Assembly (NCBI RefSeq): GCF_017873335.1
Contig: NZ_JAGGKB010000004.1
Span: 1-64,000 of the forward strand
Length of the DNA stretch: 64,000 bases
Direction of reading: 5' to 3'
Source of the DNA: Thermococcus stetteri
GTDB lineage: Archaea > Methanobacteriota_B > Thermococci > Thermococcales > Thermococcaceae
The notes under the pieces are model-generated. The model was not told the origin of the DNA and ran no database searches. It worked only from the letters and a program-made list of their open reading frames with translations. The translations under genes were made by a program, and so were the position numbers. Positions 1 to 64,000 of this stretch are shown here, piece by piece. Every line of letters begins with the position of its first letter. Position 1 is the first letter of the stretch.

Positions 1-140
1 ATTTTGCCGAATTCTTTGAATTGTTTGAGCCTCTGGTAGTTGAGTTTGTTCCAGATTATTGCTGTAGCGTGAGCTAACTCGAAGAGTGTTTTCTCCTGCT
101 CCTTTGATGGTTGGAGTTTGACTGTTACTGCTCGCTTCAT
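1..140 (-). CDS. tnpB: TnpB (IS200/IS605 OrfB) N-terminus, cut by window edge
   Basis: The reverse strand encodes a start of TnpB type, MKRAVTVKLQPSKEQEKTLF, followed by a helix reading ELAHATAIIWNKLNYQRLKQF. This is the N-terminal domain of the RNA-guided nuclease encoded by IS200/IS605 and IS1341 elements. Only 46 codons are present because the gene runs off the window, so intactness cannot be judged. No tnpA lies upstream in the window, which fits a tnpB-only element. An element-end hairpin lies about 80 bp upstream. A related but dead tnpB is at 57431-58410. Confidence 0.85.
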   Translation of the reverse strand, partial: MKRAVTVKLQPSKEQEKTLFELAHATAIIWNKLNYQRLKQFKEFGK

Positions 141-218
141 TCTAATGTTATGGTATGGTTTTTGGGCTTTAAAAAAAGATTGCTTTCCTTATCGAGCGTC
201 AATCTACCAAGCACCGTA

Positions 219-256
219 CCTCGCACTGAAGGGCGAGGCTTGTTAAAAAGAAAAAA
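219..256 (-). repeat. IS200/IS605-type element-end hairpin
   Basis: CCTCGC and GCGAGG pair around a short loop containing GAAGG, followed by an A-rich tail (AAAAAGAAAAAA). The same hairpin plus A/G-rich tail recurs at 19332-19370 and, in altered form, at 58904-58942 beside another IS200/IS605 element. It lies 5' of the tnpB fragment, so it is probably the left end of that element. Confidence 0.55.
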
Positions 257-778
257 TCACGAGGAGGAGTGCCCCAGTGTACATGAAAGCAGATACCCCT
301 CGAATCCCAGGAGAAGCGAGAGTGCCGAGAGAAAGGCCATTGACCCCGAAGTGAGAAGGGGGTGCTCAATCTCCCTCCCAAAGATGGTTTTCATTGAACT
401 GAGCCTTATCGTCGCTATCCCCAGGATCACCAAAAGACCGACTTCAAAGTAGTCGGAGCTTCCAGCAATTACAACCATTATGATGACGATAATGGTGATT
501 ACTCCAAAAAGCCAGTAGAGAGGTTTTTTGCCCCCGTTAGCGGAGACAAAGCTCTCTATCTGAATTCCAGCCATTAGAATGATAGTAAACTCTAGAAGGG
601 ATATCCAGGGCGAATCAAATCCCCTCTCCTCCAGAAGTGTGGTGATGAGAAGGACAATACCTCCCTCCAGCGCCCATGAGGAGCGGTACATGAGCGGGTT
701 CCTCTTCGAGAAGAACCCCACAATGACAAAAACGGCAAGTATGAAATTCGGTATCCACAGGAGAGGGCACACCATCAT
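257..778 (-). CDS. Hypothetical polytopic membrane protein
   Basis: About 173 residues, mostly hydrophobic, with several predicted membrane spans (for example the LLWIPNFILAVFVIVGFF and GVITIIVIIMVVIAG segments). I do not recognise the family. The start at 778 forms an ATGA overlap with the stop of the upstream gene (775-1224), which suggests coupled translation; a GTG at 784 is an alternative. It is the last gene of a minus-strand operon with other small membrane proteins and RecA-like proteins. It ends directly at the hairpin of the neighbouring IS200/IS605-type element. Confidence 0.7.
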   Translation of the reverse strand: MMVCPLLWIPNFILAVFVIVGFFSKRNPLMYRSSWALEGGIVLLITTLLEERGFDSPWISLLEFTIILMAGIQIESFVSANGGKKPLYWLFGVITIIVIIMVVIAGSSDYFEVGLLVILGIATIRLSSMKTIFGREIEHPLLTSGSMAFLSALSLLLGFEGYLLSCTLGHSSS

Positions 779-1224
779 AGCCACCTCGACACCCGTTCAT
801 ACGCTACCATCGCAGAGTACAGCAGAAAGAGCATGGATATAAACAGGGTGAGGTATGCGAAGTAATAGATGCATGGACTGTCCTCGACCAGCTCGTAAAA
901 TCTGAGCCATGCAAAGGCCACTATTAGCCACGACGCCACGCGAAGGTTCCTTTTTTCAAAGCGCGTCAGCATTCTCGACGAAAGGAGCGCCCATAGTACC
1001 AGCAGGATTATAGAGAGGAAAAAGGCCAGAAAGACCCACAGCTCTAGACCGTAGGTCTCTGCTCCATCCAGGGAAACAACGATCACCGGAAGGAAGACCG
1101 CCGCGATCTGGAGAAGAAGCTCCTTCTCGGCCCTGAACCCTCTGAGCTTCACAACTGGAAGTGCGTAGAGGACACCCCCAATCAGAGCCCCTGCCTGGAA
1201 GATGTACTCTCGAAAAGATGTCAT
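775..1224 (-). CDS. Hypothetical membrane protein
   Basis: 149 residues with about four hydrophobic segments (AALIGGVLYALPVV-like, LWVFLAFFLSIILLVLWALL, SWLIVAFAWLRF and YLTLFISMLFLLYSAMVA regions). No recognised domain. An AGGA sequence lies upstream of the ATG at 1222-1224, and the 3' end overlaps the next gene. The operon position suggests it works with the flanking small membrane proteins, but nothing in the sequence shows a function. Confidence 0.7.
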   Translation of the reverse strand: MTSFREYIFQAGALIGGVLYALPVVKLRGFRAEKELLLQIAAVFLPVIVVSLDGAETYGLELWVFLAFFLSIILLVLWALLSSRMLTRFEKRNLRVASWLIVAFAWLRFYELVEDSPCIYYFAYLTLFISMLFLLYSAMVAYERVSRWL

Positions 1225-1236
1225 GGGAGTAAGTCC

Positions 1237-1410
1237 TCATAGAACCATCGAGAGTCCTGCAATAAAAATTCCCATGAGGTGGAGATTCCACTTACATCCC
1301 TTTAAGTAGCCACTCAGCTTCCTAAGGACTATCGAGAAATAACCGAACGCCGCAAGTGTCGTTAACACCACTAACATGTAAACGAGGATCCTTTCATCCA
1401 AGGGGCTCAC
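1237..1410 (-). CDS. Small hypothetical membrane protein (57 aa)
   Basis: A short ORF starts with GTG at 1408-1410, inside the end of the upstream RecA-like gene (17-nt overlap). It encodes one strong membrane span (LVYMLVVLTTLAAFGYFSIVL) and a second hydrophobic stretch near the C terminus (HLMGIFIAGLSMVL). Gapless packing between two operon members and an open frame of this composition support a real gene. Its family is unknown to me. Confidence 0.55.
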   Translation of the reverse strand: MSPLDERILVYMLVVLTTLAAFGYFSIVLRKLSGYLKGCKWNLHLMGIFIAGLSMVL

Positions 1411-1999
1411 CTACTATAACCTCTCCGTTTTTGAACTCGATTCTGTAGAACCCGCTGACGCCCGAGGGGGACTTTTTTACCCTGATTCCCCTCACTATCG
1501 TGAACCCCTCGATGACCTCGGATATTTCGAGGACGTGGATCGCGCTGACCTCGAAGGCGACCCTCTCCCTCTCCGACAGGAACCTCTTGTCGAGGAGTGC
1601 GAGCAGTATGAGGCGGCGCTCAAGCGCTATCTCCGTGAGCTGGGAGAAAAACCTCTGGATTACCTCGGCTGTGTGGAAGAGGAACAGTGGCTGGAAGAAG
1701 AATACTCCCACGTAGCTATCCTTCGCGACTTCCCTTACTATGTTGGTGGTCTCAAATAGTTTCTCTGGGCTAACGTCCTGCCCGACAACAATGAACCTCG
1801 CTCTTTTTATATTCGCTTTCTCCTCTAGAAAACGCTTTATCTGAGGGGTCGCGAATATCATTGCCCTCTCCTCATTGGCCTTGAGGAAGTTGAAGAAGAT
1901 GTCCACTCCAAGGTCTCCCACGGTAAGTATGAGTATCGAGCTCCCTGGTTTAATGTCCCCAAGGAGCTCGTCGAGCTTTGGAACCTCGAGTTTCATCAC
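1394..1999 (-). CDS. RecA/KaiC-superfamily-like protein lacking Walker A
   Basis: 201 residues with the fold signature of KaiC-like RecA proteins: KLDELLGDIKPGSSILILT at the N terminus, then alternating strands and helices. The P-loop GxxGxGK(T/S) is absent; the position reads PGSSILILTVGD. It overlaps the KaiC-domain pseudogene upstream by 4 nt, so the two were probably a functional pair. ATP hydrolysis by this subunit looks unlikely. A similar pair of Walker-less proteins is at 55012-56414. Confidence 0.6.
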   Translation of the reverse strand: MMKLEVPKLDELLGDIKPGSSILILTVGDLGVDIFFNFLKANEERAMIFATPQIKRFLEEKANIKRARFIVVGQDVSPEKLFETTNIVREVAKDSYVGVFFFQPLFLFHTAEVIQRFFSQLTEIALERRLILLALLDKRFLSERERVAFEVSAIHVLEISEVIEGFTIVRGIRVKKSPSGVSGFYRIEFKNGEVIVGEPLG

Positions 2000-2647
2000 C
2001 TCCCGCCTTCTAGAACCCCAAATTTAAAACATGGACTCACGCTTTTAATTTTGATACCCCGGAGGGGCTTTCCCCTCTGTTCAAGTACCCTCAGCTCTAT
2101 TACCCCACTCACAAGGTACTTCTCGATGTCGTTCTCGTTCAGCTCAGAGGTGAATACGACCGTAGAGTCATAGCTGTAGATCACTTTCAGAAACGTCATG
2201 AACGCCCTTCTGTATTGGAGTTCATCTTTAATCGTGAGCTTGAGCATCGTTACGGGGTCTATGACTATTCTGGAGTAGTGTTCGGCACTAAGCTCCTCAC
2301 TTATTGCCTCCGTAAGCTTCTCAAAGCTGACCGCAAAGTCCTGATACAAAACATCGGCGAAAATGCTCTTCTTTTTCCCAACGGGGGTCGCATCCACAAG
2401 CTTTAAGTTAGGGTGAGCAAGGTCAAACCCAAAATTCTTCATGTCCTCTTTTAGAGAAGAGAGGGACTCCTCAAGGGTAATATACAAACACTTCTCTCCG
2501 TTTCTCAGTCATTCCATAATAAACTGCATGACCATTGTTGTCTTCCCCGCTCCAGGCCCACCTTCTATCAGGTAAGCCCTACCAGGGATGAGGCCGCCGT
2601 TGAGCATCTCATCAAGGCCCTCAATTCCTGTCCGAAATTCTCTTCAT
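1996..2647 (-). pseudogene. KaiC-domain ATPase, broken by frameshift and in-frame stop
   Basis: Reading upstream of the open C-terminal part (start at 2487) recovers a KaiC-like N terminus: [20 protein letters not shown], then a Walker A (GGPGAGKTT), then MVMQFIME. Here an in-frame TGA interrupts before LRNGEKCLYITLEES. The ATG at 2645-2647 is in a different frame from the TGIEGLD segment, so there is also a one-base frameshift near the start. The C-terminal part keeps the Walker B-like strand (YSRIVIDPVTML). The family are RecA-like regulatory or signalling ATPases. A programmed event cannot be excluded, but two lesions favour decay. Confidence 0.7.
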
Positions 2648-2786
2648 GAATTTACACCATAGACAATACAACCTAAAACCTAAAATAAACATTGTCATTA
2701 ACCATAGAAACTCGCAAATTCCAGGTTAAAACTACATGAATTCCAAAAAATACTCAAAGGGAAAAACAGAGGAGAAGAGCGAGTAA

Positions 2787-3134
2787 TCACTCAAGCTCGA
2801 CCTCGTTCTCCCAGAGGCCGTGGATGTTGCAGTGGCTGAGCGCGTAGAGCTTGCCCTTCTTCTCCGTCCTGAAGAAGAAGACTGCCCTCGGCTCGGTGAG
2901 CGGGTCGGTGTGGTTGGTGAAGGCTACCTTTCCGACGAGTATCGGGAAGGCCCCGTCTTCTGGATGGAACCAGAGCTGTATCCAGGCGATGTGGTGCTCG
3001 GGGGTGTTCGGGTGGGGTATCTCCTTGCCGACGCTGACCTCGACCTTGACGAGGTCGCCCTCCTTCTCGTACTCTATAACGGGGACGTGCTTCTCCCCCT
3101 TCCAGTCTCCACTCTTTATGGTTCCGCTAAGCAT
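2787..3134 (-). CDS. sorA: Superoxide reductase (neelaredoxin type)
   Basis: A 115-residue protein that reduces superoxide to hydrogen peroxide at a non-haem Fe(His)4Cys site. The family ligands are visible: GEKH near residue 15, HPNT and EHH in the middle, and SHCNIHG near the C terminus (Cys and His ligands). The start at 3132-3134 is chosen because it gives the normal family N terminus (MLSGTIKSGDW) and has GGTGGG just upstream; the longer GTG-started frame would run into the rubredoxin stop. It is the last gene of rubrerythrin-rubredoxin-sorA. Rubredoxin is its known electron donor in Thermococcales. Confidence 0.95.
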   Translation of the reverse strand: MLSGTIKSGDWKGEKHVPVIEYEKEGDLVKVEVSVGKEIPHPNTPEHHIAWIQLWFHPEDGAFPILVGKVAFTNHTDPLTEPRAVFFFRTEKKGKLYALSHCNIHGLWENEVELE

Positions 3135-3145
3135 CTCCCACCACC

Positions 3146-3307
3146 TCACTCAATCTTTTCAAACATGTCCTTGGGAGCGCCACAGAGCGGGCAGACCCAG
3201 TCATCAGGGAGGTCTTCGAACTTGGTTCCGGGGGCTATTCCGCTATCCGGGTCGCCCTCATCCTCATCGTAGATGTATCCACAAACTATGCACTTCCACT
3301 TGGCCAT
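3146..3307 (-). CDS. rub: Rubredoxin
   Basis: 53 residues, the usual length for Thermococcales rubredoxin, starting [20 protein letters not shown]. Two CxxC motifs (CIVCG and CPLCG) bind the single iron atom. It passes electrons to superoxide reductase and rubrerythrin, whose genes lie immediately downstream (11-nt gap) and upstream. The order matches the oxygen-detoxification operon known from anaerobic archaea. An upstream AAGG serves as ribosome binding site. Confidence 0.95.
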
Positions 3308-3388
3308 TTCCTTTCACCACCCTAATGTTATTAGCCAGACCTTATAAAGTTTGCGTCTCAAACCTGTGGAAAGGGAAAATCAAAAGGC

Positions 3389-3904
3389 TCACTCAAAGAC
3401 TACGAACTTGTCCCTTGGGGCACCGCAGACGGGACAGTACTCGGGGACCTCATCCACCGCCGTGTAGCCGCAGACCGGGCAGATGTAAACCTTCTTTATC
3501 TCGATGTCCTCACCCTTCTCGGCCTTCTCCTTAGCCTCTTTGTAGAGCTCGGCGTGTATCTTCTCGGCCTCGAGGGCGTAGTGGGTCGTCCTCACGGCTT
3601 CCTTCTCCTCCTGGAACTCTGCGGAGTTCTTGTAGACGGGATACATCTCCTCAACCTCGAAGGTCTCGCCCTCTATGCACATCTGAAGGTTCTCCGGTGT
3701 TTTGCCAAGCTTGCCGAGGGCTATGAAGTGGTTTTTAGCGTGAACGAACTCGGCATGGGCAATTGCCCTGAAGAGCTTGGCGATGTTGTGAAGTCCTTCT
3801 TTCTCCGCCTGCTCCGCAAAGATCAGGTACCTCATGTGGGCCATGCTTTCGCCAGCGAAAGCCTCCTCCAGAAACTTCCGGGTCATTTCCCTCTTCACTA
3901 CCAT
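3389..3904 (-). CDS. rbr: Rubrerythrin
   Basis: 171 residues: an N-terminal four-helix di-iron ferritin-like domain (EEAFAGESMAHMRY, then HAEFVHAKNH, then HYALEAEKIHAELY) and a C-terminal rubredoxin-like domain with CPVCGY and CPVCGA. The enzyme reduces hydrogen peroxide using electrons from rubredoxin. It heads the operon with rubredoxin and superoxide reductase. A TATA box (TTTTTATACC on the minus strand) lies about 45 nt upstream, and a composite transposon is inserted right behind it. Confidence 0.95.
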   Translation of the reverse strand: MVVKREMTRKFLEEAFAGESMAHMRYLIFAEQAEKEGLHNIAKLFRAIAHAEFVHAKNHFIALGKLGKTPENLQMCIEGETFEVEEMYPVYKNSAEFQEEKEAVRTTHYALEAEKIHAELYKEAKEKAEKGEDIEIKKVYICPVCGYTAVDEVPEYCPVCGAPRDKFVVFE

Positions 3905-3948
3905 TAGGCAACACCTGAAAAACTGTCATCCCAGATTTGTACTTTGAG

Positions 3949-3957
3949 GTATAAAAA
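3949..3957 (-). promoter_or_regulatory. TATA box of the rubrerythrin operon
   Basis: Minus-strand TTTTTATACC lies about 45 nt upstream of the rubrerythrin start. The 8 bp just upstream (AAACATTT on the minus strand) are the duplicated target of the composite transposon, so the position of the archaeal BRE is at the insertion boundary. Confidence 0.6.
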
Positions 3958-3962
3958 TGTTT
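3955..3962. repeat. 8-bp target-site duplication, left
   Basis: AAATGTTT immediately precedes the outer terminal inverted repeat (CGCTCATCTA) of IS1595 copy 1. The identical octamer follows the outer end of copy 2 at 7625-7632. Eight base pairs is the duplication length known for the IS1595 family. Confidence 0.85.
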
Positions 3963-4815
3963 CGCTCATCTAGGTATTCTGGTTGATATTAGTTCTGGGA
4001 ACCACCCCCACCTGTTATTCAAAAGCAACGCCAGAAAGTCCAAATAACCCTGCAACTCAAGCTGGCACACGATACTTCCTCAGATAAGCCCTCAGAAAAC
4101 CATGCCTGTTCTCACAACTGTTAACATGCTCACAACGTGCAAACTCCCTTTCAGAATGATTAACCCGCTCATGAGAACTGATAACCCCCAAACCCTCCCT
4201 CAGAGAATCATAAATGGAATACTCGTCAGTAAAAACCTTCAGTTCGCCCGCAATCAAATTTCCAACCCGCTGCTTGAGTTTCTGAGGAAAATCCCGCAGA
4301 TTCTCAAAGACAAGAAAGAGAACTTGCCCTGTTCTTCGAGCCACGAGAGTCGCGTGCGGGTAAACTTCGTCAATTTCAATAACATCCTCCAGCCTGACTT
4401 TAGAGTTTCCGGCTATCCTCTGCACTTCGTGGACGAAGTTTAGGACTGCTTGGTAGTCCCTGTTGAGTTCTTCTGAGATTAGTTTGGTGCTTTTGTGTGG
4501 CATTGACCCGTTAAGTCATTTCGTTGATTGGGAATTTGCGGTGGTCGAATATTGTGCCTGTTAAGTCGTTGAAGTGTTTTCTGCAGTTTTTGCAGTGGTA
4601 TTTCTGGGCTCTTTTCGGTGTGTGTCCGTTTTTCTGGATGTTTTTACTGTCGCAGTATGGGCAGGTTACTCCGTCTGGCCAGCGGATTTGTCTGATTGTC
4701 CTGTAACACTCTTCTGGGTCTGGTAAGAATAATCTTCGGGCGATTATGTCGTTTGTAATTACCCCTGTCATGAAGAAAACTTAAAAACCTTTCAGTCACA
4801 ATAAGTAGATGAGCC
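3963..4815 (-). mobile_element. IS1595-family element, copy 1 (defective)
   Basis: An 853-bp copy with imperfect terminal inverted repeats: CGCTCATCTAGGTATT at the left and, read inward from the right, GGCTCATCTACTTATT. Compared with copy 2 it has an in-frame loss of about 93 bp just after the first catalytic Asp region, a rearranged stretch near 4500-4520 that breaks the frame, and altered sequence near 4055-4070 that truncates the C terminus. Confidence 0.85.
3966..4771 (-). pseudogene. IS1595-family transposase, copy 1, broken
   Basis: The N-terminal segment (4511-4771) holds a zinc ribbon with CPYC and CKNC and ends prematurely after FPINEMT. A second segment (4057-4503) has the ISXO2-like DDE domain: EIDEVY with the first Asp, FTDEYSIYDSL with the second, and HVNSCENRHGFLRAYLRKYR with the HxN...E signature. 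It stops early after KYRVPA where copy 2 continues for about 30 residues. The basic linker expected after EVYPHA is missing. This copy cannot make a normal transposase. Confidence 0.85.
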
Positions 4816-4830
4816 TAAAATAAACGGAAA

Positions 4831-5007
4831 TCACTCGGCGGGAGCATAATAGCATCTCTTCGGAGAAATTATTTTTCCTTCCTTTTTGAGCTTTTTAATG
4901 ACTTTATCTACCTCTTTCTTGTCAATTCCAGCCAGTTCAGCTATTTCAGCGCTTTTTAAGGGTCTTCCTGCTTCTTTTAAAACTTTGAAAACCAACTCCT
5001 CGCTCAT
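4831..5007 (-). CDS. Small winged-helix DNA-binding protein (58 aa)
   Basis: A compact helix-turn-helix protein: SEELVFKVLKEAGRPLKSAE, then a recognition-helix region (AGIDKKEVDKVIKKLKKEG), then a wing (KIISPKRCYYAP). The start at 5007 is preferred because AAGGTGATGG lies 4-8 nt upstream; earlier GTG and ATG codons sit inside that sequence. It resembles archaeal single-domain wHTH regulators. It lies in the transposon cargo, downstream of gapN on the same strand with an 82-nt gap. A role in controlling gapN is possible but not shown. Confidence 0.75.
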   Translation of the reverse strand: MSEELVFKVLKEAGRPLKSAEIAELAGIDKKEVDKVIKKLKKEGKIISPKRCYYAPAE

Positions 5008-5089
5008 GGCCATCACCTTAAAATTTGCATTAAAAATTAAATCTTCGAACTTATAAAGTTTTCAGTTCAAAACAAAAGAGGGGAGAAAA

Positions 5090-6610
5090 TCAAAGGTACT
5101 CCCACACACCGTAGCCCTTGAAGTTGTGCACTATCGTTTTTGTTGTTGTAAGTTGCTCGACAGAGTAGCCTATGCCCTCTCTTCCCACACCGCTGTCCTT
5201 CATGCCTCCAAAGGGGTAGTAGCCTATCCCGTGCCTCGGGTACTCGTTGATGAAGACGCTCCCAACTTCAAGCTTTCTCGCAACCTTCCTTGCCCTCCTC
5301 TCGCACTCGCTGAAAACAGAAGCATCCAGTCCAAAGCGGGAAGAATTAGCTATGGCAACTGCCTCGTCTTCATCCTTGACCTTGATAAGTAGGGTGAGCG
5401 GGCCAAAAACGTCCTCTTGAAAGGCCCTAAGCTCTTTAACCTTCTCTTTGTCCACTTCAAGGAGTACTGGCCACACATAGTTGCCCTCTCTTTTGAATCC
5501 GGTCAAAGGCTTCGCTCCCTTCTCTATGGCGTCTTTGTAAATCTCTTCAATATAATCCGCAGAATGTTTGTCAATAAGGGGCCCCATTACAGCGTTTTCA
5601 TCCTCTAAGGGGTTTTTGGGTTCTATCTCTTTCAGCTTTTCGAGAATCTTTGCTTTTAACTCTTCATAGATTTCTTCCTGAGCTAAGATGAGCCTTATTG
5701 CATCGCATCTCTGACCGGAGTAGCTCACCATGCCCTTAATGATTTTTTCACTCGCAAGCTCTAAATCCGCATCATCCAAAACTATCGCAGGGTCTTTGCC
5801 GCCAAGCTCAAGGTGGTAGGCTTTTATGCCGCCGGTCTTTATGATGTGCTCCCCAACCTCTGTGCTTCCGGTGAAGGTTATGGCCCTTATACGCTTGTCC
5901 TTTACCACATCATCCATGAATCTTCCAGGTATTGTTAGGAGGGCAAAGCTCTCCTTAGGGAAGCCCGCAAGTTCTAAGACCCTGATGAAGAGAAGTGCCG
6001 CAAGAGGATCTGCGGAAGCAGGTTTTAACAGCACAGCATTTCCACTGAAAAGGGCGGGTATTACCTTTGTGGCAGAGATGAACAGCGGATAATTGAATGG
6101 ACTTATTGCCAAGATAACTCCATATGGTTCCCTTTTTACTATTCCCTCACTCTCGAGGGTCTCTTCACTCCAGTCTCCGGGGATGTAATCACCAAGCATT
6201 CTCCTTGACTCAAAGGTAGTTTTTTCGAGCCTTTCAATGGTGGCTTTTGTTTCCCCAGTTGCATTGCTCTTTGGCTTGCCGGCATCGAGGATTAGAACTC
6301 TTACGAAGTCGTCAAAGGCCTCCCTCATTAATTGTGCCGCCTTTAAAAAGCTTTCTATTCTCTTTTCTCCAGGATAGTTCCTTATTTCTTCTCTTCCTTT
6401 TTCATAAACTGTGGAAAGAATTTCCTCGATTTGTTCCTTGCTGAGCCTTGAAACCCTTGCTATAATGCTGCCATTTATAGGGCTCCTAATATCGGAAAAA
6501 CTTTCTCCAAAGACCCACTCCCCAGCGGCGTAGGTCTTAAATTCGGGGACACCATCTTCGCCAATCCTGTATATCTCATTAAAGATTTTGTCATGGACAA
6601 GTTTGTCCAT
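5090..6610 (-). CDS. gapN: NADP-dependent non-phosphorylating glyceraldehyde-3-phosphate dehydrogenase
   Basis: 506 residues of the aldehyde dehydrogenase superfamily, strongly resembling Thermococcales GapN, which oxidises glyceraldehyde-3-phosphate to 3-phosphoglycerate in the modified Embden-Meyerhof pathway. Visible landmarks are the cofactor-binding region (SPFNYPLF, KPASADPLAA), the Gly motif FTGSTEVG, the general-base Glu in LELGGKDP and the catalytic Cys in YSGQRCDA. The gene is intact. By eye its codons look more AT-rich than those of nearby core genes. It is the main cargo of the composite transposon. Its TATA box (TTTTATAGG) lies within about 10 bp of the inner end of IS copy 2, so its upstream control region is IS sequence. 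Confidence 0.9.
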   Translation of the reverse strand: MDKLVHDKIFNEIYRIGEDGVPEFKTYAAGEWVFGESFSDIRSPINGSIIARVSRLSKEQIEEILSTVYEKGREEIRNYPGEKRIESFLKAAQLMREAFDDFVRVLILDAGKPKSNATGETKATIERLEKTTFESRRMLGDYIPGDWSEETLESEGIVKREPYGVILAISPFNYPLFISATKVIPALFSGNAVLLKPASADPLAALLFIRVLELAGFPKESFALLTIPGRFMDDVVKDKRIRAITFTGSTEVGEHIIKTGGIKAYHLELGGKDPAIVLDDADLELASEKIIKGMVSYSGQRCDAIRLILAQEEIYEELKAKILEKLKEIEPKNPLEDENAVMGPLIDKHSADYIEEIYKDAIEKGAKPLTGFKREGNYVWPVLLEVDKEKVKELRAFQEDVFGPLTLLIKVKDEDEAVAIANSSRFGLDASVFSECERRARKVARKLEVGSVFINEYPRHGIGYYPFGGMKDSGVGREGIGYSVEQLTTTKTIVHNFKGYGVWEYL

Positions 6611-6656
6611 TTGTAATCACCGATATATACTATTGCACATACCTATAAAAGGTTTT

Positions 6657-7624
6657 CGCTCATCTAGGTATTCTGGTTGATATTAGTTCTGGGAACCACC
6701 CCCACCTGTTATTCAAAAGCAACGCCAGAAAGTCCAAATAAGCCTGCAACCACCTGAAACTAACACCACGATACTTCCTCAGATAAGCCCTCAGAAAACC
6801 ATGCCTGTTCTCACAACTGTTAACATGCTCACAACGTGCAAACTCCCTTTCAGAATGATTAACCCGCTCATGAGAATTAATAACCCCCAAACCCTCCCTC
6901 AGAGAATCATAAATGGAACACTCGTCAGTAAAAACCTTCAGTTCTCCCGCAATCAAATTTCCAACCCGCTGCTTGAGTTTCTGAGGAAAATCCCGCAGAT
7001 TCTCAAAGACAAGAAAGAGAACTTGCCCTGTTCTTCGAGCCACGAGAGTCACTACCGGCGGTTTTCCGGACTTTGCAGTTCCCCTGCCACGCTTGTGCCT
7101 GCCTCTCCGCCTGGGACTCTTTTTTTAAAGCCTTTACTGCCGGCGTGCGGGTAAACTTCATCAATTTCAATAACATCCTCCAGCCTGACTTTAGAGTTTC
7201 CGGCTATCCTCTGCACTTCGTGGACGAAGTTTAGGACTGCTTGGTAGTCCCTGTTGAGTTCTTCTGAGATTAGTTTGGTGCTTTTGTGGGGCATTGACCA
7301 GATTATGTAAAGCATTTCGTTGATTGGGAATTTGTGGTGGTCGAATATTGTGCCTGTTAAGTCGTTGAAGTGTTTTCTGCAGTTTTTGCAGTGGTATTTT
7401 TGAGCTCCTTTCGGCGTGTGTCCGTTCTTCTGAATGTTTTTACTGCCGCAGTATGGGCAGGTTACTCCGTTTGGCCAGCGAATTTGTCTGATTGTCCTGT
7501 AGCATTCTTCTGGGTCTGGTAGGAATAATCTTCTGGCGATAACATCGTTTGTGATTACCCCCGTCATGTTGAGTACTTAGGAAGAAAACTTTAAAGCCTT
7601 TCAGTCACAATAAGTAGATGAGCC
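6657..7624 (-). mobile_element. IS1595-family element, copy 2 (near full length)
   Basis: A 968-bp copy with the same terminal inverted repeats as copy 1 (CGCTCATCTA at the left, GGCTCATCTA read inward from the right). It carries a full set of transposase motifs, interrupted only by one frame change at an A7 run. Its outer end is followed by the AAATGTTT target duplication. It is the most complete of the four copies in the window. Confidence 0.9.
6660..7567 (-). CDS. IS1595-family transposase in two frames joined at an A7 run
   Basis: Frame one (7567 down to 7052) has the zinc ribbon (CPYC...CKNC) and the first catalytic Asp (EIDEVYPHAGSKGFKK). Frame two (to 6660) has VTLVARRTGQVLF, the second Asp (FTDECSIYDSL) and HVNSCENRHGFLRAYLRKYR. 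At TTT AAA AAA AGA a -1 step restores the basic linker KKSPRRRGRHKRGRG that the IS1595 fold expects between them. With that step a protein of about 300 residues results. The A7 could be a programmed slippage site or an inactivating indel; the sequence alone does not decide. Confidence 0.75.
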
Positions 7625-7632
7625 AAATGTTT
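7625..7632. repeat. 8-bp target-site duplication, right
   Basis: AAATGTTT directly follows the outer end of IS1595 copy 2 and is identical to 3955-3962. Removing 3963-7632 would restore a continuous sequence upstream of the rubrerythrin TATA box. Confidence 0.85.
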
Positions 7633-7780
7633 TCACAACATCCATAGCGTTCTCACCGGCTCTAATAAGAGGTTAGACCAGACACCCTCAGCCTAATGCA
7701 ACCACACCCTGAAAAGGTTAGGAAACTACTCTGGGCGTATCCCTTAAAAAGAGCCGTGCGTCATACCTCCCGGTGGTACT

Positions 7781-8065
7781 ATGAAGTTCCTCAAGGAGAT
7801 CAAAGACGGAGTTCTGCTCCTGATCTACGTCCAGCCGAAGGCAAAGAAGAACGCGGTTGAAGGTGTTGACGAGTGGCGTGGAAGGCTAAAGGTCAGGATA
7901 GCGGCCCCACCAGTTGAGGGCAAAGCCAACAAGGAGGTTGTGAAGTTCCTCTCAAAGCTCCTTGGAGCTGAAGTCAGCATAGTAACGGGAGAGACTAGCA
8001 GGGAGAAGGATCTCCTTGTGAGAGGACTGAGTGCTGATGAGGTAAAGAAAAAACTGGGGGTTTAG
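7781..8065 (+). CDS. DUF167 / YggU family protein
   Basis: 94 residues with the family signature: YVQPKAKKNAVEG near the N terminus, then KVRIAAPPVEGKANKEVVKFL, then VTGETSREKDLLV. The function of the family is not firmly established. GGTGGT lies upstream of the ATG, and a TATA-like CCTTAAAAAG lies about 40 nt upstream. The 3' end overlaps the convergent gene at 8062 by 4 nt. Confidence 0.9.
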   Translation: MKFLKEIKDGVLLLIYVQPKAKKNAVEGVDEWRGRLKVRIAAPPVEGKANKEVVKFLSKLLGAEVSIVTGETSREKDLLVRGLSADEVKKKLGV

Positions 8066-8289
8066 CCTCTCTTAGCCCTCAGTTCTCCCTTAAGGCGGAG
8101 GTACTCCTCTCTTGATAATGGAAAGCCCTTCGACGACTTGAGGAGGGAGTTAATGAGCTTAACCTGCTCTCTGAAAACCTCGTCCGGGTTCTGCTTGAGC
8201 CTGGAGACGTAGAGGCGGATGAACTCGAGCCTCTCTTTTAGATCACGCTTTGAAGGGAATGCTGACGCCCATTCTTCTGGCGTACTCAT
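8062..8289 (-). CDS. Hypothetical protein (75 aa)
   Basis: A small charged, helix-rich protein (KRDLKERLEFIRLYVSRLKQ, LSREEYLRLKGELRAKRG) without a recognised domain. It is convergent with the DUF167 gene, their ends overlapping by 4 nt. The tight packing and charged composition typical of Thermococcales proteins support a real gene. Confidence 0.65.
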   Translation of the reverse strand: MSTPEEWASAFPSKRDLKERLEFIRLYVSRLKQNPDEVFREQVKLINSLLKSSKGFPLSREEYLRLKGELRAKRG

Positions 8290-8391
8290 TACATACCACT
8301 ACCATTCCACTTTGGCCTCGATGTATTTATCCATTTCTTTCGCTGGATAAGGGATAGCATTGAGAAATTTTCAGTAGAATGTGCTTATAGC

Positions 8392-10113
8392 TTATCCAAA
8401 AGCATTGCTTAAAGCATCCTTTAGAGTTTCAAAATATTTGAAGCCTTCTTTTTGAGAGGGTTCCACAAAGGTATTTTCTCCAAAGTCATTCCAAGTGTCA
8501 ACCCGTATAAAAGTCGTATACGCCAGGGAATTCAAAATCCTTTCATAAAACTGATTTTCATCCCGTGGTAATCCAACGTCTCTGTAGTAGTATTTAAACC
8601 CTGGAAAAACGGATGCCACATATTCAAGCCCCTGGCTTTTTGCAAATTCTGACCATAGTTTATTCATTCTAAAGAACGCCTCATTTGGGTTATTCAAATA
8701 AGAATAATTCTCCCGCGCAATTTCATTACCAACGAATCCAACCCAGGTGGAAATGGCATCATACTTACTTAGATCTTAGATCTTTTAACTTAAGCAGGTA
8801 CTGCATTTCTTCTGGCGATACCACACCATGAACAATATCCCCTAAGATATACAGGTCTCTTGTTCTCTTAACCTCATCCCAGGCGTTAGATTCATTTATA
8901 AAAACTGCAGCACCATAAATGAATATAACCGGCTTACCTTTTATCCTAAGTAGTTGGGATGATCAAGTAAGCTAGAATTGATTATGGTTTTTAATTGGTT
9001 TATGAACGTCTCAGAATTTTTGGGATTGGAGAGATCTATAGTCCATTCAGGGGCACCCTCTGCTGTGCCCCGATCGAAGTAATCACCCCACGCATACCAC
9101 ATAAATGCACATTTAATCCCCTTATCCATCAAACTTTTCATTATTGCACCTTCGTCTCCATGTATTTTCCAGTTTTCCCATGCACCAGCATCAACGAAGA
9201 AGACGTTTATCCCGTGCCCCGTGGCCCAATCAACGTGTTTATACAGAACTACTTCATCAATTGGGCCTATAGGTAGCATAACGTACCTTCCAAGAAGGGG
9301 CAGGTCATCTGTCGTTTTCCCAAATATAAAAGGTTGATAACTCGACATGTACGAAGCAGCCACGATTATTCCCTTTTCATACAACTCTTTTCCAAAGTTC
9401 TCGTACTGTCTTATGTAGGGTGTTTTGTACTCAAAAGTTCTCTCATTTCCGGATTTATCCCTGACGGTTATAACTATCCTGTACTCACCCCCACCAGTTA
9501 TGTTCGTAATGTTAACGGAGAATTCCTCCTTCAACTCATCAAATTTCCATCAAGAGGCTCTAAAACATAAGTTCGGTTATCATTAACGTTTGGAAACACT
9601 TTTGGATAGTCTTCCGGCCTCATTCCATACTTAGTGATGAAATAATCGTATTTTACCGGAATAAACCTCAGTTCGGCGTATTTTATTGGTGATTTATCGT
9701 CCTCTACCGTGAAGTTGACCTGAATGTCGTAAATCTTATCCCAAACAACCCTCGCTGGAGCCCAAGTAAAGTCCTCCTATTTTCAGCGGTTGCACCTCAA
9801 TGTTTGAGCTGTGAGTGTCGATGCTCGATGATGTTGTGGTGCTTGCGGGGGAAATGCAACCGCTTATGACCACCAACAGAACAACAACGATAAGGGGCAC
9901 CACCTTTTTTAAAGGGGGAGAAGTCCGGGTGGTTCTTACCCTTTGTTTAAGCTCCCAAAAGATCAACGAGAACAGACCAATGCCAACGCCGCTGTAAAAC
10001 ACATCCTCCCCCAATATACTACAATTACAGACTCTCACAAGCCCCAAAATCAGAAACCCACTCAGAGTCATCCGCACAAACCACGGCGGGGGATTCGTTA
10101 GCTTCATCTCCAT
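8392..10113 (-). pseudogene. GH99/GH71-like lipoprotein, decayed by three frameshifts
   Basis: Joining three frames gives one extracellular protein. The N-terminal part (9736-10113) has membrane segments, then a lipobox-like VVLLVVISGC and a Ser/Thr-rich linker; a frame change follows near 9770. The middle part (8941-9534, open further upstream without an ATG) contains WATGHGINVFFVDAGAWENW and MWYAWGDYFDRGT. A second change at about 8945 and a third at a 7-bp tandem duplication (TAGATCT twice, near 8770-8783) lead to the C-terminal part with RVDTWNDFGENTFVEPS. These aromatic/acidic motifs resemble GH99/GH71-like (endo-mannosidase-type) enzymes. The N-terminal hydrophobic part may be a separate small gene fused by loss of the lipoprotein start. 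Confidence 0.7.
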
Positions 10114-10258
10114 TCACCATGTTTCGGGCGTTTTTCTTATATGACGCAATATAAATTCAAAAACTGTAACTTTATTTGCCTAATAATTTCTTGTCATATT
10201 TTCCTTTAAGCTTTTTGTTAATTCTTGTTAATTCATAAAAGAATTACAAAGAAAAGAA

Positions 10259-11263
10259 CTACTTCAGAATCCCCAGACTCTTGTTCGTCTTCCTTATGCT
10301 ATCCCACCTGTCGGCGAGCTCGAACATGGCCCTTATGGCATCGACGTTCTCTGGAACGACGTCGCTCTCCTGGTGGACGGCCTGAATGTAAAAGAGCCTG
10401 TTGCCCTTAACGGAGATGCTCTCCCTCCACACGGCAATCTCGTAGAGGTTGTTCCACTCGCGGTGCAGGTCTCTCGCGAACTCTATGAGCTGGGCCGTGC
10501 TCTCGAAGCCCTTCTCCTTCTCGAAGAGGAGAACTCTCGTTGTGTTCTCGAATATGTCTATCACGTCTTCCCTCGTTATCGGCTTCTTGAGCTCGATCAT
10601 GACCGAGTGCACGTGCATGAGAGTGGTTGGAACGACGAAGGCCATCGTCTCGATGTTTATCGGGATCACCGTCTGGACATCTGGCCCGTGGTGGGACGGA
10701 ACGGTTACGCTCGGAGTTATCGCGTTGATCGGACCCCTCTTCGAGTCGTTCGGGTCCGCGGCTCTCCTAATCATCACGGCGTAAACGTAGTCTATGTACT
10801 CCTGAAGGGCTGAGAGCGTTCTCGTTAAGCCCGTCGTGTTGCAGGAGACGACCCTAACGTAGTCCTTTCCGAGTGCCTTCTCGTAGTTGGCCTGGGCAAC
10901 GAACGATACTTGAGCGACTTCTGCCTTCTCACCGCCCTGGAAGATCGCTTTGACTCCAGCCTTCTCGTAGAGGGCCTTGTTTTTCGCCCCCATTCCCCCA
11001 GGTGTTGCATCAACGATTATGTCAACCTTCTCCAAGAGGTCGTTGAGCGTTCCAGCAACCTCAAAGCCGGCCTTCTCGAACCTCGGTAAGAATTCCTCGC
11101 TCGCGGCGTAGACCGGAATGCCCCTCTCCCTCGCCATGTACGCCTCAAAGTCCGGCTTCGTCTTGGTTACGCCGATGAGCTCCATATCGTCCTGCCTGGA
11201 GACGGCGTAGGCAACGCGCTTTCCAATTGTTCCGTAGCCGTTTATCCCGACTTTCACCTTCAT
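10259..11263 (-). CDS. gap: Phosphorylating glyceraldehyde-3-phosphate dehydrogenase
   Basis: 334 residues of the archaeal GAPDH type, which acts mainly in gluconeogenesis in Thermococcales. The N-terminal Rossmann motif is [15 protein letters not shown], the catalytic Cys is in SCNTTGLTR, and the C-terminal archaeal-type signature [15 protein letters not shown] is present. The ATG at 11261-11263 gives the normal family start and has GGGTGG upstream; the longer frame begins inside the promoter. A perfect palindrome (11308-11326) lies just upstream of the TATA region. Confidence 0.95.
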
Positions 11264-11287
11264 GCTACCACCCGATAGTTTTACAGC

Positions 11288-11302
11288 CATAAAATACTTA
11301 AG
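11288..11302 (-). promoter_or_regulatory. Core promoter (BRE/TATA) of gap
   Basis: Minus-strand CCTTAAGTATTTTATGG contains an A/T-rich TATA element, 25-40 nt upstream of the gap start codon. The palindromic operator lies 5 bp further upstream, the position expected for an activator site. Confidence 0.5.
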
Positions 11303-11307
11303 GCTTG

Positions 11308-11326
11308 TTTTCACCGGCGGTGAAAA
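11308..11326. promoter_or_regulatory. Palindromic operator resembling the Thermococcales glycolytic motif
   Basis: TTTTCAC-CGGCG-GTGAAAA is a perfect 7+5+7 palindrome. The known Thermococcales glycolytic motif, bound by the TrmB-type regulator Tgr/TrmBL1, has the form TATCAC-N5-GTGATA. The TCAC-N5-GTGA core and 5-bp spacer match, but the outer bases differ. Sites upstream of BRE/TATA are known to activate gluconeogenic genes, which fits gap. Confidence 0.6.
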
Positions 11327-11423
11327 GTAACATAACCAGGAACACATTTTTACACCGGCAAAGCAAATAAAGTCAGAAAATTATTAGGGCTTCTTAAGCG
11401 TTTTGAAAAGCTAAAAAGGCCAA

Positions 11424-14021
11424 TCAAGTGGCGTTCTCCCCTATTAGGGCCATTATCTTCCTGTGGAGGGCCTTTATCATCTCCCTCCTGTCCTCCATAA
11501 GGACCACGTCGCTCGAGCCTATCGCCTCGAGGTTGAAGGCGAACGGGCTTGGAAGCTCGTTCCTCTCGAAGACGACCTTAATCCTCCCCTCCCGCACCCA
11601 GCCCAGGAAAAGCTCCGCGTTTTCAACGTCCATCTTGTCCTCCATGATCTCCCTGTAAACCTCCTTCAGGAGAGGGAAGTCTGGATAGTGCTCCTTGAGG
11701 ACTTTGAGAAGTGAAACCGCTATGACCTGCTGCCTGCCAAGGCGCTTGCTCCTCCCCACATACCTCCTCAAGATTAGGAAGCCCCTGTTGGCGACGTGCC
11801 TGAAGCGCCTCTTGAGGAGCTCCGTGTTGTCCAGGGCCCTCTTGAGTATCTCCCTCAGGTCTTCCAGCTTGAAGAGGTCTCTGATCTCAGCCTCGCTTAG
11901 CCTGGCCTCCTTGGGAACCCTGAGGAGGAAGCCGTTGTCGTTGAGGGCTATGCCGACGTTCACCCCCTTCCAGCGACCTACAGCGTAGGCGAAGGCCCTG
12001 CTGAGGGCGTCGTTGGCCCTCCTTCCGATCAGCGTGTGGAAGAAGTACTCGTAGGTGTTCTCCTTCTCGACCTCCTCAACGAGAACCGTCTCGTCGTCCG
12101 GAACCGTCGAATATCGCGCTTGCTCGCGGAAGTATGCTATTATGGCTTTGGCGGCCCTCTCATCTATCCCGTACTTCTTCATGAGGAGTGACTTGGCCCG
12201 CTTGTTGTTCAACAGCCCCTTCACTTCCCTCCTGAAGCGCTGGACGTCGAGGGCCAAATCAAAGCTCAGCGGAAGCATCTCCGAGAACCAGGCCGGGATT
12301 GTCGGCTTCACCCCCTCTCGCGGAACGACGTATATTTTGTTGCCCCTGCTCTTGATGAACTCGTAGGTTCTTCCAGCTAAGACGAAGATGTCCCCGGGCA
12401 TAAGCCTCTCGGCGAACTCCTCCTCAACCGTCCCAATCATTTGCTTGTCCATGGTGTAGACCCTGATCTTTGCCTCGTCTGGAATCGTCCCAACGTTCAT
12501 GTAATAAATCGCCCTCGTCATCTTCCCGCGCCTTCCGAACTTCCCGTCCTCCATCCATATCTTGGCGTAGACCTTTCTGTCCTCAAGTCCCTCATAGCCG
12601 CCGGAGAGGTACTTCAGGACGCTCATGAAGTCCTCGAAGGGAAGCTCGTGGAAGGGATAGGCTCTTCTAACCAGGCGGTAGGCCTCCTCGACCTCCCAGA
12701 CCTTGTAGAGCGCCATGCCTACTATGTGCTGGACTAGAACGTCGAGCGGGTTCCTAGGAATCCTAACCCTGTCAAGCCTTCTGTTCCTCGCGTTGTGCGC
12801 TAAAACAGTAACCTCAACGAGGTCGTCCCTGTCGAGAGCAAGGATAACGCCCTTGCTGACGTCGTGGAGCCTGTGTCCAGCCCTACCTATGCGCTGAAGG
12901 GCTCGGTTAACGCTCTTTGGCGATCCGATTAGAACGACGAGATCAATTGTACCGATGTCAATACCTAACTCCAAGCTTGTCGAGGTGACAACCGCCTTCA
13001 GCTCTCCCCTCTTCAGCTTCTCTTCTACGTCCAAACGAACTTCTCTAGACAAGGAAGAGTGGTGGGCCTCTATCAGACCCTCAAACTCTGGAAAACGCTT
13101 CTTCAGGTTGAACGCAACCCTCTCGGCACCGCTCCTCGTGTTGGTGAAGATGAGCGTCGTCCTGTGCTCCCTTATAAGCTCCGCCAGGCGGTTGTAAAGG
13201 GCGTCGCTCAGAGTTCCGGCATCGGTATAGATAAGGTCTTCCACAACGCTCTCAACTTTTATTTCGGTCTGCTTTGCAAAGGACACATCCACGATAAGGC
13301 CAGGCCTTGGAGTTCCGTCGTCGTTGAAGCCGAAAACGAACTTAGCCACTTCCTCAAGCGGGTGAATCGTGGCACTGAGGCCAATCCTGACGAACTCGTT
13401 CTCGGCCATCTCCTGGAGCCTCTCAATGCTCAGAGCGAGGTGGGAGCCGCGCTTGTTTTCAGCGAGAGCGTGAACCTCATCGATGATGACGTACTTAACC
13501 GTCTTCAGCCTCTCGCTGAACTTAGGAGCGTTTAAGGCAATGGCAAGGCTTTCTGGGGTTGTTATCAAAATGTGGGGCGGTTTCTTCACCATCTTGCTCT
13601 TCTGATAACTGGATGTGTCACTCGTTCTAATCCCGACCCTTATCTCGGGCAGTTCATAGCCGAGCTCTTTGGCCACTTCCTTTATCTCCGCCAGTGGGCC
13701 CTCGAGGTTCCTCTTGATGTCGTTGTTCAGAGCGCGAAGCGGCGAGACGTAGAGGACGTAGATTTTATCCTCAAGCTTGCCCTCCTTCCCAAGGAGAATC
13801 AGCTCGTTTATAGCAGAAAGAAAGGCTGAAAGAGTCTTTCCAGAACCGGTGGGCGAAGAAATGAGGACATTCTCACCCTTGTGGATTTCAAGGACGGCAT
13901 AGCGCTGGGGTGGGGTGAAAGTGCCGAACTTCCGCTTAAACCACTCCCTAACCGGCTCGCTAAGGATGGAGTATATCTCCTCGTCCGTGTACTCCCTCTC
14001 GGCCCACCTTATCCCGCTCAT
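11424..14021 (-). CDS. Lhr-type superfamily 2 ATP-dependent helicase
   Basis: 865 residues. Motif I SSPTGSGKT lies near residue 55, motif II DEVH near 175, motif III LSATIH, and motifs V/VI in TSTSLELGIDIG and QRIGRAGHR. This is followed by the winged-helix and C-terminal region typical of archaeal Lhr (large helicase-related) proteins, which act on nucleic acids in repair or RNA processing. It resembles the shorter archaeal Lhr2 group by length. It is transcribed divergently from 14113. Confidence 0.85.
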   Translation of the reverse strand: MSGIRWAEREYTDEEIYSILSEPVREWFKRKFGTFTPPQRYAVLEIHKGENVLISSPTGSGKTLSAFLSAINELILLGKEGKLEDKIYVLYVSPLRALNNDIKRNLEGPLAEIKEVAKELGYELPEIRVGIRTSDTSSYQKSKMVKKPPHILITTPESLAIALNAPKFSERLKTVKYVIIDEVHALAENKRGSHLALSIERLQEMAENEFVRIGLSATIHPLEEVAKFVFGFNDDGTPRPGLIVDVSFAKQTEIKVESVVEDLIYTDAGTLSDALYNRLAELIREHRTTLIFTNTRSGAERVAFNLKKRFPEFEGLIEAHHSSLSREVRLDVEEKLKRGELKAVVTSTSLELGIDIGTIDLVVLIGSPKSVNRALQRIGRAGHRLHDVSKGVILALDRDDLVEVTVLAHNARNRRLDRVRIPRNPLDVLVQHIVGMALYKVWEVEEAYRLVRRAYPFHELPFEDFMSVLKYLSGGYEGLEDRKVYAKIWMEDGKFGRRGKMTRAIYYMNVGTIPDEAKIRVYTMDKQMIGTVEEEFAERLMPGDIFVLAGRTYEFIKSRGNKIYVVPREGVKPTIPAWFSEMLPLSFDLALDVQRFRREVKGLLNNKRAKSLLMKKYGIDERAAKAIIAYFREQARYSTVPDDETVLVEEVEKENTYEYFFHTLIGRRANDALSRAFAYAVGRWKGVNVGIALNDNGFLLRVPKEARLSEAEIRDLFKLEDLREILKRALDNTELLKRRFRHVANRGFLILRRYVGRSKRLGRQQVIAVSLLKVLKEHYPDFPLLKEVYREIMEDKMDVENAELFLGWVREGRIKVVFERNELPSPFAFNLEAIGSSDVVLMEDRREMIKALHRKIMALIGENAT

Positions 14022-14112
14022 CGTCTACCCTTCTGAAACTTGGATTTTTAAACTATTTGGTTAGTCTAACAAACTTTTTAAGTGGTGGTTCAAAACCAGA
14101 AGTGGTGGGAGA

Positions 14113-14418
14113 ATGGACACGAGGGAGAGGATAGAGAAGGTCCTCGCCGAGTTCAACAGGCTCCACGGGAGCGAGGCAAACGCGAGGATTCTCTCGATTG
14201 AAGGGGATGAAGTGATAATAGAGTTCGAGGGCTCCTTCTGCGCCACCTGCGGGCTTTACGATTACTTCGACGACATAAAGTGGGAGGCCATGGAGTTCGG
14301 CCTTGAGCTTGAGCCTGTTGAGGTTATTGAAGCAGTTGAGGACGACTTTGAGCACGGCCGCTACGTCGTGAAGTACAGACTGGGCAGGAAGCCCGTGCTC
14401 AGCTTAAGTAATGATTAA
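14113..14418 (+). CDS. Conserved hypothetical protein with CxxC
   Basis: 101 residues with a central GSFCATCGLYDYFDD motif. The cysteine pair and the preceding strand (EVIIEFEG) recall the NifU C-terminal domain, but the match is too weak to assign iron-sulfur scaffold function. AGTGGTGGGAG lies upstream of the start. It may share transcription with the glycosyltransferase 25 nt downstream. Confidence 0.75.
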   Translation: MDTRERIEKVLAEFNRLHGSEANARILSIEGDEVIIEFEGSFCATCGLYDYFDDIKWEAMEFGLELEPVEVIEAVEDDFEHGRYVVKYRLGRKPVLSLSND

Positions 14419-14443
14419 AAGACTCTTATTTTAACCCGCATAC

Positions 14444-15496
14444 ATGCACCCCCTGCTCCTAACTGCGCTGGCAATCATTTTCATCTGGGACGGGTACTTT
14501 TTCATCAATTACATAATTAGCCTTTTCAGGAATTATGTAACTACAGAGTGGACGCCGAAGGTCTCGGTAATAATCCCGGCATACAACGAGGGGGAGAGGT
14601 GCAGGAGTGCGATAGAGGCCGCTCTCGCGCAGGACTACCCAGATTTCGAGGTAATTTTTGTGGACGACGGGAGCACTGACAATACCTACGATATCGCTTC
14701 TTCTATCCTGAATCCCAGGCTGAAGGTCTTCAGGATTGAGCACGGAGGGAAGGCGAAGGCCCTGAACTTCGGGCTGTCCAAAGCGTCCGGGGAGATAATA
14801 GTCACCACCGATGCGGACAGCGTACTTGAGAAGGATGCCGTCAAAGAACTTGTGAGAAGGTTTTACTCGGAAGACGTTCTTGGTGTTGGTGGCCAGGTTC
14901 GGGTTCTTGGGAGCTCTTTCCTTGAGAGAGCGCAGGACGTTGAACACCTGCGGATAGCGACCTTCAGGAGGGCAAAGGAACTTGAAGACCTGAGCGTCGC
15001 TCCAGGACCGATTTCGGCCTTTAGGAAGGAAGCACTGGAGAGAATCGGCGGCTTCGTGGAAGACCAGGTTGAAGACTACGCGACGACAAAGGCTATCAAG
15101 CGGTTCGGAAGGGTCGTCTACGCGCCAAAGGCAAGGGCCTGGACAGAGATGCCCAATGACATCAGAACCCTCTGGCGCCAGAGGAGGAGGTGGTTCCTGG
15201 GTGACCTCGGGAATCTTGGGGGAGGGTTCACGAAGGAATGGGCGTTCCTGCTCCTGGGCGATTTCATAGCCGTTCTCGACGTTGTTGTGCCTCTTCTTCT
15301 ACTGGCCTTCGGTCACTGGGTAGCTTTCGCGCTCTGGTGGGGCTTTGAGGCAGTTACGATGCTGGTACCCGTTCTCGTCGAGGGGGGAAGCATCGCGGCG
15401 GCATTGCTCTTCCCTGCCTTTCTCTGGTTCTGGGCGGTCTTTTATTTGATTCTTCACTTCTATGGGTACTCCAAACTGATCCTTAGAAGATTATAG
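14444..15496 (+). CDS. Membrane glycosyltransferase, family 2 (processive type)
   Basis: 350 residues with an N-terminal membrane helix (LLTALAIIFIWDGYFFINYI), then a GT-A domain: VSVIIPAYNEGE, VDDGSTDN, the acceptor-side TTDADS, and QRRRW near residue 245. Two or three C-terminal membrane spans follow. The combination DxD-like motif plus QxxRW is typical of cellulose synthase- and hyaluronan synthase-like enzymes. The substrate cannot be read from the sequence; a cell-surface polysaccharide is likely. Confidence 0.85.
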   Translation: MHPLLLTALAIIFIWDGYFFINYIISLFRNYVTTEWTPKVSVIIPAYNEGERCRSAIEAALAQDYPDFEVIFVDDGSTDNTYDIASSILNPRLKVFRIEHGGKAKALNFGLSKASGEIIVTTDADSVLEKDAVKELVRRFYSEDVLGVGGQVRVLGSSFLERAQDVEHLRIATFRRAKELEDLSVAPGPISAFRKEALERIGGFVEDQVEDYATTKAIKRFGRVVYAPKARAWTEMPNDIRTLWRQRRRWFLGDLGNLGGGFTKEWAFLLLGDFIAVLDVVVPLLLLAFGHWVAFALWWGFEAVTMLVPVLVEGGSIAAALLFPAFLWFWAVFYLILHFYGYSKLILRRL

Positions 15497-15622
15497 GCCG
15501 GGCCAGCCTTGAAGGCATGCCGCTAAATGACATCTCTCAAGCTTATCCGAAAAATTTTTAAACAAAATGCACTCTTTTGTACCACATAAACTATATAGAC
15601 ACAATAGACTATAGGGATACCC

Positions 15623-16537
15623 ATGATGCTGATAGCGACAGCGATCTTCATGGCGTGGGCAATAGGTGCAAACGACAGTGCAAAGGCCGTCGGAACCGCC
15701 GTAGGCTCCGGAATACTGGGCTTCAAGAGGGCGGTGCTCCTTATTGGCGTCTTCGTATTTTTAGGGGCCTTTCTCGGCGGTTCAGGTGTGGTCAACACAG
15801 TGAGCGGGTTAGCTATGGGTATGGATCCAACAACTATAGGGTTAGTCCTGTTCAGCGCCGCCACCGCCGTTACCTTTGCCAGCCTCTGGGGAAATCCGAT
15901 ATCCACCACCCAGGCCATAATTGGTGCCCTTGTGGGTGCTTCCCTCGCGGGGGGCCTTCCCGTGAACTGGTCGGTTGTCGGAAAGATAGTTCTCACCTGG
16001 GTTGTCTCTCCAGTCTTGGCGGGGGTTCTGGCCGTAGGGACATACATCCCGTACAAGCACCTCCTCAACAAGATAAAGCACCTCGGGATCCTGGAGCTGA
16101 CCCAGAAGTGGCTCGCCTTCACCGCCGCAGCCTACGCCTCCTTCAACCTCGGGACAAACGAGCTTGCCAACGTGATAGGCCTAGCAGACGGTGGGATTGA
16201 GGTTAAAAGCCTGCTTGCAATTGCCCTGGGGCTTGGAGCACTGACGTTCAGTTACGAAGTCATGATGACTGTGGGGAGAGATCTGGCTCCCCTTGGTCCT
16301 ACTTCAGGGTCTTCCGCTCAAATGGGAGCTGCTTTAGCCGTTACCCTGGCCAACGTCTTTGGAATCCCTGTCAGCTCTGGGCAGGCCATCGTCGGTGCAA
16401 TATCGGGCGTGAGCCTGTACAAGGGCGAGAGGCTCAACAAAAAGGCCCTGAAGGGAATTCTACGCGGCTGGGTTACTGCTCCAACCGCCGCCGGCGTTCT
16501 TGCCTTTGCCCTAGTTAGACTGTTCTCTTCCCTTTGA
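15623..16537 (+). CDS. pit: Inorganic phosphate transporter, PiT family
   Basis: 304 residues, almost entirely membrane spans. The two inverted-repeat signatures are present: GANDSAKAVGTAVGS near residue 15 and NLGTNELANVIG near residue 175. Each is followed by its conserved partner (GNPISTTQAIIGALVGA and GIPVSSGQAIVGAISG). It takes up phosphate in symport with cations. It is shorter than many PiT proteins because the central hydrophilic loop is small. No PhoU-like gene is adjacent. Confidence 0.9.
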   Translation: MMLIATAIFMAWAIGANDSAKAVGTAVGSGILGFKRAVLLIGVFVFLGAFLGGSGVVNTVSGLAMGMDPTTIGLVLFSAATAVTFASLWGNPISTTQAIIGALVGASLAGGLPVNWSVVGKIVLTWVVSPVLAGVLAVGTYIPYKHLLNKIKHLGILELTQKWLAFTAAAYASFNLGTNELANVIGLADGGIEVKSLLAIALGLGALTFSYEVMMTVGRDLAPLGPTSGSSAQMGAALAVTLANVFGIPVSSGQAIVGAISGVSLYKGERLNKKALKGILRGWVTAPTAAGVLAFALVRLFSSL

Positions 16538-16579
16538 ACCTTTTTAAAGGCCCGTCCCAACTTAGGAAAGGTGAGAAAA

Positions 16580-18322
16580 ATGGTCGATTTCAGGTTTGAG
16601 GTCAAAGCGCGCGATGCCGCGGGAAGGATAGGAAAGCTCACGGTCAACGGGAAGACAATAGAGACGCCTGCAATAATGCCCGTCATCAATCCAAAACAGC
16701 TGATCGTGACGCCGAAAGAGCTCAAGGACATAGGCTTCGGGATTATAATCACGAACTCATACATAATATACAAGACTCCAGAGCTTAGGGAGAAGGCGCT
16801 TGAAGTTGGGATACACAAACTCCTCGACTACAACGGGATAATCGAGGTTGACTCAGGCTCATTCCAGCTCATGCGCTACGGCGGCGTCGACGTTACGAAC
16901 AGGGAAATCGTGGAGTTCCAGCACAGGATAGGCGTTGACATAGGGACTTTCCTTGACATTCCGACGCCACCGGACGCGCCGAGGGAGAAAGCCGAGGAAG
17001 ACCTAAGGATAACGCTGGAGAGGGCGAAGGAAGCCGAAGAAATCAAGGAGATAGCGATGAACGCCGCCGTGCAGGGCTCGACCTATCCTGATCTGAGGAC
17101 GTACGCGGCGAGAGAACTAAGCAGGATGAAGTTCGAGATACATCCGATTGGCGCGGTTGTTCCGCTGATGGAGAGCTATCGCTATAGAGACCTCGTAGAT
17201 GTTGTCATAGCCTCGAAGGTGGGACTGAGACCGGACAGGCCCGTTCACCTCTTCGGAGCCGGCCACCCGATGATCTTCGCACTGGCAGTTGCCATGGGGA
17301 TAGATCTCTTTGACTCGGCCAGCTACGCCCTCTACGCCAAGGACGACCGCTACTTAACACCCGAAGGTACGAAGAGGCTGGAGGAGCTTGAGTACTTCCC
17401 GTGCTCCTGTCCCGTGTGCTCCCGCTACACGCCGCAGGAGCTACGCGAAATGCCGAAGGAAGAGAGGACGAGGCTTCTGGCTCTCCACAACCTCTGGGTC
17501 ATAAAGGAGGAACTCAACAGGGTCAAGCAAGCGATTAAGGAAGGCGAGCTGTGGCGTCTCGTCGATGAGAGGGCGCGCTCACACCCGAAGCTCTACGCGG
17601 CCTACAAGAGACTTCTCGAGTACAGAGAATACCTTGAGAAGAACGAGCCGGTAACCAAAGCCAGCGCCTTCTTCAAGGTCAGTGAAGAGGCTCTGAGGTG
17701 GCCGATTGTCCAGCGCGCAAAGGAGAGGGCTGAACGCGTTAAGGCCAAGTTCCCGGAAACGATAGAACACCCAATCTTCGGTGAGGTTCCGAAGTATCTC
17801 TCACTCAGCTATCCGTTCGCCCAGAGTGAGGGCGAGGAGGACTTCACAGTTGAGAAGCCCGAGAAGGGTGAAGCTAGAAACTACGTCATGGCCGTTGCTG
17901 AGTACCAGTTCGGCGAGGGGGCTAGCGAGGCTTTCAAGGACGCCTTCGTCGAGCTCTCAAGGAAGACTGGAATGCCGAGGCAGATAAAGGCCAAAGGGAA
18001 GCATCTCGCTACCTTCAGAGCGGAAGACGGCCTGCTGACCCTCGGCATCGAGGGGGCGAAGAGGCTTCACAAGGCCCTGCCGTTCCCGAGGATGAGGGTG
18101 GTTGTGAACTCAGATGCAGAGCCCTTCGCACGGAAGGGTAAGAACGTCTTCGCGAAGTTCGTCATAGATGCCGACCCGAACATAAGGCCCTACGACGAGG
18201 TTCTGGTGGTGAACGAGGAGGACGAGCTTCTGGCGACGGGACAAACTCTCCTCAACGGCGAGGAGCTGAAGGTATTCCAGCAGGGGTTAGCAGTGAAAGT
18301 GAGAAGGGGAGTTGGGGATTAA
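16580..18322 (+). CDS. tgtA: tRNA-guanine(15) transglycosylase (archaeosine)
   Basis: 580 residues. It replaces guanine 15 of tRNA with preQ0 in archaeosine biosynthesis. The catalytic TIM barrel shows VDSGSFQLMRYGGVDV, the DIPTPPDAP motif, HPIGAVVPLMESYRYRD and the zinc site CSCPVCSRY near residue 280. A C-terminal PUA domain follows (NSDAEPFARKGKNVFAKF). The ATG at 16580 is preferred because AAAGGTGAG lies 5 nt upstream; the earlier GTG is inside that ribosome binding site. Confidence 0.95.
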   Translation: MVDFRFEVKARDAAGRIGKLTVNGKTIETPAIMPVINPKQLIVTPKELKDIGFGIIITNSYIIYKTPELREKALEVGIHKLLDYNGIIEVDSGSFQLMRYGGVDVTNREIVEFQHRIGVDIGTFLDIPTPPDAPREKAEEDLRITLERAKEAEEIKEIAMNAAVQGSTYPDLRTYAARELSRMKFEIHPIGAVVPLMESYRYRDLVDVVIASKVGLRPDRPVHLFGAGHPMIFALAVAMGIDLFDSASYALYAKDDRYLTPEGTKRLEELEYFPCSCPVCSRYTPQELREMPKEERTRLLALHNLWVIKEELNRVKQAIKEGELWRLVDERARSHPKLYAAYKRLLEYREYLEKNEPVTKASAFFKVSEEALRWPIVQRAKERAERVKAKFPETIEHPIFGEVPKYLSLSYPFAQSEGEEDFTVEKPEKGEARNYVMAVAEYQFGEGASEAFKDAFVELSRKTGMPRQIKAKGKHLATFRAEDGLLTLGIEGAKRLHKALPFPRMRVVVNSDAEPFARKGKNVFAKFVIDADPNIRPYDEVLVVNEEDELLATGQTLLNGEELKVFQQGLAVKVRRGVGD

Positions 18323-19056
18323 CTTTTCAGGTACTTTCCATATCCTCTCTTTTTAAGCCATTTAACAACCTCAGAATGAAGCCACTTAACTGGAACTGGA
18401 TTTTCAGGGGAAAGGTGATATTTACTGAACTTTGCACGACACTGGTCCGGGAAATTCTCGCATAGATAAGCATAGCTGATCACGACCAGCAGGAGATAAA
18501 AGCGCCGCATAAACCACGGCCCGTTGATACATTCCATTGGTTCTTCGTCTCCCTCCTCTGTTCTGCACTCGCTCTCATCGCGCAGAGCCTTTAGATACGG
18601 TTTCATCGCCAGAAACGAGTCGAGGATTAGCCCACCGTACTGCTCTTGGATAAACCAGTCTCCAACAAAGTCCCTGTAAACAAAGTATCCAACTCGATTT
18701 AGGGTTATGCTGGCATCGCTGACGAGTTTTCTTTTCTCGTTGTCTTTCAGGAAATTCTCTACGGAAAGAACATTCCCATCGTTATTCCGAGTGCTCCAAG
18801 AGCTGATTTCCCTTAGCTTTTCCTTCAGGCTTTCGTCCATCATGTTGTAGACTTCAGAAACGGCCTCAAAGTTCAGTTCCTTTATTGCTATATCAAGCTC
18901 GTAGATAGTAACTGCCATCATAACGGTTGCGAGAGTTGATGCAAGAGTTAAGACCGCTAGTGTGATATTTATGTCCTTTGTTAGCCACCAAGCAATAACT
19001 GTTGCAACCAGTATGATTACGGCAAAAAATAATGCTACCCTCTGTATTCTACTCAT
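18319..19056 (-). CDS. Hypothetical membrane-anchored protein
   Basis: 245 residues. Two N-terminal membrane spans (VALFFAVIILVATVIAWWL and ITLAVLTLASTLATVMMAVTI) are followed by a soluble helical domain rich in charged and aromatic residues (FVYRDFVGDWFIQEQYGGLIL). The layout resembles membrane proteins with a DUF4760-like cytosolic domain, but I cannot confirm this. It ends against tgtA (4-nt overlap) and starts next to the first tRNA-Val gene. Its AT content and position mark the beginning of the accessory island. Confidence 0.7.
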   Translation of the reverse strand: MSRIQRVALFFAVIILVATVIAWWLTKDINITLAVLTLASTLATVMMAVTIYELDIAIKELNFEAVSEVYNMMDESLKEKLREISSWSTRNNDGNVLSVENFLKDNEKRKLVSDASITLNRVGYFVYRDFVGDWFIQEQYGGLILDSFLAMKPYLKALRDESECRTEEGDEEPMECINGPWFMRRFYLLLVVISYAYLCENFPDQCRAKFSKYHLSPENPVPVKWLHSEVVKWLKKRGYGKYLKS

Positions 19057-19070
19057 AGCCAGCCTCCCAC

Positions 19071-19200
19071 TTTAAAGAACGCCGAAAAAAATTATAAGGC
19101 TTTTACTGTTCCGCCTTCCGGGCGGGCCCGTGGTCTAGATGGTTATGACGCCACCCTTACAAGGTGGAGGTCCGGGGTTCGAATCCCCGCGGGCCCACCA
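19071..19200 (+). repeat. Duplicated tRNA-Val block, copy A
   Basis: This 130-bp stretch (promoter plus whole tRNA) recurs at 21886-22014. The two differ only by one A in a poly-A run and by a G/T substitution in the leader. The promoter is duplicated too, so the repeat is longer than the usual tRNA 3'-end copy left by an integrase. Confidence 0.9.
19124..19200 (+). tRNA. tRNA-Val(TAC), copy A
   Basis: The acceptor stem GGGCCCG pairs with CGGGCCC. The anticodon stem CCACC/GGTGG has loop CTTACAA (anticodon TAC). The T arm GGGGTTCGAATCCCC is present, and CCA is encoded at the 3' end. A TATA-like AATTATAAGG lies about 30 nt upstream. Confidence 0.95.
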
Positions 19201-19757
19201 CAAAAACTTTGCAGGACAAAGTTTCATCAAAGTTTGTAGCCCCTTCTTGAAGTGCTTTATGAGAGGTTTTCTGCTTGAAGCCAATTGTTTTGAATGGGAA
19301 CTCCGTTAGGTAAGGGCTTTTCTGACCTCTTCCCCGCCGTGAAGGGCGAGGCTTGAAAAAGAAAAAAGTAATGGGTTTAACTCTAAAAAGACACCCGTAG
19401 GGCGTCAGAAGAAAGTAACCTACATGAATAGGGCCTTAGTAAAGAGAGTTCCAGTTTGAAGGGAATGTTTCAGAATTTAAAACCTGCTTGAATTCACAAT
19501 CTTGCAAAGAGCTACGGACTTTTTGTGAAGTTCTTTTCCGAAAGCTTCCTGTGCTCTCAAACCTCCGGTAGTGGGGCTTCACCCCGCACTCAAGGCTTTT
19601 TCCGGAATCTGGATACAAACTCGTGAACTCGAAATATTCGGTGATAGTTGTGCATACGGGTTGTACACTTAGGCTGCATTTTAGAGACCGAAATTTTCTT
19701 ATAGTTCTTTGTAACAACCACGTATGAACTCTCTTAAAAGGGTTAGGAGGTTCTCAA
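19201..19757. other. Gene-poor stretch between tRNA-Val copy A and the transglutaminase-like gene
   Basis: No convincing gene. It contains a 15-bp repeat (AAAGTTTCATCAAAG at 19218-19232, again at 22296-22310), an IS200/IS605-like end at 19321-19370, and short inverted repeats such as CTTCTTTTAAAAGCTTC-like sequence shared with 22480-22520. A minus-strand frame of 93 codons (19436-19717) has an unnatural composition and is not called. Confidence 0.5.
19321..19370. repeat. Solo IS200/IS605-like element end
   Basis: TCTGACCTCTTCCCCGCC, then GTGAAGGGCGAGGCTT, then an A/G-rich tail. TCTGACCTC(C)TCCCCGCC also occurs at 57273-57290 in the IS200/IS605 element, and GAAGGGCGAGGCTT occurs at 229-242. 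No transposase sequence is attached, so this is a remnant or a non-autonomous copy. Confidence 0.55.
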
Positions 19758-21572
19758 ATGTCCGAAAAGGATCTTCACTATCTTATTACGCGGGTTATCA
19801 ATCCCTATTTGAATTGGATTACCGCCTCTTTGCGTTCTAACAATCGCGTCTTATATGGCCGTGATGGCTATACCCGCATCCACTGGATGGATCATACTTT
19901 AAGTGATACGTTTGCATCAGAGCTTGAAGAGTGGAGAAATAATCTCTGGTATAGCTACAGAGAGGATTTTCTTGAGCGTGGTGCCGAGATTTTGGATTCC
20001 CTTCTTGAAATTATGATCAGGATTGAGGCTAAACTTCCTGACAACGACAGCAAGGGTAAGATAATGTCCAATTTATGGGAAATGGCTGGGAAGGTAGAGG
20101 CTTATCTTGGACTCAATGGCTATTTGGAGTCAAGGAAAGATTACTTCATCAACAAGGCAGTTGAAATTAGGAGGCGAGATGAAGAACTTAGACGAAAACT
20201 GGAAAAACAGAAGAAAAAAGAGGATGTTGGCGGCAAAGTGGACAGAAGGTTGGCTAGAAAGTCCATCTCGGGGCCGGAAAGAAAAATTGGCTCCACCACT
20301 AACAAAAGAACCTTTCTCACAACACCCTCGCAAGAAAAGCCTAAGAAAAAGCGAAAATGGAAGCTCCCTTGGAAAAAGTTCTTTGGGTTTATGTTGATGT
20401 TCTTGATATTCTTTGCCCTCTACGATCTAAGTCACACTAATGGACGACTTGTGCGGCAGGTTATCCCAGATGATATTGAAACTAAGATTTTGGAGTTTTG
20501 GGGCACAGTGGAGAACTCCACTGAAGAAGTGGCATCCGTAAAGTCGCCAGATGATATTGAAACTAAGATTTTGGAGTTTTGGGGCACAGTGGAGAACTCC
20601 ACTGAAGAAGTGGCATCCGTAAAGTCGCTGGCATCCACTGCAGTTGCATGCTCCAAGGCTGATTATTCGTTGGAGGCTGCGTTGGAATGTTACCTTAACG
20701 ATCCGGATGAGTTCCGAGCCTTGGAACCTCTGGCATCCCAACTAAAGAGCTCGACTCTGCAGGAGAGCGCGTGGAATATCTTGGCGTGGGAGGATCAACA
20801 CATCCAATATGATTGGGCAAAATACCACGGTTTGGGATCGATTAAGATACAGAAGCCATCTGAGACTATTCAGAGTGGCTCGGGGGTTTGCGTGGATTAC
20901 GCTATCTTGACTGCAGGCCTGCTCTTGGCAATGAACTATTCCCCAGTATCCATATTTGAAATTAACTTCTTAAACGATCCGACGGGACATGCAGCCACTG
21001 CGATAAAAATTAACGGGCAGTTCTTTATGGTAGACCAGCATCCACCAATAATGGATTTAGGGACGTACTGGAAGTACTGGGCCTATTGGCGCAGCGAGTA
21101 CTCTGACGGAACCCTAAGCAATTTGATAATATCCTCTGCAAAGGTCTATGAGGCAAGATTGGAGTCAGGAAAAGTTGTTGTTGACTACGTGGGAACTCTG
21201 ACTGGTGAAGAATTCAAGAAATACGATTACACTTTCTCAGAGACTGATTTAACAAAGCTTATCTCAGATTTGAGGGCAAAGTTCATCAGAAAGTTCCCAA
21301 ACTTGCAGCTGGACTCAAAGATTTCTAACCTTGACACTGCTGCGTATTTGCCGTATGGTTACTCCGATGGAGTTGTGTGGCAAACTACGTTTCCGTATCT
21401 CACCGAGCACTACAACCCTCTATTCCACGACAAGTTTGTTGATTACATATATTCTCAGATAACCGACAGCAGGGAGATTGTTTCTGACTTAAGAACCTAC
21501 AACAGGTTTTGGGTTAAGGGGCAGATAGAGGGGGATAACATGAAGGTAATTCTATGCTTAGCCAAAAAGTAG
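19758..21572 (+). CDS. Membrane-anchored transglutaminase-like protein
   Basis: 604 residues. An N-terminal helical domain of unknown type is followed by a very basic linker (residues 150-205) and one membrane span (FFGFMLMFLIFFALYDL, about 208-226). Then comes a perfectly duplicated 27-residue segment (237-290) and a transglutaminase/cysteine-protease-like domain. The likely catalytic triad is Cys378 (GSGVCVDYA), His411 (TGHAATAI) and Asp426 (MVDQHPP). The domain probably faces outward. AGGAGGTT precedes the ATG. The gene is alone between two tRNA-Val copies. Its AT-richness differs from core genes, and the target is unknown. Confidence 0.75.
   Translation: MSEKDLHYLITRVINPYLNWITASLRSNNRVLYGRDGYTRIHWMDHTLSDTFASELEEWRNNLWYSYREDFLERGAEILDSLLEIMIRIEAKLPDNDSKGKIMSNLWEMAGKVEAYLGLNGYLESRKDYFINKAVEIRRRDEELRRKLEKQKKKEDVGGKVDRRLARKSISGPERKIGSTTNKRTFLTTPSQEKPKKKRKWKLPWKKFFGFMLMFLIFFALYDLSHTNGRLVRQVIPDDIETKILEFWGTVENSTEEVASVKSPDDIETKILEFWGTVENSTEEVASVKSLASTAVACSKADYSLEAALECYLNDPDEFRALEPLASQLKSSTLQESAWNILAWEDQHIQYDWAKYHGLGSIKIQKPSETIQSGSGVCVDYAILTAGLLLAMNYSPVSIFEINFLNDPTGHAATAIKINGQFFMVDQHPPIMDLGTYWKYWAYWRSEYSDGTLSNLIISSAKVYEARLESGKVVVDYVGTLTGEEFKKYDYTFSETDLTKLISDLRAKFIRKFPNLQLDSKISNLDTAAYLPYGYSDGVVWQTTFPYLTEHYNPLFHDKFVDYIYSQITDSREIVSDLRTYNRFWVKGQIEGDNMKVILCLAKK
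20466..20627 (+). repeat. Perfect 81-bp tandem duplication inside a gene
   Basis: Units 20466-20546 and 20547-20627 are identical at every base and in frame (27 codons each, beginning PDDIETKILEFWGTVENSTE). Identity at synonymous positions indicates a recent duplication. It lies just after the membrane span, in the linker to the transglutaminase-like domain. Confidence 0.95.
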
Positions 21573-21885
21573 CGAGAATAAAACCGTTCATGTGTCTCTG
21601 TTTTATTATGTTGCCTTCTTTCCCCTCCGGAAACTTTCAGTTTTTGGTTATTTTTGTGAGGAGTGATGCGGTCTGAAGATGAATCGAGATAGAGGGCAAC
21701 GACCTCGTCGTCACCATCTACATTGGGGACGCGAGGTAGTTCAGTACCGGTAATCTCTGTAGTCGTCAGAGTAGTTTCTCCTTCCGCCCTTTTTGCTCCT
21801 GCCGCCGTTTCTGCGCCCCCTGCTGTGGCTCCTGGAACGACCGGAGTTCCCGGAGTAGCCCCTTCCAAGTTATCCTAACAGTATG
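21573..21885. other. Gene-free stretch with possible gene-end remnant
   Basis: About 310 bp between the transglutaminase-like gene and the second tRNA block. The plus strand has a short open piece ending EGNDLVVTIYIGDAR near 21728, which looks like the tail of a lost protein. The rest is rich in Pro/Ala/Thr codons on the minus strand without a credible start. No gene is called. Confidence 0.4.
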
Positions 21886-22014
21886 TTTAAAGAACGCCGA
21901 AAAAATTATAAGGCTTTTACTGTTCCTCCTTCCGGGCGGGCCCGTGGTCTAGATGGTTATGACGCCACCCTTACAAGGTGGAGGTCCGGGGTTCGAATCC
22001 CCGCGGGCCCACCA
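21886..22014 (+). repeat. Duplicated tRNA-Val block, copy B
   Basis: Second copy of the leader plus tRNA at 19071-19200. Together the two copies form a 2.8-kb direct-repeat bracket around the transglutaminase-like gene. Confidence 0.9.
21938..22014 (+). tRNA. tRNA-Val(TAC), copy B
   Basis: All 77 nt are identical to the tRNA at 19124-19200, including the encoded CCA and the TAC anticodon. Its own TATA-containing leader is also present, so both copies should be expressible. Confidence 0.95.
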
Positions 22015-22129
22015 TAACAGCCCTTTCTTGCGAAAGCGCTGGCGGAAGAGGAGTATGCACTTCTAACAAGCTGGTTTTGGAGTGGGTTTACCTACCAGTT
22101 GCTAGATTTACAGGATTTCCTCTCAGTAT

Positions 22130-22146
22130 AGCGCTCGAAGAGCGCT
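22130..22146. repeat. Hairpin A with GAA loop
   Basis: AGCGCTC-GAA-GAGCGCT is a perfect 7-bp stem, preceded by CTCAGTAT and followed by AAAAAGAAAG. Its partner at 22392-22408 has the same loop and flanks but a different stem. Confidence 0.7.
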
Positions 22147-22391
22147 AAAAAGAAAGTTGAAATCACAATTGGCTGGGGGATTTTGGAGTTAAACCCGCGT
22201 GAGTTTGCCTTTTTAAGAGCATACGCTCATCAATGGGCAGTTTAATAAGAAGGGGACCTTTTGGTCAAGCTTTTTTCTAAAAAGCTTGCTGGCGAAAAGT
22301 TTCATCAAAGATGGAATGTCCTTTTGAGCTTCCTATTTTTCAGTGATTCTCATCACCAATTGACAATTCTCATGGGGTTTACTCACAATAT

Positions 22392-22408
22392 AACGCCCGA
22401 AGGGCGTT
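22392..22408. repeat. Hairpin B with GAA loop
   Basis: AACGCCC-GAA-GGGCGTT is a perfect 7-bp stem, preceded by CTCACAATAT and followed by AAAAAGAAGA. Relative to hairpin A, two base pairs are changed on both strands, so pairing is kept. Confidence 0.7.
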
Positions 22409-22628
22409 AAAAAGAAGAAAACCCTTATTCATCTGCAAATTTGTCATGAGAATCCCAATTCTCAGCAAATTTCACGAAGACATTCGAACTTTTGGTGAAG
22501 CTTCTTTTAAAAGCTTCAGTGCCGCTTTCACTAACGTTCAAGCGTCTTTAACAACGGATAGGGAAAATTGGTATGCGGTTTTAACATGCTCCAAAACCCT
22601 TATGTATTTAAACTGGTGACAATAAAAT

Positions 22629-23373
22629 ATGTCAAAAAAGGAGATAATCCTTGGTCTCACACTAGCAATATTTTGTGCCATAGTTATAATAATCGGTACC
22701 GAGACTTGGAACTTCCCATACTGGCTACTTGGAGTTCTTATTGGATTATCGCTATTAGTACTATCCATTACTAAATCTAACTGGAAAATAAAAGACTGGT
22801 ATACGTTCATAATCTCATCATTAACAATCTCACTTGTGATTCTAATTGCATATTGGATGGGATGGACGATTAATCCTAAAGAAAAAGGTTTATCCAAATG
22901 TAAGCGATATTATCTTAGGGTTATCTGCAATAGCAACGGTATTAATGGTGTTCTATGTGGCAATGCAAACCCAAGCTACTAAGGAATCTATTGAGGAAAT
23001 GAAGACACAGAGGTTGATTAATGTTATATTGCCTGCATCCAGTATGTTACTTGAGATTAAGGATCTCATTAAAGACAAGGAAGAATGCCTTAGGGGTCGG
23101 GAAGATGTTTGGGGGGATGCACCTTGGAGGGATAGTACCTTTGGCCAATTGAGAGATTTGAAAGAATGCCTAAAAAGGTCCGAGTTGACATTCGTTGCTT
23201 CGTTAATCCCAGAACGTAGATTATACCAAGCTCTAGAAGAGTATCAAACCACTATTATCTCCCTCAGGGAAGCTTATGGTAAACTGTCCTACGTTCTAGA
23301 TACAAATCCTAAAGTTTCAGAGACCATTCACACAATTATGATAGAGAGCAATGTGAAAATAAAAATGAAAAAC
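22629..23373 (+). pseudogene. Membrane protein, frameshifted and truncated by an IS1595 relic
   Basis: The first frame (from 22629) starts MSKKEIILGLTLAIFCAIVI and has three or four membrane spans up to WMGWTINPKE. At an A-rich run near 22880 the frame changes, and the continuation (KKVYPNVSDIILGLSAIATV, then a coiled helical region ending near NVKIKMKN) lies in the next frame. It runs directly into the IS1595 copy at 23373, so the native C terminus is lost. The layout (membrane spans plus a helical cytosolic domain) is like the protein at 18319-19056. I do not recognise the family. Confidence 0.7.
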
Positions 23374-23839
23374 GCTCATCTAGGTATTCTGGTTGATATT
23401 AGTTCTGGGAACCACCCCCACCTGTTATTCAGAATCAACGCCAGAAAGTCCAAATAACCCTGCAACCACCTGAAACTAACACCACGATACTTCCTCAGAT
23501 AAGCCCTCAGAAAACCATGCCTGTTCTCACAACTGTTAACATGAACCTCACCACGCGCAAACCCCCTCCCAGAATGATTAACCCGCTCATGAGAACTGAT
23601 AACCCCCAAACCCTCCCTCAGAGAATCATAAATGGAATACTCGTCAGTAAAAACCTTCAGTTCGCCCGCAATCAAGCTACTCCGTCTGGCCAGCGGATTT
23701 GTCTGATTGTCCTGTAACACTCTTCTGGGTCTGGTAAGAATAATCTTCTGGCGATAACATCGTTTGTAATTACCCCCGTCATGTTGAGTACTTAGGAAGA
23801 AAACTTTAAAGCCTTTCAGTCACAATAAGTAGATGAGCC
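23373..23839 (-). mobile_element. IS1595-family element, copy 3 (internally deleted)
   Basis: A 467-bp copy with both terminal inverted repeats (CGCTCATCTAGGTATT at the left; GGCTCATCTACTTATT inward from the right). The transposase start (minus strand from 23781) runs to RQIRWPDGVA and then joins directly to LIAGELKVFTDEYS, losing the zinc ribbon and the first catalytic Asp. The same join, GGAGTAGCTTGATTGCGGG, is in copy 4. The flanks show no 8-bp direct repeat. The right end lies 25 bp before the unknown gene at 23865. Confidence 0.85.
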
Positions 23840-23864
23840 TTAATGTGGGGTAAAATGAGGTGAC

Positions 23865-26081
23865 ATGCAAATGTATGGGCCATTTGATAGGGAACTTGGC
23901 AAGGTAGAAAAGGGCCATATACGGATAAAGACAAAAGAAGAAAGAAAGTATTACGACTTGCTTGGTGCGCATCTCACACACTTTTTCGCCGACTATGCGT
24001 TGTTTCGAAAGATCGTTAAAGCAATATACCCCGAAGCCAAAGAGACGGACATTCAAAAATACAGCGTCGCGATCACTTCAAATGGAAGGCGCGGAAAGGC
24101 GTTTGGGATCTGGATAGAAGGATATGGAAAACATGCCGAAGAGGTGCCAGCATGGGAATACCCAAAACTCTCTTTGTTTTACCGCCTGCTGACTGCACTA
24201 ACAGCAATGAAGTACAATCTCGACATAGAAAACGCGTACAGGGCATTATCGGTCGAGCTTCCAAAGAGATTAGGCCACAGGGTTCCAAAACCTGAAGAAA
24301 TAAACGAGATCGAAAGAACTGTAAACGAACTCGTTCGAGAAGGAATGCTTCCCGAAAGAGCGAAGCGAGATGTTATTGACCTGGCAAAGGAACTCTCTCA
24401 GATTGTTTACGAATTATTTCCTCGCAAGGAATCAGCCCTTGAACATCGCGAAAAGGTTATAAAGCAGATAAAAAAGTACAGAAAATGGGGTATAGAAGAA
24501 CATGACCTCGGTGTTTACTGGTACGAAGTTGTTCTTGAGGACGTACTAAAGAAGCACAGCAAAAACATCACCGAAATAATGAGAAGAGAAGCTGCACAGC
24601 AGCCCACACCAACTACAGTGCCTACCAAAACTATCACGCAGAAGATTCCCTCCGAGGTGGAGGAAGCGTTCAAGGCGTTGAAGGGGATGGGAGTAGATCT
24701 AAAGCTAGAGACGGGAAACGTGGCGGAGAGGAAGGCGAAGATATACGCGTGGCTCATGCAAAACGGGCTGATACATGTAGAGCAGGAAGGGGAGAAGGTA
24801 AGGATCATTCCAACGGAGAAGATGCATCAGTTGATTGCGAAGCACGGGAAGACAGCAGGGGCAATACTGAAGTGGGCAGCGGAGGAAGGAGTGGGATTAG
24901 AACACGTTGAACCAGTGGGCAGGATCGTTTCTGCACTTGAGGAACTAAGGCAGATTGCCAAGAAGAAAGATCCGGCGCTGGCAAAGACATTAGAAAAGGC
25001 CATGAAGAGTAAGCACACCATAAAGGAACTGTATTACCTCCTTCAGGGGGAGTACGCCCCGGAAGACCTTTCAAAGAGATGGTCGGAGCAATTCGGACGA
25101 GTGGACTTCTACAGGCTCTTCGAACAGTATCCTGAACTGGCGAAGGCGACGCTCAAGGCAATGGAAGAGATGGAGAAAAAGGGGCTGACCGCACCCCCAG
25201 TGCCAAGGTACTGGACGGATCTGCTGAGGGATCTAAGAGAAGGAAAGGTGGACCAGAAGAAGATTGAGGAATACCTTGCGTTTACAACATACGGCAAGCA
25301 CGTGTTCAACTCCCTCCATTCCATAGCAGGAGAAGAACTGCCGGAGGACGGGAAAGAGATAGAAGCGCTCATAAAGAACGTTATGACACACAACAGGGGA
25401 GTAGCAGAGGCGGTACTGACAAGGATAGGGGTAAGCGAGGAGGCGAAGGCAAGGGGCATGGAGTATCTGGAGCGGAACGTAGAACAGCTAGCGCAGATCA
25501 TCGCACATATGAAGGATCCCAACCATCTGGATAGGGTAGAGAGAAAGATCGCACCGATCCTGGAGAAACTACCGGCGAAAGGAAGGAGGATCGGACTGTT
25601 CAAGAAGGAGAAGTCGCCCAGGGAGAAGGTAGAAGACCTTGCAGAACAAGTTGTGAACGTTATACGAGCAGGAGCAAAGGAGGAGGACATTCAGGATTTG
25701 TTCAGACAGGCAGCGAAGTTGAAAGAGGAATTAAGGCAACACATCGGAGAGCAAGAAGCGGATCGGCTCGTAAGGATGATAACTGCCCCAGCGGTTGCGG
25801 AGATGTGGAAAAAGCGACTGAACGGAAGAGACCCAGCGAAGGAATACGTGAAGATCGTTGCGCAGGATAACCTGCACAGATTCATAGGTTTAGAGCCGAA
25901 GCTGAAGGAGATCAGGAGAACAATGCCCACAGGGGAAGAAGCGGTAAGGGCACACGATGACCTGGTCAGGCACCTGACGACGTGGGAGCTTCAAGGCACA
26001 ATGGTGGAGAGGGAACCGTTCCTGAAGAGAATAAGAACAAAGGAAGCGCTGAAGAATATAGTGGAAAGACACTACGGTTAG
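23865..26081 (+). CDS. Unrecognised large helical protein (738 aa), cassette gene 1
   Basis: I recognise no family. No signal peptide or membrane span is visible. The N-terminal 140 residues are a mixed fold with HLTHFFADYALFRKIVK and VAITSNGRRGKAFGIWIEG. Residues 260-310 resemble a winged helix (AERKAKIYAWLMQNGLIHVE, then EGEKVRIIPTEK). The remainder is long charged helices (for example REKVEDLAEQVVNVIRAGAK). No NTP-binding, nuclease or integrase motif is seen. GAGGTGAC precedes the ATG. The start is only 25 bp from the end of IS copy 3, so its original promoter is gone or replaced. Codon choice differs from core genes by eye. Confidence 0.85.
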   Translation: MQMYGPFDRELGKVEKGHIRIKTKEERKYYDLLGAHLTHFFADYALFRKIVKAIYPEAKETDIQKYSVAITSNGRRGKAFGIWIEGYGKHAEEVPAWEYPKLSLFYRLLTALTAMKYNLDIENAYRALSVELPKRLGHRVPKPEEINEIERTVNELVREGMLPERAKRDVIDLAKELSQIVYELFPRKESALEHREKVIKQIKKYRKWGIEEHDLGVYWYEVVLEDVLKKHSKNITEIMRREAAQQPTPTTVPTKTITQKIPSEVEEAFKALKGMGVDLKLETGNVAERKAKIYAWLMQNGLIHVEQEGEKVRIIPTEKMHQLIAKHGKTAGAILKWAAEEGVGLEHVEPVGRIVSALEELRQIAKKKDPALAKTLEKAMKSKHTIKELYYLLQGEYAPEDLSKRWSEQFGRVDFYRLFEQYPELAKATLKAMEEMEKKGLTAPPVPRYWTDLLRDLREGKVDQKKIEEYLAFTTYGKHVFNSLHSIAGEELPEDGKEIEALIKNVMTHNRGVAEAVLTRIGVSEEAKARGMEYLERNVEQLAQIIAHMKDPNHLDRVERKIAPILEKLPAKGRRIGLFKKEKSPREKVEDLAEQVVNVIRAGAKEEDIQDLFRQAAKLKEELRQHIGEQEADRLVRMITAPAVAEMWKKRLNGRDPAKEYVKIVAQDNLHRFIGLEPKLKEIRRTMPTGEEAVRAHDDLVRHLTTWELQGTMVEREPFLKRIRTKEALKNIVERHYG

Positions 26082-26128
26082 CAGCCGATGCCGTCACAAT
26101 CGGCGGTAAGGATCTCAACAACCTTCAT
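26078..26128 (-). other. Short reverse ORF MKVVEILTADCDGIGC
   Basis: Sixteen codons on the minus strand, starting with ATG at 26126-26128 and overlapping the stop of the gene at 23865. A TATA-like CTTTTTATACTCC lies about 20 nt upstream on that strand. A related ORF (MKVVEVVLTNGCSDALEE) sits at 28629-28685 in the same place relative to gene 3. Whether either is translated is unknown; the nucleotide repeat may instead be a terminator or recombination site. Confidence 0.35.
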
Positions 26129-26272
26129 ATTTTCATTTATTGTTGGGGGAGTATAAAAAGTTGTGCTTAGCGTGCTGGTGACCTTATAGTAGCAGAGTAT
26201 AACAAAAAGTTATGACTTAGGATAAACAAAAAAGTACGGGTAGCAAAGATCCTGGTTGTCGAAGTAGTTGCC

Positions 26273-27214
26273 ATGGACTCAGAGCTGAGCAGGGCGTTGA
26301 AGAGTGCAAGACTCCCGATCACGTTCGGACTAACATGCGCTGGAGCGACAGCGGTATGCTACGCAGCACTTCCCGGTGCGCAGGTAAAAGCATTGATAAG
26401 CTCGCCAAGGTCGCTTGCTGGCTGTTTGCTTGGATCTTTGTTAACCATGGCTCCAGGATTCCTCCTCAATATGGGAGGAGAAAATGAGTTGTCACCCACA
26501 CTTTCTCTTGGATTACTCGGTGGGACCACCTTAGCCGGCACCGGAGGACTCATCAGAGAAGGACTACGCATAAGGACAATAAGAGCAGGCTATTCCGCGA
26601 TGGAAAAATTGGCATCACCAAGTGCATTCGCGAAGACTGTTAAACAAATGAAGCTCGAAGCTACGACGACTATAAAGACGGTAGAGGGAGGTAGCGCTAC
26701 TGCACCAAAAACGACACCAATGTACGTTGGGCTACTCTCGAATGCAGAGGACGCGTTAAAAGAAAAGGGAGAACTTGCAGACGAACTTGCAAGTAACCCC
26801 ACACTGCGCAAGAACTTTGCGGACAAGCTCGACAACCTTGCAAAGATTGCGAAGGCGGCAGGAGACGATGATGCCGCAAAGATCCTGGAGGAAGCCGCCG
26901 AAAAGATGGTGAAAGCAACAGACGGGAAGACAATAACCAATATTCTAAATAGAATCGACAGAAAAATATCGCCGCAAAAGATAGAAGATCTGTTCAAAGC
27001 GCTCAAGGAGAAGGTAAAATCGTTCAAAGAAAATCCCGCACAGATCTGCACAACTGTCGGAATGCTTACGGCCACGACCGTTACATCTCTCGAAGCAATT
27101 GCAATGGTCGGGGACGTGGATCAGCTGAACGTGAAGATACACCCGTCCAGCAATGTAGCAAACATCGTAGTATCATCTCCCTGGATGAGAGACAAGATCG
27201 TCGAGGTGAAGTAA
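26273..27214 (+). CDS. Unrecognised membrane protein (313 aa), cassette gene 2
   Basis: No family recognised. The N-terminal 90 residues contain two or three hydrophobic, Gly/Ala-rich segments (FGLTCAGATAVCYAALPGA, SLAGCLLGSLLTMAPGFLL, SLGLLGGTTLAGTGGLI). A long charged helical region follows (residues 110-260), then one more hydrophobic stretch near the C terminus (TTVGMLTATTVTSLEAIAMVG). It could be a membrane anchor for the two soluble cassette proteins. A TATA-like GAGTATAAAAAG lies about 120 nt upstream. No clear ribosome binding site precedes the ATG. Confidence 0.8.
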   Translation: MDSELSRALKSARLPITFGLTCAGATAVCYAALPGAQVKALISSPRSLAGCLLGSLLTMAPGFLLNMGGENELSPTLSLGLLGGTTLAGTGGLIREGLRIRTIRAGYSAMEKLASPSAFAKTVKQMKLEATTTIKTVEGGSATAPKTTPMYVGLLSNAEDALKEKGELADELASNPTLRKNFADKLDNLAKIAKAAGDDDAAKILEEAAEKMVKATDGKTITNILNRIDRKISPQKIEDLFKALKEKVKSFKENPAQICTTVGMLTATTVTSLEAIAMVGDVDQLNVKIHPSSNVANIVVSSPWMRDKIVEVK

Positions 27215-27241
27215 TAAATACCACAAAGACGTGGTGATAAT

Positions 27242-28624
27242 ATGATCGGGATGTTCATATTCGGCGGGAAGAAAGAAAAGAAAAGGGAAAAGAGCTACGA
27301 GGAAATTCTGAAGGAAGCAGAAGAACGGTTTGGATTACCTGCAGACACAATAAAAGAACTTGCCCACTTATACGTATTTAATGCAGGACTCCCGAGGCTG
27401 GTACGCCACGCACATCCGGAAAAAGATCTGAAGCACGTCATGAGGATAACAGGGTCCGTGGACCAAGGGGATGATATATATGTATCCTCAATCATAGATG
27501 CAAAGTGGCGCGAAAAAGCGATGGGAATTAAGGATCCGCGAGCAGTCAAGTTTGTCCTCCTTCACCCGTTTATCGCGTTGATATTATCCCACCACAGCTC
27601 TGCGGAAATCAGCACAATAGGAAAGACGGTTAGCGATGCGCTGAACGTGTTCTACGGACAATTGAAAAAGACGTACGAGGATGCAAAGAAAGAGCAGGAC
27701 AAGCTGATAGATTACATCATAAGGATGGCAGAATTTAACCGCCTCCCGATAGTGAAGGAGAAACTAAGAGAGCAGCTGAGGCAAGGTCTTCCAAAGGCCT
27801 TTAAAATCGTGGATAAACTTCTCCCAGACAATAGCAAAGAGCACGCAATACTGCTTGAAAGCGCATTTAGATACTCTGTGAAAGATCCGTTGGTGCTCCT
27901 CAAACAGGCAGGCATCGACATCGAGCCGGAACTTGAGGAGTTCCGTCAGTTCTTGGCGGAGATCGGCGGGAAGAAACCACTCGCACCGAAGTTCAAACAA
28001 ATTCAAAAACAGGAAGAGGAGAAACTCAGGGCGAAGGGAGTGCCGGAAGATGTGATAAAGGCAACGGCGCCGCGACTAGCCACTGTCAGGTACTTCGAGG
28101 AGGCCTTGAACGCGATGGACCACGAAGTGTACAGGAACATGGGCGGAGTGCCCGTGGAGTACGTGAAGAAGATAAGGAACATGGCGCTGGCGAAGAAGCT
28201 GGCGGCTGAGCACATATTCAACGTATGGGGGAAGGAGGGCATACGTCCGGTTCTCCTCCCGGAGGTTCCCGAGCAGCACAGGAAGCTCATAGAGGAGTTT
28301 GCAAGATGGATGTACGAGGACACGAAACACCTTGCAGAGGCACACAGGAAAGGAGCCATTGCAGAGGAATCGGTATTTAATATAATGACCGCAGAGATGG
28401 CCCTGACGGACAAGATCTACGAGATCACCGGTAAGCTCATATCGGACCCGTCGGCGCTGAGGGAGATTCCTGAAGAACACAGGACTGCGCTAAAGATACT
28501 CACGAAGAAAGATCCCGGCACACATATGATCAAGATGGACCGGTTGGGGGAATACAAGGAAACGATAAAGATGCACCTGGACAAGACACGACCGATAATC
28601 GTAAAGCACGTGGAGAAGAAGTGA
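27242..28624 (+). CDS. Unrecognised helical protein (460 aa), cassette gene 3
   Basis: No family recognised. A lysine-rich start (GGKKEKKREKSYEEILKEAE) is followed by helices throughout. The N-terminal domain (LAHLYVFNAGLPRLVRHAHP, then VDQGDDIYVSSIIDAKWREK) is loosely similar in layout to the N-terminal domain of gene 1 (HLTHFFADYALFRKIVKAIYP, then VAITSNGRRGKAFGIWIEG), so the two may be distant paralogues. GGTGAT lies 5 nt before the ATG, and gene 2 ends 27 nt upstream, so the two are probably co-transcribed. No catalytic motif is visible. Confidence 0.85.
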   Translation: MIGMFIFGGKKEKKREKSYEEILKEAEERFGLPADTIKELAHLYVFNAGLPRLVRHAHPEKDLKHVMRITGSVDQGDDIYVSSIIDAKWREKAMGIKDPRAVKFVLLHPFIALILSHHSSAEISTIGKTVSDALNVFYGQLKKTYEDAKKEQDKLIDYIIRMAEFNRLPIVKEKLREQLRQGLPKAFKIVDKLLPDNSKEHAILLESAFRYSVKDPLVLLKQAGIDIEPELEEFRQFLAEIGGKKPLAPKFKQIQKQEEEKLRAKGVPEDVIKATAPRLATVRYFEEALNAMDHEVYRNMGGVPVEYVKKIRNMALAKKLAAEHIFNVWGKEGIRPVLLPEVPEQHRKLIEEFARWMYEDTKHLAEAHRKGAIAEESVFNIMTAEMALTDKIYEITGKLISDPSALREIPEEHRTALKILTKKDPGTHMIKMDRLGEYKETIKMHLDKTRPIIVKHVEKK

Positions 28625-28628
28625 GGGA

Positions 28629-28685
28629 TCACTCCTCAAGGGCATCGCTGCAACCGTTGGTAAGAACAACCTCAACAACCTTCAT
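28629..28685 (-). other. Short reverse ORF MKVVEVVLTNGCSDALEE
   Basis: Eighteen codons on the minus strand just after cassette gene 3. The first 15 bases, ATGAAGGTTGTTGAG, are identical to the start of the ORF at 26078-26128. GGTGGTGGGAAC lies upstream and belongs to the end of the IS982 relic. Translation is uncertain. Confidence 0.35.
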
Positions 28686-28688
28686 ACC

Positions 28689-29166
28689 CTAGTTCCCACC
28701 ACCTGTAAAGTTGTATAATCCCTCCAGATTCACGGCCAGAATCGCCCCCAAAATCCTGACAGCCAAACCCCTCAAACTAACACTCCTGCTCGGTTTCAGA
28801 AGAAACTCAGAAAACGTCAAACCGCCAGAACTCCTCCCAAAGCTCCCCACTCACACCCCCTTATCCAAAAACAGAAAACAACCAGTGAACTTCTCAACAA
28901 TCACCCAGAACTTCTCCCTGACAACGCTCACATCATGCTCGTTCGCCGGATCAATGGACAATAAAGCCAGCAAATTCCCGTCAGAGTAACACGTCAGCTT
29001 GTACTGTAAAACTTTTTAGACGGGACAAACCCAACCGCGGGCTTTTCAGTTATGACTTCTGAAGAACCGCCACCCTGATTTTGTTGTGAGTGTTTTTCGG
29101 GTAGTGTTTTCTGACTATCGGGTAAATTTCTGACTTTATGATCAGGATTTCCTTCTGGAAGTCCAT
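28689..29166 (-). pseudogene. IS982-family transposase relic
   Basis: Fragments in several frames match the IS982 layout. They are an N terminus MDFQKEILIIKSEIYPIVRK; a middle piece KLTCYSDGNLLALLSIDPAN, with EHDVSVVREKFW and FLFLDKGV; and a C terminus LRGLAVRILGAILAVNLEGL ending at TAG (28689-28691). Most of the central part is deleted. No complete terminal repeats were recognised. It bounds the unknown cassette on its right side. Confidence 0.65.
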
Positions 29167-29349
29167 AACAATCCCCAATCAATCAAAAAATTTAAATGCA
29201 TATACATATAAATCTATAAATCTAACGACCCAATGGGAACTGGGGTATAGTTCGTCTAAAGCAGTTCCATGAATCCCTCCCAGGTCAGATTGACATATTT
29301 ATTGATAGAGATAAAAGACAAGTATATTTTAAGAGAAAAATAAAAAATT

Positions 29350-30642
29350 TCAAGGATACAGCCTGCTCGGAGTCCTCGGGAACAGGGTTGCCCAGCGGAC
29401 GTGGTCGAGCTTGAGCACCCAGGCGACGAGCCTCTCAAGGCCGAGGCCGAAGCCGCTGTGCGGAACGCTGCCGTACTTCCTGAGGTCGAGGTACCACTCG
29501 TAATCCTTTGGATCCATTCCCTCCTCTAGAATCCTCTGCACGAGCTTGTCGTAGTCGTCCTCACGCTGGGAACCGCCGATTATCTCGCCGTACCCTTCCG
29601 GAGCGAGCATATCAGCGGCGAGAACCTTCCTCGGGTCCTCGGGGTCTTCCTTCATGTAGAAGGCCTTGATGTGCTTTGGATAACCGTAGACGAAGAACGG
29701 GCTCTCGAACTCCTCAGTCAAAACACGCTCCTCATCTGCCCCCATGTCCTCGCCCCACTCTATCCTGACTCCTTTGCTCTGGAGTATGTCTATCGCCTCG
29801 TCGTAGCTTATCCTCGGGAAGGGTGGAACCGCGTTCTTGAGTGTGGTGAAGTCCTTGCGGTAGAGCTCTATCTCCTTCTTTCTCAGCTCAAGCGTCCTCT
29901 GCACCATGTAGCTCACGAGCTCTTCCTTGACCTTCATGATGTCCCATAGGTCCATCCAGGCAGCCTCAAGCTCAAGGTGCCAGAACTCTGTGAGGTGTCT
30001 CCTCGTCCTGCTCTTCTCGGCCCTGAAGCTTGGAGTGAGACTCCAGACTTTCTCAAGGCCGAAGATAGCGGCTTCAAGGTATAGCTGGGCTGACTGGCTG
30101 AGGTAGGCATACCTGTCAAAGTACTTGAGCTTGAAGAGCGTTGCGCCGCCCTCAACGGCGCCTGTGACGAGTATGGGTGGGAAGACCTCGTACCAGCCGT
30201 CCTGAAGGAGCCATTCACGAGCGGCCTGCATGAGCGTGCCCTTGACCTTCATTATCGCGGCCACCTTCGGAGAGCGCAGGTGGAGATGCCTGACGTCGAG
30301 GAGGAACTCCTGGCTCGCGTCCTTTGTTATCGGGAAGAACTCTATGTTCTGGATTATCTGGAGCTTCTCTCCCTGGACCTCGGCTCCGGTCGGCGCGCGG
30401 GGGTCAGCCTTAACTGTTCCTTCGATGACGACGCTCGATTCAATTCCAACCTTCTTGGCTTCACTGTAAGCTTCCTCGTTGAGGGCCTTTGAAAAGACGA
30501 CCTGGACGATCCCGCTTGAGTCGCGGAGGACTATGAAGACCTTCTTTCCAACTTCCCTCTTCCTGTAAACCCATCCCGCGAGCTTAACCTTCTTTCCTTC
30601 CATTTCGGGCGTGACATCAGCACAGTAAACCTTATCGATCAC
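29350..30642 (-). CDS. asnS: Asparaginyl-tRNA synthetase
   Basis: 430 residues of class IIb. The N-terminal OB-fold anticodon-binding domain reads VKLAGWVYRKREVGKKVFIV. The catalytic domain has motif 2 (PSFRAEKSRTRRHLTEFWHLELEAAW) and motif 3 (GFGLGLERLVAWVL). It closely matches what I know of Pyrococcus AsnRS; archaeal AspRS has a different motif 2 context. It charges tRNA-Asn with asparagine. GAGGTGG lies upstream of the start at 30640-30642. Its neighbours on the left are the island and an A/T-rich spacer. Confidence 0.93.
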   Translation of the reverse strand: MIDKVYCADVTPEMEGKKVKLAGWVYRKREVGKKVFIVLRDSSGIVQVVFSKALNEEAYSEAKKVGIESSVVIEGTVKADPRAPTGAEVQGEKLQIIQNIEFFPITKDASQEFLLDVRHLHLRSPKVAAIMKVKGTLMQAAREWLLQDGWYEVFPPILVTGAVEGGATLFKLKYFDRYAYLSQSAQLYLEAAIFGLEKVWSLTPSFRAEKSRTRRHLTEFWHLELEAAWMDLWDIMKVKEELVSYMVQRTLELRKKEIELYRKDFTTLKNAVPPFPRISYDEAIDILQSKGVRIEWGEDMGADEERVLTEEFESPFFVYGYPKHIKAFYMKEDPEDPRKVLAADMLAPEGYGEIIGGSQREDDYDKLVQRILEEGMDPKDYEWYLDLRKYGSVPHSGFGLGLERLVAWVLKLDHVRWATLFPRTPSRLYP

Positions 30643-30872
30643 CTTTAACCACCTCCAGAGGCTTTGAAAGCAGGTTTATAACACTAACTAATCACCTTAC
30701 AAGAAGAGCATCAATTGAACCAGAGCGAGAGTGCCACGGGTCGAGACTTTATCTCCATCAGGTGCGGCATGAAAATGAGTTTTTATTTTCAAATTTAAAC
30801 CCTTTGGAACATTAGATGTCAAAACGGCAAAAGGCTTAATTACTCGACTGTCAAATATACAATGGTGGGAGA

Positions 30873-32078
30873 ATGATCGCGCTCATCGGGGACGTCATTG
30901 ACGCAGAAAGGATACTCAGGAACCATGCCGTTCTGGTAGAGGGAAATACTATCAGCGCCGTAGTTCCCGCTGAGAAAGTCCGGGAATTCGGCCCTGATGA
31001 AGTCTACGGCGAGGACGGCTTCTTTGTAATCCCAGGCCTGATAAACGCACACACCCACGTGGCGATGGCGAGGTTTAGAGGGCTTGGCGAGGATATGCCC
31101 ACGGAGGAGTGGCTTGAGAAGATAATCTGGCCAATGGAAAGGGAGTGGACGGCAAGTGAAATCAGGGAGTGGGCCAGGATTGGCATTATTGAGGCCCTCA
31201 TGAACGGCTCGACGACGATAAACGACCACTACTTCTTTGCCGATGAGATAGCAAAAGAGGCCGAGAGAGTTGGAATAAGGGCTTTTATCGGGCAGACAGT
31301 AATAGATCTAGTGGATTTTCCTCATGCTGAGCCGGAAGAAGGCTTCAAATTCTTCAGGCGCTGGCGGGGAAAGAGTGAGCTAATAACTCCTACTTTGGCT
31401 CCACACGCTACCAACACCGTCAGTCTGAGGCTTATGATGGAAATAACCGAGCTGTCGGAAGAGGAAAATGCGAGAATTCACATCCACCTCGCCCAGAGCA
31501 GGGCCGAAGTGAAGGAGGTTAAGAGCCGCTACGGCCTAAAGCCTGTTGAATACCTGAAAAGAGCCGGTGCACTGAACGACCGCCTTCTCGGGGTTCACGG
31601 CGTCTACCTGACCGACGAAGAAATTAGAATGCTCGCCTCAGCCGGTTCAACCCTTGTCCACTGTCCAACGAGCAACGTGAAGCTTGAGGGGAGGACCATA
31701 AACCTTTCCGGAGTTCTCCAAACAGGCGTGAAGGTGGCCCTCGGCAACGACTCTCCAAACCCGGTCGGCATTATGGACATGTTCCTTGAGATGAGAACTT
31801 CGGCACTCTTTGCGAACCTCCTCGAAGGAAAAGCCCACTCCATTCCAGCAAGGAAAATCTTCGAGATAGCAACCGTTGGAGGCGCGCGGGCGCTGGGAAT
31901 TAGAGCTGGCCTTGTCAGGGAAGGCTACCTCGCGGATCTCCTCCTGATAGACGCCAGAAAGCCCTGGTTCGGGCCAAAGGCAGACCCTTACTCTCTGCTC
32001 GTGTATTCAGCGAGAGGAAGCGATGTCGCGATGACAATGGTGAACGGAAAAATAGTCTGGAAAAAGGAAGGGAGGTAA
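30873..32078 (+). CDS. Amidohydrolase (MtaD/SAH deaminase-like)
   Basis: 401 residues of the metal-dependent amidohydrolase superfamily. The metal-binding motif NAHTHVAMARFRG, the substrate His in LAPHATNTVS, HLAQSRAEV with a further metal His, and LGNDSPNPVG with the catalytic Asp are all visible. The family includes 5'-methylthioadenosine/S-adenosylhomocysteine deaminases and related aminohydrolases; the exact substrate cannot be read. GGTGGGAG precedes the ATG. Confidence 0.85.
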   Translation: MIALIGDVIDAERILRNHAVLVEGNTISAVVPAEKVREFGPDEVYGEDGFFVIPGLINAHTHVAMARFRGLGEDMPTEEWLEKIIWPMEREWTASEIREWARIGIIEALMNGSTTINDHYFFADEIAKEAERVGIRAFIGQTVIDLVDFPHAEPEEGFKFFRRWRGKSELITPTLAPHATNTVSLRLMMEITELSEEENARIHIHLAQSRAEVKEVKSRYGLKPVEYLKRAGALNDRLLGVHGVYLTDEEIRMLASAGSTLVHCPTSNVKLEGRTINLSGVLQTGVKVALGNDSPNPVGIMDMFLEMRTSALFANLLEGKAHSIPARKIFEIATVGGARALGIRAGLVREGYLADLLLIDARKPWFGPKADPYSLLVYSARGSDVAMTMVNGKIVWKKEGR

Positions 32079-32080
32079 GT

Positions 32081-33283
32081 TTACCTTCTCCTCCTCAGAG
32101 CTAGCGGAACGAGGGCGAGACCGACGAGTAGAGCAGGCCCGCAGATACCACCGGATTTATTCTCAGTTTTTGTTTCGGTCTTTTCTCCAGTTTTGGTCTC
32201 TGTCTTTTCAGTCGTGGAAGTCTGCGAAGGCGTTGCCGTCGGCGAAATCTCTGAGGCGCTCTTACCCTCGACCATTATTGCCCTCCACTCCTTGAGCCAC
32301 TTGTCGGTGTTCTTCGCAAGCTCATCAGCGGGAATTGAGACAACTTTAGCCTTGCTCACGTCAAGGGCGTAGCTGAAGCACTCTGGAAGCTTGACTTCAC
32401 TGTTCACAGGGTACATCCACTGGTTGAGCGGGAGCTTCTCCTGGGCTTCCTTGCTTATCAGGAAGTTGATGAAGGCCTTTGCAAGTTCGAGGTGCTTCGT
32501 TCCCTTCACGATACCGGCACCCTCTATCTGCACGTAGGCCGTGTTGTTGAGGAATATAGCCCCAATGCTGGTGTCGTTGTAGTTGCAGGCGTCGTAGGCC
32601 GGGTCGGTGGCGTAGCTGACGAAGAGAGGAGCCTGCCCCTTGTCCCACATCTCCCAGCCGGCTGACCAGCCCTTGACGACGATGACGTCGTTGTTCTTTA
32701 GGGCTTCCCAGTAGTAGGGCCACTTGTCACCGTAGACGGCTATCGTCCAGAGGAGGAAGGCCATTCCGGTGGAGCTCGTCAGCGGGTTCTCGACGATGAG
32801 CTTGCCCTTCCACTCGGGCTTTGTAAGCTCATCAAAGGTCTCGGGCGGGTTCGGGAGCTTGTCCTTCTTGTAGACGATCGCTATCGCCCCGTAGTCGTAG
32901 GGCGTCAGGTGAAACTCCGGGTCAAAGTCCTTGATTATCCAGTCCGGAATGTACTTGGCGTTTTCCGGCTTGTACGGGACGAGAATTCCGGCGTTTATGG
33001 CCTTCTGGAGGTAGCTGTTGTCTATGCCGACGACCACGTCAGCCTGTGGGTTGTCCTTCTCCATTATCAGCCTGCTGAGGACTTCGCCGGCATCGCCGAA
33101 GAGCACGAGGCGGACTTTGACGTTGTACCTCTGCTCAAAGATAGGAATTATCTGCTTCATCCACGGTTCGATGCTGTCGTAGGAGTAAACTGTAAGCGTC
33201 TCCTCGGCCGAGACCGGTGTAGGGGCCACAAAGAGGGAGGCAAAAATCACTCCGAGCACGAACAACGCACCCAGCCTCTTCAT
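32081..33283 (-). CDS. Thiamine-type ABC solute-binding protein with CGP-CTERM anchor
   Basis: 400 residues. A signal peptide (MKRLGALFVLGVIFASLFVA) is followed by a periplasmic-binding fold like thiamine and iron binding proteins (LTVYSYDSIEPWMKQIIPIF, ADVVVGIDNSYLQKA). A Ser/Thr/Glu-rich linker (residues 345-375) and a C-terminal GGICGPALLVGLALVPLAL-RRRR segment complete it. The CGP motif, hydrophobic stretch and Arg tail match the Thermococcales CGP-CTERM sorting signal, so the protein should be held at the cell surface. No permease or ATPase gene is adjacent. It is convergent with the amidohydrolase gene. Confidence 0.85.
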   Translation of the reverse strand: MKRLGALFVLGVIFASLFVAPTPVSAEETLTVYSYDSIEPWMKQIIPIFEQRYNVKVRLVLFGDAGEVLSRLIMEKDNPQADVVVGIDNSYLQKAINAGILVPYKPENAKYIPDWIIKDFDPEFHLTPYDYGAIAIVYKKDKLPNPPETFDELTKPEWKGKLIVENPLTSSTGMAFLLWTIAVYGDKWPYYWEALKNNDVIVVKGWSAGWEMWDKGQAPLFVSYATDPAYDACNYNDTSIGAIFLNNTAYVQIEGAGIVKGTKHLELAKAFINFLISKEAQEKLPLNQWMYPVNSEVKLPECFSYALDVSKAKVVSIPADELAKNTDKWLKEWRAIMVEGKSASEISPTATPSQTSTTEKTETKTGEKTETKTENKSGGICGPALLVGLALVPLALRRRR

Positions 33284-33385
33284 TCTCCCACCTCCGGATT
33301 AACAAGTTGTTATCTCCAATAACCAGATAATAGAAGCGTTTAAAAAAGTTTGTGGGCAGATTTGGGAACTTGAAAGCAGAAAGAG

Positions 33386-33895
33386 TCAGGAATCCTGCTC
33401 TTCTTTGTTTTCCTTGGCTTTTTTCCCTTCCATCTTGATGACGTAGTCGGCAGCATTTTGGAGGGCCACAGAAAAGCCCGGTTCCACTCCTATAACAACG
33501 GTCTCCTTGCCGCGCCTCTTTGCCTCAATGATTATCGGGAGAAAGTCAGCATCCCTGGAAGCGAGGGCTATTACATCAACGTCAGAGTTGTAAATCAGCT
33601 CCATGGCCTCTATGGCAACGCGGACGTCTGTGTCTCCAGCGACGATGACCGGCTCAAGACCCTGGTTGACAACCGCCTCGATAAGTCCCTGTGGAGCGTA
33701 CTGGTTCAGGATTACCTTTGCTACCCTCACGTTTCCTATCCTCTTGAGGGCCTCAAGGATGTCCTCAAGCTTTATCCCGAACTCCTTCCTAAGGATGTTC
33801 GGCCCGTCTATGATGAGGCCTATCGTCTTTTTTGGAGCTTCCTCCTCCTTTTTCTCGCTCTCCCTCTTTAGAATCTTAAAGAACCGCTCCTTCAT
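33386..33895 (-). CDS. NYN-domain protein with full acidic set (TIGR00288-like)
   Basis: 169 residues of the NYN (PIN-like) nuclease fold. The acidic residues expected for metal binding are all present: [11 protein letters not shown] (Asp), [11 protein letters not shown] (Asp) and ASRDADFLP (two Asp). The C terminus is charged. It overlaps the upstream paralogue by 4 nt, so the two are translationally coupled and likely form a heteromer. The upstream gene is the RNA acetyltransferase tmcA, which suggests a role in RNA metabolism. Confidence 0.85.
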
Positions 33896-34395
33896 TCTTC
33901 CTCACCGCCGAGAATAATCGTGTAGTCTGCCGCGTGCTTCAGAGCCGCTGAAAAGCCCGGCTCTACACCTATGACGACCGTCTCTTTACCCTTCTCCTTT
34001 GCCTTCAAGATTACAGGCAAAAACTCCGCGTTCCTAGTGGCGAGGGCTATGACGTCTATGTGCGGGTTGTATATCTCCTTCATGGCCTCGACGGCGAGCT
34101 TTACGCCCGTTTCCCCAGACACGATTATCGGCTCAAACCCCTGATTTGAGACAGCCTCGATAAGCCCCTGAGGCGCGTACTGGTTGAGGATCACCTTTGC
34201 CACCCTGATGTCCCCGATCTGGCTGAGCGCCTCTGCAATGTCCTCAAGCTTTACTCCAAGCTCTTTCCTGAGTATGTTGGGACCGTCTATAAGGAGTGCT
34301 ATCCTCTTCCCCCTCGAGACCTTCCTTTTCATCTGTCCTATGATTTTCATCCCGCTCTTTGTCATCGCAACTATCTTCTCCCATCCGCTTGCCAT
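33892..34395 (-). CDS. NYN-domain paralogue with degraded acidic site
   Basis: 167 residues, clearly paralogous to the next gene ([31 protein letters not shown] and [18 protein letters not shown] are shared). The first Asp (LIDGPN) is kept, but the other acidic positions are changed: [11 protein letters not shown] replaces [10 protein letters not shown], and TRNAEFLP replaces SRDADFLP. Nuclease activity is therefore doubtful, and it may be a regulatory or RNA-binding partner. The ATG at 34393-34395 has GGCGGTG upstream and is preferred to the GTG at 34404. Confidence 0.8.
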
Positions 34396-34458
34396 CGCTG
34401 ACACCGCCGTGATATCCAGATCAGAAGGAGTATGTGAAAAAGGTGTTAAAAAAATTGC

Positions 34459-36894
34459 TCAGCTCAACAGCCTCTTGTAGTAATACCAGAGCCCTCTGAT
34501 AATGTCCCTGACCTCGATCATAGTGAACATCTCAGTCCTGTCGATGAGCTTCGCTGTTTCCTCCCAGCTGTGGGCCTGGAGGACGCGATATATGAGGAGC
34601 TTTATCTGCCTCTCGTCGAGGTAGGGCTTCATCCAGCCGTCAAGGAAGTAGAGCTTCACTATCGGCTTTACTGCATCAACCACCGTGTCGTAGGTGAGGA
34701 CCTTTCCAGTGAAGGCATCAAGACGCTTCTTCTGGGTCTCTGTCAGGTGAATCGGGTAATCCACGGCCTCACCAAAGGGCGTCTCGAAGAGCCAGCGCGC
34801 GATTTCAGGCTCAAGCTCCCTGTGGGTATCGCCGAGCCACTCGGTAAACCTGATCCTGAACTCGTCGTTGGCCTTCTTGATGAGCTCCTTCGCCTTCTTG
34901 CTTATCGGCTTGAGGACTATAGCGGTGAACTCGCCGCTAACAGGGTTCCTCGCTGGACTGAGGTGGACAACAGCGAAGCCGTTCCTGACCCAGAAGCGGA
35001 CGAGCTCTTCACTCGCTCCAAAGCCCGAGCCTATCCAGTCGAGGCCTTTCTCCCTTGCCTCCTTTTCGAGGAGCTCAAGGGCCTTGCTTCCGAGCCCCAT
35101 GTCCATTGCATCCGGGTGAGTCGCTATCCTGACTATTCTATAGCCTTTCAGCTTGGCGAACTCCTTGAGGTAGTGGTGCTTGACCATCATGTCCGGGATG
35201 ATGTTCCCGCGCGGCTTGTAGCCCTTGGCCATCTTGTCTATGACGTTCTTTGGAATCCCGCCTTCCTTCGCTATCTGAACGGCCGTGACTATCTTGCCGT
35301 TCTTCAGGCGGAGCACCCTCGCCTCGTGGTGCGGTGCATCGGCCAACAGAGCCACGTCGCTTGGCCTGTTGCGGTAATGAGCGAGAATATAGATGCCGAC
35401 GAAGTTCTTCAAATCCTCCCTGTCGTTCTCGAACCAGTCGTCGAGGTCGGGCTTTTCAAGGTAAACCTCCTTCCGCTTTATCAGCTCGTAGTCCTCCTCC
35501 GTCAGCTCGACCGGTTCGGCATCGAGCAGGAGAACGTCGAAGAGCCACTTCTCTATTGGATCACCGTAGGCGTACCTTATTGGCTCGTCCATGTGGAGTT
35601 CCTTAAAAGAGCGCTTCTCCCTTGCCTTCTTCAGGAACTTGACGGAGAAGCCCCTTCCAGCACCCTCGTAGCCGTGAATAGTTGAGGAATAGACGACGCG
35701 CGGCTTGTTGAGGTACTTGTGGAGTATCGGCACATGGATTCCCGCTGCTTCATCGAGGATGTAGAGGTCGGCGCTCTTCTTGTAACCTTCTGCCGGCGGG
35801 TAATAGCGCAGGCCAATCTTCCTCGCGTAGAGCTCCTTTATGAGGCCCTTTTCCTCGACAACGTAGGGCTTGAAGCCGAGCTTCTCCAGGGCCCTCTTGG
35901 CGAACCGGAAGAGGGACTGGACGTTCTCGAGCTCCGGAGCGGTGACCACTATCCTCGTCCTCTTTTTCAGGGCAACGGCCAAACCTATCGCCGCTATTCC
36001 AACGGAAACGCTCTTACCCCTACCCCTGTCTGCCGTGAGGACGAGCATTTCCTCCTTATCGACAAGCTCCTCGAAGGCCCTGAGGACTTCAACCTGTCCC
36101 TCGGTGAGAGCCATCTCGTACAGCTCCTTCGGGAAGAGGGTTTCCTCCGGGATTTCAACTCCCTTCCTCGCCCGTACCTTTGCCTGGCTCTTGCTCTTTT
36201 TGGGCTTCTTCTTCGCCTTTCCGTTCTCGGTGATGATGTATATCCCGTCGTGCTGGGTGAACTTCCTTATGAGCCTCCTGTTGAAGCGCTTCTTCACGTC
36301 GTTGATCGTGTAGGGTGGAGTTACGAGGCTCTTGTGGAAGCCCGTCCACATGTCTTTCCACTTCTCGAACGGGTGGGCGAGGATGAAGATAAGCCCGCCG
36401 CCGCGGACTGTCTCGATGATCCTTCCGAGGTCGTTGGGTGAGTAATCGTAGCTCATGTCCAAGACAAGAAGGTCGTAGGTTCTTCCTAAGATTTCCCTCG
36501 TGTGCTTGAAGGTAACCGCCGTAACGTTCACCTCGGAACCAGCTAGGATGTCAAAGTGCTTCCTGAAAGCCTCGTAGCGCTTCCTTCCAAAGGTCTCCTC
36601 GCCGAGTGCATCTGTGGCATAGAGAACCTCGATTTTATCCTCGCTCTCGTCCCTGAGGCGCTTTTCAATCAGCTCACCAACTATATCCGAGAGAACCCTC
36701 GCAGAGGCTCCCGCGAGGATTCCAGCAAGTTCGGCCTTTTTGAGCGTGTCGCCCTCGATCACGATCATTCTCCTGTGGAACTTCTCAAGCGCCTGTGCCA
36801 AGGCGGTCTCGGTGATCTTGAGAACTGAATCCTTAACCTTCTCACCTTTAGCGTACTCCCTCACTTCCTTATCAAAGCGGACCTTGACGGTCAC
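34459..36894 (-). CDS. tmcA: RNA cytidine acetyltransferase (TmcA/Nat10 type)
   Basis: 811 residues. An N-terminal DUF1726-like domain is followed by an ATPase/helicase domain with a P-loop (LTADRGRGKSVSVG near residue 290) and Walker B (LYILDEAAG). Then come a GNAT acetyltransferase domain (RIATHPDAMDMGLGSKALEL) and a C-terminal tRNA-binding region. It makes N4-acetylcytidine in RNA; the Thermococcus enzyme is known to modify many RNAs. GTG at 36892-36894 is chosen because GGAGGT lies 7 nt upstream and it gives the expected start MTVKVRF; another GTG is at 36903. The two NYN genes follow after 63 nt. Confidence 0.9.
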   Translation of the reverse strand: MTVKVRFDKEVREYAKGEKVKDSVLKITETALAQALEKFHRRMIVIEGDTLKKAELAGILAGASARVLSDIVGELIEKRLRDESEDKIEVLYATDALGEETFGRKRYEAFRKHFDILAGSEVNVTAVTFKHTREILGRTYDLLVLDMSYDYSPNDLGRIIETVRGGGLIFILAHPFEKWKDMWTGFHKSLVTPPYTINDVKKRFNRRLIRKFTQHDGIYIITENGKAKKKPKKSKSQAKVRARKGVEIPEETLFPKELYEMALTEGQVEVLRAFEELVDKEEMLVLTADRGRGKSVSVGIAAIGLAVALKKRTRIVVTAPELENVQSLFRFAKRALEKLGFKPYVVEEKGLIKELYARKIGLRYYPPAEGYKKSADLYILDEAAGIHVPILHKYLNKPRVVYSSTIHGYEGAGRGFSVKFLKKAREKRSFKELHMDEPIRYAYGDPIEKWLFDVLLLDAEPVELTEEDYELIKRKEVYLEKPDLDDWFENDREDLKNFVGIYILAHYRNRPSDVALLADAPHHEARVLRLKNGKIVTAVQIAKEGGIPKNVIDKMAKGYKPRGNIIPDMMVKHHYLKEFAKLKGYRIVRIATHPDAMDMGLGSKALELLEKEAREKGLDWIGSGFGASEELVRFWVRNGFAVVHLSPARNPVSGEFTAIVLKPISKKAKELIKKANDEFRIRFTEWLGDTHRELEPEIARWLFETPFGEAVDYPIHLTETQKKRLDAFTGKVLTYDTVVDAVKPIVKLYFLDGWMKPYLDERQIKLLIYRVLQAHSWEETAKLIDRTEMFTMIEVRDIIRGLWYYYKRLLS

Positions 36895-37017
36895 GACCGC
36901 CACCTCCCGGAAGAAGAGGATGTGGGAGATTTAAAAAGGTTGGGAGAAATGTTGTCGATACCCATCGAAACGCTAAGCTTTTATACGAAAAAGGCCCAAT
37001 AAATTCGGTGATTCTAA

Positions 37018-38916
37018 ATGGTGAAAGGTCTGACCGAGAAGGACCTCGGAAAGTTTAAGCTCGTAGGCAATATAGACGCCTTCAGGAGAAAGCTCGTTTT
37101 CCAAGTGACAGAGATAAGCGTCGAGAAGGACGACTACTTCTCAAGGCTCTACCTCTACGACGGCAGGAAGGTTAAGCCCTTCACCTCCGGAAAGAAGGAC
37201 GCCAACCCGCGCTTCTCACCGGATGGAAAGCTTGTAGCATTCACCTCTAAGCGCGACAAGGAGAGCAAAGAGGCAGAACTCTACCTCATCCCAACCGACG
37301 GCGGCGAGGCAAGGCTTTTAGCTAAGTCCAAGTACGGAATCAAGAACCTCCGCTTCACAGAGGATGGAAAGGGCATAGCGGTTGTAACTCCGATAGACAT
37401 CGAGAAGAAGCCCAAGGACGACGTCCACATCATCAAGGAGCTTCCCTTCTGGTTCAACGGCGTCGGCTGGGTCTACGGGAAGAGGAGCGTTGTTTATCTC
37501 GTTGATATCGAGACCGGGAAGAAAAAGCGCCTCACTCCAAAGAACCTCGATGTCGGCCAGATCCGCTTCCACAACGGCAAGCTCTACTTCACCGCCCAGG
37601 AAGACCGCGAGAGGAAGCCGATGGTTAGCGACCTCTACGTTCTCGAGGGCAGGAAAGTAAAGAGGCTGACGCCGGGCAAGTGGAGCATCTCCGACTTTAT
37701 CCCGCTTGACGATGGCACTTTCATCCTCAAGGCCAACACGCGCGAGCGCGGGATTCCGACGAACACCCATATCTACCACTACAACCCCGAAACGGGTGAG
37801 ATGAGAAAACTGACAAAAGAGCTCGACAGGGCGGCCTACAACTCCCTCAACAGCGACGTTAGAGGTGCTCAGAGAGCAGAGCTCGTCTTTAGGGACGGCT
37901 GGGTTTACTACATAGCTACCGACGGCCCGAGGACAAACCTGTTCCGCGTCAACCTCGACGGCAAGATCGAGCGCGTTATCGGTGGAGACAGGAGCGTCGA
38001 GAGCTTTGCGATAGGCGATTACATAGCCTTCACTGCTCAGGATGCGGTTACACCACTTGAGCTTTACGTCCTCCGCGACGGGACGGAGAAGAAAGTTACC
38101 GACTTCAACGGCTGGATTAGAGAGTACAGCCTTTCAAAGCCGGAGCACTTCAAGGTCAAGGCCAGCGACGGCGTTGAGATTGATGCGTGGGTCATGAAAC
38201 CGATCAACTTTGAACCGGGCAAGAAGTATCCGGCAGTTCTGGAAATCCACGGCGGGCCGAAGACGGCCTACGGCTACGCCTTCATGCACGAGTTCCACGT
38301 CTTGACTGCCAAGGGCTTCGCGGTGATATTCTCCAACCCGAGGGGAAGCGACGGCTACGGCGAGGAGTTTGCCGATATAAGGGAGCACTACGGCGAGCGC
38401 GATTATCAGGACATAATGGAAGTCGTTGATGAAGCGATAAAGAGGTTCGACTTCATCGACCCTGAGAGAATAGGCGTCACCGGCGGCTCCTACGGTGGCT
38501 TCATGACGAACTGGATAGTCGGCCACACCAACCGCTTTAAGGCGGCTGTGACTCAGCGCTCCATCTCCAACTGGACGAGCTTTTTCGGCACCACCGACAT
38601 CGGCTACTTCTTCGCGCCCGATCAGATAGGCGGCGACCCGTGGAGCAACACCGAGGGCTACTGGGAGAAGAGCCCGCTGAAGTACGCTCCCAACGTTGAG
38701 ACGCCGCTTCTCATAATTCACTCGATGGAAGACTACCGCTGCTGGCTCCCGGAGGCGCTACAGTTCTTCACTGCCTTAAAGTACCTCGGCAAAACGGTCG
38801 AGCTGGCCCTCTTCCCTGGAGAGAACCACGATCTCAGCCGCTCGGGAAAGCCGAAGCACAGGGTGAAGAGGTTGGAGCTGATAGCGGAATGGATGGAGAG
38901 GTGGTTAAAGGGTTAG
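37018..38916 (+). CDS. S9-family acylaminoacyl/prolyl oligopeptidase
   Basis: 632 residues. An N-terminal beta-propeller (repeats such as KKDANPRFSPDGKLVAFTSK) is followed by an alpha/beta hydrolase domain with the nucleophile GGSYGGFMT near residue 485. The oxyanion region is LEIHGGPKTAYG, the Asp lies in IHSMEDYRC, and the His in PGENHDLSRSG. It is a cytoplasmic peptidase releasing acylated or small peptides. A TATA-like TTTTATACG lies about 40 nt upstream. A T-rich run follows the stop at 38920-38937. Confidence 0.9.
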   Translation: MVKGLTEKDLGKFKLVGNIDAFRRKLVFQVTEISVEKDDYFSRLYLYDGRKVKPFTSGKKDANPRFSPDGKLVAFTSKRDKESKEAELYLIPTDGGEARLLAKSKYGIKNLRFTEDGKGIAVVTPIDIEKKPKDDVHIIKELPFWFNGVGWVYGKRSVVYLVDIETGKKKRLTPKNLDVGQIRFHNGKLYFTAQEDRERKPMVSDLYVLEGRKVKRLTPGKWSISDFIPLDDGTFILKANTRERGIPTNTHIYHYNPETGEMRKLTKELDRAAYNSLNSDVRGAQRAELVFRDGWVYYIATDGPRTNLFRVNLDGKIERVIGGDRSVESFAIGDYIAFTAQDAVTPLELYVLRDGTEKKVTDFNGWIREYSLSKPEHFKVKASDGVEIDAWVMKPINFEPGKKYPAVLEIHGGPKTAYGYAFMHEFHVLTAKGFAVIFSNPRGSDGYGEEFADIREHYGERDYQDIMEVVDEAIKRFDFIDPERIGVTGGSYGGFMTNWIVGHTNRFKAAVTQRSISNWTSFFGTTDIGYFFAPDQIGGDPWSNTEGYWEKSPLKYAPNVETPLLIIHSMEDYRCWLPEALQFFTALKYLGKTVELALFPGENHDLSRSGKPKHRVKRLELIAEWMERWLKG

Positions 38917-39061
38917 ATTTCCCTTTTTCCTTCTTAAGCGTGGCCCAACAGTTGCTTTATAAACGATTCTCAGAGTTGCCAACCCCATAAAGGGCCAAAC
39001 CTCTTCAAGTTGGCGTTTCTCCTCACTGGACATCAATGGCAAATGGAACTAAAAACGACGA

Positions 39062-39457
39062 GGCTCATCTACTTATTGTGGTTGAAAGGTTTTAAGTTTT
39101 CTTCCCGAGTATTAGATTATGACAGGGGTAATTACAATCAGACAAATTCGCTGGCCAAACGGAGTAGCTTGATTGCGGGAGTTTACTGACGAGTGTTCCA
39201 TTTATGATTCTCTGAGGGAGGGTTTGGGGGTTATTAATTCTCATGAGCGGGTTAATCATTCTGGGAAAGAGTTTGCACGTTGTGAGCATGTTAACAGTTG
39301 TGAGGACAGGCACGGTTTTCTGAGGGCTTATCTGAAGAAGTATCGTGGTGTTAGTTTCAGGTGGTTGCAGGGTTATTTGGACTTTCTGGCGTTGATTCTG
39401 AATAACAGGTGGGGGTGGTTCCCAGAACTAATATCAACCAGAACATCTAGATGAGCG
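39062..39457 (+). mobile_element. IS1595-family element, copy 4 (internally deleted, inverted)
   Basis: A 396-bp relic in the opposite orientation to copies 1-3, with both terminal repeats (GGCTCATCTACTTATT at the left; CGCTCATCTAGATGTT inward from the right). It shares the internal deletion join GGAGTAGCTTGATTGCGGG with copy 3. It has two further small deletions: one in the N-terminal coding part and one right after the join. The transposase tail (FTDECSIYDSL, HVNSCEDRHGFL, then to RTSR) is still legible. The flanks have no 8-bp direct repeat. Confidence 0.85.
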
Positions 39458-39513
39458 TAACGTTTTCGAATGATATAACTCACAGGAATAGAGAGATTTT
39501 GAGTTCATGCCGA

Positions 39514-39525
39514 AAAGTATATAAG
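39514..39525 (+). promoter_or_regulatory. TATA box of the SAM synthetase gene
   Basis: AAAGTATATAAG lies 53-64 nt upstream of the ATG at 39578. It is outside IS copy 4, whose end is 57 bp further upstream, so the core promoter is intact. Confidence 0.6.
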
Positions 39526-39577
39526 ACAATGCACAGACCCGACCACTGCACTGATTAAGTTGAGAAAGGTGATGCTC

Positions 39578-40795
39578 ATGGCTGAGAAGATAAGGAACAT
39601 AGTCGTTGAAGAGATGGTCAGAACCCCGGTCGAGATGCAGCAGGTCGAGCTCGTCGAGAGGAAGGGTATCGGCCACCCCGACAGCATAGCCGACGGTATT
39701 GCCGAGGCCGTCAGCAGGGCGCTCTCCAGAGAGTACATGAAGAGGTACGGGATCATCCTCCACCACAACACCGACCAGGTTGAGGTCGTAGGTGGGAGGG
39801 CCTACCCACAGTTCGGCGGCGGTGAGGTCATCAAGCCGATCTACATCCTCCTCTCGGGAAGGGCCGTTGAGATGGTCGACAGGGAGTTCTTCCCGGTTCA
39901 CGAGGTCGCCATAAAAGCCGCCAAGGACTACCTCAAGAAGGCCGTAAGGCACCTCGACATTGAGAACCACGTTGTCATAGACTCCCGCATCGGGCAGGGA
40001 AGCGTTGACCTCGTTGGAGTCTTCAACAAGGCCAAGAAGAACCCAATCCCGCTCGCCAACGACACAAGCTTTGGCGTCGGCTACGCTCCGCTCAGTGAAA
40101 CGGAGAGGATTGTCCTCGAGACCGAGAAGTACCTCAACAGCGACGAGTTCAAGAAGAAGTGGCCGGCCGTCGGTGAGGACATCAAGGTCATGGGTCTCAG
40201 GAAAGGCGACGAGATTGACCTTACCATAGCTGCAGCCATCGTCGACAGCGAAGTCGACAACCCCGACGACTACATGGCCGTCAAGGAGGCCATCTACGAG
40301 GCCGCCAAGGAGATCGTCGAGTCCCACACCCAGAGGCCGACCAACATCTACGTGAACACTGCCGATGATCCGAAAGAGGGCATCTACTACATAACCGTTA
40401 CCGGAACCAGCGCCGAGGCCGGCGACGACGGAAGCGTTGGCAGGGGCAATAGGGTCAACGGCCTCATCACCCCCAACAGGCACATGAGCATGGAGGCGGC
40501 AGCTGGTAAGAACCCGGTAAGCCACGTCGGTAAGATCTACAACATCCTCTCAATGCTCATAGCGAACGACATAGCCGAGCAGATTGAGGGCGTTGAAGAG
40601 GTCTACGTCAGGATACTCAGCCAGATTGGAAAGCCCATAGACGAGCCGCTCGTTGCCAGCGTCCAGATAATCCCGAAGAAGGGCTACTCGATCGACGTCC
40701 TCCAGAAGCCGGCCTACGAGATAGCCGACGAGTGGCTGGCCAACATAACGAAGATCCAGAAGATGATCCTCGAGGACAAGATAAACGTCTTCTGA
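39578..40795 (+). CDS. mat: S-adenosylmethionine synthetase, archaeal type
   Basis: 405 residues of the archaeal MAT family, which makes SAM from methionine and ATP. Typical segments are [20 protein letters not shown] near the N terminus, [12 protein letters not shown], and [20 protein letters not shown]. The ATG at 39578 is chosen because AAAGGTGATG lies just upstream; the two earlier ATG/TTG codons fall within or before it. The gene product supplies methyl groups for, among others, the RNA methyltransferase at 48769. Confidence 0.93.
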
Positions 40796-40856
40796 AGCCT
40801 TCAGCTTTCCTCTCTATCCTTTTGATATTTTGTAAGAGAACAGGAAAAGCTGGAAA

Positions 40857-41072
40857 TCAGATGGCGGGAGTACTCTGCTTGAGTGCCCTGAGTACCTTTG
40901 CCTCTTCTGCCATGAGGGCAAGCTTCTCCTTCTTGACCTTGGCAAGAACCATTGCAACATCCTTCTTCTGACGGGCAAGTCTTATGAGCCTGGCCTCTTC
41001 ACGGAGGACTGCCTCCTTCCTTCTCCTCACGACTTCAAGACGCCTCTCAAGCACGGACTTAACCTTCTCCAT
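40857..41072 (-). CDS. Small basic coiled-coil protein (71 aa)
   Basis: A 71-residue protein made of one long Lys/Arg/Glu-rich helix (EKVKSVLERRLEVVRRRKEA, EKLALMAEEAKVLRALKQST). No domain recognised. The start at 41070-41072 is preceded by an AGGTGATA sequence. The strongly charged helix suggests a nucleic-acid or ribosome-associated role, but that is a guess. It lies between the SAM synthetase and the divergent phosphoesterase. Confidence 0.65.
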   Translation of the reverse strand: MEKVKSVLERRLEVVRRRKEAVLREEARLIRLARQKKDVAMVLAKVKKEKLALMAEEAKVLRALKQSTPAI

Positions 41073-41201
41073 CTAGTATCACCTGAATAAATAGGTGATC
41101 CTAATCTTTAAAAGGTTTTCGGTAAACGTCAAACAAGGTTTCGCTTTTTGTCGAAAAAACTTCTTAAGAGGAAAGTGCTAAATCTCTCTGGGGGTGAGGG
41201 A

Positions 41202-41858
41202 ATGAGGATAGCGGCGGTCACTGACATCCACGGCAAGCTCGAGAAAGCGAAGAAGCTCTTGGGGGTTCTTGAGGAGGAGAGACCAGACCTTATCCTCATT
41301 GCAGGGGACATAACGAACTTCGGCGGCGCCGAGATTGCCAGAAAAGTTCTTGAACCGCTCATGGATCTCGGCGTTCCACTCCTCGCTGTCCACGGAAACT
41401 GCGACGGCAGAGACGTCCCAGAGTTGCTTGAAAAACTCAGAATATCTCTCCACAACAAGAGAAGAGAAGCGAACGGCACCGGCTTCGTGGGGATAGGAGG
41501 CTCGAACATAACGCCCTTCAACACCATCTGGGAACTCACGGAGGATGAGATACGGGAAATCCTAACGAAAAACTACAAGCCAGGAGACATTATTCTATCC
41601 CACGCTCCACCGAAGGACACCAAAGCCGACAGAGTTCACTCGGGCCTTCACGTGGGGAGCACTGCCCTTCGGAAGTTCATAGAGGGGAACCAGCCACCTC
41701 TCGTTGTCACGGGGCACATACATGAGGCAAGAAGCGTTGATGAGCTTGGAAAGACAGTCATAGTGAACCCAGGGCCGCTGTTTAGGGGGTACTATGCCCT
41801 TATTGAATTCGACGAAAAGAGAAAGGCGGTAAAAAACGTGGATCTGGAAAAGCTTTAA
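41202..41858 (+). CDS. Metallophosphoesterase
   Basis: 218 residues of the calcineurin-like phosphoesterase family. The metal-binding blocks are in order: VTDIHGK, IAGDITNFG, VHGNCDGRD, LSHAPP and TGHIHEA. These give a two-metal phosphodiesterase/phosphatase site. The ATG at 41202 is preferred over upstream starts because GGGTGAGGG directly precedes it. The substrate is unknown. The 3' end overlaps the aminotransferase gene by 4 nt. Confidence 0.88.
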   Translation: MRIAAVTDIHGKLEKAKKLLGVLEEERPDLILIAGDITNFGGAEIARKVLEPLMDLGVPLLAVHGNCDGRDVPELLEKLRISLHNKRREANGTGFVGIGGSNITPFNTIWELTEDEIREILTKNYKPGDIILSHAPPKDTKADRVHSGLHVGSTALRKFIEGNQPPLVVTGHIHEARSVDELGKTVIVNPGPLFRGYYALIEFDEKRKAVKNVDLEKL

Positions 41859-43024
41859 ACGAGTTTCTTCTCCTTCAGGACTTTTTCCATCCTGTCCATC
41901 GCTTCCTCAAGCTTCTCGTAGGCTGTGGCGTAGCTTATCCTTATGTAGCCCTCTCCGGCTTTTCCAAAGGCGGAGCCGGGGACAACTGCCACTCTAGCCT
42001 CCTTAAGCATAACCTCACTGAACTGGTGGTCGGTTAATCCCGTATCCCTGATGCGCGGGAAGATGTAGAACGCCCCCTTCGGTTTTACAGTCGGAAGACC
42101 CATCTCATTTAAGCGCTTCCAGACGAGGTTCCTTCTCCTGTCGTACTCCTTCCTCATCTCCTCCACTGCCTTCCAGCTCCTCGGGTCTTCAAGGGCCTTG
42201 GCGGCGGCATACTGGACGAAGGTAACAGGACAGGTGGAGTTGTACATCTGGAAGCGGGTCATCTTCTCGATTATCCAGGAGGGAGCGGCGACGAAGCCGA
42301 GGCGCCAGCCGGTCATTGCGAAGGTTTTGGAGAAGCCGTTTACGGTAATTGTGCGCTCGAACATGCCGTCGAGAGAAGCGATGCTGTGGTTTTTAACGCC
42401 GTCATAGACGAAGTGCTCGTAGACCTCGTCAGAGAACACGATCAGGTCGTGCTCGACCGCGAAGTCCGCTATTTCCTCGACATCCTTCTTGGTGAGAACT
42501 GAACCAGTCGGGTTGTTCGGGGTGTTTATTATAAGAGCCCTTGTCTTCTCTGTAACGTACTTCTCAAGGTCATCAACGTTCAGACAAAACTCGTTCTCCT
42601 CGTAGGTAGGAACTTCAACGGGCTTACCCCCTGCCAGAATGACCGCCGGAGCGTAACTCACGAACATCGGCGATGGAATGAGGACTTCCTCGTTGTCCTT
42701 CAGAAAGGTCGCGAGACCCATGAGAAACGCCTGGTTCGCCCCGGTGAGGATCATCACCTCAGTTTTGGGATCTGCCTCGATGCCATTCTGCACCTTGAGC
42801 TTCTTTGCAACGGCCTCTCTCAGCATCGGCAGGCCCGCGTTCGGGCCGTAATGGGTGTATCCCTTGTCGAGGGCATCCTTCGCGTATTCTTTGATGTGCT
42901 TAGGTGTGTCAAAATCGGGCTCACCGATTCCGAGTGATATTACATCTTCCATTCCAGCGGCGAGGTCGAAGAGCTTCCTAATCTCAGAAGGGTTAACGAG
43001 GTCAAGCCTGTCGCTCAGCGCCAT
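41855..43024 (-). CDS. Aromatic aminotransferase-type PLP enzyme (class I/II)
   Basis: 389 residues, nearly collinear with the Pyrococcus aromatic aminotransferase I know (389 residues). The substrate-binding start is ISLGIGEPDFDTP, the PLP contacts are NTPNNPTG and FSDEVYEHF, and the Schiff-base Lys is in NGFSKTFAMTGWRLGF. The enzyme transfers amino groups between aromatic amino acids and 2-oxoglutarate. The ATG at 43022-43024 matches the family start and has GGTGAT upstream. Confidence 0.88.
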   Translation of the reverse strand: MALSDRLDLVNPSEIRKLFDLAAGMEDVISLGIGEPDFDTPKHIKEYAKDALDKGYTHYGPNAGLPMLREAVAKKLKVQNGIEADPKTEVMILTGANQAFLMGLATFLKDNEEVLIPSPMFVSYAPAVILAGGKPVEVPTYEENEFCLNVDDLEKYVTEKTRALIINTPNNPTGSVLTKKDVEEIADFAVEHDLIVFSDEVYEHFVYDGVKNHSIASLDGMFERTITVNGFSKTFAMTGWRLGFVAAPSWIIEKMTRFQMYNSTCPVTFVQYAAAKALEDPRSWKAVEEMRKEYDRRRNLVWKRLNEMGLPTVKPKGAFYIFPRIRDTGLTDHQFSEVMLKEARVAVVPGSAFGKAGEGYIRISYATAYEKLEEAMDRMEKVLKEKKLV

Positions 43025-43126
43025 TATCATCACCGAAATCCCTTCTCCGGGATGTTTATAACGTTACCTCCATGAAAAAGCGGACATTAAAACCCAATAT
43101 ATAACATTAAAGGCATTATCTGGAGA

Positions 43127-43633
43127 ATGGCCAATTCCAGATTAATGAAAAATTTTTATCTATTACGGCCAAAACATCCCTTGGTGGTGCAAATATACTC
43201 CGAAACCGTTAGGAGCTGGAAGATGCTCCTCATAATGCTCCCGGCTTTCATTTCAGTGGCCATAGGGATAGTAGCCTCATACCTGGCGGGTGAAGACACA
43301 ACGCCACTTCTCATTGTCTTGCTCCTGTTTATGGCCATAGTTCTCGACCTGATGCAGCTCAAGATCGAAGTTGACGAGGAAAAGCTGAAAATCCGCAGTG
43401 CCCTAGGTTTTCTCGCCAGAAAGACGATCCGGCTCGACGAGATAAAACTGGTAAGGATTTCAGAAGGCTGGATGAGCTGTACTGGGATGATACACTACAC
43501 CTACCCGGGAAAGGCCTGCGTCCTTGTGGAGAGACTCAAAGGCTGGAGCGTCTCCTTCACTACCAACAAGCCCGAAGAGCTGGCAGAGGTTCTCAGGACT
43601 CTTGGCGTTCCAGTAGTAGGAGGTTCCCTCTGA
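43127..43633 (+). CDS. Hypothetical membrane protein with PH-like C terminus
   Basis: 168 residues. Two membrane spans (WKMLLIMLPAFISVAIGIVA and LLIVLLLFMAIVLDL) are followed by a soluble beta-rich domain (IEVDEEKLKIRSALGFLARK, TIRLDEIKLVRIS) like the bacterial PH-like domains. Function unknown. The 3' end overlaps the convergent NfeD-like gene by 41 nt, which is unusually long for convergent genes here. Confidence 0.7.
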   Translation: MANSRLMKNFYLLRPKHPLVVQIYSETVRSWKMLLIMLPAFISVAIGIVASYLAGEDTTPLLIVLLLFMAIVLDLMQLKIEVDEEKLKIRSALGFLARKTIRLDEIKLVRISEGWMSCTGMIHYTYPGKACVLVERLKGWSVSFTTNKPEELAEVLRTLGVPVVGGSL

Positions 43634-43982
43634 ACCCTACGACCCGGACTTTTTCTCCCCTCTTGGCTTTCCCGTTTATGCAAACTCCTCTCCACAGTTC
43701 GTTTCCGACCCTGACGATGCCCTCGGGGGCAAGGTCTTCAACAACCACCACCTCCAGCCCCATCAAAGCCTCAGGGCCTGTTAGGGGTCTTCTCTCAAGC
43801 CCGCCCTTGAGAACGTAGGGGGCTACCAGAAGGTCCTTAATGATTAGAAACGCCAGAAGGGGAACAGTCACAGCCAGGGGGACCTTAATCCCCAGAGATG
43901 GGAGTATCAAAAGAAGAAAAACACCGACAACCAGTTCATCAGCGGAGAGCAGAAGGAGCCTCGCTATTCGTCCCAGATTCAT
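43593..43982 (-). CDS. NfeD-like membrane protein (short form)
   Basis: 129 residues. Two membrane spans (ELVVGVFLLLILPSLGI and LAVTVPLLAFLIIKDLLV) are followed by an OB-like domain with MGLEVVVVEDLAPEGIVRVG and NGKAKRGEKVRVVGF, the NfeD C-terminal signature. NfeD proteins usually partner stomatin-like proteins, but no stomatin gene is adjacent. The start at 43982 overlaps the stop of the upstream peptidase gene (ATGA), so the two are coupled. Confidence 0.8.
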   Translation of the reverse strand: MNLGRIARLLLLSADELVVGVFLLLILPSLGIKVPLAVTVPLLAFLIIKDLLVAPYVLKGGLERRPLTGPEALMGLEVVVVEDLAPEGIVRVGNELWRGVCINGKAKRGEKVRVVGFRGNLLLLERQES

Positions 43983-44626
43983 TCCCTGCCCTCCAGCCAC
44001 TGCCAGTACGGGTTCAGCTCCAAAATGCTCCACCACTTCTTCAGCTTCTCCCTTGCGGAGCGATAGTCAGGATAGAAGTGGGAAACAAGGTTCCAGAAGG
44101 CCTTTGAGTGGTTTCTGTGCTTCAGATGGGCAAGTTCGTGGATGACGACGTACTCCCTGAGCTCCGGCGGAACGGCCATCAGGCGGAGGTTGAAGTTAAG
44201 GTTGCCCTTTCCAGAGCAGCTGCCCCACCTCGTCCTCTGCGAGCGGATAAAGACCTTGCCGGGAGAAACACCCATTTCTTCACTGTATCTCCCAATAAGC
44301 TCCAATATCTCCGGCCGGAGAAGTCTTTTCAGTTCTTCTCTCATGTCTTCGGGATAAGGGGGGAGAACAACGGTCCTAAAGCGGTCGTGGACTTTCGCCT
44401 TTCTCCCGTGTATAACCTTGTAGAACTCGCCGTTCAGGGGAAAGCCAGACTCTGCGAGCTCTTTCAAGCCTTCGATCTGGGCCAACTTCCCTTCCAGCCA
44501 GGCGGCGTTCTTTGCTATGAACTCCTCAACGTTGAAGCCTTCTGGGGCCGTGACAACTACCCTGCCGTCTGGCTTCACCCCTATCCTCGCGTACTTCACC
44601 GGGCGCCGCCGGATTTCTATCTTCAT
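43979..44626 (-). CDS. YgjP-like metallopeptidase (DUF45)
   Basis: 215 residues. The zinc motif HELAHLKHRNHS is near residue 170, with family blocks RSQRTRWGSCSGKGNLNFNL before it and HFYPDYRSAREKLKKWW after it. The N terminus reads VKYARIGVKPDGRVVVTAPE, as in DUF45 proteins. It is coupled to the NfeD-like gene downstream. The cellular substrate is unknown. Confidence 0.88.
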   Translation of the reverse strand: MKIEIRRRPVKYARIGVKPDGRVVVTAPEGFNVEEFIAKNAAWLEGKLAQIEGLKELAESGFPLNGEFYKVIHGRKAKVHDRFRTVVLPPYPEDMREELKRLLRPEILELIGRYSEEMGVSPGKVFIRSQRTRWGSCSGKGNLNFNLRLMAVPPELREYVVIHELAHLKHRNHSKAFWNLVSHFYPDYRSAREKLKKWWSILELNPYWQWLEGRE

Positions 44627-44802
44627 AGCCTTTCCCTAACAGAGGGTTTTGAGCAGAGGTTAAAGGGTTTACTTTAACGATCTGTTAGTTACTCCATGAC
44701 ATAATATTTAAGAAATGAGGAATATTGTATTTCAAAGAGACACAACAAAGTTCGAAAATCTTGCCAAAAATCTTAAAAAGATAAGAATACTAATACACTT
44801 AG

Positions 44803-45251
44803 GTGGGAATTATTGAGGTAATATTAGTAACTGCGTGTGGCGCAAAAAAAGAGGATGCTCCTCAACCTGCGGGGAGACTATATATAAATCTCCGCGGATT
44901 AGGCATCTGTATCGCAAGTCAAAGGAACTTGGGATTCCATTTTACATTCTTAGCGCTAAATACGGACTAGTCAACGCTGACACTGTTATCGAACCCTATG
45001 ACAAAATAATGACCACTGAAAGAGCACTAGAACTTCTTCCGCAAGTCAAAGAGACTATTAAGGAATTTGATGTAGTGATTTTCTACAGAAGTGGAGCTAG
45101 AAGGGAGTATAGGTATCTCGTTGAGAGAGCCTGCAGAGAAACTGGTACTCGGTTAATAAGTTTTGGATACGGGAATATGGGGGACATAAGAAAACTAGAA
45201 AATTTTAATAGAGGAGATTTACGATGCAGGAGACTCTTCTTAAATATTTAG
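44803..45251 (+). pseudogene. DUF6884-like protein, frameshifted in a TA repeat
   Basis: The N-terminal frame reads VGIIEVILVTACGAKKEDAP, ending in PAGRLY, and the continuation SPRIRHLYRKSKELGIPFYI, then LSAKYGLVNADTVIEPYD, lies in another frame. The switch falls in CTATATATAAAT; removing one TA restores RLYKSPR. The motifs (ACGxKK at the start, SAKYGLV and EPYD) fit DUF6884. A GTG at 44803 is the most plausible start in frame. The surrounding 1.5 kb is AT-rich and decayed. Confidence 0.65.
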
Positions 45252-45340
45252 CAGACCGTGGAAAAGTAGGAGTATGGCTTAGATATATCTTAACCAGCTA
45301 TAAAGATTCCAGAAAACTGTTAAAATTGACAAAGACATAA
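45224..45340 (+). CDS. Possible small protein (38 aa)
   Basis: ATG at 45224 with GAGGAG 8 nt upstream opens a frame reading MQETLLKYLADRGKVGVWLR and ending KLTKT. It overlaps the end of the DUF6884 pseudogene. It could be the N terminus of the next decayed gene, separated by another frame change near 45340. It is more likely a fragment than an independent gene. Confidence 0.35.
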   Translation: MQETLLKYLADRGKVGVWLRYILTSYKDSRKLLKLTKT

Positions 45341-45363
45341 ACAATAGTTTAAGGTGGCCCAAA

Positions 45364-46346
45364 ATGCACATCCTTTCAGAGTTAAAATCCCATGACCCCG
45401 AAACTGACTCCCCATCTTTTGGGGATGGAAACATCCTTTTGAACCAAAATAGAGTTAGCATCGATGTCGAGAGAGGAGCAATTCTTGCCAAAAAAGGTAT
45501 ATCAGATTTATACAACAGAAGGAATCTTTGGGAAAAGAGAAATGCCTGAAGACTATCACCTCAGGGAGTTGAAATCGGATCAAGGGAGCACCTTCTATTT
45601 TTAACTCTCACCGTTGCCATTAATTATTTGAGAAATGCCGATGCCCTGTGGGAAAGCGCCAGAAAGACGTTTGAAGACCCCGAAACACGGTTTGTTTTCT
45701 TTCCGGAGAGAGTAGCGGAAATGCCATTGGGCCATATTGATAAAATAACGGTTGCACTCACTAAATATAAACTTGCATTACGGCCTAACCGAGACACCAC
45801 GATTTGGCTCACACTTGCCATGACATTCCACAACTGGTGGCAGGACGACCCTCGAAACCTCCTAAAAGCAATGAAATTTGATGCTCTCAGGGTCATACAG
45901 CATCTTAAGAAACATAAGTCAAAATATCCAAATTTGAATGGAGAGAAAATTGGTCTTTGTGGTTAAGAATGCTTAGAGACAATGCGGGGCTCAAGCTGAA
46001 CAACTTGGAAAAAGTCCCTATCCCCGTGGACGTTCATATAACCCGTGCTACGTTAAATCTGGGCATTATTCGGGGAAATTTTGAAGGCACTTTAGATGAG
46101 TTCCGGGATGTCGTGGCAACTGCTTGGATGAAAAGCACAGAGCGGCTTAGAGAATCGGGAGAACACATCATACCTCTTGATGTGGATAGACCGCTGTGGC
46201 ACCTCTCAAGAAATGGATGTAGCTATAGGATATCTATACAACCAAAATCGTGTCCTAGGTTGATGAATGTCCCTTTAGGGAGTATTGTGTTCCCGGAGAA
46301 GTTAAAATCAAACGAAAAGGAAAACACCAGTACTGGGTTCACTTAA
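45364..46346 (+). pseudogene. HhH-GPD DNA-glycosylase-like protein, several frameshifts
   Basis: Four pieces line up. MHILSELKSHDPETDSPSF runs to ILAKK; then, in another frame, IYTTEGIFGKREMPEDYHLR up to TFYF. After a T-run frame change near 45596 comes LTLTVAINYLRNADALWESA to GEKIG. After a change near 45957 comes LWLRMLRDNAGLKLNNLEKV to the end. The segment IPVDVHITRATLNLG matches the HhH-GPD motif in which the Asp is catalytic (compare VDTHV in endonuclease III). Two Cys-containing stretches near the end (GCSYR, SCPRL) may be the remains of an iron-sulfur loop. The protein is not functional. Confidence 0.55.
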
Positions 46347-46358
46347 AAACTTGAACTT

Positions 46359-48686
46359 TCACCCCTTCCCCTTCGGCTTCAGCCAGGCACCCAAACCAAC
46401 CTGCCTCGTCTTCTGGTAGCGCAAATCTTCTGCCCGGTAGCCAAGGGCCTTTAGGATTCTCTCAACGGCCGGCAGAACCTGGTTCTCGATGTAGTAATCG
46501 GCGTCGTACTTGTGCTTCGTCGGGTCGAACTCGTCGAACGGTATCGCCCTGTCACCTATCCTTCCAGAGCCTTTGAGAACGATGTAGCTGATGACAGTTC
46601 CCGGTCTTATCTTTACTCCCCTCGCCGCCAGCCTCTTAGCCACGGCAACGTGCGGGCCGGTTGCTTTGTAGTGCCTCAGATCCCTCGTTATCTGCTCGTG
46701 GATCACCAGCTTCTCCGGCGGAACCTCGTACTTGCTCAGCTTCTCTGTCACTTCCTTGACTATGCTGACGGCCTTCTCAACGTCACCGTCCTTCAGCAAC
46801 GCTTCAAGAACCCTCGCCTGCGTCTCCTTTGCTATCTCGCTCCAATCGCGTCTGACTATCTCAAGTCCGCGCGTCGTTATCTTGCCCTCCTCGTCGATGA
46901 CCGCGTACTTTTTCTTCGTCACAAAGAAGCCGCGCCTGTAGAACCCCTCGTACTCGAGCTCGAGCGCACCCGGAAGTTTGTCGTTGATGTATTTGAGGAA
47001 CTCCATTGCCTTCTTTTTGACGGTTTCGGCGTCAGATCCTGGTATCGTCGCGAAGAAGCCGTCAGTGTCTGCGTACAGCACTTTAAAGCCGTACTTCTTC
47101 TCTATCTCTCTGATCGTCATCGTTATGTACTCCCTTCCCCAGGCGGTGACGCTCTCCGCGCACTCCCTGCAGTACCACCGTGCTTTGGCATAGCCGTAGT
47201 AGCCGTAGAAGCTGTTTGCGAGGATCTTAATTGCCCTCTGCCTGTAATCGAGAATTTTCTTCTCGATCGGGTCAATCGTGGCCTTCATCCTTTTCTTTAT
47301 CTTCTGCCTCTCCTCAAGCAGGTCTCCCAGCAGGCTAGGGATGAAGCCCGGGAAGTCCTTGCAGAACCTGTGGCCCACCTGTGGAGCGATATCATACTCC
47401 CTGCATCCTTCTCTGTTGAGAGTATCTGGAGAGACGTTGTGGGTGATTATTATCGATGGGTACAGCGAGCGGAAATCCAGATAGACGATGTTCTCCCAGA
47501 GCCCTCTCTCAGGCTCTTTGACGTATCCGCCGGTGTAGCTTTCCCTTCTCTTTGCAAGTTCTCTTTCATCGGGCTTGTTCGGGGCCAGCTCGTTCCTCTC
47601 GTAGGCCTTCCTAAGAAGGAACCACTCGACGAGGTTTCCCGTGCTTGAGCGGGAGACGTCCCAGAGGGACTGGCCGATCAAGCGGGAAAGCTGGGCTTCC
47701 ATCGGGAAGAACTCCTTTCCGAGCTCGTAGGTTACTTTGGCGTCCTCCATCGAGTACTGAGCTACCCTTTCAAGCCCCTCGCCGCTCTCCCATGCCTGCG
47801 CTATCTCCTCGGCGTAGACCTTCTCCTTCGGCTTTCCAAAGATGGCCTCGTAGACGGCTTCAAGGTTGTAGGTCGGCAGGTTTATCGTCCTTCTTATCAC
47901 AGGGTAGAGGTCAAAGTGTATCCGCCCCTTCACCTCAACGGCGAAGCGGTCGCCCATTCTCTGGATCTTCGGCTCGCTTCCGTCCCTTCCGAGCGCGAAG
48001 TTTATTCCGAGCTTTTCACAGCGCTTCTTCAGATAGGCGAAGTCGAAGTTGTCGCCGTTGTAGGTTATCAGTATGTCGGGGTCTTTCTCCTTGACGACCC
48101 TGAGAAAGCGCTTTATCATCTCCCTTTCCGTCGAGACGACGTCAACGTATGGAAGGTCTACGTTCTTCCACGTTATTACCCTCGCCCCTTCCTCGTCAGC
48201 GTAGCTTATCATCAGAATGGGCCCTTCGGCGAACTCCTCGCCCTCGTGGTAGAGCGTTTCGATATCGAAGGCGAGCATCTTCAGCTCCTCGTCACCCTCC
48301 ATCGGGATCAGGCCCTTGTCGATTAGGTAGCGCTTGGCGAAGGGTATGTCGTACTCGTAGATATCAATAACTGCTGGATGCTTCCGTATTTTATCGCGGA
48401 TTGCCGGGACGTCCTGTGGGTGGGTAAAGTAGAGCTTCCACACTTCAACCGGTCTTCCAAGGAACTTCTTCTCCACTTTCTCAGCGCACTTTACAGTTAC
48501 AACCGTTCCGCGCCTCTCAGCGGTTATCTTCTTAACGTCTTCAATAGCAGAGTCGTCCTTCAGAAGGGCGTAGAAGTATGGTTCGAAAGTCCTATCGTAG
48601 TCAATCTTGAACTCGCCGTTCTCCTTCTTGAAGATCCTGATAACGGGTTTTCCATCCTCGGTTATGTAGTCTGTGTCGAGGATCAT
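46359..48686 (-). CDS. polB: DNA polymerase, family B (KOD/9N type), intein-free
   Basis: 775 residues. The 3'-5' exonuclease motif is [14 protein letters not shown] near residue 140, with [11 protein letters not shown] and [12 protein letters not shown]. The polymerase motifs are [14 protein letters not shown] near 404, [12 protein letters not shown] near 487 and YADTDGFFA near 540. The start [13 protein letters not shown] fixes the ATG at 48684-48686. The sequence is continuous at the three sites where Thermococcales polymerases often carry inteins. It is a replicative/repair polymerase of the cell. Confidence 0.97.
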
Positions 48687-48768
48687 AATACACACCTGAG
48701 ATCAATTACGATTGAAGGACTAATAAATTCACCGCCACCTTTTTAAGCCAACTTTCAAAGGGGCGAGC

Positions 48769-50124
48769 ATGGAGCTGTTTTACCTCGTGAGCTTTCAGGA
48801 AGTGGTCGCCGATGCTCTAAGCCTGGTTGAGGAGCGCGAGCTCTCTTCAAAGCACGCTTTGGAGAGGGTCTTCAGGCGAGTGGCTGGAAGGGATCGCGAG
48901 AAGGCGCGCGGTTTGGCCCACGCCTACGTCTTCGAGATCGAGAAGTGGCGCGCGAAGATAGACTTCATAATCAACTCGGTTTTGAAGGGCTCAACCGTCG
49001 AGGAATTGGATCCTTACTTGGCCAACCTCCTCCGCATAGGAACGTTTGAAATCCACTTCCGGAAGGTTTCGCCTGCTATAGCGACAGACTCTGTCGTGAG
49101 GGTCGTCAAGGAGCGCTTTGACTTCTCGAGGGCCAAGTTCGTCAATGCCCTCATGCACTCCATCGAGAAGTTCAACGTCGAGAAGGCTTTGAAGAGGCTC
49201 AAAGAGAAGGACAGAATCGAGTGGCTCTCGGTCCGCTTCTCCCACCCTCGCTGGTATGTGGAGTACGTAATAGACCTCTTCGGCTACGATGAAGCGGTGA
49301 GGCTCCTCCTCAGCAACAACAGGTCGCAGAGGTATTACGTTAGGGCCAACACGCTAAAGACAGACATTGATTCCCTTCGCGACTACCTCGAGGAGAACGG
49401 CGTTAGGACTGCACTGACTCCAGTTCCAGACGTTTTGAAGGTTTTGGAGTATAAAACGCCAGTCACGAGACTTGACTGGTACAAAGAGGGCAAGTTCGTG
49501 ATCCAGGATTTAGCTTCAGCCTACGTCGCCCACGTACTCTCCCCGGAGCCCGGCGAAAGGTTGCTCGATTTAGCAGCAGCTCCAGGCTCCAAGACCTTCC
49601 ACGCGGCGGCATTGATGGAGAATAAGGGAGAGATTGTGGCCGTTGATTACTCCTACGACAGACTAACGAGGATGAAGGAGAAGGCTAAAATCTTGGGCGT
49701 TAAGAACGTCCGCTTCGTCCACGCCGATGGTCAGAGCTTTAAGGACAGGGAAAAGTTCGACAGGATAATCCTCGACGCTCCCTGTTCAAGCTCCGGAACC
49801 TACCGTCAGTTCCCGGAGGTGAAATGGCGATTCAACGAGGAGAAAATCAAGAGGATAATCAGCGTCCAGCGCAACATGTTGCGCAATGCATACGAGAACC
49901 TGCGCGACGGCGGCGAGATGACGTATTCAACCTGTTCCATAAGGATAGACGAGAATGAGGAAAACGTCCTCTTCGCGATAAACCGTGTTGGCCTTGAGCT
50001 TCTCGACCACGACTTCAGCTGGGGAGACAGGGGCTTTCTGGAAATAGGGGATAAGGTCTTCAGGACATGGACGCATAAGCACGACTGCAACAGCTTCTTC
50101 ATAGCGAAGATGAGAAAGGCCTAA
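48769..50124 (+). CDS. RNA m5C methyltransferase with NusB-like domain (RsmB/NOP2 family)
   Basis: 451 residues. An N-terminal NusB-like helical domain (residues 1-145) is followed by a PUA-less linker and a Rossmann SAM domain: LLDLAAAPGSKTFHAAALM (SAM site), VDYSYDRLTRM, ILDAPCSSSGTYR (Pro-Cys motif) and TYSTCSI with the catalytic Cys. It methylates cytidine-5 in rRNA or tRNA. Divergent from polB with an 82-nt gap. The target RNA cannot be named from sequence. Confidence 0.9.
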   Translation: MELFYLVSFQEVVADALSLVEERELSSKHALERVFRRVAGRDREKARGLAHAYVFEIEKWRAKIDFIINSVLKGSTVEELDPYLANLLRIGTFEIHFRKVSPAIATDSVVRVVKERFDFSRAKFVNALMHSIEKFNVEKALKRLKEKDRIEWLSVRFSHPRWYVEYVIDLFGYDEAVRLLLSNNRSQRYYVRANTLKTDIDSLRDYLEENGVRTALTPVPDVLKVLEYKTPVTRLDWYKEGKFVIQDLASAYVAHVLSPEPGERLLDLAAAPGSKTFHAAALMENKGEIVAVDYSYDRLTRMKEKAKILGVKNVRFVHADGQSFKDREKFDRIILDAPCSSSGTYRQFPEVKWRFNEEKIKRIISVQRNMLRNAYENLRDGGEMTYSTCSIRIDENEENVLFAINRVGLELLDHDFSWGDRGFLEIGDKVFRTWTHKHDCNSFFIAKMRKA

Positions 50125-50158
50125 AGCCCTTGGGACATGAAAGGAATAAAAAAATAAC

Positions 50159-50776
50159 TCATACCAGCGGCTTTCTCTTCACCGGCCCCCTTGGATACTC
50201 CTCCTCGAAAATCTCCGCGGTGAAGCGGTAAACTTTCGTGTCTTCGTCGAGCCAGCAGTCGGGCGGAAGGCCGGCCTTCCAGCAGGTTTGAGCTAAAAAC
50301 TCCTCCTCGTCCCAGCCCCACTCGATGGGAACCTGCGGCAGGAGCAGGCCTGAGTAGAGGCCCTTCTCTATGAGCAAGCCGTCCCTTCCAACCTTGATCC
50401 TCTTCGGCCTCTCCTCCGGAGGGCCTTCGATGGGCTCCGGAGGGGTTAGAACGCTGACCTCCACCGTCAGGTCGTCCAGTTCGCTCTCCCTCACCGGCGG
50501 GAACCTCGGATCGTCAACTGCCGCGTAGATCGCTGCCTTTATCGTCGCCTCGACGAGCGGGTATATCGGGAGCGGAAAGCCTATACAGCCTCTCAGCGCC
50601 ATCTGGGGTGGGACGTTGTGCCTGTTGAGCGTAACAAAGACGCCCATCTTTTCCCACAGCTCGGGCGGTGTATCCTCCGGCGGCTCTATGACTTTCCTGT
50701 GCCTCACATATTCCTCAACGGCCCTTCTCGCAAGCCTGACTAGGAACTCTCCCCACTCGTCCTTTATCTTATACAT
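50159..50776 (-). CDS. AMMECR1-domain protein
   Basis: 205 residues with the family hallmark LRGCIGFPLPIYPL near residue 63, DDPRFPPVRESELDDLTVEV, and GLLIEKGLYSGLLLPQVP. The family is universal in archaea and eukaryotes, but its biochemical role is unsettled. The gene is convergent with the methyltransferase and begins at 50774-50776 with GGGGGAGG just upstream. Confidence 0.93.
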   Translation of the reverse strand: MYKIKDEWGEFLVRLARRAVEEYVRHRKVIEPPEDTPPELWEKMGVFVTLNRHNVPPQMALRGCIGFPLPIYPLVEATIKAAIYAAVDDPRFPPVRESELDDLTVEVSVLTPPEPIEGPPEERPKRIKVGRDGLLIEKGLYSGLLLPQVPIEWGWDEEEFLAQTCWKAGLPPDCWLDEDTKVYRFTAEIFEEEYPRGPVKRKPLV

Positions 50777-50881
50777 CGACCTCCCCCATTATTGATTGGA
50801 CTTCAACGGTTTATAACATATGCCTCAAGCGGGGCATAAAGTTTAAAACATCGCCGAAGGAAGTTAAGACGGGTGACGAAA

Positions 50882-51184
50882 ATGGTCATAGTAGAGTTTG
50901 TCATTGTCCCCCTGGGGGAGAAGAGCCTCAGTAGATACGTCGCTGAGGTAGTAAAGCTTTTAGAAGGAAAAGGCGTTAAATATCAACTGACTCCGATGGC
51001 AACTATCATTGAGGTTCCAACGGTGGAGGATGCCTTCAAAATAATCTCCGAGGCCCATGAGTTAATGTTTAAACTCGGAGCTGAAAGAGTATCAACGACG
51101 GTTAGGATTGACGACAGGCGTGATAAACAGTACCACATGGAGGATAAGGTAAAATCGGTCATGGAGAAGGTAAGGGGTGGTTGA
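50882..51184 (+). CDS. DUF77 / MTH1187-type thiamine-binding-like protein
   Basis: 100 residues: MVIVEFVIVPLGEKSLSRYV, then YQLTPMATIIEVPTVEDAFK, then RVSTTVRIDDRRDKQ. These are the family signatures. The fold is ferredoxin-like and some members bind thiamine. The ATG at 50882 has GGGTGA 5 nt upstream; the GTG at 50873 is inside it. The end overlaps the DUF373 gene by 8 nt. Confidence 0.9.
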   Translation: MVIVEFVIVPLGEKSLSRYVAEVVKLLEGKGVKYQLTPMATIIEVPTVEDAFKIISEAHELMFKLGAERVSTTVRIDDRRDKQYHMEDKVKSVMEKVRGG

Positions 51185-52349
51185 TATCCGAGTACTTATC
51201 CTAGCGATAGATCGTGATGACGACTTTGGGAAAAAAGCGGGCGTTAAAGGGCCCGTAATTGGGAGAAATGCCTGCCTAGATGCCGCTGTAAAGCTGAGCC
51301 TAGCCGATCCGGAGGACAGCGACGCGAACGTTCTTTATGCGGCCATAAAGCTCCACGATGAACTCAAGCAAAAAGGGGAGTTCGAGGAGGTTGAAGTCGC
51401 TCTGATAACTGGTCACCCTAAGGTTGGGTTAAAGAGCGATATGGAGCTTTCAAAGCAGTTGGATGAAGTCTTGAAGGTTTTTCCCGCGGACGGTGTGATT
51501 CCAGTAACAGATGGTGCTGAGGATGAGCAGATTTTTCCAATAATAACATCAAAAGTCCCAATCATAACCTTACATAGGGTCGTCGTTAAGCAAAGTCCCG
51601 GTATTGAGACAACGTGGTATATCATAGTAAAGTATATGAAAGAGATACTAAGTGACCCAGAGGTCGCTAAAGTTGTATTTGGGATCCCTGGCCTCATCGT
51701 CTTGCTCTACGGTCTATCGAAGATCACTGGCGTGTGGTACCCCCAGAGCGAGAAGATAGTTTCGACTGTAATCTCGGGTACTGTTCTTCTGATAATAGGT
51801 GGTCTCTTCTTCACCAGGGGCTTCAACTTGAATATTAGAAGGGCCTTTGCCTCCTTTAGGCATGCAGTTGTTGAGCAGTTCGTCGTTGTACTGTCCTTTG
51901 TGGCAGGGTTCCTTATAATCCTCAGCGGTGCGATAAATGCATACCTGAACTTGGAAACCTACTCCCTCCATTTGATAGGCAGTTATCCGGGAACGTCTCT
52001 CCTTGCGACCCTCATATACCTAAACGCGATCTCCGGAGCGATAGCTCTAGGGGTAGCTGTGATGATAGGCGGAAAAGTTATCAACTCATACCTCAGGCGC
52101 GATTATCACATCTGGTACTACATCTCGGCACTTTTAATGACGCCAACCCTCTGGATAACCCTTGACCTTACCACCAGATACGCCCTGTCAATCTTCACGA
52201 TCTCTGATATCGAGGTTTTCAAAAAACTCGTGCTGGGCCTCTTGGACGTCAGTATGGCGGTTGTTATCGGTGCTTATTTGAGGGGCAAAGTACGTGGATG
52301 GATCAACAACGGGGAGAGGGACTCTATGAGGAGTGTTGCAAAGGCATAG
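51177..52349 (+). CDS. DUF373 membrane protein
   Basis: 390 residues. A soluble N-terminal domain (ILAIDRDDDFGKKAGVKGPV, EEVEVALITGHPKVG, VTDGAEDEQIFP) is followed by about six or seven membrane spans. Both parts match archaeal DUF373 proteins, whose function is unknown. It starts with GTG inside the end of the DUF77 gene and is probably translated by coupling. Confidence 0.9.
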   Translation: MVDIRVLILAIDRDDDFGKKAGVKGPVIGRNACLDAAVKLSLADPEDSDANVLYAAIKLHDELKQKGEFEEVEVALITGHPKVGLKSDMELSKQLDEVLKVFPADGVIPVTDGAEDEQIFPIITSKVPIITLHRVVVKQSPGIETTWYIIVKYMKEILSDPEVAKVVFGIPGLIVLLYGLSKITGVWYPQSEKIVSTVISGTVLLIIGGLFFTRGFNLNIRRAFASFRHAVVEQFVVVLSFVAGFLIILSGAINAYLNLETYSLHLIGSYPGTSLLATLIYLNAISGAIALGVAVMIGGKVINSYLRRDYHIWYYISALLMTPTLWITLDLTTRYALSIFTISDIEVFKKLVLGLLDVSMAVVIGAYLRGKVRGWINNGERDSMRSVAKA

Positions 52350-52414
52350 CTTGTTATCCGAGCCTTTCCTTTTAATTTCTGGTGAATCAGAAAAAGGAAG
52401 AGGGACAAAAGAAC

Positions 52415-53557
52415 TCATGTAACGACCTTCTCAAGCTCGTCCAGCTCGATGGCCCTCTTGATTTCGAGAGCGATCCTTCTTCCGGTGCTCATGGGCATCC
52501 TCCAGAGGGAGTTGCCGTAGGGGTGCCCCATGGCCATGTGGATGTTTGTTCCTCCTCCCGTTCTCGGGGCAACGTCGTAGATGTAGAAGTTGAGGTCTTT
52601 GTCCACTGCCGTCTGAAGTGTGAAGGGCCCGATTATCCCCGGCGGGTAGTACTCCTTGGTGGCCTCAACGTACTTTTCGGCCATGTCGAAGACCTTCTCC
52701 AAGAGGGACTCGCGGAGCGTCGAGGAAGCGTGGCCGGTGACTGTGTATTCAGGCTCGAACTGCCACTCTGGAAGGGTGAGTTGCTGGCTCGCTGGAAGCC
52801 TAACGTGGCCGTCCAAACTCGTCTCAAAGCGCCAGTCTATCCCGAGGAGCTCGATCTCCTCATCGAGAGGCGAGTAGAAGAAGTCGAAGTTGAAGACCGG
52901 ACCGATGATGTAGCGCTCTATCCTGGCCTTCGCCAAGTCCTCCTCGGTGATGACACCGAGCTTAATCAGCTTCTCCGCCTTCTCCCTGAACTCCTTATAG
53001 CTAGCCGCCGTGAAGAAGCCCCTCTCAAGCCTCTTCTTGGCGTGCGGGAGCTTGACTATGACCAGACCGACTTCGTCGATTTCCCCCGGCCTAACCTCCT
53101 CCGGATATGGAAGGCCGGCCTTCTCAAGGAGCCAGTAGTAGCTCTTCTCCTCGCTCCTCTCCTCGCTCCTCAAGAGGTTCCTGCTCCCGAAGAGGGGAAC
53201 CCTAAACTCGTTCTCCACCCTGTCTATGCCCGTGTATACGACGAACGACCTGTTGGGAACGAATATCACGTTCCTCTTAACCAGCTCCTCCTGGATGTCG
53301 GTTATCTGGCCGAACTTCTCAAGGACTATCACCTCGTCAATGAAGCCTTTCGTAAGGCCGTCCTTCGTCTTTCTGGCCTTGAAGTACTCTGCGTAGGTTC
53401 TGTGCCTTCCCTTCTGGGCAACGACCACCGTTTCAAAGCCCTCTTCCTTGGCTCCGTCCGCTATGTCCAAGGCGGAATGGCTCCCGATTACTCCGATCTT
53501 TATCTTATCCTTCCCGTATCCTTCTAGAACCTCCAGAATTTGCTCCCTCTCGATCAT
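52415..53557 (-). CDS. purP: FAICAR synthetase (formate-dependent), PurP
   Basis: 380 residues of the ATP-grasp family that formylates AICAR with formate and ATP, the archaeal replacement for PurH transformylase. Landmarks are GSHSALDIADGAKEEGF at the N terminus, VKLPHAKKRLERGFF, and DVAPRTGGGTNIHMAMGHPY near the C terminus. The ATG at 53555-53557, with GGGGTGAG upstream, leaves a 1-nt gap to the end of purD; the GTG at 53566 overlaps purD. It is the second gene of a purD-purP operon. Confidence 0.93.
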   Translation of the reverse strand: MIEREQILEVLEGYGKDKIKIGVIGSHSALDIADGAKEEGFETVVVAQKGRHRTYAEYFKARKTKDGLTKGFIDEVIVLEKFGQITDIQEELVKRNVIFVPNRSFVVYTGIDRVENEFRVPLFGSRNLLRSEERSEEKSYYWLLEKAGLPYPEEVRPGEIDEVGLVIVKLPHAKKRLERGFFTAASYKEFREKAEKLIKLGVITEEDLAKARIERYIIGPVFNFDFFYSPLDEEIELLGIDWRFETSLDGHVRLPASQQLTLPEWQFEPEYTVTGHASSTLRESLLEKVFDMAEKYVEATKEYYPPGIIGPFTLQTAVDKDLNFYIYDVAPRTGGGTNIHMAMGHPYGNSLWRMPMSTGRRIALEIKRAIELDELEKVVT

Positions 53558-53558
53558 C

Positions 53559-54854
53559 TCACTCACCCCTCATGGCCCTCACGAGCTCTATCCTCTTGGC
53601 TATGCTCTCCTTTGTCCCCACGTCTCTCCTGTAGAATATCTCACCGCTCACGTGCTTTATTCCAGCGGAAGCTATCCGCTCGGCCTCTTCCAGAGAATCG
53701 GCAACTCCAACAACGGCCAGTGCCCTTGAGCCGAGCATTGTGAAGTTCTCATCAAGGGAGGCGTAGTAAACCTTCGCCCCCTCCTCCCTGATTCTGTCCT
53801 CATCAACCTGGAGCCTGACTCCCTTCACGGGGTTGGTTGGATAGCCCTTCGGGGCTATGTACTTCACAACGGTCGCCTTCCTCTCAAACTCCGCTCCCTT
53901 CAGGTTGCCGTCAACAATTCCCTCTCCAATCTCCACAAGGGAAGTCTTCAGGATCGGCAGGACGTTCATTGCCTCGGGATCACCGAAGCGGGCGTTGAAC
54001 TCTATTATCTTCGGCTCGTCTTTGGCGAGCATGAACTGGCCGTAGAGAATGCCCTTGTAGGGTGTTCCTTCCTTCCTCATGGCATCGATTGTTGCTTTGA
54101 GCGCTTCAAGGGCCTTATCGTAGTCTTTCTTGGTTATGAACGGCAGGAGGTGATCCTCGCATGAGTAAGAACCCATGCCGCCGGTTATCGGGCCAACGTC
54201 GCCCTCGTAAGCATGTGGATAGTCCTGGGCAAGGGGCATCAGGAGAACTTTCTTTCCGTCGGTGAAGACCTGGAAGGTAAACTCCACGCCGTCGGTGCGC
54301 TCCTCGATGAGGACTTTTCCGTCCTTCTTGATCAGCTCCTCGGCGTAAGCCTTTGCCTCCTCGTTGTCCTTCAGTTGGTATCCAACGACCTTGACTCCCT
54401 TTCCACCGGTTAGACCGAGGGGCTTAACTACCACTGGCTTTCCAAAGTCGTCAACCCAGGCCTTCATCTCCGAGATATCCTCGAAGACCCTGAATAGCTT
54501 CCTTCCAGGAATCTTGTACTTATCCATCAACCACCTGGCGAATGCCTTGTTTGTCTCGAGCATGGCAGCTTCCTTTGAGGGGCCAACCGTTGGAATGCCG
54601 TTCTCCTCGAGGACGTTCACGATGCCCTTTTCGAGGGGTGCCTCCGGCCCGATGAAGGCCATATCTACGCCCCATTTGAGCGCAAACTCCAGAACCTTTT
54701 CAACATCGGTTTCCTTTGCAAGGCCGTACTCCTTTGCGATTCTCGAGATTCCAGGATTTCTGTGTTTGCCGATAACATAAAGCTCTGCTCCCTCTGCTAG
54801 AGCCTCGGCTATTGCATGCTCCCTTCCACCGGCACCAACGAGCAGGACGCGCAT
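53559..54854 (-). CDS. purD: Phosphoribosylamine-glycine ligase
   Basis: 431 residues. MRVLLVGAGGREHAIAEAL, the ATP-grasp segments KPLGLTGGKGVKVVG and GPITGGMGSYS, and NARFGDPEAMNVLP are all standard GAR synthetase features. It joins glycine to phosphoribosylamine. The ATG at 54852-54854 is the normal family start. A TATA-like GCTTAAAAATAAG on the minus strand lies about 38 nt upstream. Confidence 0.95.
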   Translation of the reverse strand: MRVLLVGAGGREHAIAEALAEGAELYVIGKHRNPGISRIAKEYGLAKETDVEKVLEFALKWGVDMAFIGPEAPLEKGIVNVLEENGIPTVGPSKEAAMLETNKAFARWLMDKYKIPGRKLFRVFEDISEMKAWVDDFGKPVVVKPLGLTGGKGVKVVGYQLKDNEEAKAYAEELIKKDGKVLIEERTDGVEFTFQVFTDGKKVLLMPLAQDYPHAYEGDVGPITGGMGSYSCEDHLLPFITKKDYDKALEALKATIDAMRKEGTPYKGILYGQFMLAKDEPKIIEFNARFGDPEAMNVLPILKTSLVEIGEGIVDGNLKGAEFERKATVVKYIAPKGYPTNPVKGVRLQVDEDRIREEGAKVYYASLDENFTMLGSRALAVVGVADSLEEAERIASAGIKHVSGEIFYRRDVGTKESIAKRIELVRAMRGE

Positions 54855-55011
54855 GGTATTCACCAATTTTATGTAAAAAATCTCTTATTTTTAAGCATTT
54901 TTAGACTAATTTATGTCAATAAACACCCACGCAGTGAGATTTGGAGTTCCTCAAAACTTCGCTACGAAAAGTATTTATTTCACTAACCCTCATATATGTC
55001 AGGTATGGGGG

Positions 55012-55665
55012 ATGCCTATGACCAGTATACTGGATAAAATTCTCGATTATCTCATAAATTCCAATCGTTTCAATTCCGTAGTTACAGTTATCGACCGCGA
55101 TATCGAGTCCATGCTATACCTTGATGCACTGAATGCCCTCAAGGAGCCCATAGAACAAGGAGAGTATGTATTGATAACTGCCTACGACTCCCTCCAGAAC
55201 GCTATCCGCGATCTGAGAAGGGTTGGCATTGACTACGAGGACAAGCTCGGGGAGACCCTTTTCCTCTTTGACGCCTTCGGTTCCGTGAAAAAGATATATG
55301 AGCCCGACATCACGGGCGTGTTCTCGATCCCTGGCTACGTTGATGACAACGTCTTCATACTAAAGTACAAGGCCCTCATAAATGAAATAATCAGCTCGTT
55401 CCCAGAAGCGCCAAAAAAGGCCTACGTCCTTGGCTACAACGAGGCGGGCATGTGCAGGCTCTTTCACAATCCGATAAAGGTTCAGAAACTTATATGGAGT
55501 CTTAGAAGGGATGTTCCTTTTGAGGTCCTTAAATTAGTTACGTACCGCCCGGCAGAGTGTCCGCCTCTGGAGGAGGTGGCATATCTCCATTCCGACTTCG
55601 TCGTTGAGGGCTTCGTAGAGGGAACTGTAAGAAGAACTGTCATCTCAAAGGGGGTTCTGCCATGA
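55012..55665 (+). CDS. RecA/KaiC-like protein without Walker A, upstream partner
   Basis: About 217 residues: a RecA-like core without a P-loop. LYLDALNALKEPIEQGEYVL, IRDLRRVGIDYEDKLGETLF and FLFDAFGS resemble the KaiC-fold layout around Walker B (the order is strand, helix, D-A-F-G). ATG codons at 55012 and 55018 are both possible; GGGGG lies just upstream. The end overlaps the next gene by 4 nt, so the two proteins are coupled. Function unknown; signalling or assembly control is a guess. Confidence 0.6.
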   Translation: MPMTSILDKILDYLINSNRFNSVVTVIDRDIESMLYLDALNALKEPIEQGEYVLITAYDSLQNAIRDLRRVGIDYEDKLGETLFLFDAFGSVKKIYEPDITGVFSIPGYVDDNVFILKYKALINEIISSFPEAPKKAYVLGYNEAGMCRLFHNPIKVQKLIWSLRRDVPFEVLKLVTYRPAECPPLEEVAYLHSDFVVEGFVEGTVRRTVISKGVLP

Positions 55666-56414
55666 GATTACTCAAAACTGGCATAAAGCCCCTCGATGAT
55701 GAACTAGGAGGTATCAGGGAGAGGTCCCTAATTTTGCTACATGAAGCAGACCCGAGATCCCTTGGAAAATTGATTGCATTCGAAATATTGAAGAAAAAAA
55801 TCAATGAAGACCACCTAATTGTATACTTTAACATTGGGACTCCGATAGCGCGCCTTCTTGAGCTCTTCAACAAGATGGGAGTGGGGTATGAAAAAGCCTT
55901 TGAGAGAGAAATCATGTTTGTCGTGGACACATTCGGGAGTGTTTACGACCACAGGATAGAGCACAGAAACATCCAATATCTCAGGAGACCCATCTCTCTT
56001 GAAACCCTGAACAGTAAGTACATTGGGGTTATAGGCGAGCACAAAAAAATCTGGGCTGAAAAGGGAATGTTCGAAGGTAGGGAACTGTGGGGGATTACTG
56101 TTTCAATATCCGACTACAAATGGATGTTCGGGGCAGAGGCCACCCTTAAGTATCTCGAGTTTGTGGACGCACAGCGTTATACTGCCCCTGTTTACAGGAA
56201 GTATCCCTCTGGCACTAACATCTGGGTCTACTCAGGCGTCGATGACGAGATACTCCCCTTCCTATACCGCAAGGCAGACTACGTCCTGAGAACCTACAGC
56301 ACTCTTGAGAACGGGAAAGTTGTTAGGAAACTTAGGATCTCAAAGACGCCCGAAAGAAGCAATATCCGTGAGTTCGAGTACACTGTCGAGGATCACAGGA
56401 TCGTCGTCTATTGA
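55662..56414 (+). CDS. KaiC-like protein with degenerate P-loop
   Basis: 250 residues. The N terminus follows the KaiC pattern (LKTGIKPLDDELGGIRERSL, then ILLHEA), but the Walker A position reads HEADPRSLGKL instead of GxxGxGKT. Later, IMFVVDTFGSVYD sits at the Walker B position. ATP binding is therefore doubtful. It is coupled to the gene upstream. The arrangement mirrors the pair at 1394-2647, where one partner is also P-loop-less. Confidence 0.6.
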   Translation: MRLLKTGIKPLDDELGGIRERSLILLHEADPRSLGKLIAFEILKKKINEDHLIVYFNIGTPIARLLELFNKMGVGYEKAFEREIMFVVDTFGSVYDHRIEHRNIQYLRRPISLETLNSKYIGVIGEHKKIWAEKGMFEGRELWGITVSISDYKWMFGAEATLKYLEFVDAQRYTAPVYRKYPSGTNIWVYSGVDDEILPFLYRKADYVLRTYSTLENGKVVRKLRISKTPERSNIREFEYTVEDHRIVVY

Positions 56415-56490
56415 ATGATTTTATCAAATTTATGCATATTATTCCAGCAAATTTTTTAAATATTAACTGTTATGTGTCAATGGTGGTTCC

Positions 56491-56922
56491 ATGAAGGTTT
56501 TGGTCGTTATGGGGAGCAAGAGCGATTCCCACATAGCGGAGAAGGTTACCTCAGTGCTCGACGAGTTCGGTGTTCCCTACGATGTGGAAGTTGCTTCCGC
56601 CCACAGGAACCCGAAGAAGGTTGAGGAGCTGGCGAAGAAGGACTACGACGTTTTCATAGCCATAGCGGGCTTAAGCGCCGCCCTGCCTGGTGTCATAGCG
56701 GCCCACACAACGAAGCCGGTCATAGGCGTCCCAGTATCTGCCAAGCTCGATGGTCTTGATGCCCTTCTTAGCATCGTCCAGCTCCCTCCTGGAGTCCCGG
56801 TTGCAACTGTTGGCATAGACAACGGGAAGAACGCCGCTCTTCTTGCGGTCGAAATTCTGGCCCTTAAGGATGAAGGGCTGAGAAAGAAGCTCGAAGAGTA
56901 CCGCGAGAGGATTAGGGGCTGA
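56491..56922 (+). CDS. purE: N5-carboxyaminoimidazole ribonucleotide mutase
   Basis: 143 residues, class I/II PurE fold: [31 protein letters not shown] with the catalytic His, [20 protein letters not shown] and [18 protein letters not shown]. It forms CAIR for purine synthesis. No PurK is in the window. A TATA-like TTTTTTAAATATTAA lies 30-50 nt upstream, and GGTGGT precedes the ATG. Confidence 0.95.
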
Positions 56923-56924
56923 CT

Positions 56925-56941
56925 TTTATTTTTTTCAAAAA
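56925..56941 (+). terminator. T-rich terminator after purE
   Basis: CTTTTATTTTTTTC directly follows the purE stop codon. Runs of this kind terminate transcription in Thermococcales without needing a hairpin. Confidence 0.45.
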
Positions 56942-57430
56942 GAAGAACTGAGAACGGGGAAATCCCCCCACCTCTCATTTTACCCCTCTCTCATTTGACC
57001 TCTCTTTGTATTCTATCCTTCTTGATTTTGAAGATATCTTGGTTGTATCTCACTTACTTATACTTAAGCATCTGATTTTAGTGCTCCCACACGACTTACC
57101 AGCGTATCTCACTACCATTTAAGCTATTTAAACTTTTCGTATATTGTCCAATACATTGGATGAAATCGCATATATGTTCACTCCCACAGTAGACAAAATT
57201 GTCCTATCATCCAAGCTGAAAATGATTCATCAGCATCATTTATGTTCATTGTCAAGATCGGTTGGAAAAAGTTCTGACCTCCTCCCCGCCTCATGCTCAG
57301 CCCCTCGCCAAGCTCGGAGAGGTTTGAGGGATTTCATCCAGACCCAAGTTAAAGCGGATCTTCAACCCCTCTGGCCGGGCCTTCGGCCAATTACCCCTCC
57401 CTTGGGCATACAAGCCACCCAAGTTCGGGG

Positions 57431-58410
57431 TTATGGTTTTGACAGCCTTTTCAAAATATTGAATGCTCCAACTAAGTCGGCGTTAAAGATAAGCTCCGTT
57501 GCAGGACACTTAAATAACCCACGAACAAATCTCGCCCCTTCATGGGGCTTCCCACAAACAGGGCAGGTTTTCGAAGTGAAAGCCTCATTAACCTCCAAAA
57601 ACCCGAATACCATGCTCTTCGGAGACTTCCTTGAGCCGTTGAATCACAGTATTGAAACGCCAGACGTGGGAGAGGAGATAATTCTGCTTTTTACCCTTGT
57701 TAGGGTTTCTTGCTATTCCCTTTGGATAACCGACAATTATTCTGGAGACGCCCCTCTGGTAGAGCTTCTCAACGGTTTGCCTTACCGCCATTAAATTGTT
57801 CACTCCGAGGTCTATTCCAGCGGAGAGGTCGCCTAAAGGTGGTCTTGGGAGTTCAACTCATTCCTCGCCCCTGAAGTTTTTTCTCTAAGGTGATGATAAT
57901 GGGAGCATACCATTTCCACCTTATCGGGTCGTAAGTTATCTCTAACCTCCCCTGCTTGCCATTCAAGTGATTTCTCCCCTTGAACTGGACTTCCAGTCTC
58001 TTGAACTTCCCGAAGCCTTTGAGGATTAGTTTGTTCCTCCCAATCTTGTACTGGTCATTCCTGAGGACGATTACGCCACCTTCCTTGATGTAGTTTGGCG
58101 GTTTTTGGTTTGAGCCACTTGGGGAGTTCTCCGTTCCGCTTGTTCCTCAGATGGGAGAAGAATGAACGCCAGCTCTCAGCGTTCTTCCTGCAAATCTGCT
58201 GGACTGTTGCCGAGCCTATCTCGGCTTTAAACTCTTCATAGGCTATTTTCTCGGTTTTGAGGAAGTCTATGGGTTTTGCCTTCAAAGAATTCCTGTCTTC
58301 TCGGATAGTTCACTTTTGTTCCAGACTTTGGAGCTAATTAGGGCTAACTCTTTGAGGGTTCTCTCTTGGGCTTTTGAGGGTTGGAGCTTTATGGTTACGC
58401 TCCTTTTCGT
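57431..58410 (-). pseudogene. tnpB: TnpB, degenerate
   Basis: The start aligned with the TnpB at window position 140 is changed: ACG AAA AGG stands where ATG AAG CGA is expected. The rest is in several frames: KRSVTIKLQPSKAQERTLKE; then PIDFLKTEKIAYEEFKAEIG; then MNNLMAVRQTVEKLYQRGVS with SRIIVGYPKGIARNP. The C terminus has a zinc-finger start (SKTCPVCGKPHEG) and FNADLVGAFNI, which carries the last RuvC Asp. At least three frame changes separate these pieces. No active nuclease can be made. Confidence 0.85.
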
Positions 58411-58852
58411 TTTAACTCACGCCCCCATTGAGTTTCAAGGCAGTGTTTCACAATCTCATCTGTTATGTGTCCGACTGAGGCGACAAAGTAGGAGCGAGAC
58501 CAGAGCCTACCGTGTGTTGTCTTACTCCTCAATTCTGGAAATTCTTGGAGGAGTTTTCTGGCGGTCTTGCCCTTCAAGTGGTCCACTATTTTCGCCGGCG
58601 ATAAGTTTGGCTTGGCTTGAAGGAGGACGTGAACGTGGTCGGGCATCACTTCGAGGGCAATAACCTCGCACCCGATTTCTTCAGCATATTCCTTGAGCAT
58701 TTCTTTGAGCCTTTCAGTGACTTTTCCGACGAGAATGTCTCTTCTGTATTTTGGTATCCATCAAAGTGATAAGTTAAGAAGTGTTTTGCGTGCCTTGTTC
58801 TTTTGATTTTCAGTGATTCATTCTGCATTGCGAACCCCTTAATGTATGGCAT
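58395..58852 (-). pseudogene. tnpA: TnpA (Y1 transposase), frameshifted
   Basis: The N terminus SLKIKRTRHAKHFLTYHF and the continuation IPKYRRDILVGKVTERLKEM, then LKEYAEEIGCEVIALEVMPD, are in different frames; the shift is near 58760. The HUH metal motif is intact as PDHVHVLL. The catalytic Tyr of this family lies in the last helix (VKQYIENQ in IS608); here the aligned sequence is VKHCLETQ, with Cys in place of Tyr. This is a second, independent lesion. Confidence 0.8.
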
Positions 58853-58903
58853 GTCTTAGTATTTTTCGCTTTCCTGCTTTCAGGCTTGTCTTTTGATTAT
58901 TGC

Positions 58904-58942
58904 ATCCCTGCCCTGGAGAGCGAGGCTTTCGGAAAGAAAAAG
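58904..58942 (-). repeat. IS200/IS605 left-end hairpin
   Basis: CCCTGCCCTGGAGAGCGAGG and the tail GGAAAGAAAAAG resemble the hairpin and tail at 219-256 and 19332-19370. It marks the tnpA-proximal end of the element. Confidence 0.5.
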
Positions 58943-58960
58943 TAAGAATTAAAACCAAGC

Positions 58961-60250
58961 TCAAAGCAGGTGCTTCCTCTTCTCGTAGTCTTGGGAGTGC
59001 CAGTCAGCGGACCTCGTCCTCAGCTCTATTGAGTGGGCCACCATCTCGGCCTTCCTCTTGGCCTCACCAACGTCCCTGTCCCAGGCTATCGCAACGCCGA
59101 GCCTCCTTCCGGGATAGGCTTCGGGCTTGCCGAAGAACCTCACGGTTGTGTTGGGAACGCCTAGGGCCTTCGCCAGCCCCCTGAAGCGCGGCGAGTAGCC
59201 GGCAACGTTGGCCTTGATGACGTGGGTTGCCGCTGGCGTTAAGAGTGAGAAGAGTCTGTACCCATCTACCCACTCGCCAGGTATTGGAAGCCCAAGAACA
59301 GCCCTCAGGTGAAGCCCGAACTCCGAAAAGCCCGTTGGATGGGACGCTAAGGTCACCATGCCGGTGTCGTGGGGCCTTGGCGAGACCTCGTTGGCCCACA
59401 CCTTGTCCCCCTTTACGAACATCTCAACTCCGAAGAGGCCGAGGCCGCCAAGTACGTCGGTTATGCGCTTAGCTATCCTGTAAACTTCCCTCTCGGCCTT
59501 CTCGCTTATCTCTGCCGGTTGCCAGCTCGAGTGGTAGTCGCCGTCGATCTGGTAGTGGCCGACAGGCTTGGGGAAGGTGGTGACTATCTCGCCGTTCTCG
59601 TCGTAGTGTCTCACAGCTAGCTCCGTGATCTCCACGTCGAAGTCTATGTGCTCCTCAACGATCAGCTTCTCGGCGCTCCCGCGGGCCTTCTTCTTGGCCT
59701 CTTCCCAGGCCTTGGGGATGTCTTCAGGGCCTTTGACGAAGTAGGAGCCCTTTCCAGAGGAGCTCATTATGGCCTTCGTATGGCAGGGATAGCCTATCTC
59801 CTCGCAGACGTCGTAGAGCTCGTCGAGGGTTGTTGCGTAGGCGTAGCGCGAAGTCGGAACCTTGGCTTCCTTTGCCAGGGTCTCCCTCGTCCTCTCGCGG
59901 TGCATCGCTATCCACGTGGCTTTGGCGTTCGGGACGACGAAGTAGCCGTCCTTCTCAAGCTCGAAGAGGGCATCCAGGTTTATCGCCTCTATCTCTGGAA
60001 TTATCGCGTCCGGCTTCTCCCTCTCGACGACGGAAAAGAGAAAATCAGCGTTCCTCATGTCGCCAACGTAGGAGCGGTGGGCGACCTGCATGGCGGGGGC
60101 GTTGGCGTAGCGGTCAACGGCAATGACCTCAACACCGAGCCTCTGGGCCTCAATGGCTATCTCCTTTCCGAGCTCTCCGCTACCTAAGAGGAGGATCTTC
60201 TGGGCCGAATCGGTAGTGGCCGTTCCGAGTTCATCACGGGGCCTTATCAT
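58961..60250 (-). CDS. purT: Formate-dependent GAR transformylase (PurT)
   Basis: 429 residues of the ATP-grasp family: LLLGSGELGKEIAIEAQRLG, VIPEIEAINLDALFELE, SSSGKGSYFVKGPED (ATP loop) and EVSPRPHDTGMVTLAS. It makes formyl-GAR from GAR, formate and ATP. PurP uses the same chemistry, consistent with formate as the one-carbon source. The ATG at 60248-60250 has GAGGTGGT upstream. It is divergent from purM with a 117-nt shared control region. Confidence 0.95.
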   Translation of the reverse strand: MIRPRDELGTATTDSAQKILLLGSGELGKEIAIEAQRLGVEVIAVDRYANAPAMQVAHRSYVGDMRNADFLFSVVEREKPDAIIPEIEAINLDALFELEKDGYFVVPNAKATWIAMHRERTRETLAKEAKVPTSRYAYATTLDELYDVCEEIGYPCHTKAIMSSSGKGSYFVKGPEDIPKAWEEAKKKARGSAEKLIVEEHIDFDVEITELAVRHYDENGEIVTTFPKPVGHYQIDGDYHSSWQPAEISEKAEREVYRIAKRITDVLGGLGLFGVEMFVKGDKVWANEVSPRPHDTGMVTLASHPTGFSEFGLHLRAVLGLPIPGEWVDGYRLFSLLTPAATHVIKANVAGYSPRFRGLAKALGVPNTTVRFFGKPEAYPGRRLGVAIAWDRDVGEAKRKAEMVAHSIELRTRSADWHSQDYEKRKHLL

Positions 60251-60367
60251 GAGCACCACCTCTTGTTTTGACGTTTAGATGTTAAAAGTTTGGAATATTT
60301 AAGCCTTTTTAGTCATAAAAGTGATAAACTTTTTAAGCCCTGCTCTCAACTCCCAACGGTGGTGCTC

Positions 60368-61372
60368 ATGCTTACCTACGCCCAGGCTGGAGTCGATGAT
60401 GAGAAAACTTCGAAGGCCCTGAAGGGCATAATCTCGCTCGCAAAGGGGACTTTCGAGTTCAGGAGGGGTAAGCTCGGCGAACCTGCCGAGGACCTCGGCC
60501 ACTACGCGGCTCTAATGGACTTCGGGGACTTCTACCTTGCTATGACAACTGACGGGGTGGGAACGAAGGTTCTCGTCGCCGAAGCGGTCGGAAAGTTCGA
60601 CACGATTGGGATAGACATGATAGCGATGAACGTGAACGACCTGCTCTGCGTTGGAGCGGAACCGGTTGCTTTGGTGGATTATTTGGCCGTTAAAGAGCCT
60701 GACGAGGAGGTCTTCTCCCAGATAGCGAAGGGCCTCTACGGGGGGGCCAAACAGGCTGGAATAGCCATCGTTGGCGGAGAGACTGCAGTCATGCCCGACC
60801 TCATAAACGGCTTTGATCTGGCGGGAACTGCCATCGGCGTTGTCGAGAAGGGAAAGGTGATCACGGGGGAGAAGATAAGGCCCGGTGATGCTGTGATTGG
60901 AATCTCAAGCTCGGGGATACACTCCAACGGCCTGACCCTCGCGAGGAAGCTCCTCATTCCGAAGTACGGCCTCGACTACGAGTACGAGGGGAGGGAGCTC
61001 TGGGAGTGGCTCCTCGAACCGACGAGGATCTACGCAAAGGCCGTCCTCGATCTAATCGAGAACGTCGAGGTGCACGGCTTGGCCCACATAACCGGAGGCG
61101 GCCTTCTCAACCTCAAGAGAATCACCCCCTACGGCTTCTCCCTTGAGATGCCGCCGGTTGAGGGGATCTTCAGGCTCATCCACGAGAACGGCGTCCCGCT
61201 GGAAGAGATGTTCCGCGTTTTTAACATGGGCGTCGGAATGGTCGCCGTTGTTCCGGCGGAGGAGAAGGAAAACGCTCTTCAGCTGTTGAACAGGTACTTC
61301 GAGAGCTTCGAGCTCGGAAGGGTTGTGGAAGAGCCTGGAATACGGGTCGAGAATTATGGGATAAAGCTTTAA
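60368..61372 (+). CDS. purM: Phosphoribosylformylglycinamidine cyclo-ligase
   Basis: 334 residues of the AIR synthetase family: [71 protein letters not shown] and [11 protein letters not shown]. It closes the imidazole ring to form AIR. The ATG at 60368 has CGGTGGTG upstream and gives the family start; the longer frame begins in the promoter. A small 54-codon gene follows after 30 nt. Confidence 0.95.
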
Positions 61373-61402
61373 CTTTCAATTCTCTCTTTCTTCGGTGGTT
61401 CA

Positions 61403-61567
61403 ATGGAGCTGACGGTTAGGAGAAAGGCCTTTCTTGAGGAGCTTCCAGACCTTGTGAGAAAGGCCGTTGAGGAGTACGGCACTGCCCTGAATGGCATAGA
61501 GATAAAAGAGGACGAGAAAGGGTGCTACACAGTAATGATCACCTACGAGCGGGAGCCTCACCGGTGA
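61403..61567 (+). CDS. Small hypothetical protein (54 aa) after purM
   Basis: ATG at 61403 with GGTGGTT upstream opens 54 codons: MELTVRRKAFLEELPDLVRK, then GIEIKEDEKG-CYTVMITYE. A helix followed by two strands suggests a small folded domain. Its end overlaps purC by 29 nt in convergent orientation. It is likely co-transcribed with purM. I do not recognise the family. Confidence 0.55.
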   Translation: MELTVRRKAFLEELPDLVRKAVEEYGTALNGIEIKEDEKGCYTVMITYEREPHR

Positions 61568-62264
61568 GCCTCTCGTAGAGCCTCTCGTAGGCCGAGATTA
61601 GGTCTCCCTTGTCGAACCTGAAAACGTCCTTGTCGAGGCTCTCCATGGTCTCGGCATCCCAGAAGCGGCAGGTGTCAGGGCTTATCTCATCGCCGAGGAC
61701 TATCTCGCCCCTCGCGTTTTTTCCGAACTCCAGCTTGAAGTCCACGAGTATTATGCCCTTCTCCCTGAAGTACTCCCTGAGGATCTCGTTCACCTTAAGG
61801 GCCGTCCTTTCCATCTCCCTGAGCTCGTCCTCGCCTATTCCGAGGATTTTAGCGTGGTATTGGTTTATCATCGGGTCTCCGAGGAAGTCGTCCTTGTAGT
61901 AGAGCTCAACTATCGGCTCCGGGAGCTCGGTTCCTTCGGCCAGCAGGAGGCGCTTCTTCAAGCTTCCGGCAACGACGTTCCTCACAACGACCTCGAGGGG
62001 GTACATCCTGAGCCTCTCTGCGATGAGCTTGTTGTCGCCGGCGATGCCTATAAAGTGCGTCTTAACTCCCTTCTCCTCGAGGATCTTGAAGAGGTGGGCG
62101 CTTATCTGGGCGTTGAGCCAGCCCTTTCCTCTGAACTGGGCCTTTTTCTCGCCGTTAAAGGCCGTCGCATCGTCCTTGAACTCCAGGATTACCTTCTCCT
62201 CATCCAGGGGGATTACCTTCTTGGCCTTGCCTTCGTAGACATCCACGATAATCACCATTTTCAT
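61539..62264 (-). CDS. purC: SAICAR synthetase
   Basis: 241 residues: VYEGKAKKVIPLDEEKVILE, FKDDATAFNG, FIGIAGDNKLIAERLRMYPL, VVRNVVAGSLKKR, and KLEFGKNARGEIVLGDEISP with DTCRFWD. It joins aspartate to CAIR. No ribosome binding site precedes the ATG at 62262-62264, and the leader is short and A/T-rich, so the mRNA may be leaderless; an ATG at 62258 is an alternative. Confidence 0.95.
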   Translation of the reverse strand: MKMVIIVDVYEGKAKKVIPLDEEKVILEFKDDATAFNGEKKAQFRGKGWLNAQISAHLFKILEEKGVKTHFIGIAGDNKLIAERLRMYPLEVVVRNVVAGSLKKRLLLAEGTELPEPIVELYYKDDFLGDPMINQYHAKILGIGEDELREMERTALKVNEILREYFREKGIILVDFKLEFGKNARGEIVLGDEISPDTCRFWDAETMESLDKDVFRFDKGDLISAYERLYERLTGEAPARR

Positions 62265-62425
62265 GTAAAAAGCTTGGCCTTTTTAAGAATTTTTTGTCAT
62301 TAAATTGTTAATACATGGGCAAAGCTTTTAAACACTGACCTGCAAAAATCTGGCGTATATGTGGGCTAGATAAACACCTTAAAATCAAAGAGAACTGGTC
62401 ATAGAAAAGGCATCCGGTGAGAGCA

Positions 62426-63778
62426 ATGCGCGAGAAGTGCGGGATCTTCGCGGCAGCCACAGAGAACGCACCGAAAAAGGCTTACTACGCCCTGATAGCC
62501 CTCCAGCACCGCGGCCAGGAGAGCGCTGGAATAAGCGTCTGGAAGCACAGGATAAGGACGGTATCGGGTTTGGGCCTCGTTCAGGATGTCTTCAACGGAA
62601 AGGCCCTCTCATCCCTCCGCTCCAACCTTGCCATTGCCCACGTCCGCTATTCGACTTCCGGTTCTCTCACAGAGACCCAGCCCCTTGAGACGGAGTGCTG
62701 TGGGAAGAGGATAGCAATAGCCCACAACGGCACCCTCACCAACTTTCTCCCCCTGAGAAGGAAGTACGAGGGTATGGGGGTTAGGTTCCACCACTCAGTA
62801 GACTCCGAACTCCTTGGGATTTCGTTTCTCCGACACCTTAAAGAGACCGGGGACGAGTTCGAGGCCATGAGAGGGGTGTTCAACGAGGTCAAGGGTGCTT
62901 ACTCGGTTGCCCTCCTCTTCGACGGCAAAATCATCGTCGCGAGGGATCCCGTTGGGTTCAGGCCCCTGAGCTATGGAACAGGAGACGGCCACTACTTCGC
63001 GAGCGAGGACTCGGCCTTGAGGCTCTTCGTTGACGAAACCGAAGGCGGGGAAATCAGGGACGTTCAGCCCGGCGAAGTTTTCCTTATTTCAGAAGAGGGA
63101 GTGGAGAGCAGGGTTCTGGCGAAGGAGAGGCACCACCACTGCGTCTTCGAGTACATCTACTTCGCCCGGCCCGACAGCACAATAGACGGCGTGAACGTCT
63201 ATCAGGCGAGGGTCAGGATGGGAATGGAGCTGGCGAGGGAAAGCCCCGCCGACGGGGACGTTGTGATAGCCGTTCCAGATTCCGGAAGGGCCGCCGCGCT
63301 GGGCTTTTCGATGGAGAGCGGGATTCCCTACTCCGAGGGACTGATAAAGAACCGCTACATAGGAAGGACTTTCATCACCCCCGGCCAGTTTTACCGCGAG
63401 CTCAAGGTCAAGCTCAAGCTCTCGCCGGTGAGGGAGGTAATAGATGGAAAAAGGGTTGTCCTCATCGATGATTCAATCGTCCGCGGAACCACTATGAGGA
63501 GGATAGTCTCCCTCCTAAGGAAGGCAGGTGCAAAAGAGGTGCACGTGAGGATCTCCTCGCCCCCGATAAGACACCCCTGCTACATGGGAATAGACCTCCC
63601 AACGAGGCACGAGCTGATAGCGGCCTTCGGGAGCGTTGAGAAGGTGCGGGAAGCGATAGGCGCCGACAGTCTCGCTTATTTGAGCGTTGAGGGTCTTATC
63701 AGGGCCGTTGGCAAGAAAGACCTCTGCCTGGCGTGTCTCACCGGGGAGTATCCGGAGTGGTCCTTCAGGTTTTACTGA
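62426..63778 (+). CDS. purF: Amidophosphoribosyltransferase
   Basis: 450 residues. The N-terminal glutaminase has its nucleophile in [11 protein letters not shown]; Cys5 would become the mature N terminus after propeptide removal. [17 protein letters not shown] and HNGTLTNF follow. The C-terminal phosphoribosyltransferase domain has [32 protein letters not shown] and [11 protein letters not shown] are also family features. It catalyses the first committed step of purine synthesis. The ATG at 62426 has GGTGAG upstream; the GTG at 62417 lies within it. Confidence 0.95.
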
Positions 63779-64000
63779 ATCGCTTCCTCAGGGCTTCAAC
63801 AACTTTTTCACTGAAGCAGACTCCTTTGGCCCTGAGCTCAAGCAGAAGGGGTTCAAGATCTTCTTCCAAAAGACCCCTTTCTTTGGCGATGAAAAGCAAC
63901 GCCAGGGTTCCCGCAACCTTTATCCCAAGGGACTTCGCTATGAGCCTCGGAATCTTCTCATCGAGAATCAGCAAAATCCGCGTTCAGCTCTCCGGCGAGC
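63765..64000 (-). pseudogene. PIN-like (DUF3368) protein, frameshifted, cut by window end
   Basis: The tail LILDEKIPRLIAKSLGIKVA, then GTLALLFIAKERGLL, matches DUF3368/PIN-type toxin-like proteins. Upstream, toward the window end, LAGELNADFADSR is in the neighbouring frame; removing one T at the TTTT run near 63981 would give AGELNAD-LLILDE. The expected acidic residue of the PIN site (LLILDEK) is present. It overlaps the end of purF by 14 nt. The N terminus is outside the window. Confidence 0.5.

Follow-up and report, generated by a model that had tools for sequence, protein, structure and literature searches.

A gapN gene between two IS1595-type copies in Thermococcus stetteri: a probable composite transposon with cargo from another genus

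How did the gene of a glycolytic enzyme come to lie between two insertion sequences upstream of a rubrerythrin gene in Thermococcus stetteri, and did it arrive there as one transposing unit? Within the window (the whole 64,000-nt stretch of DNA that was analysed), a block of 3662 bp consists of IS copy A, a cargo segment and IS copy B, with A and B in the same orientation (Table 1). A sequence-only reading of this DNA had described two like-oriented IS1595 copies around a winged-HTH (wHTH) gene and an intact gapN, with AAATGTTT exactly outside both outer ends and unlike inner flanks. This layout was confirmed to the base: the two outer 8-mers can be read directly and match at 8/8 positions, and those at the inner ends (TAAAATAA and AAGGTTTT) differ.

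Table 1. Features of the gapN locus, in positions of the 64,000-nt window
Feature	Position	Strand	Basis or remark
Left 8-bp repeat AAATGTTT	3955..3962	none	Read directly; upstream of rubrerythrin
IS copy A, IS1595-type, internal deletion	3963..4815 (853 bp)	-	Tips, alignment
Copy A transposase fragment, catalytic part	4057..4503	-	NF033547 50.5 bits, under cut-off 75
Copy A transposase fragment, zinc ribbon	4511..4771	-	PF12760 36.9 bits, cut-off 25.4
Foreign cargo, ending exactly at the inner IS tips	4816..6656 (1841 bp)	none	97.8% to G080 by alignment, full span
Winged-HTH-like gene, 61 aa	4831..5016	-	Weak Pfam HTH matches, all under cut-off
gapN, predicted non-phosphorylating NADP-dependent glyceraldehyde-3-phosphate dehydrogenase	5090..6610	-	NF040869 852.3 bits, cut-off 780; PDB 1uxv E 6.4e-151
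46 bp upstream of gapN, retained in cargo; TATA-box-like stretch (by eye)	6611..6656	-	Read directly
IS copy B, IS1595-type, almost full length	6657..7624 (968 bp)	-	Tips, alignment
Copy B transposase frame 1	7052..7567	-	PF12760 41.3 bits, cut-off 25.4
Copy B transposase frame 2, frameshifted from frame 1	6660..7052	-	NF033547 49 bits alone
Right 8-bp repeat AAATGTTT	7625..7632	none	Read directly

The gapN gene is an intact 506-codon ORF that matches the archaeal GAPN model NF040869 over its full length, and the closest solved chains (1uxv and 1ky8) are glyceraldehyde-3-phosphate dehydrogenases named as NADP+-dependent. By this curated model the product is predicted to be an archaeal GAPN; it shows no difference of kind from the enzymes represented by NF040869, 1uxv and 1ky8, and only the carriage of the gene is unusual. 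The adjoining 61-aa ORF looks winged-HTH-like, with no Pfam model reaching its cut-off. Two checks proposed in the sequence-only reading were run: the genome has a single gapN, and the gapN of the relative G024 lies elsewhere and is 68% identical.

An intact gapN above the model cut-off was found in 19 of the 94 family genomes, and the gene was split in two more; protein comparison and the GAPN model returned the same 25 genomes, and most family genomes searched were without the gene. PMC5412457 reports that GAPN is essential for glycolysis in T. kodakarensis, and states that every hyperthermophilic archaeon studied until then appears to have the enzyme. The patchy distribution in the family runs counter to the latter statement. 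Given this patchiness, the initial description of the cargo as a central, essential gene is overstated and needs qualification.

The cargo aligned from its first to its last base with G080, a genome of another genus (g4) of the same family, at 97.8% identity, whereas ordinary genes of the two genomes are far less alike (lhr 72%, GAPDH 77%). In the gapN tree, the T. stetteri and G080 sequences paired (99/98) inside the g4 sequences, although the fork of all g4 sequences (82/87) was not starred. Between the two gapN genes there are 32 silent and 5 replacement differences (dN 0.004, dS 0.104). An identical 61-aa ORF adjoins gapN in G080, and nearly the same 46-bp sequence lies upstream of the gene there. 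The G+C content of the cargo (44%) equals that of the G080 locus (44%), against 45–46% for the IS copies and 50–51% for the flanks. The full-length identity, set against that of ordinary genes, together with the tree pairing, indicates that an IS-bounded gapN block from the g4 genus very probably entered this genome.

In G080 and three further genomes (G076, G081 and G084) the sequence continues past both cargo boundaries, with no IS match beside the segment within 1.2–1.5 kb on either side. Among the gapN loci compared (1.5-kb flanks), no other genome had an IS adjoining the gene. As judged from these alignments, the segment is foreign to its site and the IS tips mark its ends exactly. The block had no match in the plasmid and phage collections. 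Contamination of the assembly by G080-like DNA was also considered, and was not supported for one 4.5-kb stretch: the remainder of the G080 gapN locus has matches in the T. stetteri genome at different sites and at just 74% and 66%, and hence this stretch is not present as contamination.

Both IS copies carry the terminal inverted repeats CGCTCATCTA...TAGATGAGCC, which are slightly changed at the other listed IS copies, and the transposase is broken in both. The zinc ribbon (PF12760) exceeded its cut-off in A and B, while the separate DDE pieces fell below theirs; joined as one protein, frames 1 and 2 of copy B scored 97.5 bits against NF033547 (cut-off 75). In none of the 94 family genomes did an IS1595 transposase, as found in the genome, exceed the model cut-off. 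Nineteen viral stretches fitted the pattern of the first frame of copy B, and none of them encoded a relative. A and B share 96–99% identity over columns 111–600 of the alignment, 92% at the left end and 78–93% at the right end. By this comparison they belong to different IS subtypes and do not represent recent duplicates of a single element. The broken transposases, the subtype difference and the match of the segment to another genus are all additions to the sequence-only reading.

Two IS copies of one family around a cargo foreign to the site, with a repeat at the outer ends only, are expected of a composite transposon, and the locus shows all of these. The locus is probably a composite (pseudo-compound) transposon with directly oriented IS1595-type ends and a wHTH-gapN cargo from g4, the donor being the G080 species or a close relative. 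Under this model, two IS insertions in the donor lineage, one just behind the wHTH gene and one immediately ahead of the gapN promoter, would have framed the cargo. DNA with this block would then have entered the lineage that led to the present genome, where a transposase acting on the two outermost ends may have inserted all 3662 bp at AAATGTTT, upstream of rubrerythrin, with duplication of these 8 bp. The proposal that IS-gapN-IS entered as one unit gains from the outer repeat and from foreign cargo that ends at the IS tips. Transposition of the block is the best reading of the sequence, although the same repeats would be expected if donor DNA had recombined into an IS already in place. Several results weigh against it: no relative showed an empty site, the site is close to a rearrangement, a perfect repeat was not found at other IS copies, no IS1595 transposase of the 94 genomes exceeds the model cut-off, A and B differ in subtype, and none of the other gapN loci compared has an adjoining IS.

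Because A and B are different subtypes, such recombination is a serious alternative to direct transposition. A lone IS would first have inserted at AAATGTTT, and donor DNA with gapN and an IS (for example, a circle of one IS and its cargo) would then have recombined homologously into it, so that the block never transposed as a whole. The right third of copy B matches the resident C7 copy at 100% in three segments (99, 85 and 77 columns), against only 88% for columns 111–200 of copy B, and a 13-base gap (against B) at the right end of copy A is common to G080 m1744 and mC1. The IS copies are thus mosaics, and recombination between IS copies probably occurred; the broken transposases would also suit elements that no longer move themselves. 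However, A and B each already resemble a single subtype at both ends without a crossover, so the recombination model needs mosaic parents, and a relative with the lone IS was not seen. We consider this route unlikely, if well short of negligible.

It is much less credible that the 8-bp match arose by chance and that IS-mediated rearrangements joined a rubrerythrin-side IS, a foreign gapN stretch and a right-flank IS that never formed a unit. The A/T-rich flanks make chance matches likelier, and a perfect 8-bp repeat was absent from all 14 further IS copies in which both ends are present: seven matched at 1–3/8 positions (four in this genome, three in G080) and seven, from G011, G083, G093, G003 and G029, at 3–7/8, two of them (G083 and G029) at 7/8. 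Against this, the probability of a match for the one specified pair, A-left and B-right, is ~1.7e-4, given the composition of the flanking 8-mers (a set of 18 that includes the matching pair), and the cargo stops exactly at both IS tips. Among 81 left-right pairings of nine IS copies from this genome and G080, only A-left with B-right reached 8/8. Repeats swapped between copies were also looked for; the next best were two pairings at 7/8, each of a G080 left and a T. stetteri right flank, which we took as chance.

The flanks also bear on the chance reading, as the genes on either side of the block lie far apart in relatives. The DUF402 and DUF167 genes are neighbours in G024, G028 and G042, but not in T. 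stetteri, and sequence comparison places the predicted insertion site near a rearrangement. Conservation of the DUF167 side, however, begins at ~7766–7785, some 135–150 bp from the block end and not at the end itself. The sequence-only reading had expected empty sites in related genomes (rubrerythrin promoter, one AAATGTTT, then the sequence at 7633); none was seen in any relative. When both flanks with one AAATGTTT were compared with 30 rubrerythrin loci (29 relatives and our own), they matched on the left side only, and the right flank (7625–7785) was found in just one of the 94 family genomes, its own. An automatic search located the rubrerythrin TATA region in six of the 30 loci, including our own (L094 is probably another place), the other 24 being uninformative; AAATGTTT occurred in two of the loci located, our own among them. 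The relative G042 (locus L089) natively reads TATAAAAATGTTT at the position of the left AAATGTTT. An assembly artefact, whether contigs misjoined at the IS repeats (the contig starts 3.9 kb away) or donor DNA present as contamination, is the least probable explanation of all, since the listed contamination is 1.05%, the neighbours of G080 gapN are absent at high identity, the IS-cargo junctions must exist in a genome somewhere, and the two IS copies are distinguishable.

The locus is a cleanly delimited case from hyperthermophilic archaea: the gene of a glycolytic enzyme very probably passed from one genus to another within a block bounded by IS, and the donor lineage, the limits of the cargo and the insertion repeat can all be read from the sequence. 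Given that GAPN is reported to be glycolytically essential in T. kodakarensis and yet is absent from most family genomes searched, the locus offers a natural test of gapN gain in an archaeon that also has a phosphorylating GAPDH. We speculate, with considerable doubt, that small IS-built transposons carry gapN, alone or together with its wHTH-like neighbour, between genera of the Thermococcaceae as a travelling module of glycolysis; the present case would be the one caught early enough to show the carrier, and the patchiness of gapN in the family would follow from its gain and loss. We found no paper describing gapN as transposon cargo in the literature searched, which covered few subscription journals.

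The IS-bounded transfer of sugar genes between Thermococcales genera is already known, and the accounts available provide a close precedent in the IS-flanked, 16-kb maltose/trehalose (mal) region common to Pyrococcus furiosus and Thermococcus litoralis (DiRuggiero et al. 2000, via PMC6640164 and PMC2246101). As at our locus, sugar-metabolism genes there are near-identical across two genera and flanked by IS, which was read as transposon-mediated transfer. Unlike the mal region, the block described here is 3.7 kb long and carries one glycolytic enzyme gene and a small wHTH-like gene. At our locus the IS copies are IS1595-type, and the 8-bp repeat outside the block and the exact limits of the cargo are legible. 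A structural parallel is Tn7560 of Actinobacillus pleuropneumoniae, a pseudo-compound transposon of the IS1595 family (ISApl4; PMC12561309). In both, cargo genes lie between two IS1595-family copies in direct orientation; ISApl4 has A/T-rich 8-bp repeats, and the cargo between its two copies was transferred by natural transformation. Tn7560, however, is bacterial and carries resistance genes, and its IS shows signs of activity (circular forms detected by inverse PCR), whereas the T. stetteri block combines an archaeal host, a metabolic gene and damaged transposases.

An IS-bounded block carrying a wHTH-like gene and gapN, of apparent origin in genus g4, sits at a duplicated 8-bp target in T. 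stetteri. The sequence-only reading had placed two IS copies around a wHTH-like ORF and an intact gapN, an arrangement borne out by the sequence and by the NF040869 match. A second gapN was looked for, and the genome holds a single copy. The 61-aa ORF gave no Pfam match over cut-off. A TATA-like stretch is retained in the cargo, with IS B directly upstream of it (judged by eye).

Layout of the gapN block and the GAPDH gene to its right
Feature	Position	Strand	Remarks
Left 8-bp repeat	3955-3962		AAATGTTT
IS A	3963-4815		Same orientation as IS B
Enclosed segment (cargo)	4816-6656
wHTH-like ORF	4831-5016	minus	61 aa
gapN	5090-6610	minus	NF040869, 852.3 bits (cut-off 780)
IS B	6657-7624		Same orientation as IS A
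Right 8-bp repeat	7625-7632		AAATGTTT
Phosphorylating type II GAPDH	10259-11347

The claimed copies of AAATGTTT outside both outer IS ends can be read directly in the sequence, where the outer 8-mers match fully and the inner ones differ. The chance of a match at one named 8-mer pair is ~1.7e-4, estimated using the base composition found in 18 flanking 8-mers, among them the matching pair. A/T-rich 8-bp repeats are described for ISApl4 (IS1595 family) in PMC12561309. The left copy falls within the rubrerythrin upstream region, and the native reading at its position is TATAAAAATGTTT in G042, TATAAAAACGTTT in G069 and TATAAAAATATTG in G024 and G028. None of the 14 other IS copies having both ends carries a perfect 8-bp repeat: 1-3 of 8 positions match in four T. 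stetteri copies (C7, C1 and two in the window) and three of the g4 genome G080, 3-5 in copies of G011, G003 and G093 and two of G083, and 7 in one copy each of G083 and G029.

We take G024 to be T. kodakarensis, G077 T. litoralis, G078 T. sibiricus and G002 Palaeococcus pacificus. The cargo is, judged by sequence comparison, foreign and of g4 origin. Across the whole of 4816-6656 it shares 97.8% identity with the gapN locus of G080, a member of a different genus in the same family, and the limits of this alignment are the inner IS tips. The G080 sequence runs beyond both cargo ends, and no IS match was found in the 1.2-1.5 kb examined on each side of its gapN segment. The same span is matched at 75-91% in G076, G081 and G084, of the same genus as G080; the G078 alignment covers 4816 to 6629, those of G074 and G077 begin only at about 5082, and G079 and G075 have the wHTH part at a distance from gapN. 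By comparison, the window's lhr and GAPDH share 72% and 77% identity with G080, and this region shares 87-90% with G024 and G028. The gapN of G080 is flanked by a VIT1-rubrerythrin gene (L013:99-1199) and a rubrerythrin gene (L013:3163-3696). The T. stetteri block also adjoins a rubrerythrin, but G080's neighbour has its best match at a different place (C4:116154).

Transposition of the whole block is the best reading, and we consider it probable. The main rival, recombination into a resident IS, appears unlikely, and is kept alive by the mosaic character of the IS copies. IS A and IS B are, by their sequences, different subtypes, sharing 92% identity over columns 1-110, 96-99% over columns 111-600 (deletion excluded), and, nearing the right end, 89-93% and finally 78%. 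The right third of IS B is identical to C7, another T. stetteri copy, and this mosaic structure points to recombination between copies.

IS-like DNA occurs in 13 of 94 family genomes, nearly full length only in T. stetteri, G080 and G011. IS A is missing ~92 bp from the middle of its transposase as well as some smaller stretches, IS B has a single frameshift, C7 is further damaged, and the G080 and G011 copies are likewise broken. No match exceeded the 75-bit cut-off of the IS1595 model in the unmodified sequence of any of the 94 genomes; the two frames of IS B joined as one protein passed that model with 97.5 bits. Miniature copies (window 23373-23839 and 39062-39457; G000:C1:851641-852089; G080:C1:1748850-1749311) were also observed. 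A MITE-like derivative seems common to both genera too, because these copies share an identical internal deletion joint (GCAATCAAGC/TACTCC).

The empty-site check proposed in the sequence-only reading turned up no empty site in a relative. Sequence 7625-7785, which lies upstream of DUF167 in T. stetteri, was sought in the 94 family genomes and was absent from all but T. stetteri's own. Conservation with relatives on the right begins at about 7766-7785, ~135-150 bp beyond the block end. The distance from rubrerythrin to DUF167 is about 69 kb or more, read from coordinates, in the 28 relatives with both on one contig; frequent inversions of Thermococcales chromosomes are reported in PMC5495485. 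DUF402 is followed by DUF167 in G024, G028 and G042, with DUF402 frameshift-split in G028. The pair is separated in T. stetteri (window 7633-8065 versus G000:C1:349158-349649, the best DUF402 match, on a different contig at 73% identity). Two minus-strand ORFs at 8392-9534 resemble pieces of one broken gene: 8392-8697 gave weak, below-cut-off glycosyl hydrolase 71/WbsX matches, and 8941-9534 gave none.

In a gapN protein tree of 24 rows (midpoint-rooted for drawing only), the T. stetteri and G080 proteins pair (99/98) among g4 rows, apart from G024; the fork of the g4 rows is 82/87, without a star. The starred branches require at least four label changes for g1 and at least two each for g4 and g2, so on more than one occasion gapN has either passed from one genus to another or undergone uneven loss. 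The gene is in two pieces in G077 (L024) and G001 (L029/L040), and intact and split copies together occupy 21 genomes: 10 of 61 in g1, 9 of 13 in g4 and 2 of 3 in g2, with none among the remaining 17. Any gapN match was found in 25 genomes, the other four comprising short pieces of the gene's end in G007, G011 and G027 (L034-L036) and a distant relative in G060. From the split copies (two genomes) and end remnants (three genomes), gapN is apparently also decaying. The sequence-only reading's essential central gene as cargo held in part: PMC5412457 describes GAPN as glycolytically essential in T. kodakarensis, but gapN is patchy in the family, passing the GAPN model cut-off in 19 of 94 genomes. 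The same paper states that GAPN appears to occur in every hyperthermophilic archaeon examined to date, which our 94-genome searches do not support for the Thermococcaceae.

Of the 37 changes that separate the T. stetteri and G080 gapN genes, 32 are silent and 5 replace an amino acid (dN 0.004, dS 0.104), and gapN looks to have been kept by selection. Some or most of these differences may derive from the donor's own history.

The gapN block is attractive for its clean ends and its cargo. A near published precedent in the same order as T. stetteri is the IS-flanked 16-kb mal region common to P. furiosus and T. litoralis, as described in PMC6640164 and PMC2246101, and the gapN block is therefore not the first of its kind.

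Follow-up and report, generated by a model that had tools for sequence, protein, structure and literature searches.

PDC-S27, an archaea-rich family in which an ATPase is fused to a PD-(D/E)XK domain, is a candidate single-gene phage defence whose validation is pending, and its ATPases rank among the commonest archaeal defence candidates still awaiting tests (PMC12988326). In the literature we found no experimental work on the PDC-S27 or the PDC-S01 ATPase family. Contingency loci governed by simple-sequence repeats (SSRs) are described from bacteria, the poly(A) tracts in inlA and swrA being examples (PMC2831843); an earlier report of SSR contingency loci in Thermococcales was not found in the literature.

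We here compare with these systems a locus of Thermococcus stetteri, located in a stretch of 64,000 nucleotides (contig NZ_JAGGKB010000004.1, positions 1 to 64,000), the whole of which is called the window. It carries three intact open reading frames, g1, g2 and g3, on the + strand. On the reading that we regard as probable, g3, and by analogy g1, would encode SSR-switched, domain-shuffling accessories of a candidate defence ATPase, and the window would hold an ON variant that is devoid of the ATPase. The features of the locus are:

23372..23843, - strand: IS1595-family relic with an internal deletion, ending 21-25 bp before g1
23865..26081, + strand: g1, 738 aa, family F3, made up of an N-terminal domain, a predicted winged helix and a helical C-terminal domain
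23937..23948, + strand: A-rich stretch GAAGAAAGAAAG of g1, frame intact in the window
24654..24812, + strand: g1 segment predicted as a winged helix (AlphaFold, pLDDT about 70-80)
26273..27214, + strand: g2, 313 aa, predicted membrane protein, family F4
27242..28624, + strand: g3, 460 aa, long-form member of the partner family F1
27474..27481, + strand: (AT)4 tract of g3, in frame (ON), homologous to the putative switch tract, (TA)n/(A)n, of the family
27911..27976, + strand: constant hinge GIDIEPELEEFRQFLAEIGGKK of g3, between its variable N- and C-terminal parts
28685..28784, strand not assigned: repeated sequence 3' of g3, compatible with a relic of an IS whose family is unconfirmed

The three genes, their families and their surroundings

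The initial annotation had described three same-strand genes of 738, 313 and 460 codons without known motifs. All three are indeed open, and searches of g1-g3 against Pfam, NCBIfam, PHROGs and PADLOC, and of g3 against PDB by sequence, gave no convincing match; weak Pfam, PADLOC and Foldseek matches (e.g. DruC, talin, tape measure) were rejected as helical or coiled-coil noise. The IS1595 relic that it had placed 5' of g1 is borne out by a match to PF12762 (E 8e-6, slightly below the cut-off) and by homologous copies elsewhere in the window; IS1595-family copies or relics lie at 3963-4819, 6657-7624 and 39061-39458. As for the proposed downstream IS982 relic, the repeat itself is real, with 93% matches at two contig ends; a search for transposase families recognised none. 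The duplicated tRNA genes are two tRNA-Val genes identical at 77/77 positions. Their duplication (19071-19203 and 21886-22017) includes about 50 bp of upstream sequence and encloses a transglutaminase-like (DUF553) ORF (19758-21572) with an exact 81-bp in-frame tandem duplication of 27 codons (20466-20628). An element of the form AACAACCTCAACAACCTTCATA ... GGGGGAGTATAAAAAG is common to the 3' side of g1 (26114-26163) and of g3 (28625-28686), is also present in loci L054, L061 and L064, and may mark a recombination boundary or act as a promoter. Neither an integrase gene nor a replication gene is seen at the locus in the window. Likewise, no ATPase gene stands next to g1-g3 there, a remnant upstream of g1 was sought by tblastn and not found, and the nearest DUF234 gene on the same contig lies at C4:103814.

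Among 94 genomes of the family, host copies included, relatives of g1 were found in 8 (loci L050-L057), of g2 in 6 and of g3 in 40. The profile of the multi-copy g3 family detects members in 48 of the 115 genomes of the class, every one of them from Thermococcaceae. Besides the window, L054 and L055 also combine members of all three families, with differing gene order. Relatives lie between housekeeping genes and beside an ATPase, and g1-g3 are not an isolated cassette.

In line with the earlier assignment, g2 is predicted to be a membrane protein from its three hydrophobic segments (residues 14-32, 47-65 and 262-280). Genes resembling g2 occur at 12 loci, and each of them has a co-oriented g1-like or g3-like gene on its 3' side. 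The fuller relatives measure 437-672 aa, and most possess a Cys-containing N-terminal region that is absent from the g2 of the window. The AlphaFold model of g3 is nearly all helical with a mean pLDDT of 91.7, and gave no match with E < 0.1 against PDB and viral models. The g1 model is weaker (pLDDT 72.8); residues ~264-316 are modelled as helix-helix-hairpin, likely a winged helix, which fits the winged-helix-like segment noticed before. A relation of g1 and g3 at their N termini had also been suggested. A profile built on residues 235-560 of g1 did wander into the g3 family on iteration, but hhalign assigned a probability of only 27% to regions other than the N termini and 0.5% to the g3 C-terminal domain; homology of g1 and g3 is therefore not claimed.

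Frame breaks at simple-sequence tracts

The g3 family was read in six frames, and 41 copies are readable over the region downstream of a common break zone at g3 residues ~65-90. Within this one zone 33 copies are broken (OFF) and 8, the window copy among them, are open (ON). In OFF copies the downstream half is either displaced into one of the two other frames or cut off by an in-frame stop; in most copies the second ORF is still open. A conserved start codon for this ORF was sought and none was found, and two separate overlapping genes were rejected on this ground.

Simple tracts occur at the break zone, as (TA)4-9 in one set of copies, A6-8 in another and (GA)4-5 nearby in a third, and are almost absent later in the gene: TA runs of at least 7 nt are found in 18 of 47 copies within the 65-nt bin that holds the break site, whereas no copy has one beyond this bin. 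When close copies are compared, frameshifting indels amount to 18 in 45 bp around the tract versus 21 in 470 bp downstream, and many of the latter sit in visibly decayed copies. Beyond the first 40 nt, L059 and L078 (83% identical) differ by a single indel, (TA)9 versus (TA)4, i.e. 10 nt; in other close pairs the tract lengths differ by 2 nt (L071/window) and 1 nt (L077/L081). As in SSR contingency loci, comparison places a coding tract near the 5' end throughout the family, with length differences that shift the frame.

Such tracts are rare elsewhere. Over the loci compared, dinucleotide runs of at least 9 nt reach 22.8 per 100 kb in partner genes (the g3 family and its relatives), compared to 3.6 in the accompanying ATPase genes and 1.9 in the rest; for homopolymers of at least 8 the respective densities are 13.7, 0 and 0.8. 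In the 94 genomes the only TA run of at least 16 nt belongs to a g3 homologue (G048); runs of at least 12 nt occur in four places, and by our count there are 38 places with at least 10 nt, 4 of which are at the break codon of g3 homologues. The long tract is (TA)9 in G048 and (TA)5 in G086, G033 and G037. Codon choice in the tract zone is biased towards repeat-forming codons (TAT 0.56 vs 0.34, ATA 0.72 vs 0.43, AAA 0.68 vs 0.48).

For g1, five relatives were compared at an A-tract (A6-A7) that lies near codon 25. Three of them, L051, L052 and L057, carry a frameshift there, while L050 and the window copy keep the frame. The g1 family behaves like the g3 family at this tract, and by analogy may be switched as well. 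Measured against the family, the window itself has only (AT)4 in g3 and an interrupted A-stretch in g1, so that its copies may be locked ON. The initial annotation had concluded from the open frames that the genes are kept by selection or arrived recently; the frames are open, and this is better read as the ON phase. Partner genes with other N-terminal parts (L153-L188) carry (AC)n/(CA)n, (AT)5 and (AG)5 tracts together with split frames, hence switching may reach a wider superfamily.

Probable reversible switching and its alternatives

In a maximum-likelihood tree of the g3 family the 8 ON copies need 8 changes and every one is an isolated tip, i.e. the ON/OFF state is not inherited by clade. 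Beyond the break, dN/dS of OFF/OFF pairs of close copies is mostly 0.13-0.30, with values near 0.4 in a few (L103/L108, L061/L062); the frame past the break in OFF copies is under purifying selection. Isolated ON tips and low dN/dS together favour recurrent, reversible switching over one-way decay. We thus consider it likely, and well supported by these comparisons, that the g3-family frame is switched by SSRs; OFF/ON switching would also take place inside one clone.

The alternative that survives best is a decaying family, in which transferred genes, useless or costly, are inactivated mostly at their slipperiest site and reversible switching does not occur. The excess of OFF copies (33/41) would be expected in this case, and some copies (L105, L106, L109 and L110) show plain decay with further frameshifts and deletions, while the window cassette is bordered by IS relics. 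Such a family is difficult to reconcile with the low dN/dS past the break in most close OFF/OFF pairs, with the second ORF kept open in most copies and with ON copies scattered as isolated tips; moreover, the tracts are kept, and favoured by codon choice, in genomes that very rarely contain long TA runs. Overall, we judge decay unlikely to account for the pattern.

Continued selection past the break would also be observed if slippage of the RNA polymerase or ribosome yielded some full-length protein whatever the tract length, so that the frame matters little, and A7-A8 and TA runs are slippery. However, the frames shift in both directions and in-frame stops occur at the site, unlike in programmed frameshifting by a single fixed signal, and the tracts are of three kinds without a conserved slippery motif. 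Recoding thus appears quite improbable.

The initial annotation had further considered a virion-related system. A structural module of a virus or plasmid, left by an element integrated at tRNA-Val, would be in keeping with the duplicated tRNA genes and IS relics close by and with helical proteins predicted beside one membrane protein. Yet relatives of g1-g3 were not found in phage, plasmid and viral-contig collections (the profile scan used a closer set of relatives; the full alignment holds no conserved stretch), viral structures gave no match, and the relatives are flanked by housekeeping genes next to an ATPase, which makes this origin very hard to sustain. Sequencing or assembly errors at repeats, to which some technologies are prone, are equally implausible, since the tracts are short (A7, (TA)4-5), their length differs by clade, many genomes show the pattern independently of assembly state, single-contig ones among them, and the neighbouring ATPase genes are mostly intact.

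ATPase partners and comparison with known systems

At 22 loci of a first set, an ATPase_2-DUF234 gene lies upstream on the same strand, at most 123 nt from the family match. At 14 loci of this set the spacing is 36-38 nt, i.e. the partner would start only a few bases past the ATPase stop. Another 36 loci were detected through the shared core alone; the ATPase is upstream in 24 of them, and many of the partner genes there are again split, with A, (AC)n, (CA)n or (AG)n tracts. With up to 13 such ATPases in the 2 Mb of a genome, the observed spacing is not due to chance. The upstream ATPases, in which DUF234 is the PD-(D/E)XK part, match the PADLOC family PDC-S27 (E 4e-40 to 2e-52). A PDC-S01-type ATPase (AAA_14-DUF4143) is present instead in the two cases seen, directly 5' of the partner in L062 and at the head of the run ATPase, g2-like, g3-like in L058. 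Since many PDC-S27 ATPases stand without a partner gene, the partner is best regarded as an accessory; in regions 3' of partner-less ATPases such tracts are nearly absent. On the 3' side of the partner there is often another ATPase gene, convergent and coding for ~350-440 aa, typically within about 300 nt (L073, L083, L101, L107, L155, L170, L175, L184); that of L155 is an ATPase_2 protein plus an MCM_C-like winged helix.

Where the ATPase gene ends and the partner gene begins, the sequence is conserved at the DNA level. Some 75 bp over the ATPase stop and the partner start are conserved between different ATPase families (L062, L071), and CGAAAGGCTTATC inside this junction resembles a Thermococcales promoter. 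The partner has variable N- and C-terminal parts and, between them, a hinge of 22 residues that hardly varies. Synonymous-codon agreement in the hinge is up to 0.88, compared to about 0.4 elsewhere. Hinge and junction look like sites of gene recombination.

The following mechanism could account for these observations. A short repeat close to the 5' end would slip and so change the frame, the ON state giving a full-length, mostly helical protein and the OFF state a truncated product of ~85 aa. A typical member takes second place in an operon that opens with the gene of an ATPase_2-DUF234 protein of PDC-S27 type, and the longer form of the partner comes after a g2-like membrane protein. The constant hinge and constant 5' header would permit exchange of the variable N- and C-terminal parts. 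ATPase and partner, made from one operon, might form a complex, and slippage would toggle the partner among lineages of a population. When ON, the partner (in the window the membrane protein and the long partner) might confer recognition, specificity or effector activity against viruses or other elements. In the window there is no ATPase, the N-terminal region of g2 is lost, and both g1 and g3 are ON.

Two families confined to Thermococcaceae, apparently switched by repeats and with relatives beside suspected antiviral ATPases may point to a hidden on/off defence-like system. We propose a role in defence or conflict tentatively. An immune-like Thermococcaceae system of two to three components, i.e. 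a PDC-S27 or PDC-S01 ATPase with a domain-shuffled helical partner switched by replication slippage in the population and of new fold, or with a membrane protein plus partner, is a somewhat more speculative proposal. The membrane-linked defence or conflict system suggested by the initial annotation gains indirect support from the PDC-S27 and PDC-S01 ATPases beside g1 and g3 relatives and from the position of g2-like genes at 12/12 loci. Its interpretation is partly supported overall, and the main features, i.e. the ATPase partner, the frame switching by repeats and the hinge that stays constant between variable parts, were beyond its reach.

If PDC-S27 works with a switchable, shuffled partner, this partner would be a direct handle on ATPase function, and an OFF strain would explain how defence activity might be missed. 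This would also be the first repeat-based contingency system described for hyperthermophilic archaea, and repeat-driven bet-hedging would extend beyond bacteria to organisms in which long TA runs are otherwise almost absent.

Compared to known systems, the locus shares membrane proteins with integrated plasmids of the pT26-2 type, some of which are known to target tRNA-Val (PMC6972569). It differs from them in that tblastn of g1-g3 against a plasmid collection, which possibly does not include pT26-2 itself, returned no relative, and in that no integrase or replication gene is seen at g1-g3. PDC-S01 ATPases were seen in two cases only, upstream of the partner in L062 and of the g2-like gene in L058; the header sequence is similar. 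The gene directly 5' of most ATPase-linked partner genes belongs to PDC-S27; this family is listed as a single-gene candidate, whereas here a subset has a tightly coupled, putatively phase-variable second gene, and g1-g3 of the window have no adjacent ATPase. With the bacterial SSR contingency loci of Neisseria and Campylobacter the family has in common a coding tract near the 5' end, changes of its length and ON/OFF frames. It differs in that it involves no surface antigen or methylase, belongs to hyperthermophilic archaea and comprises short TA, A, GA and AC tracts in one multi-copy family.
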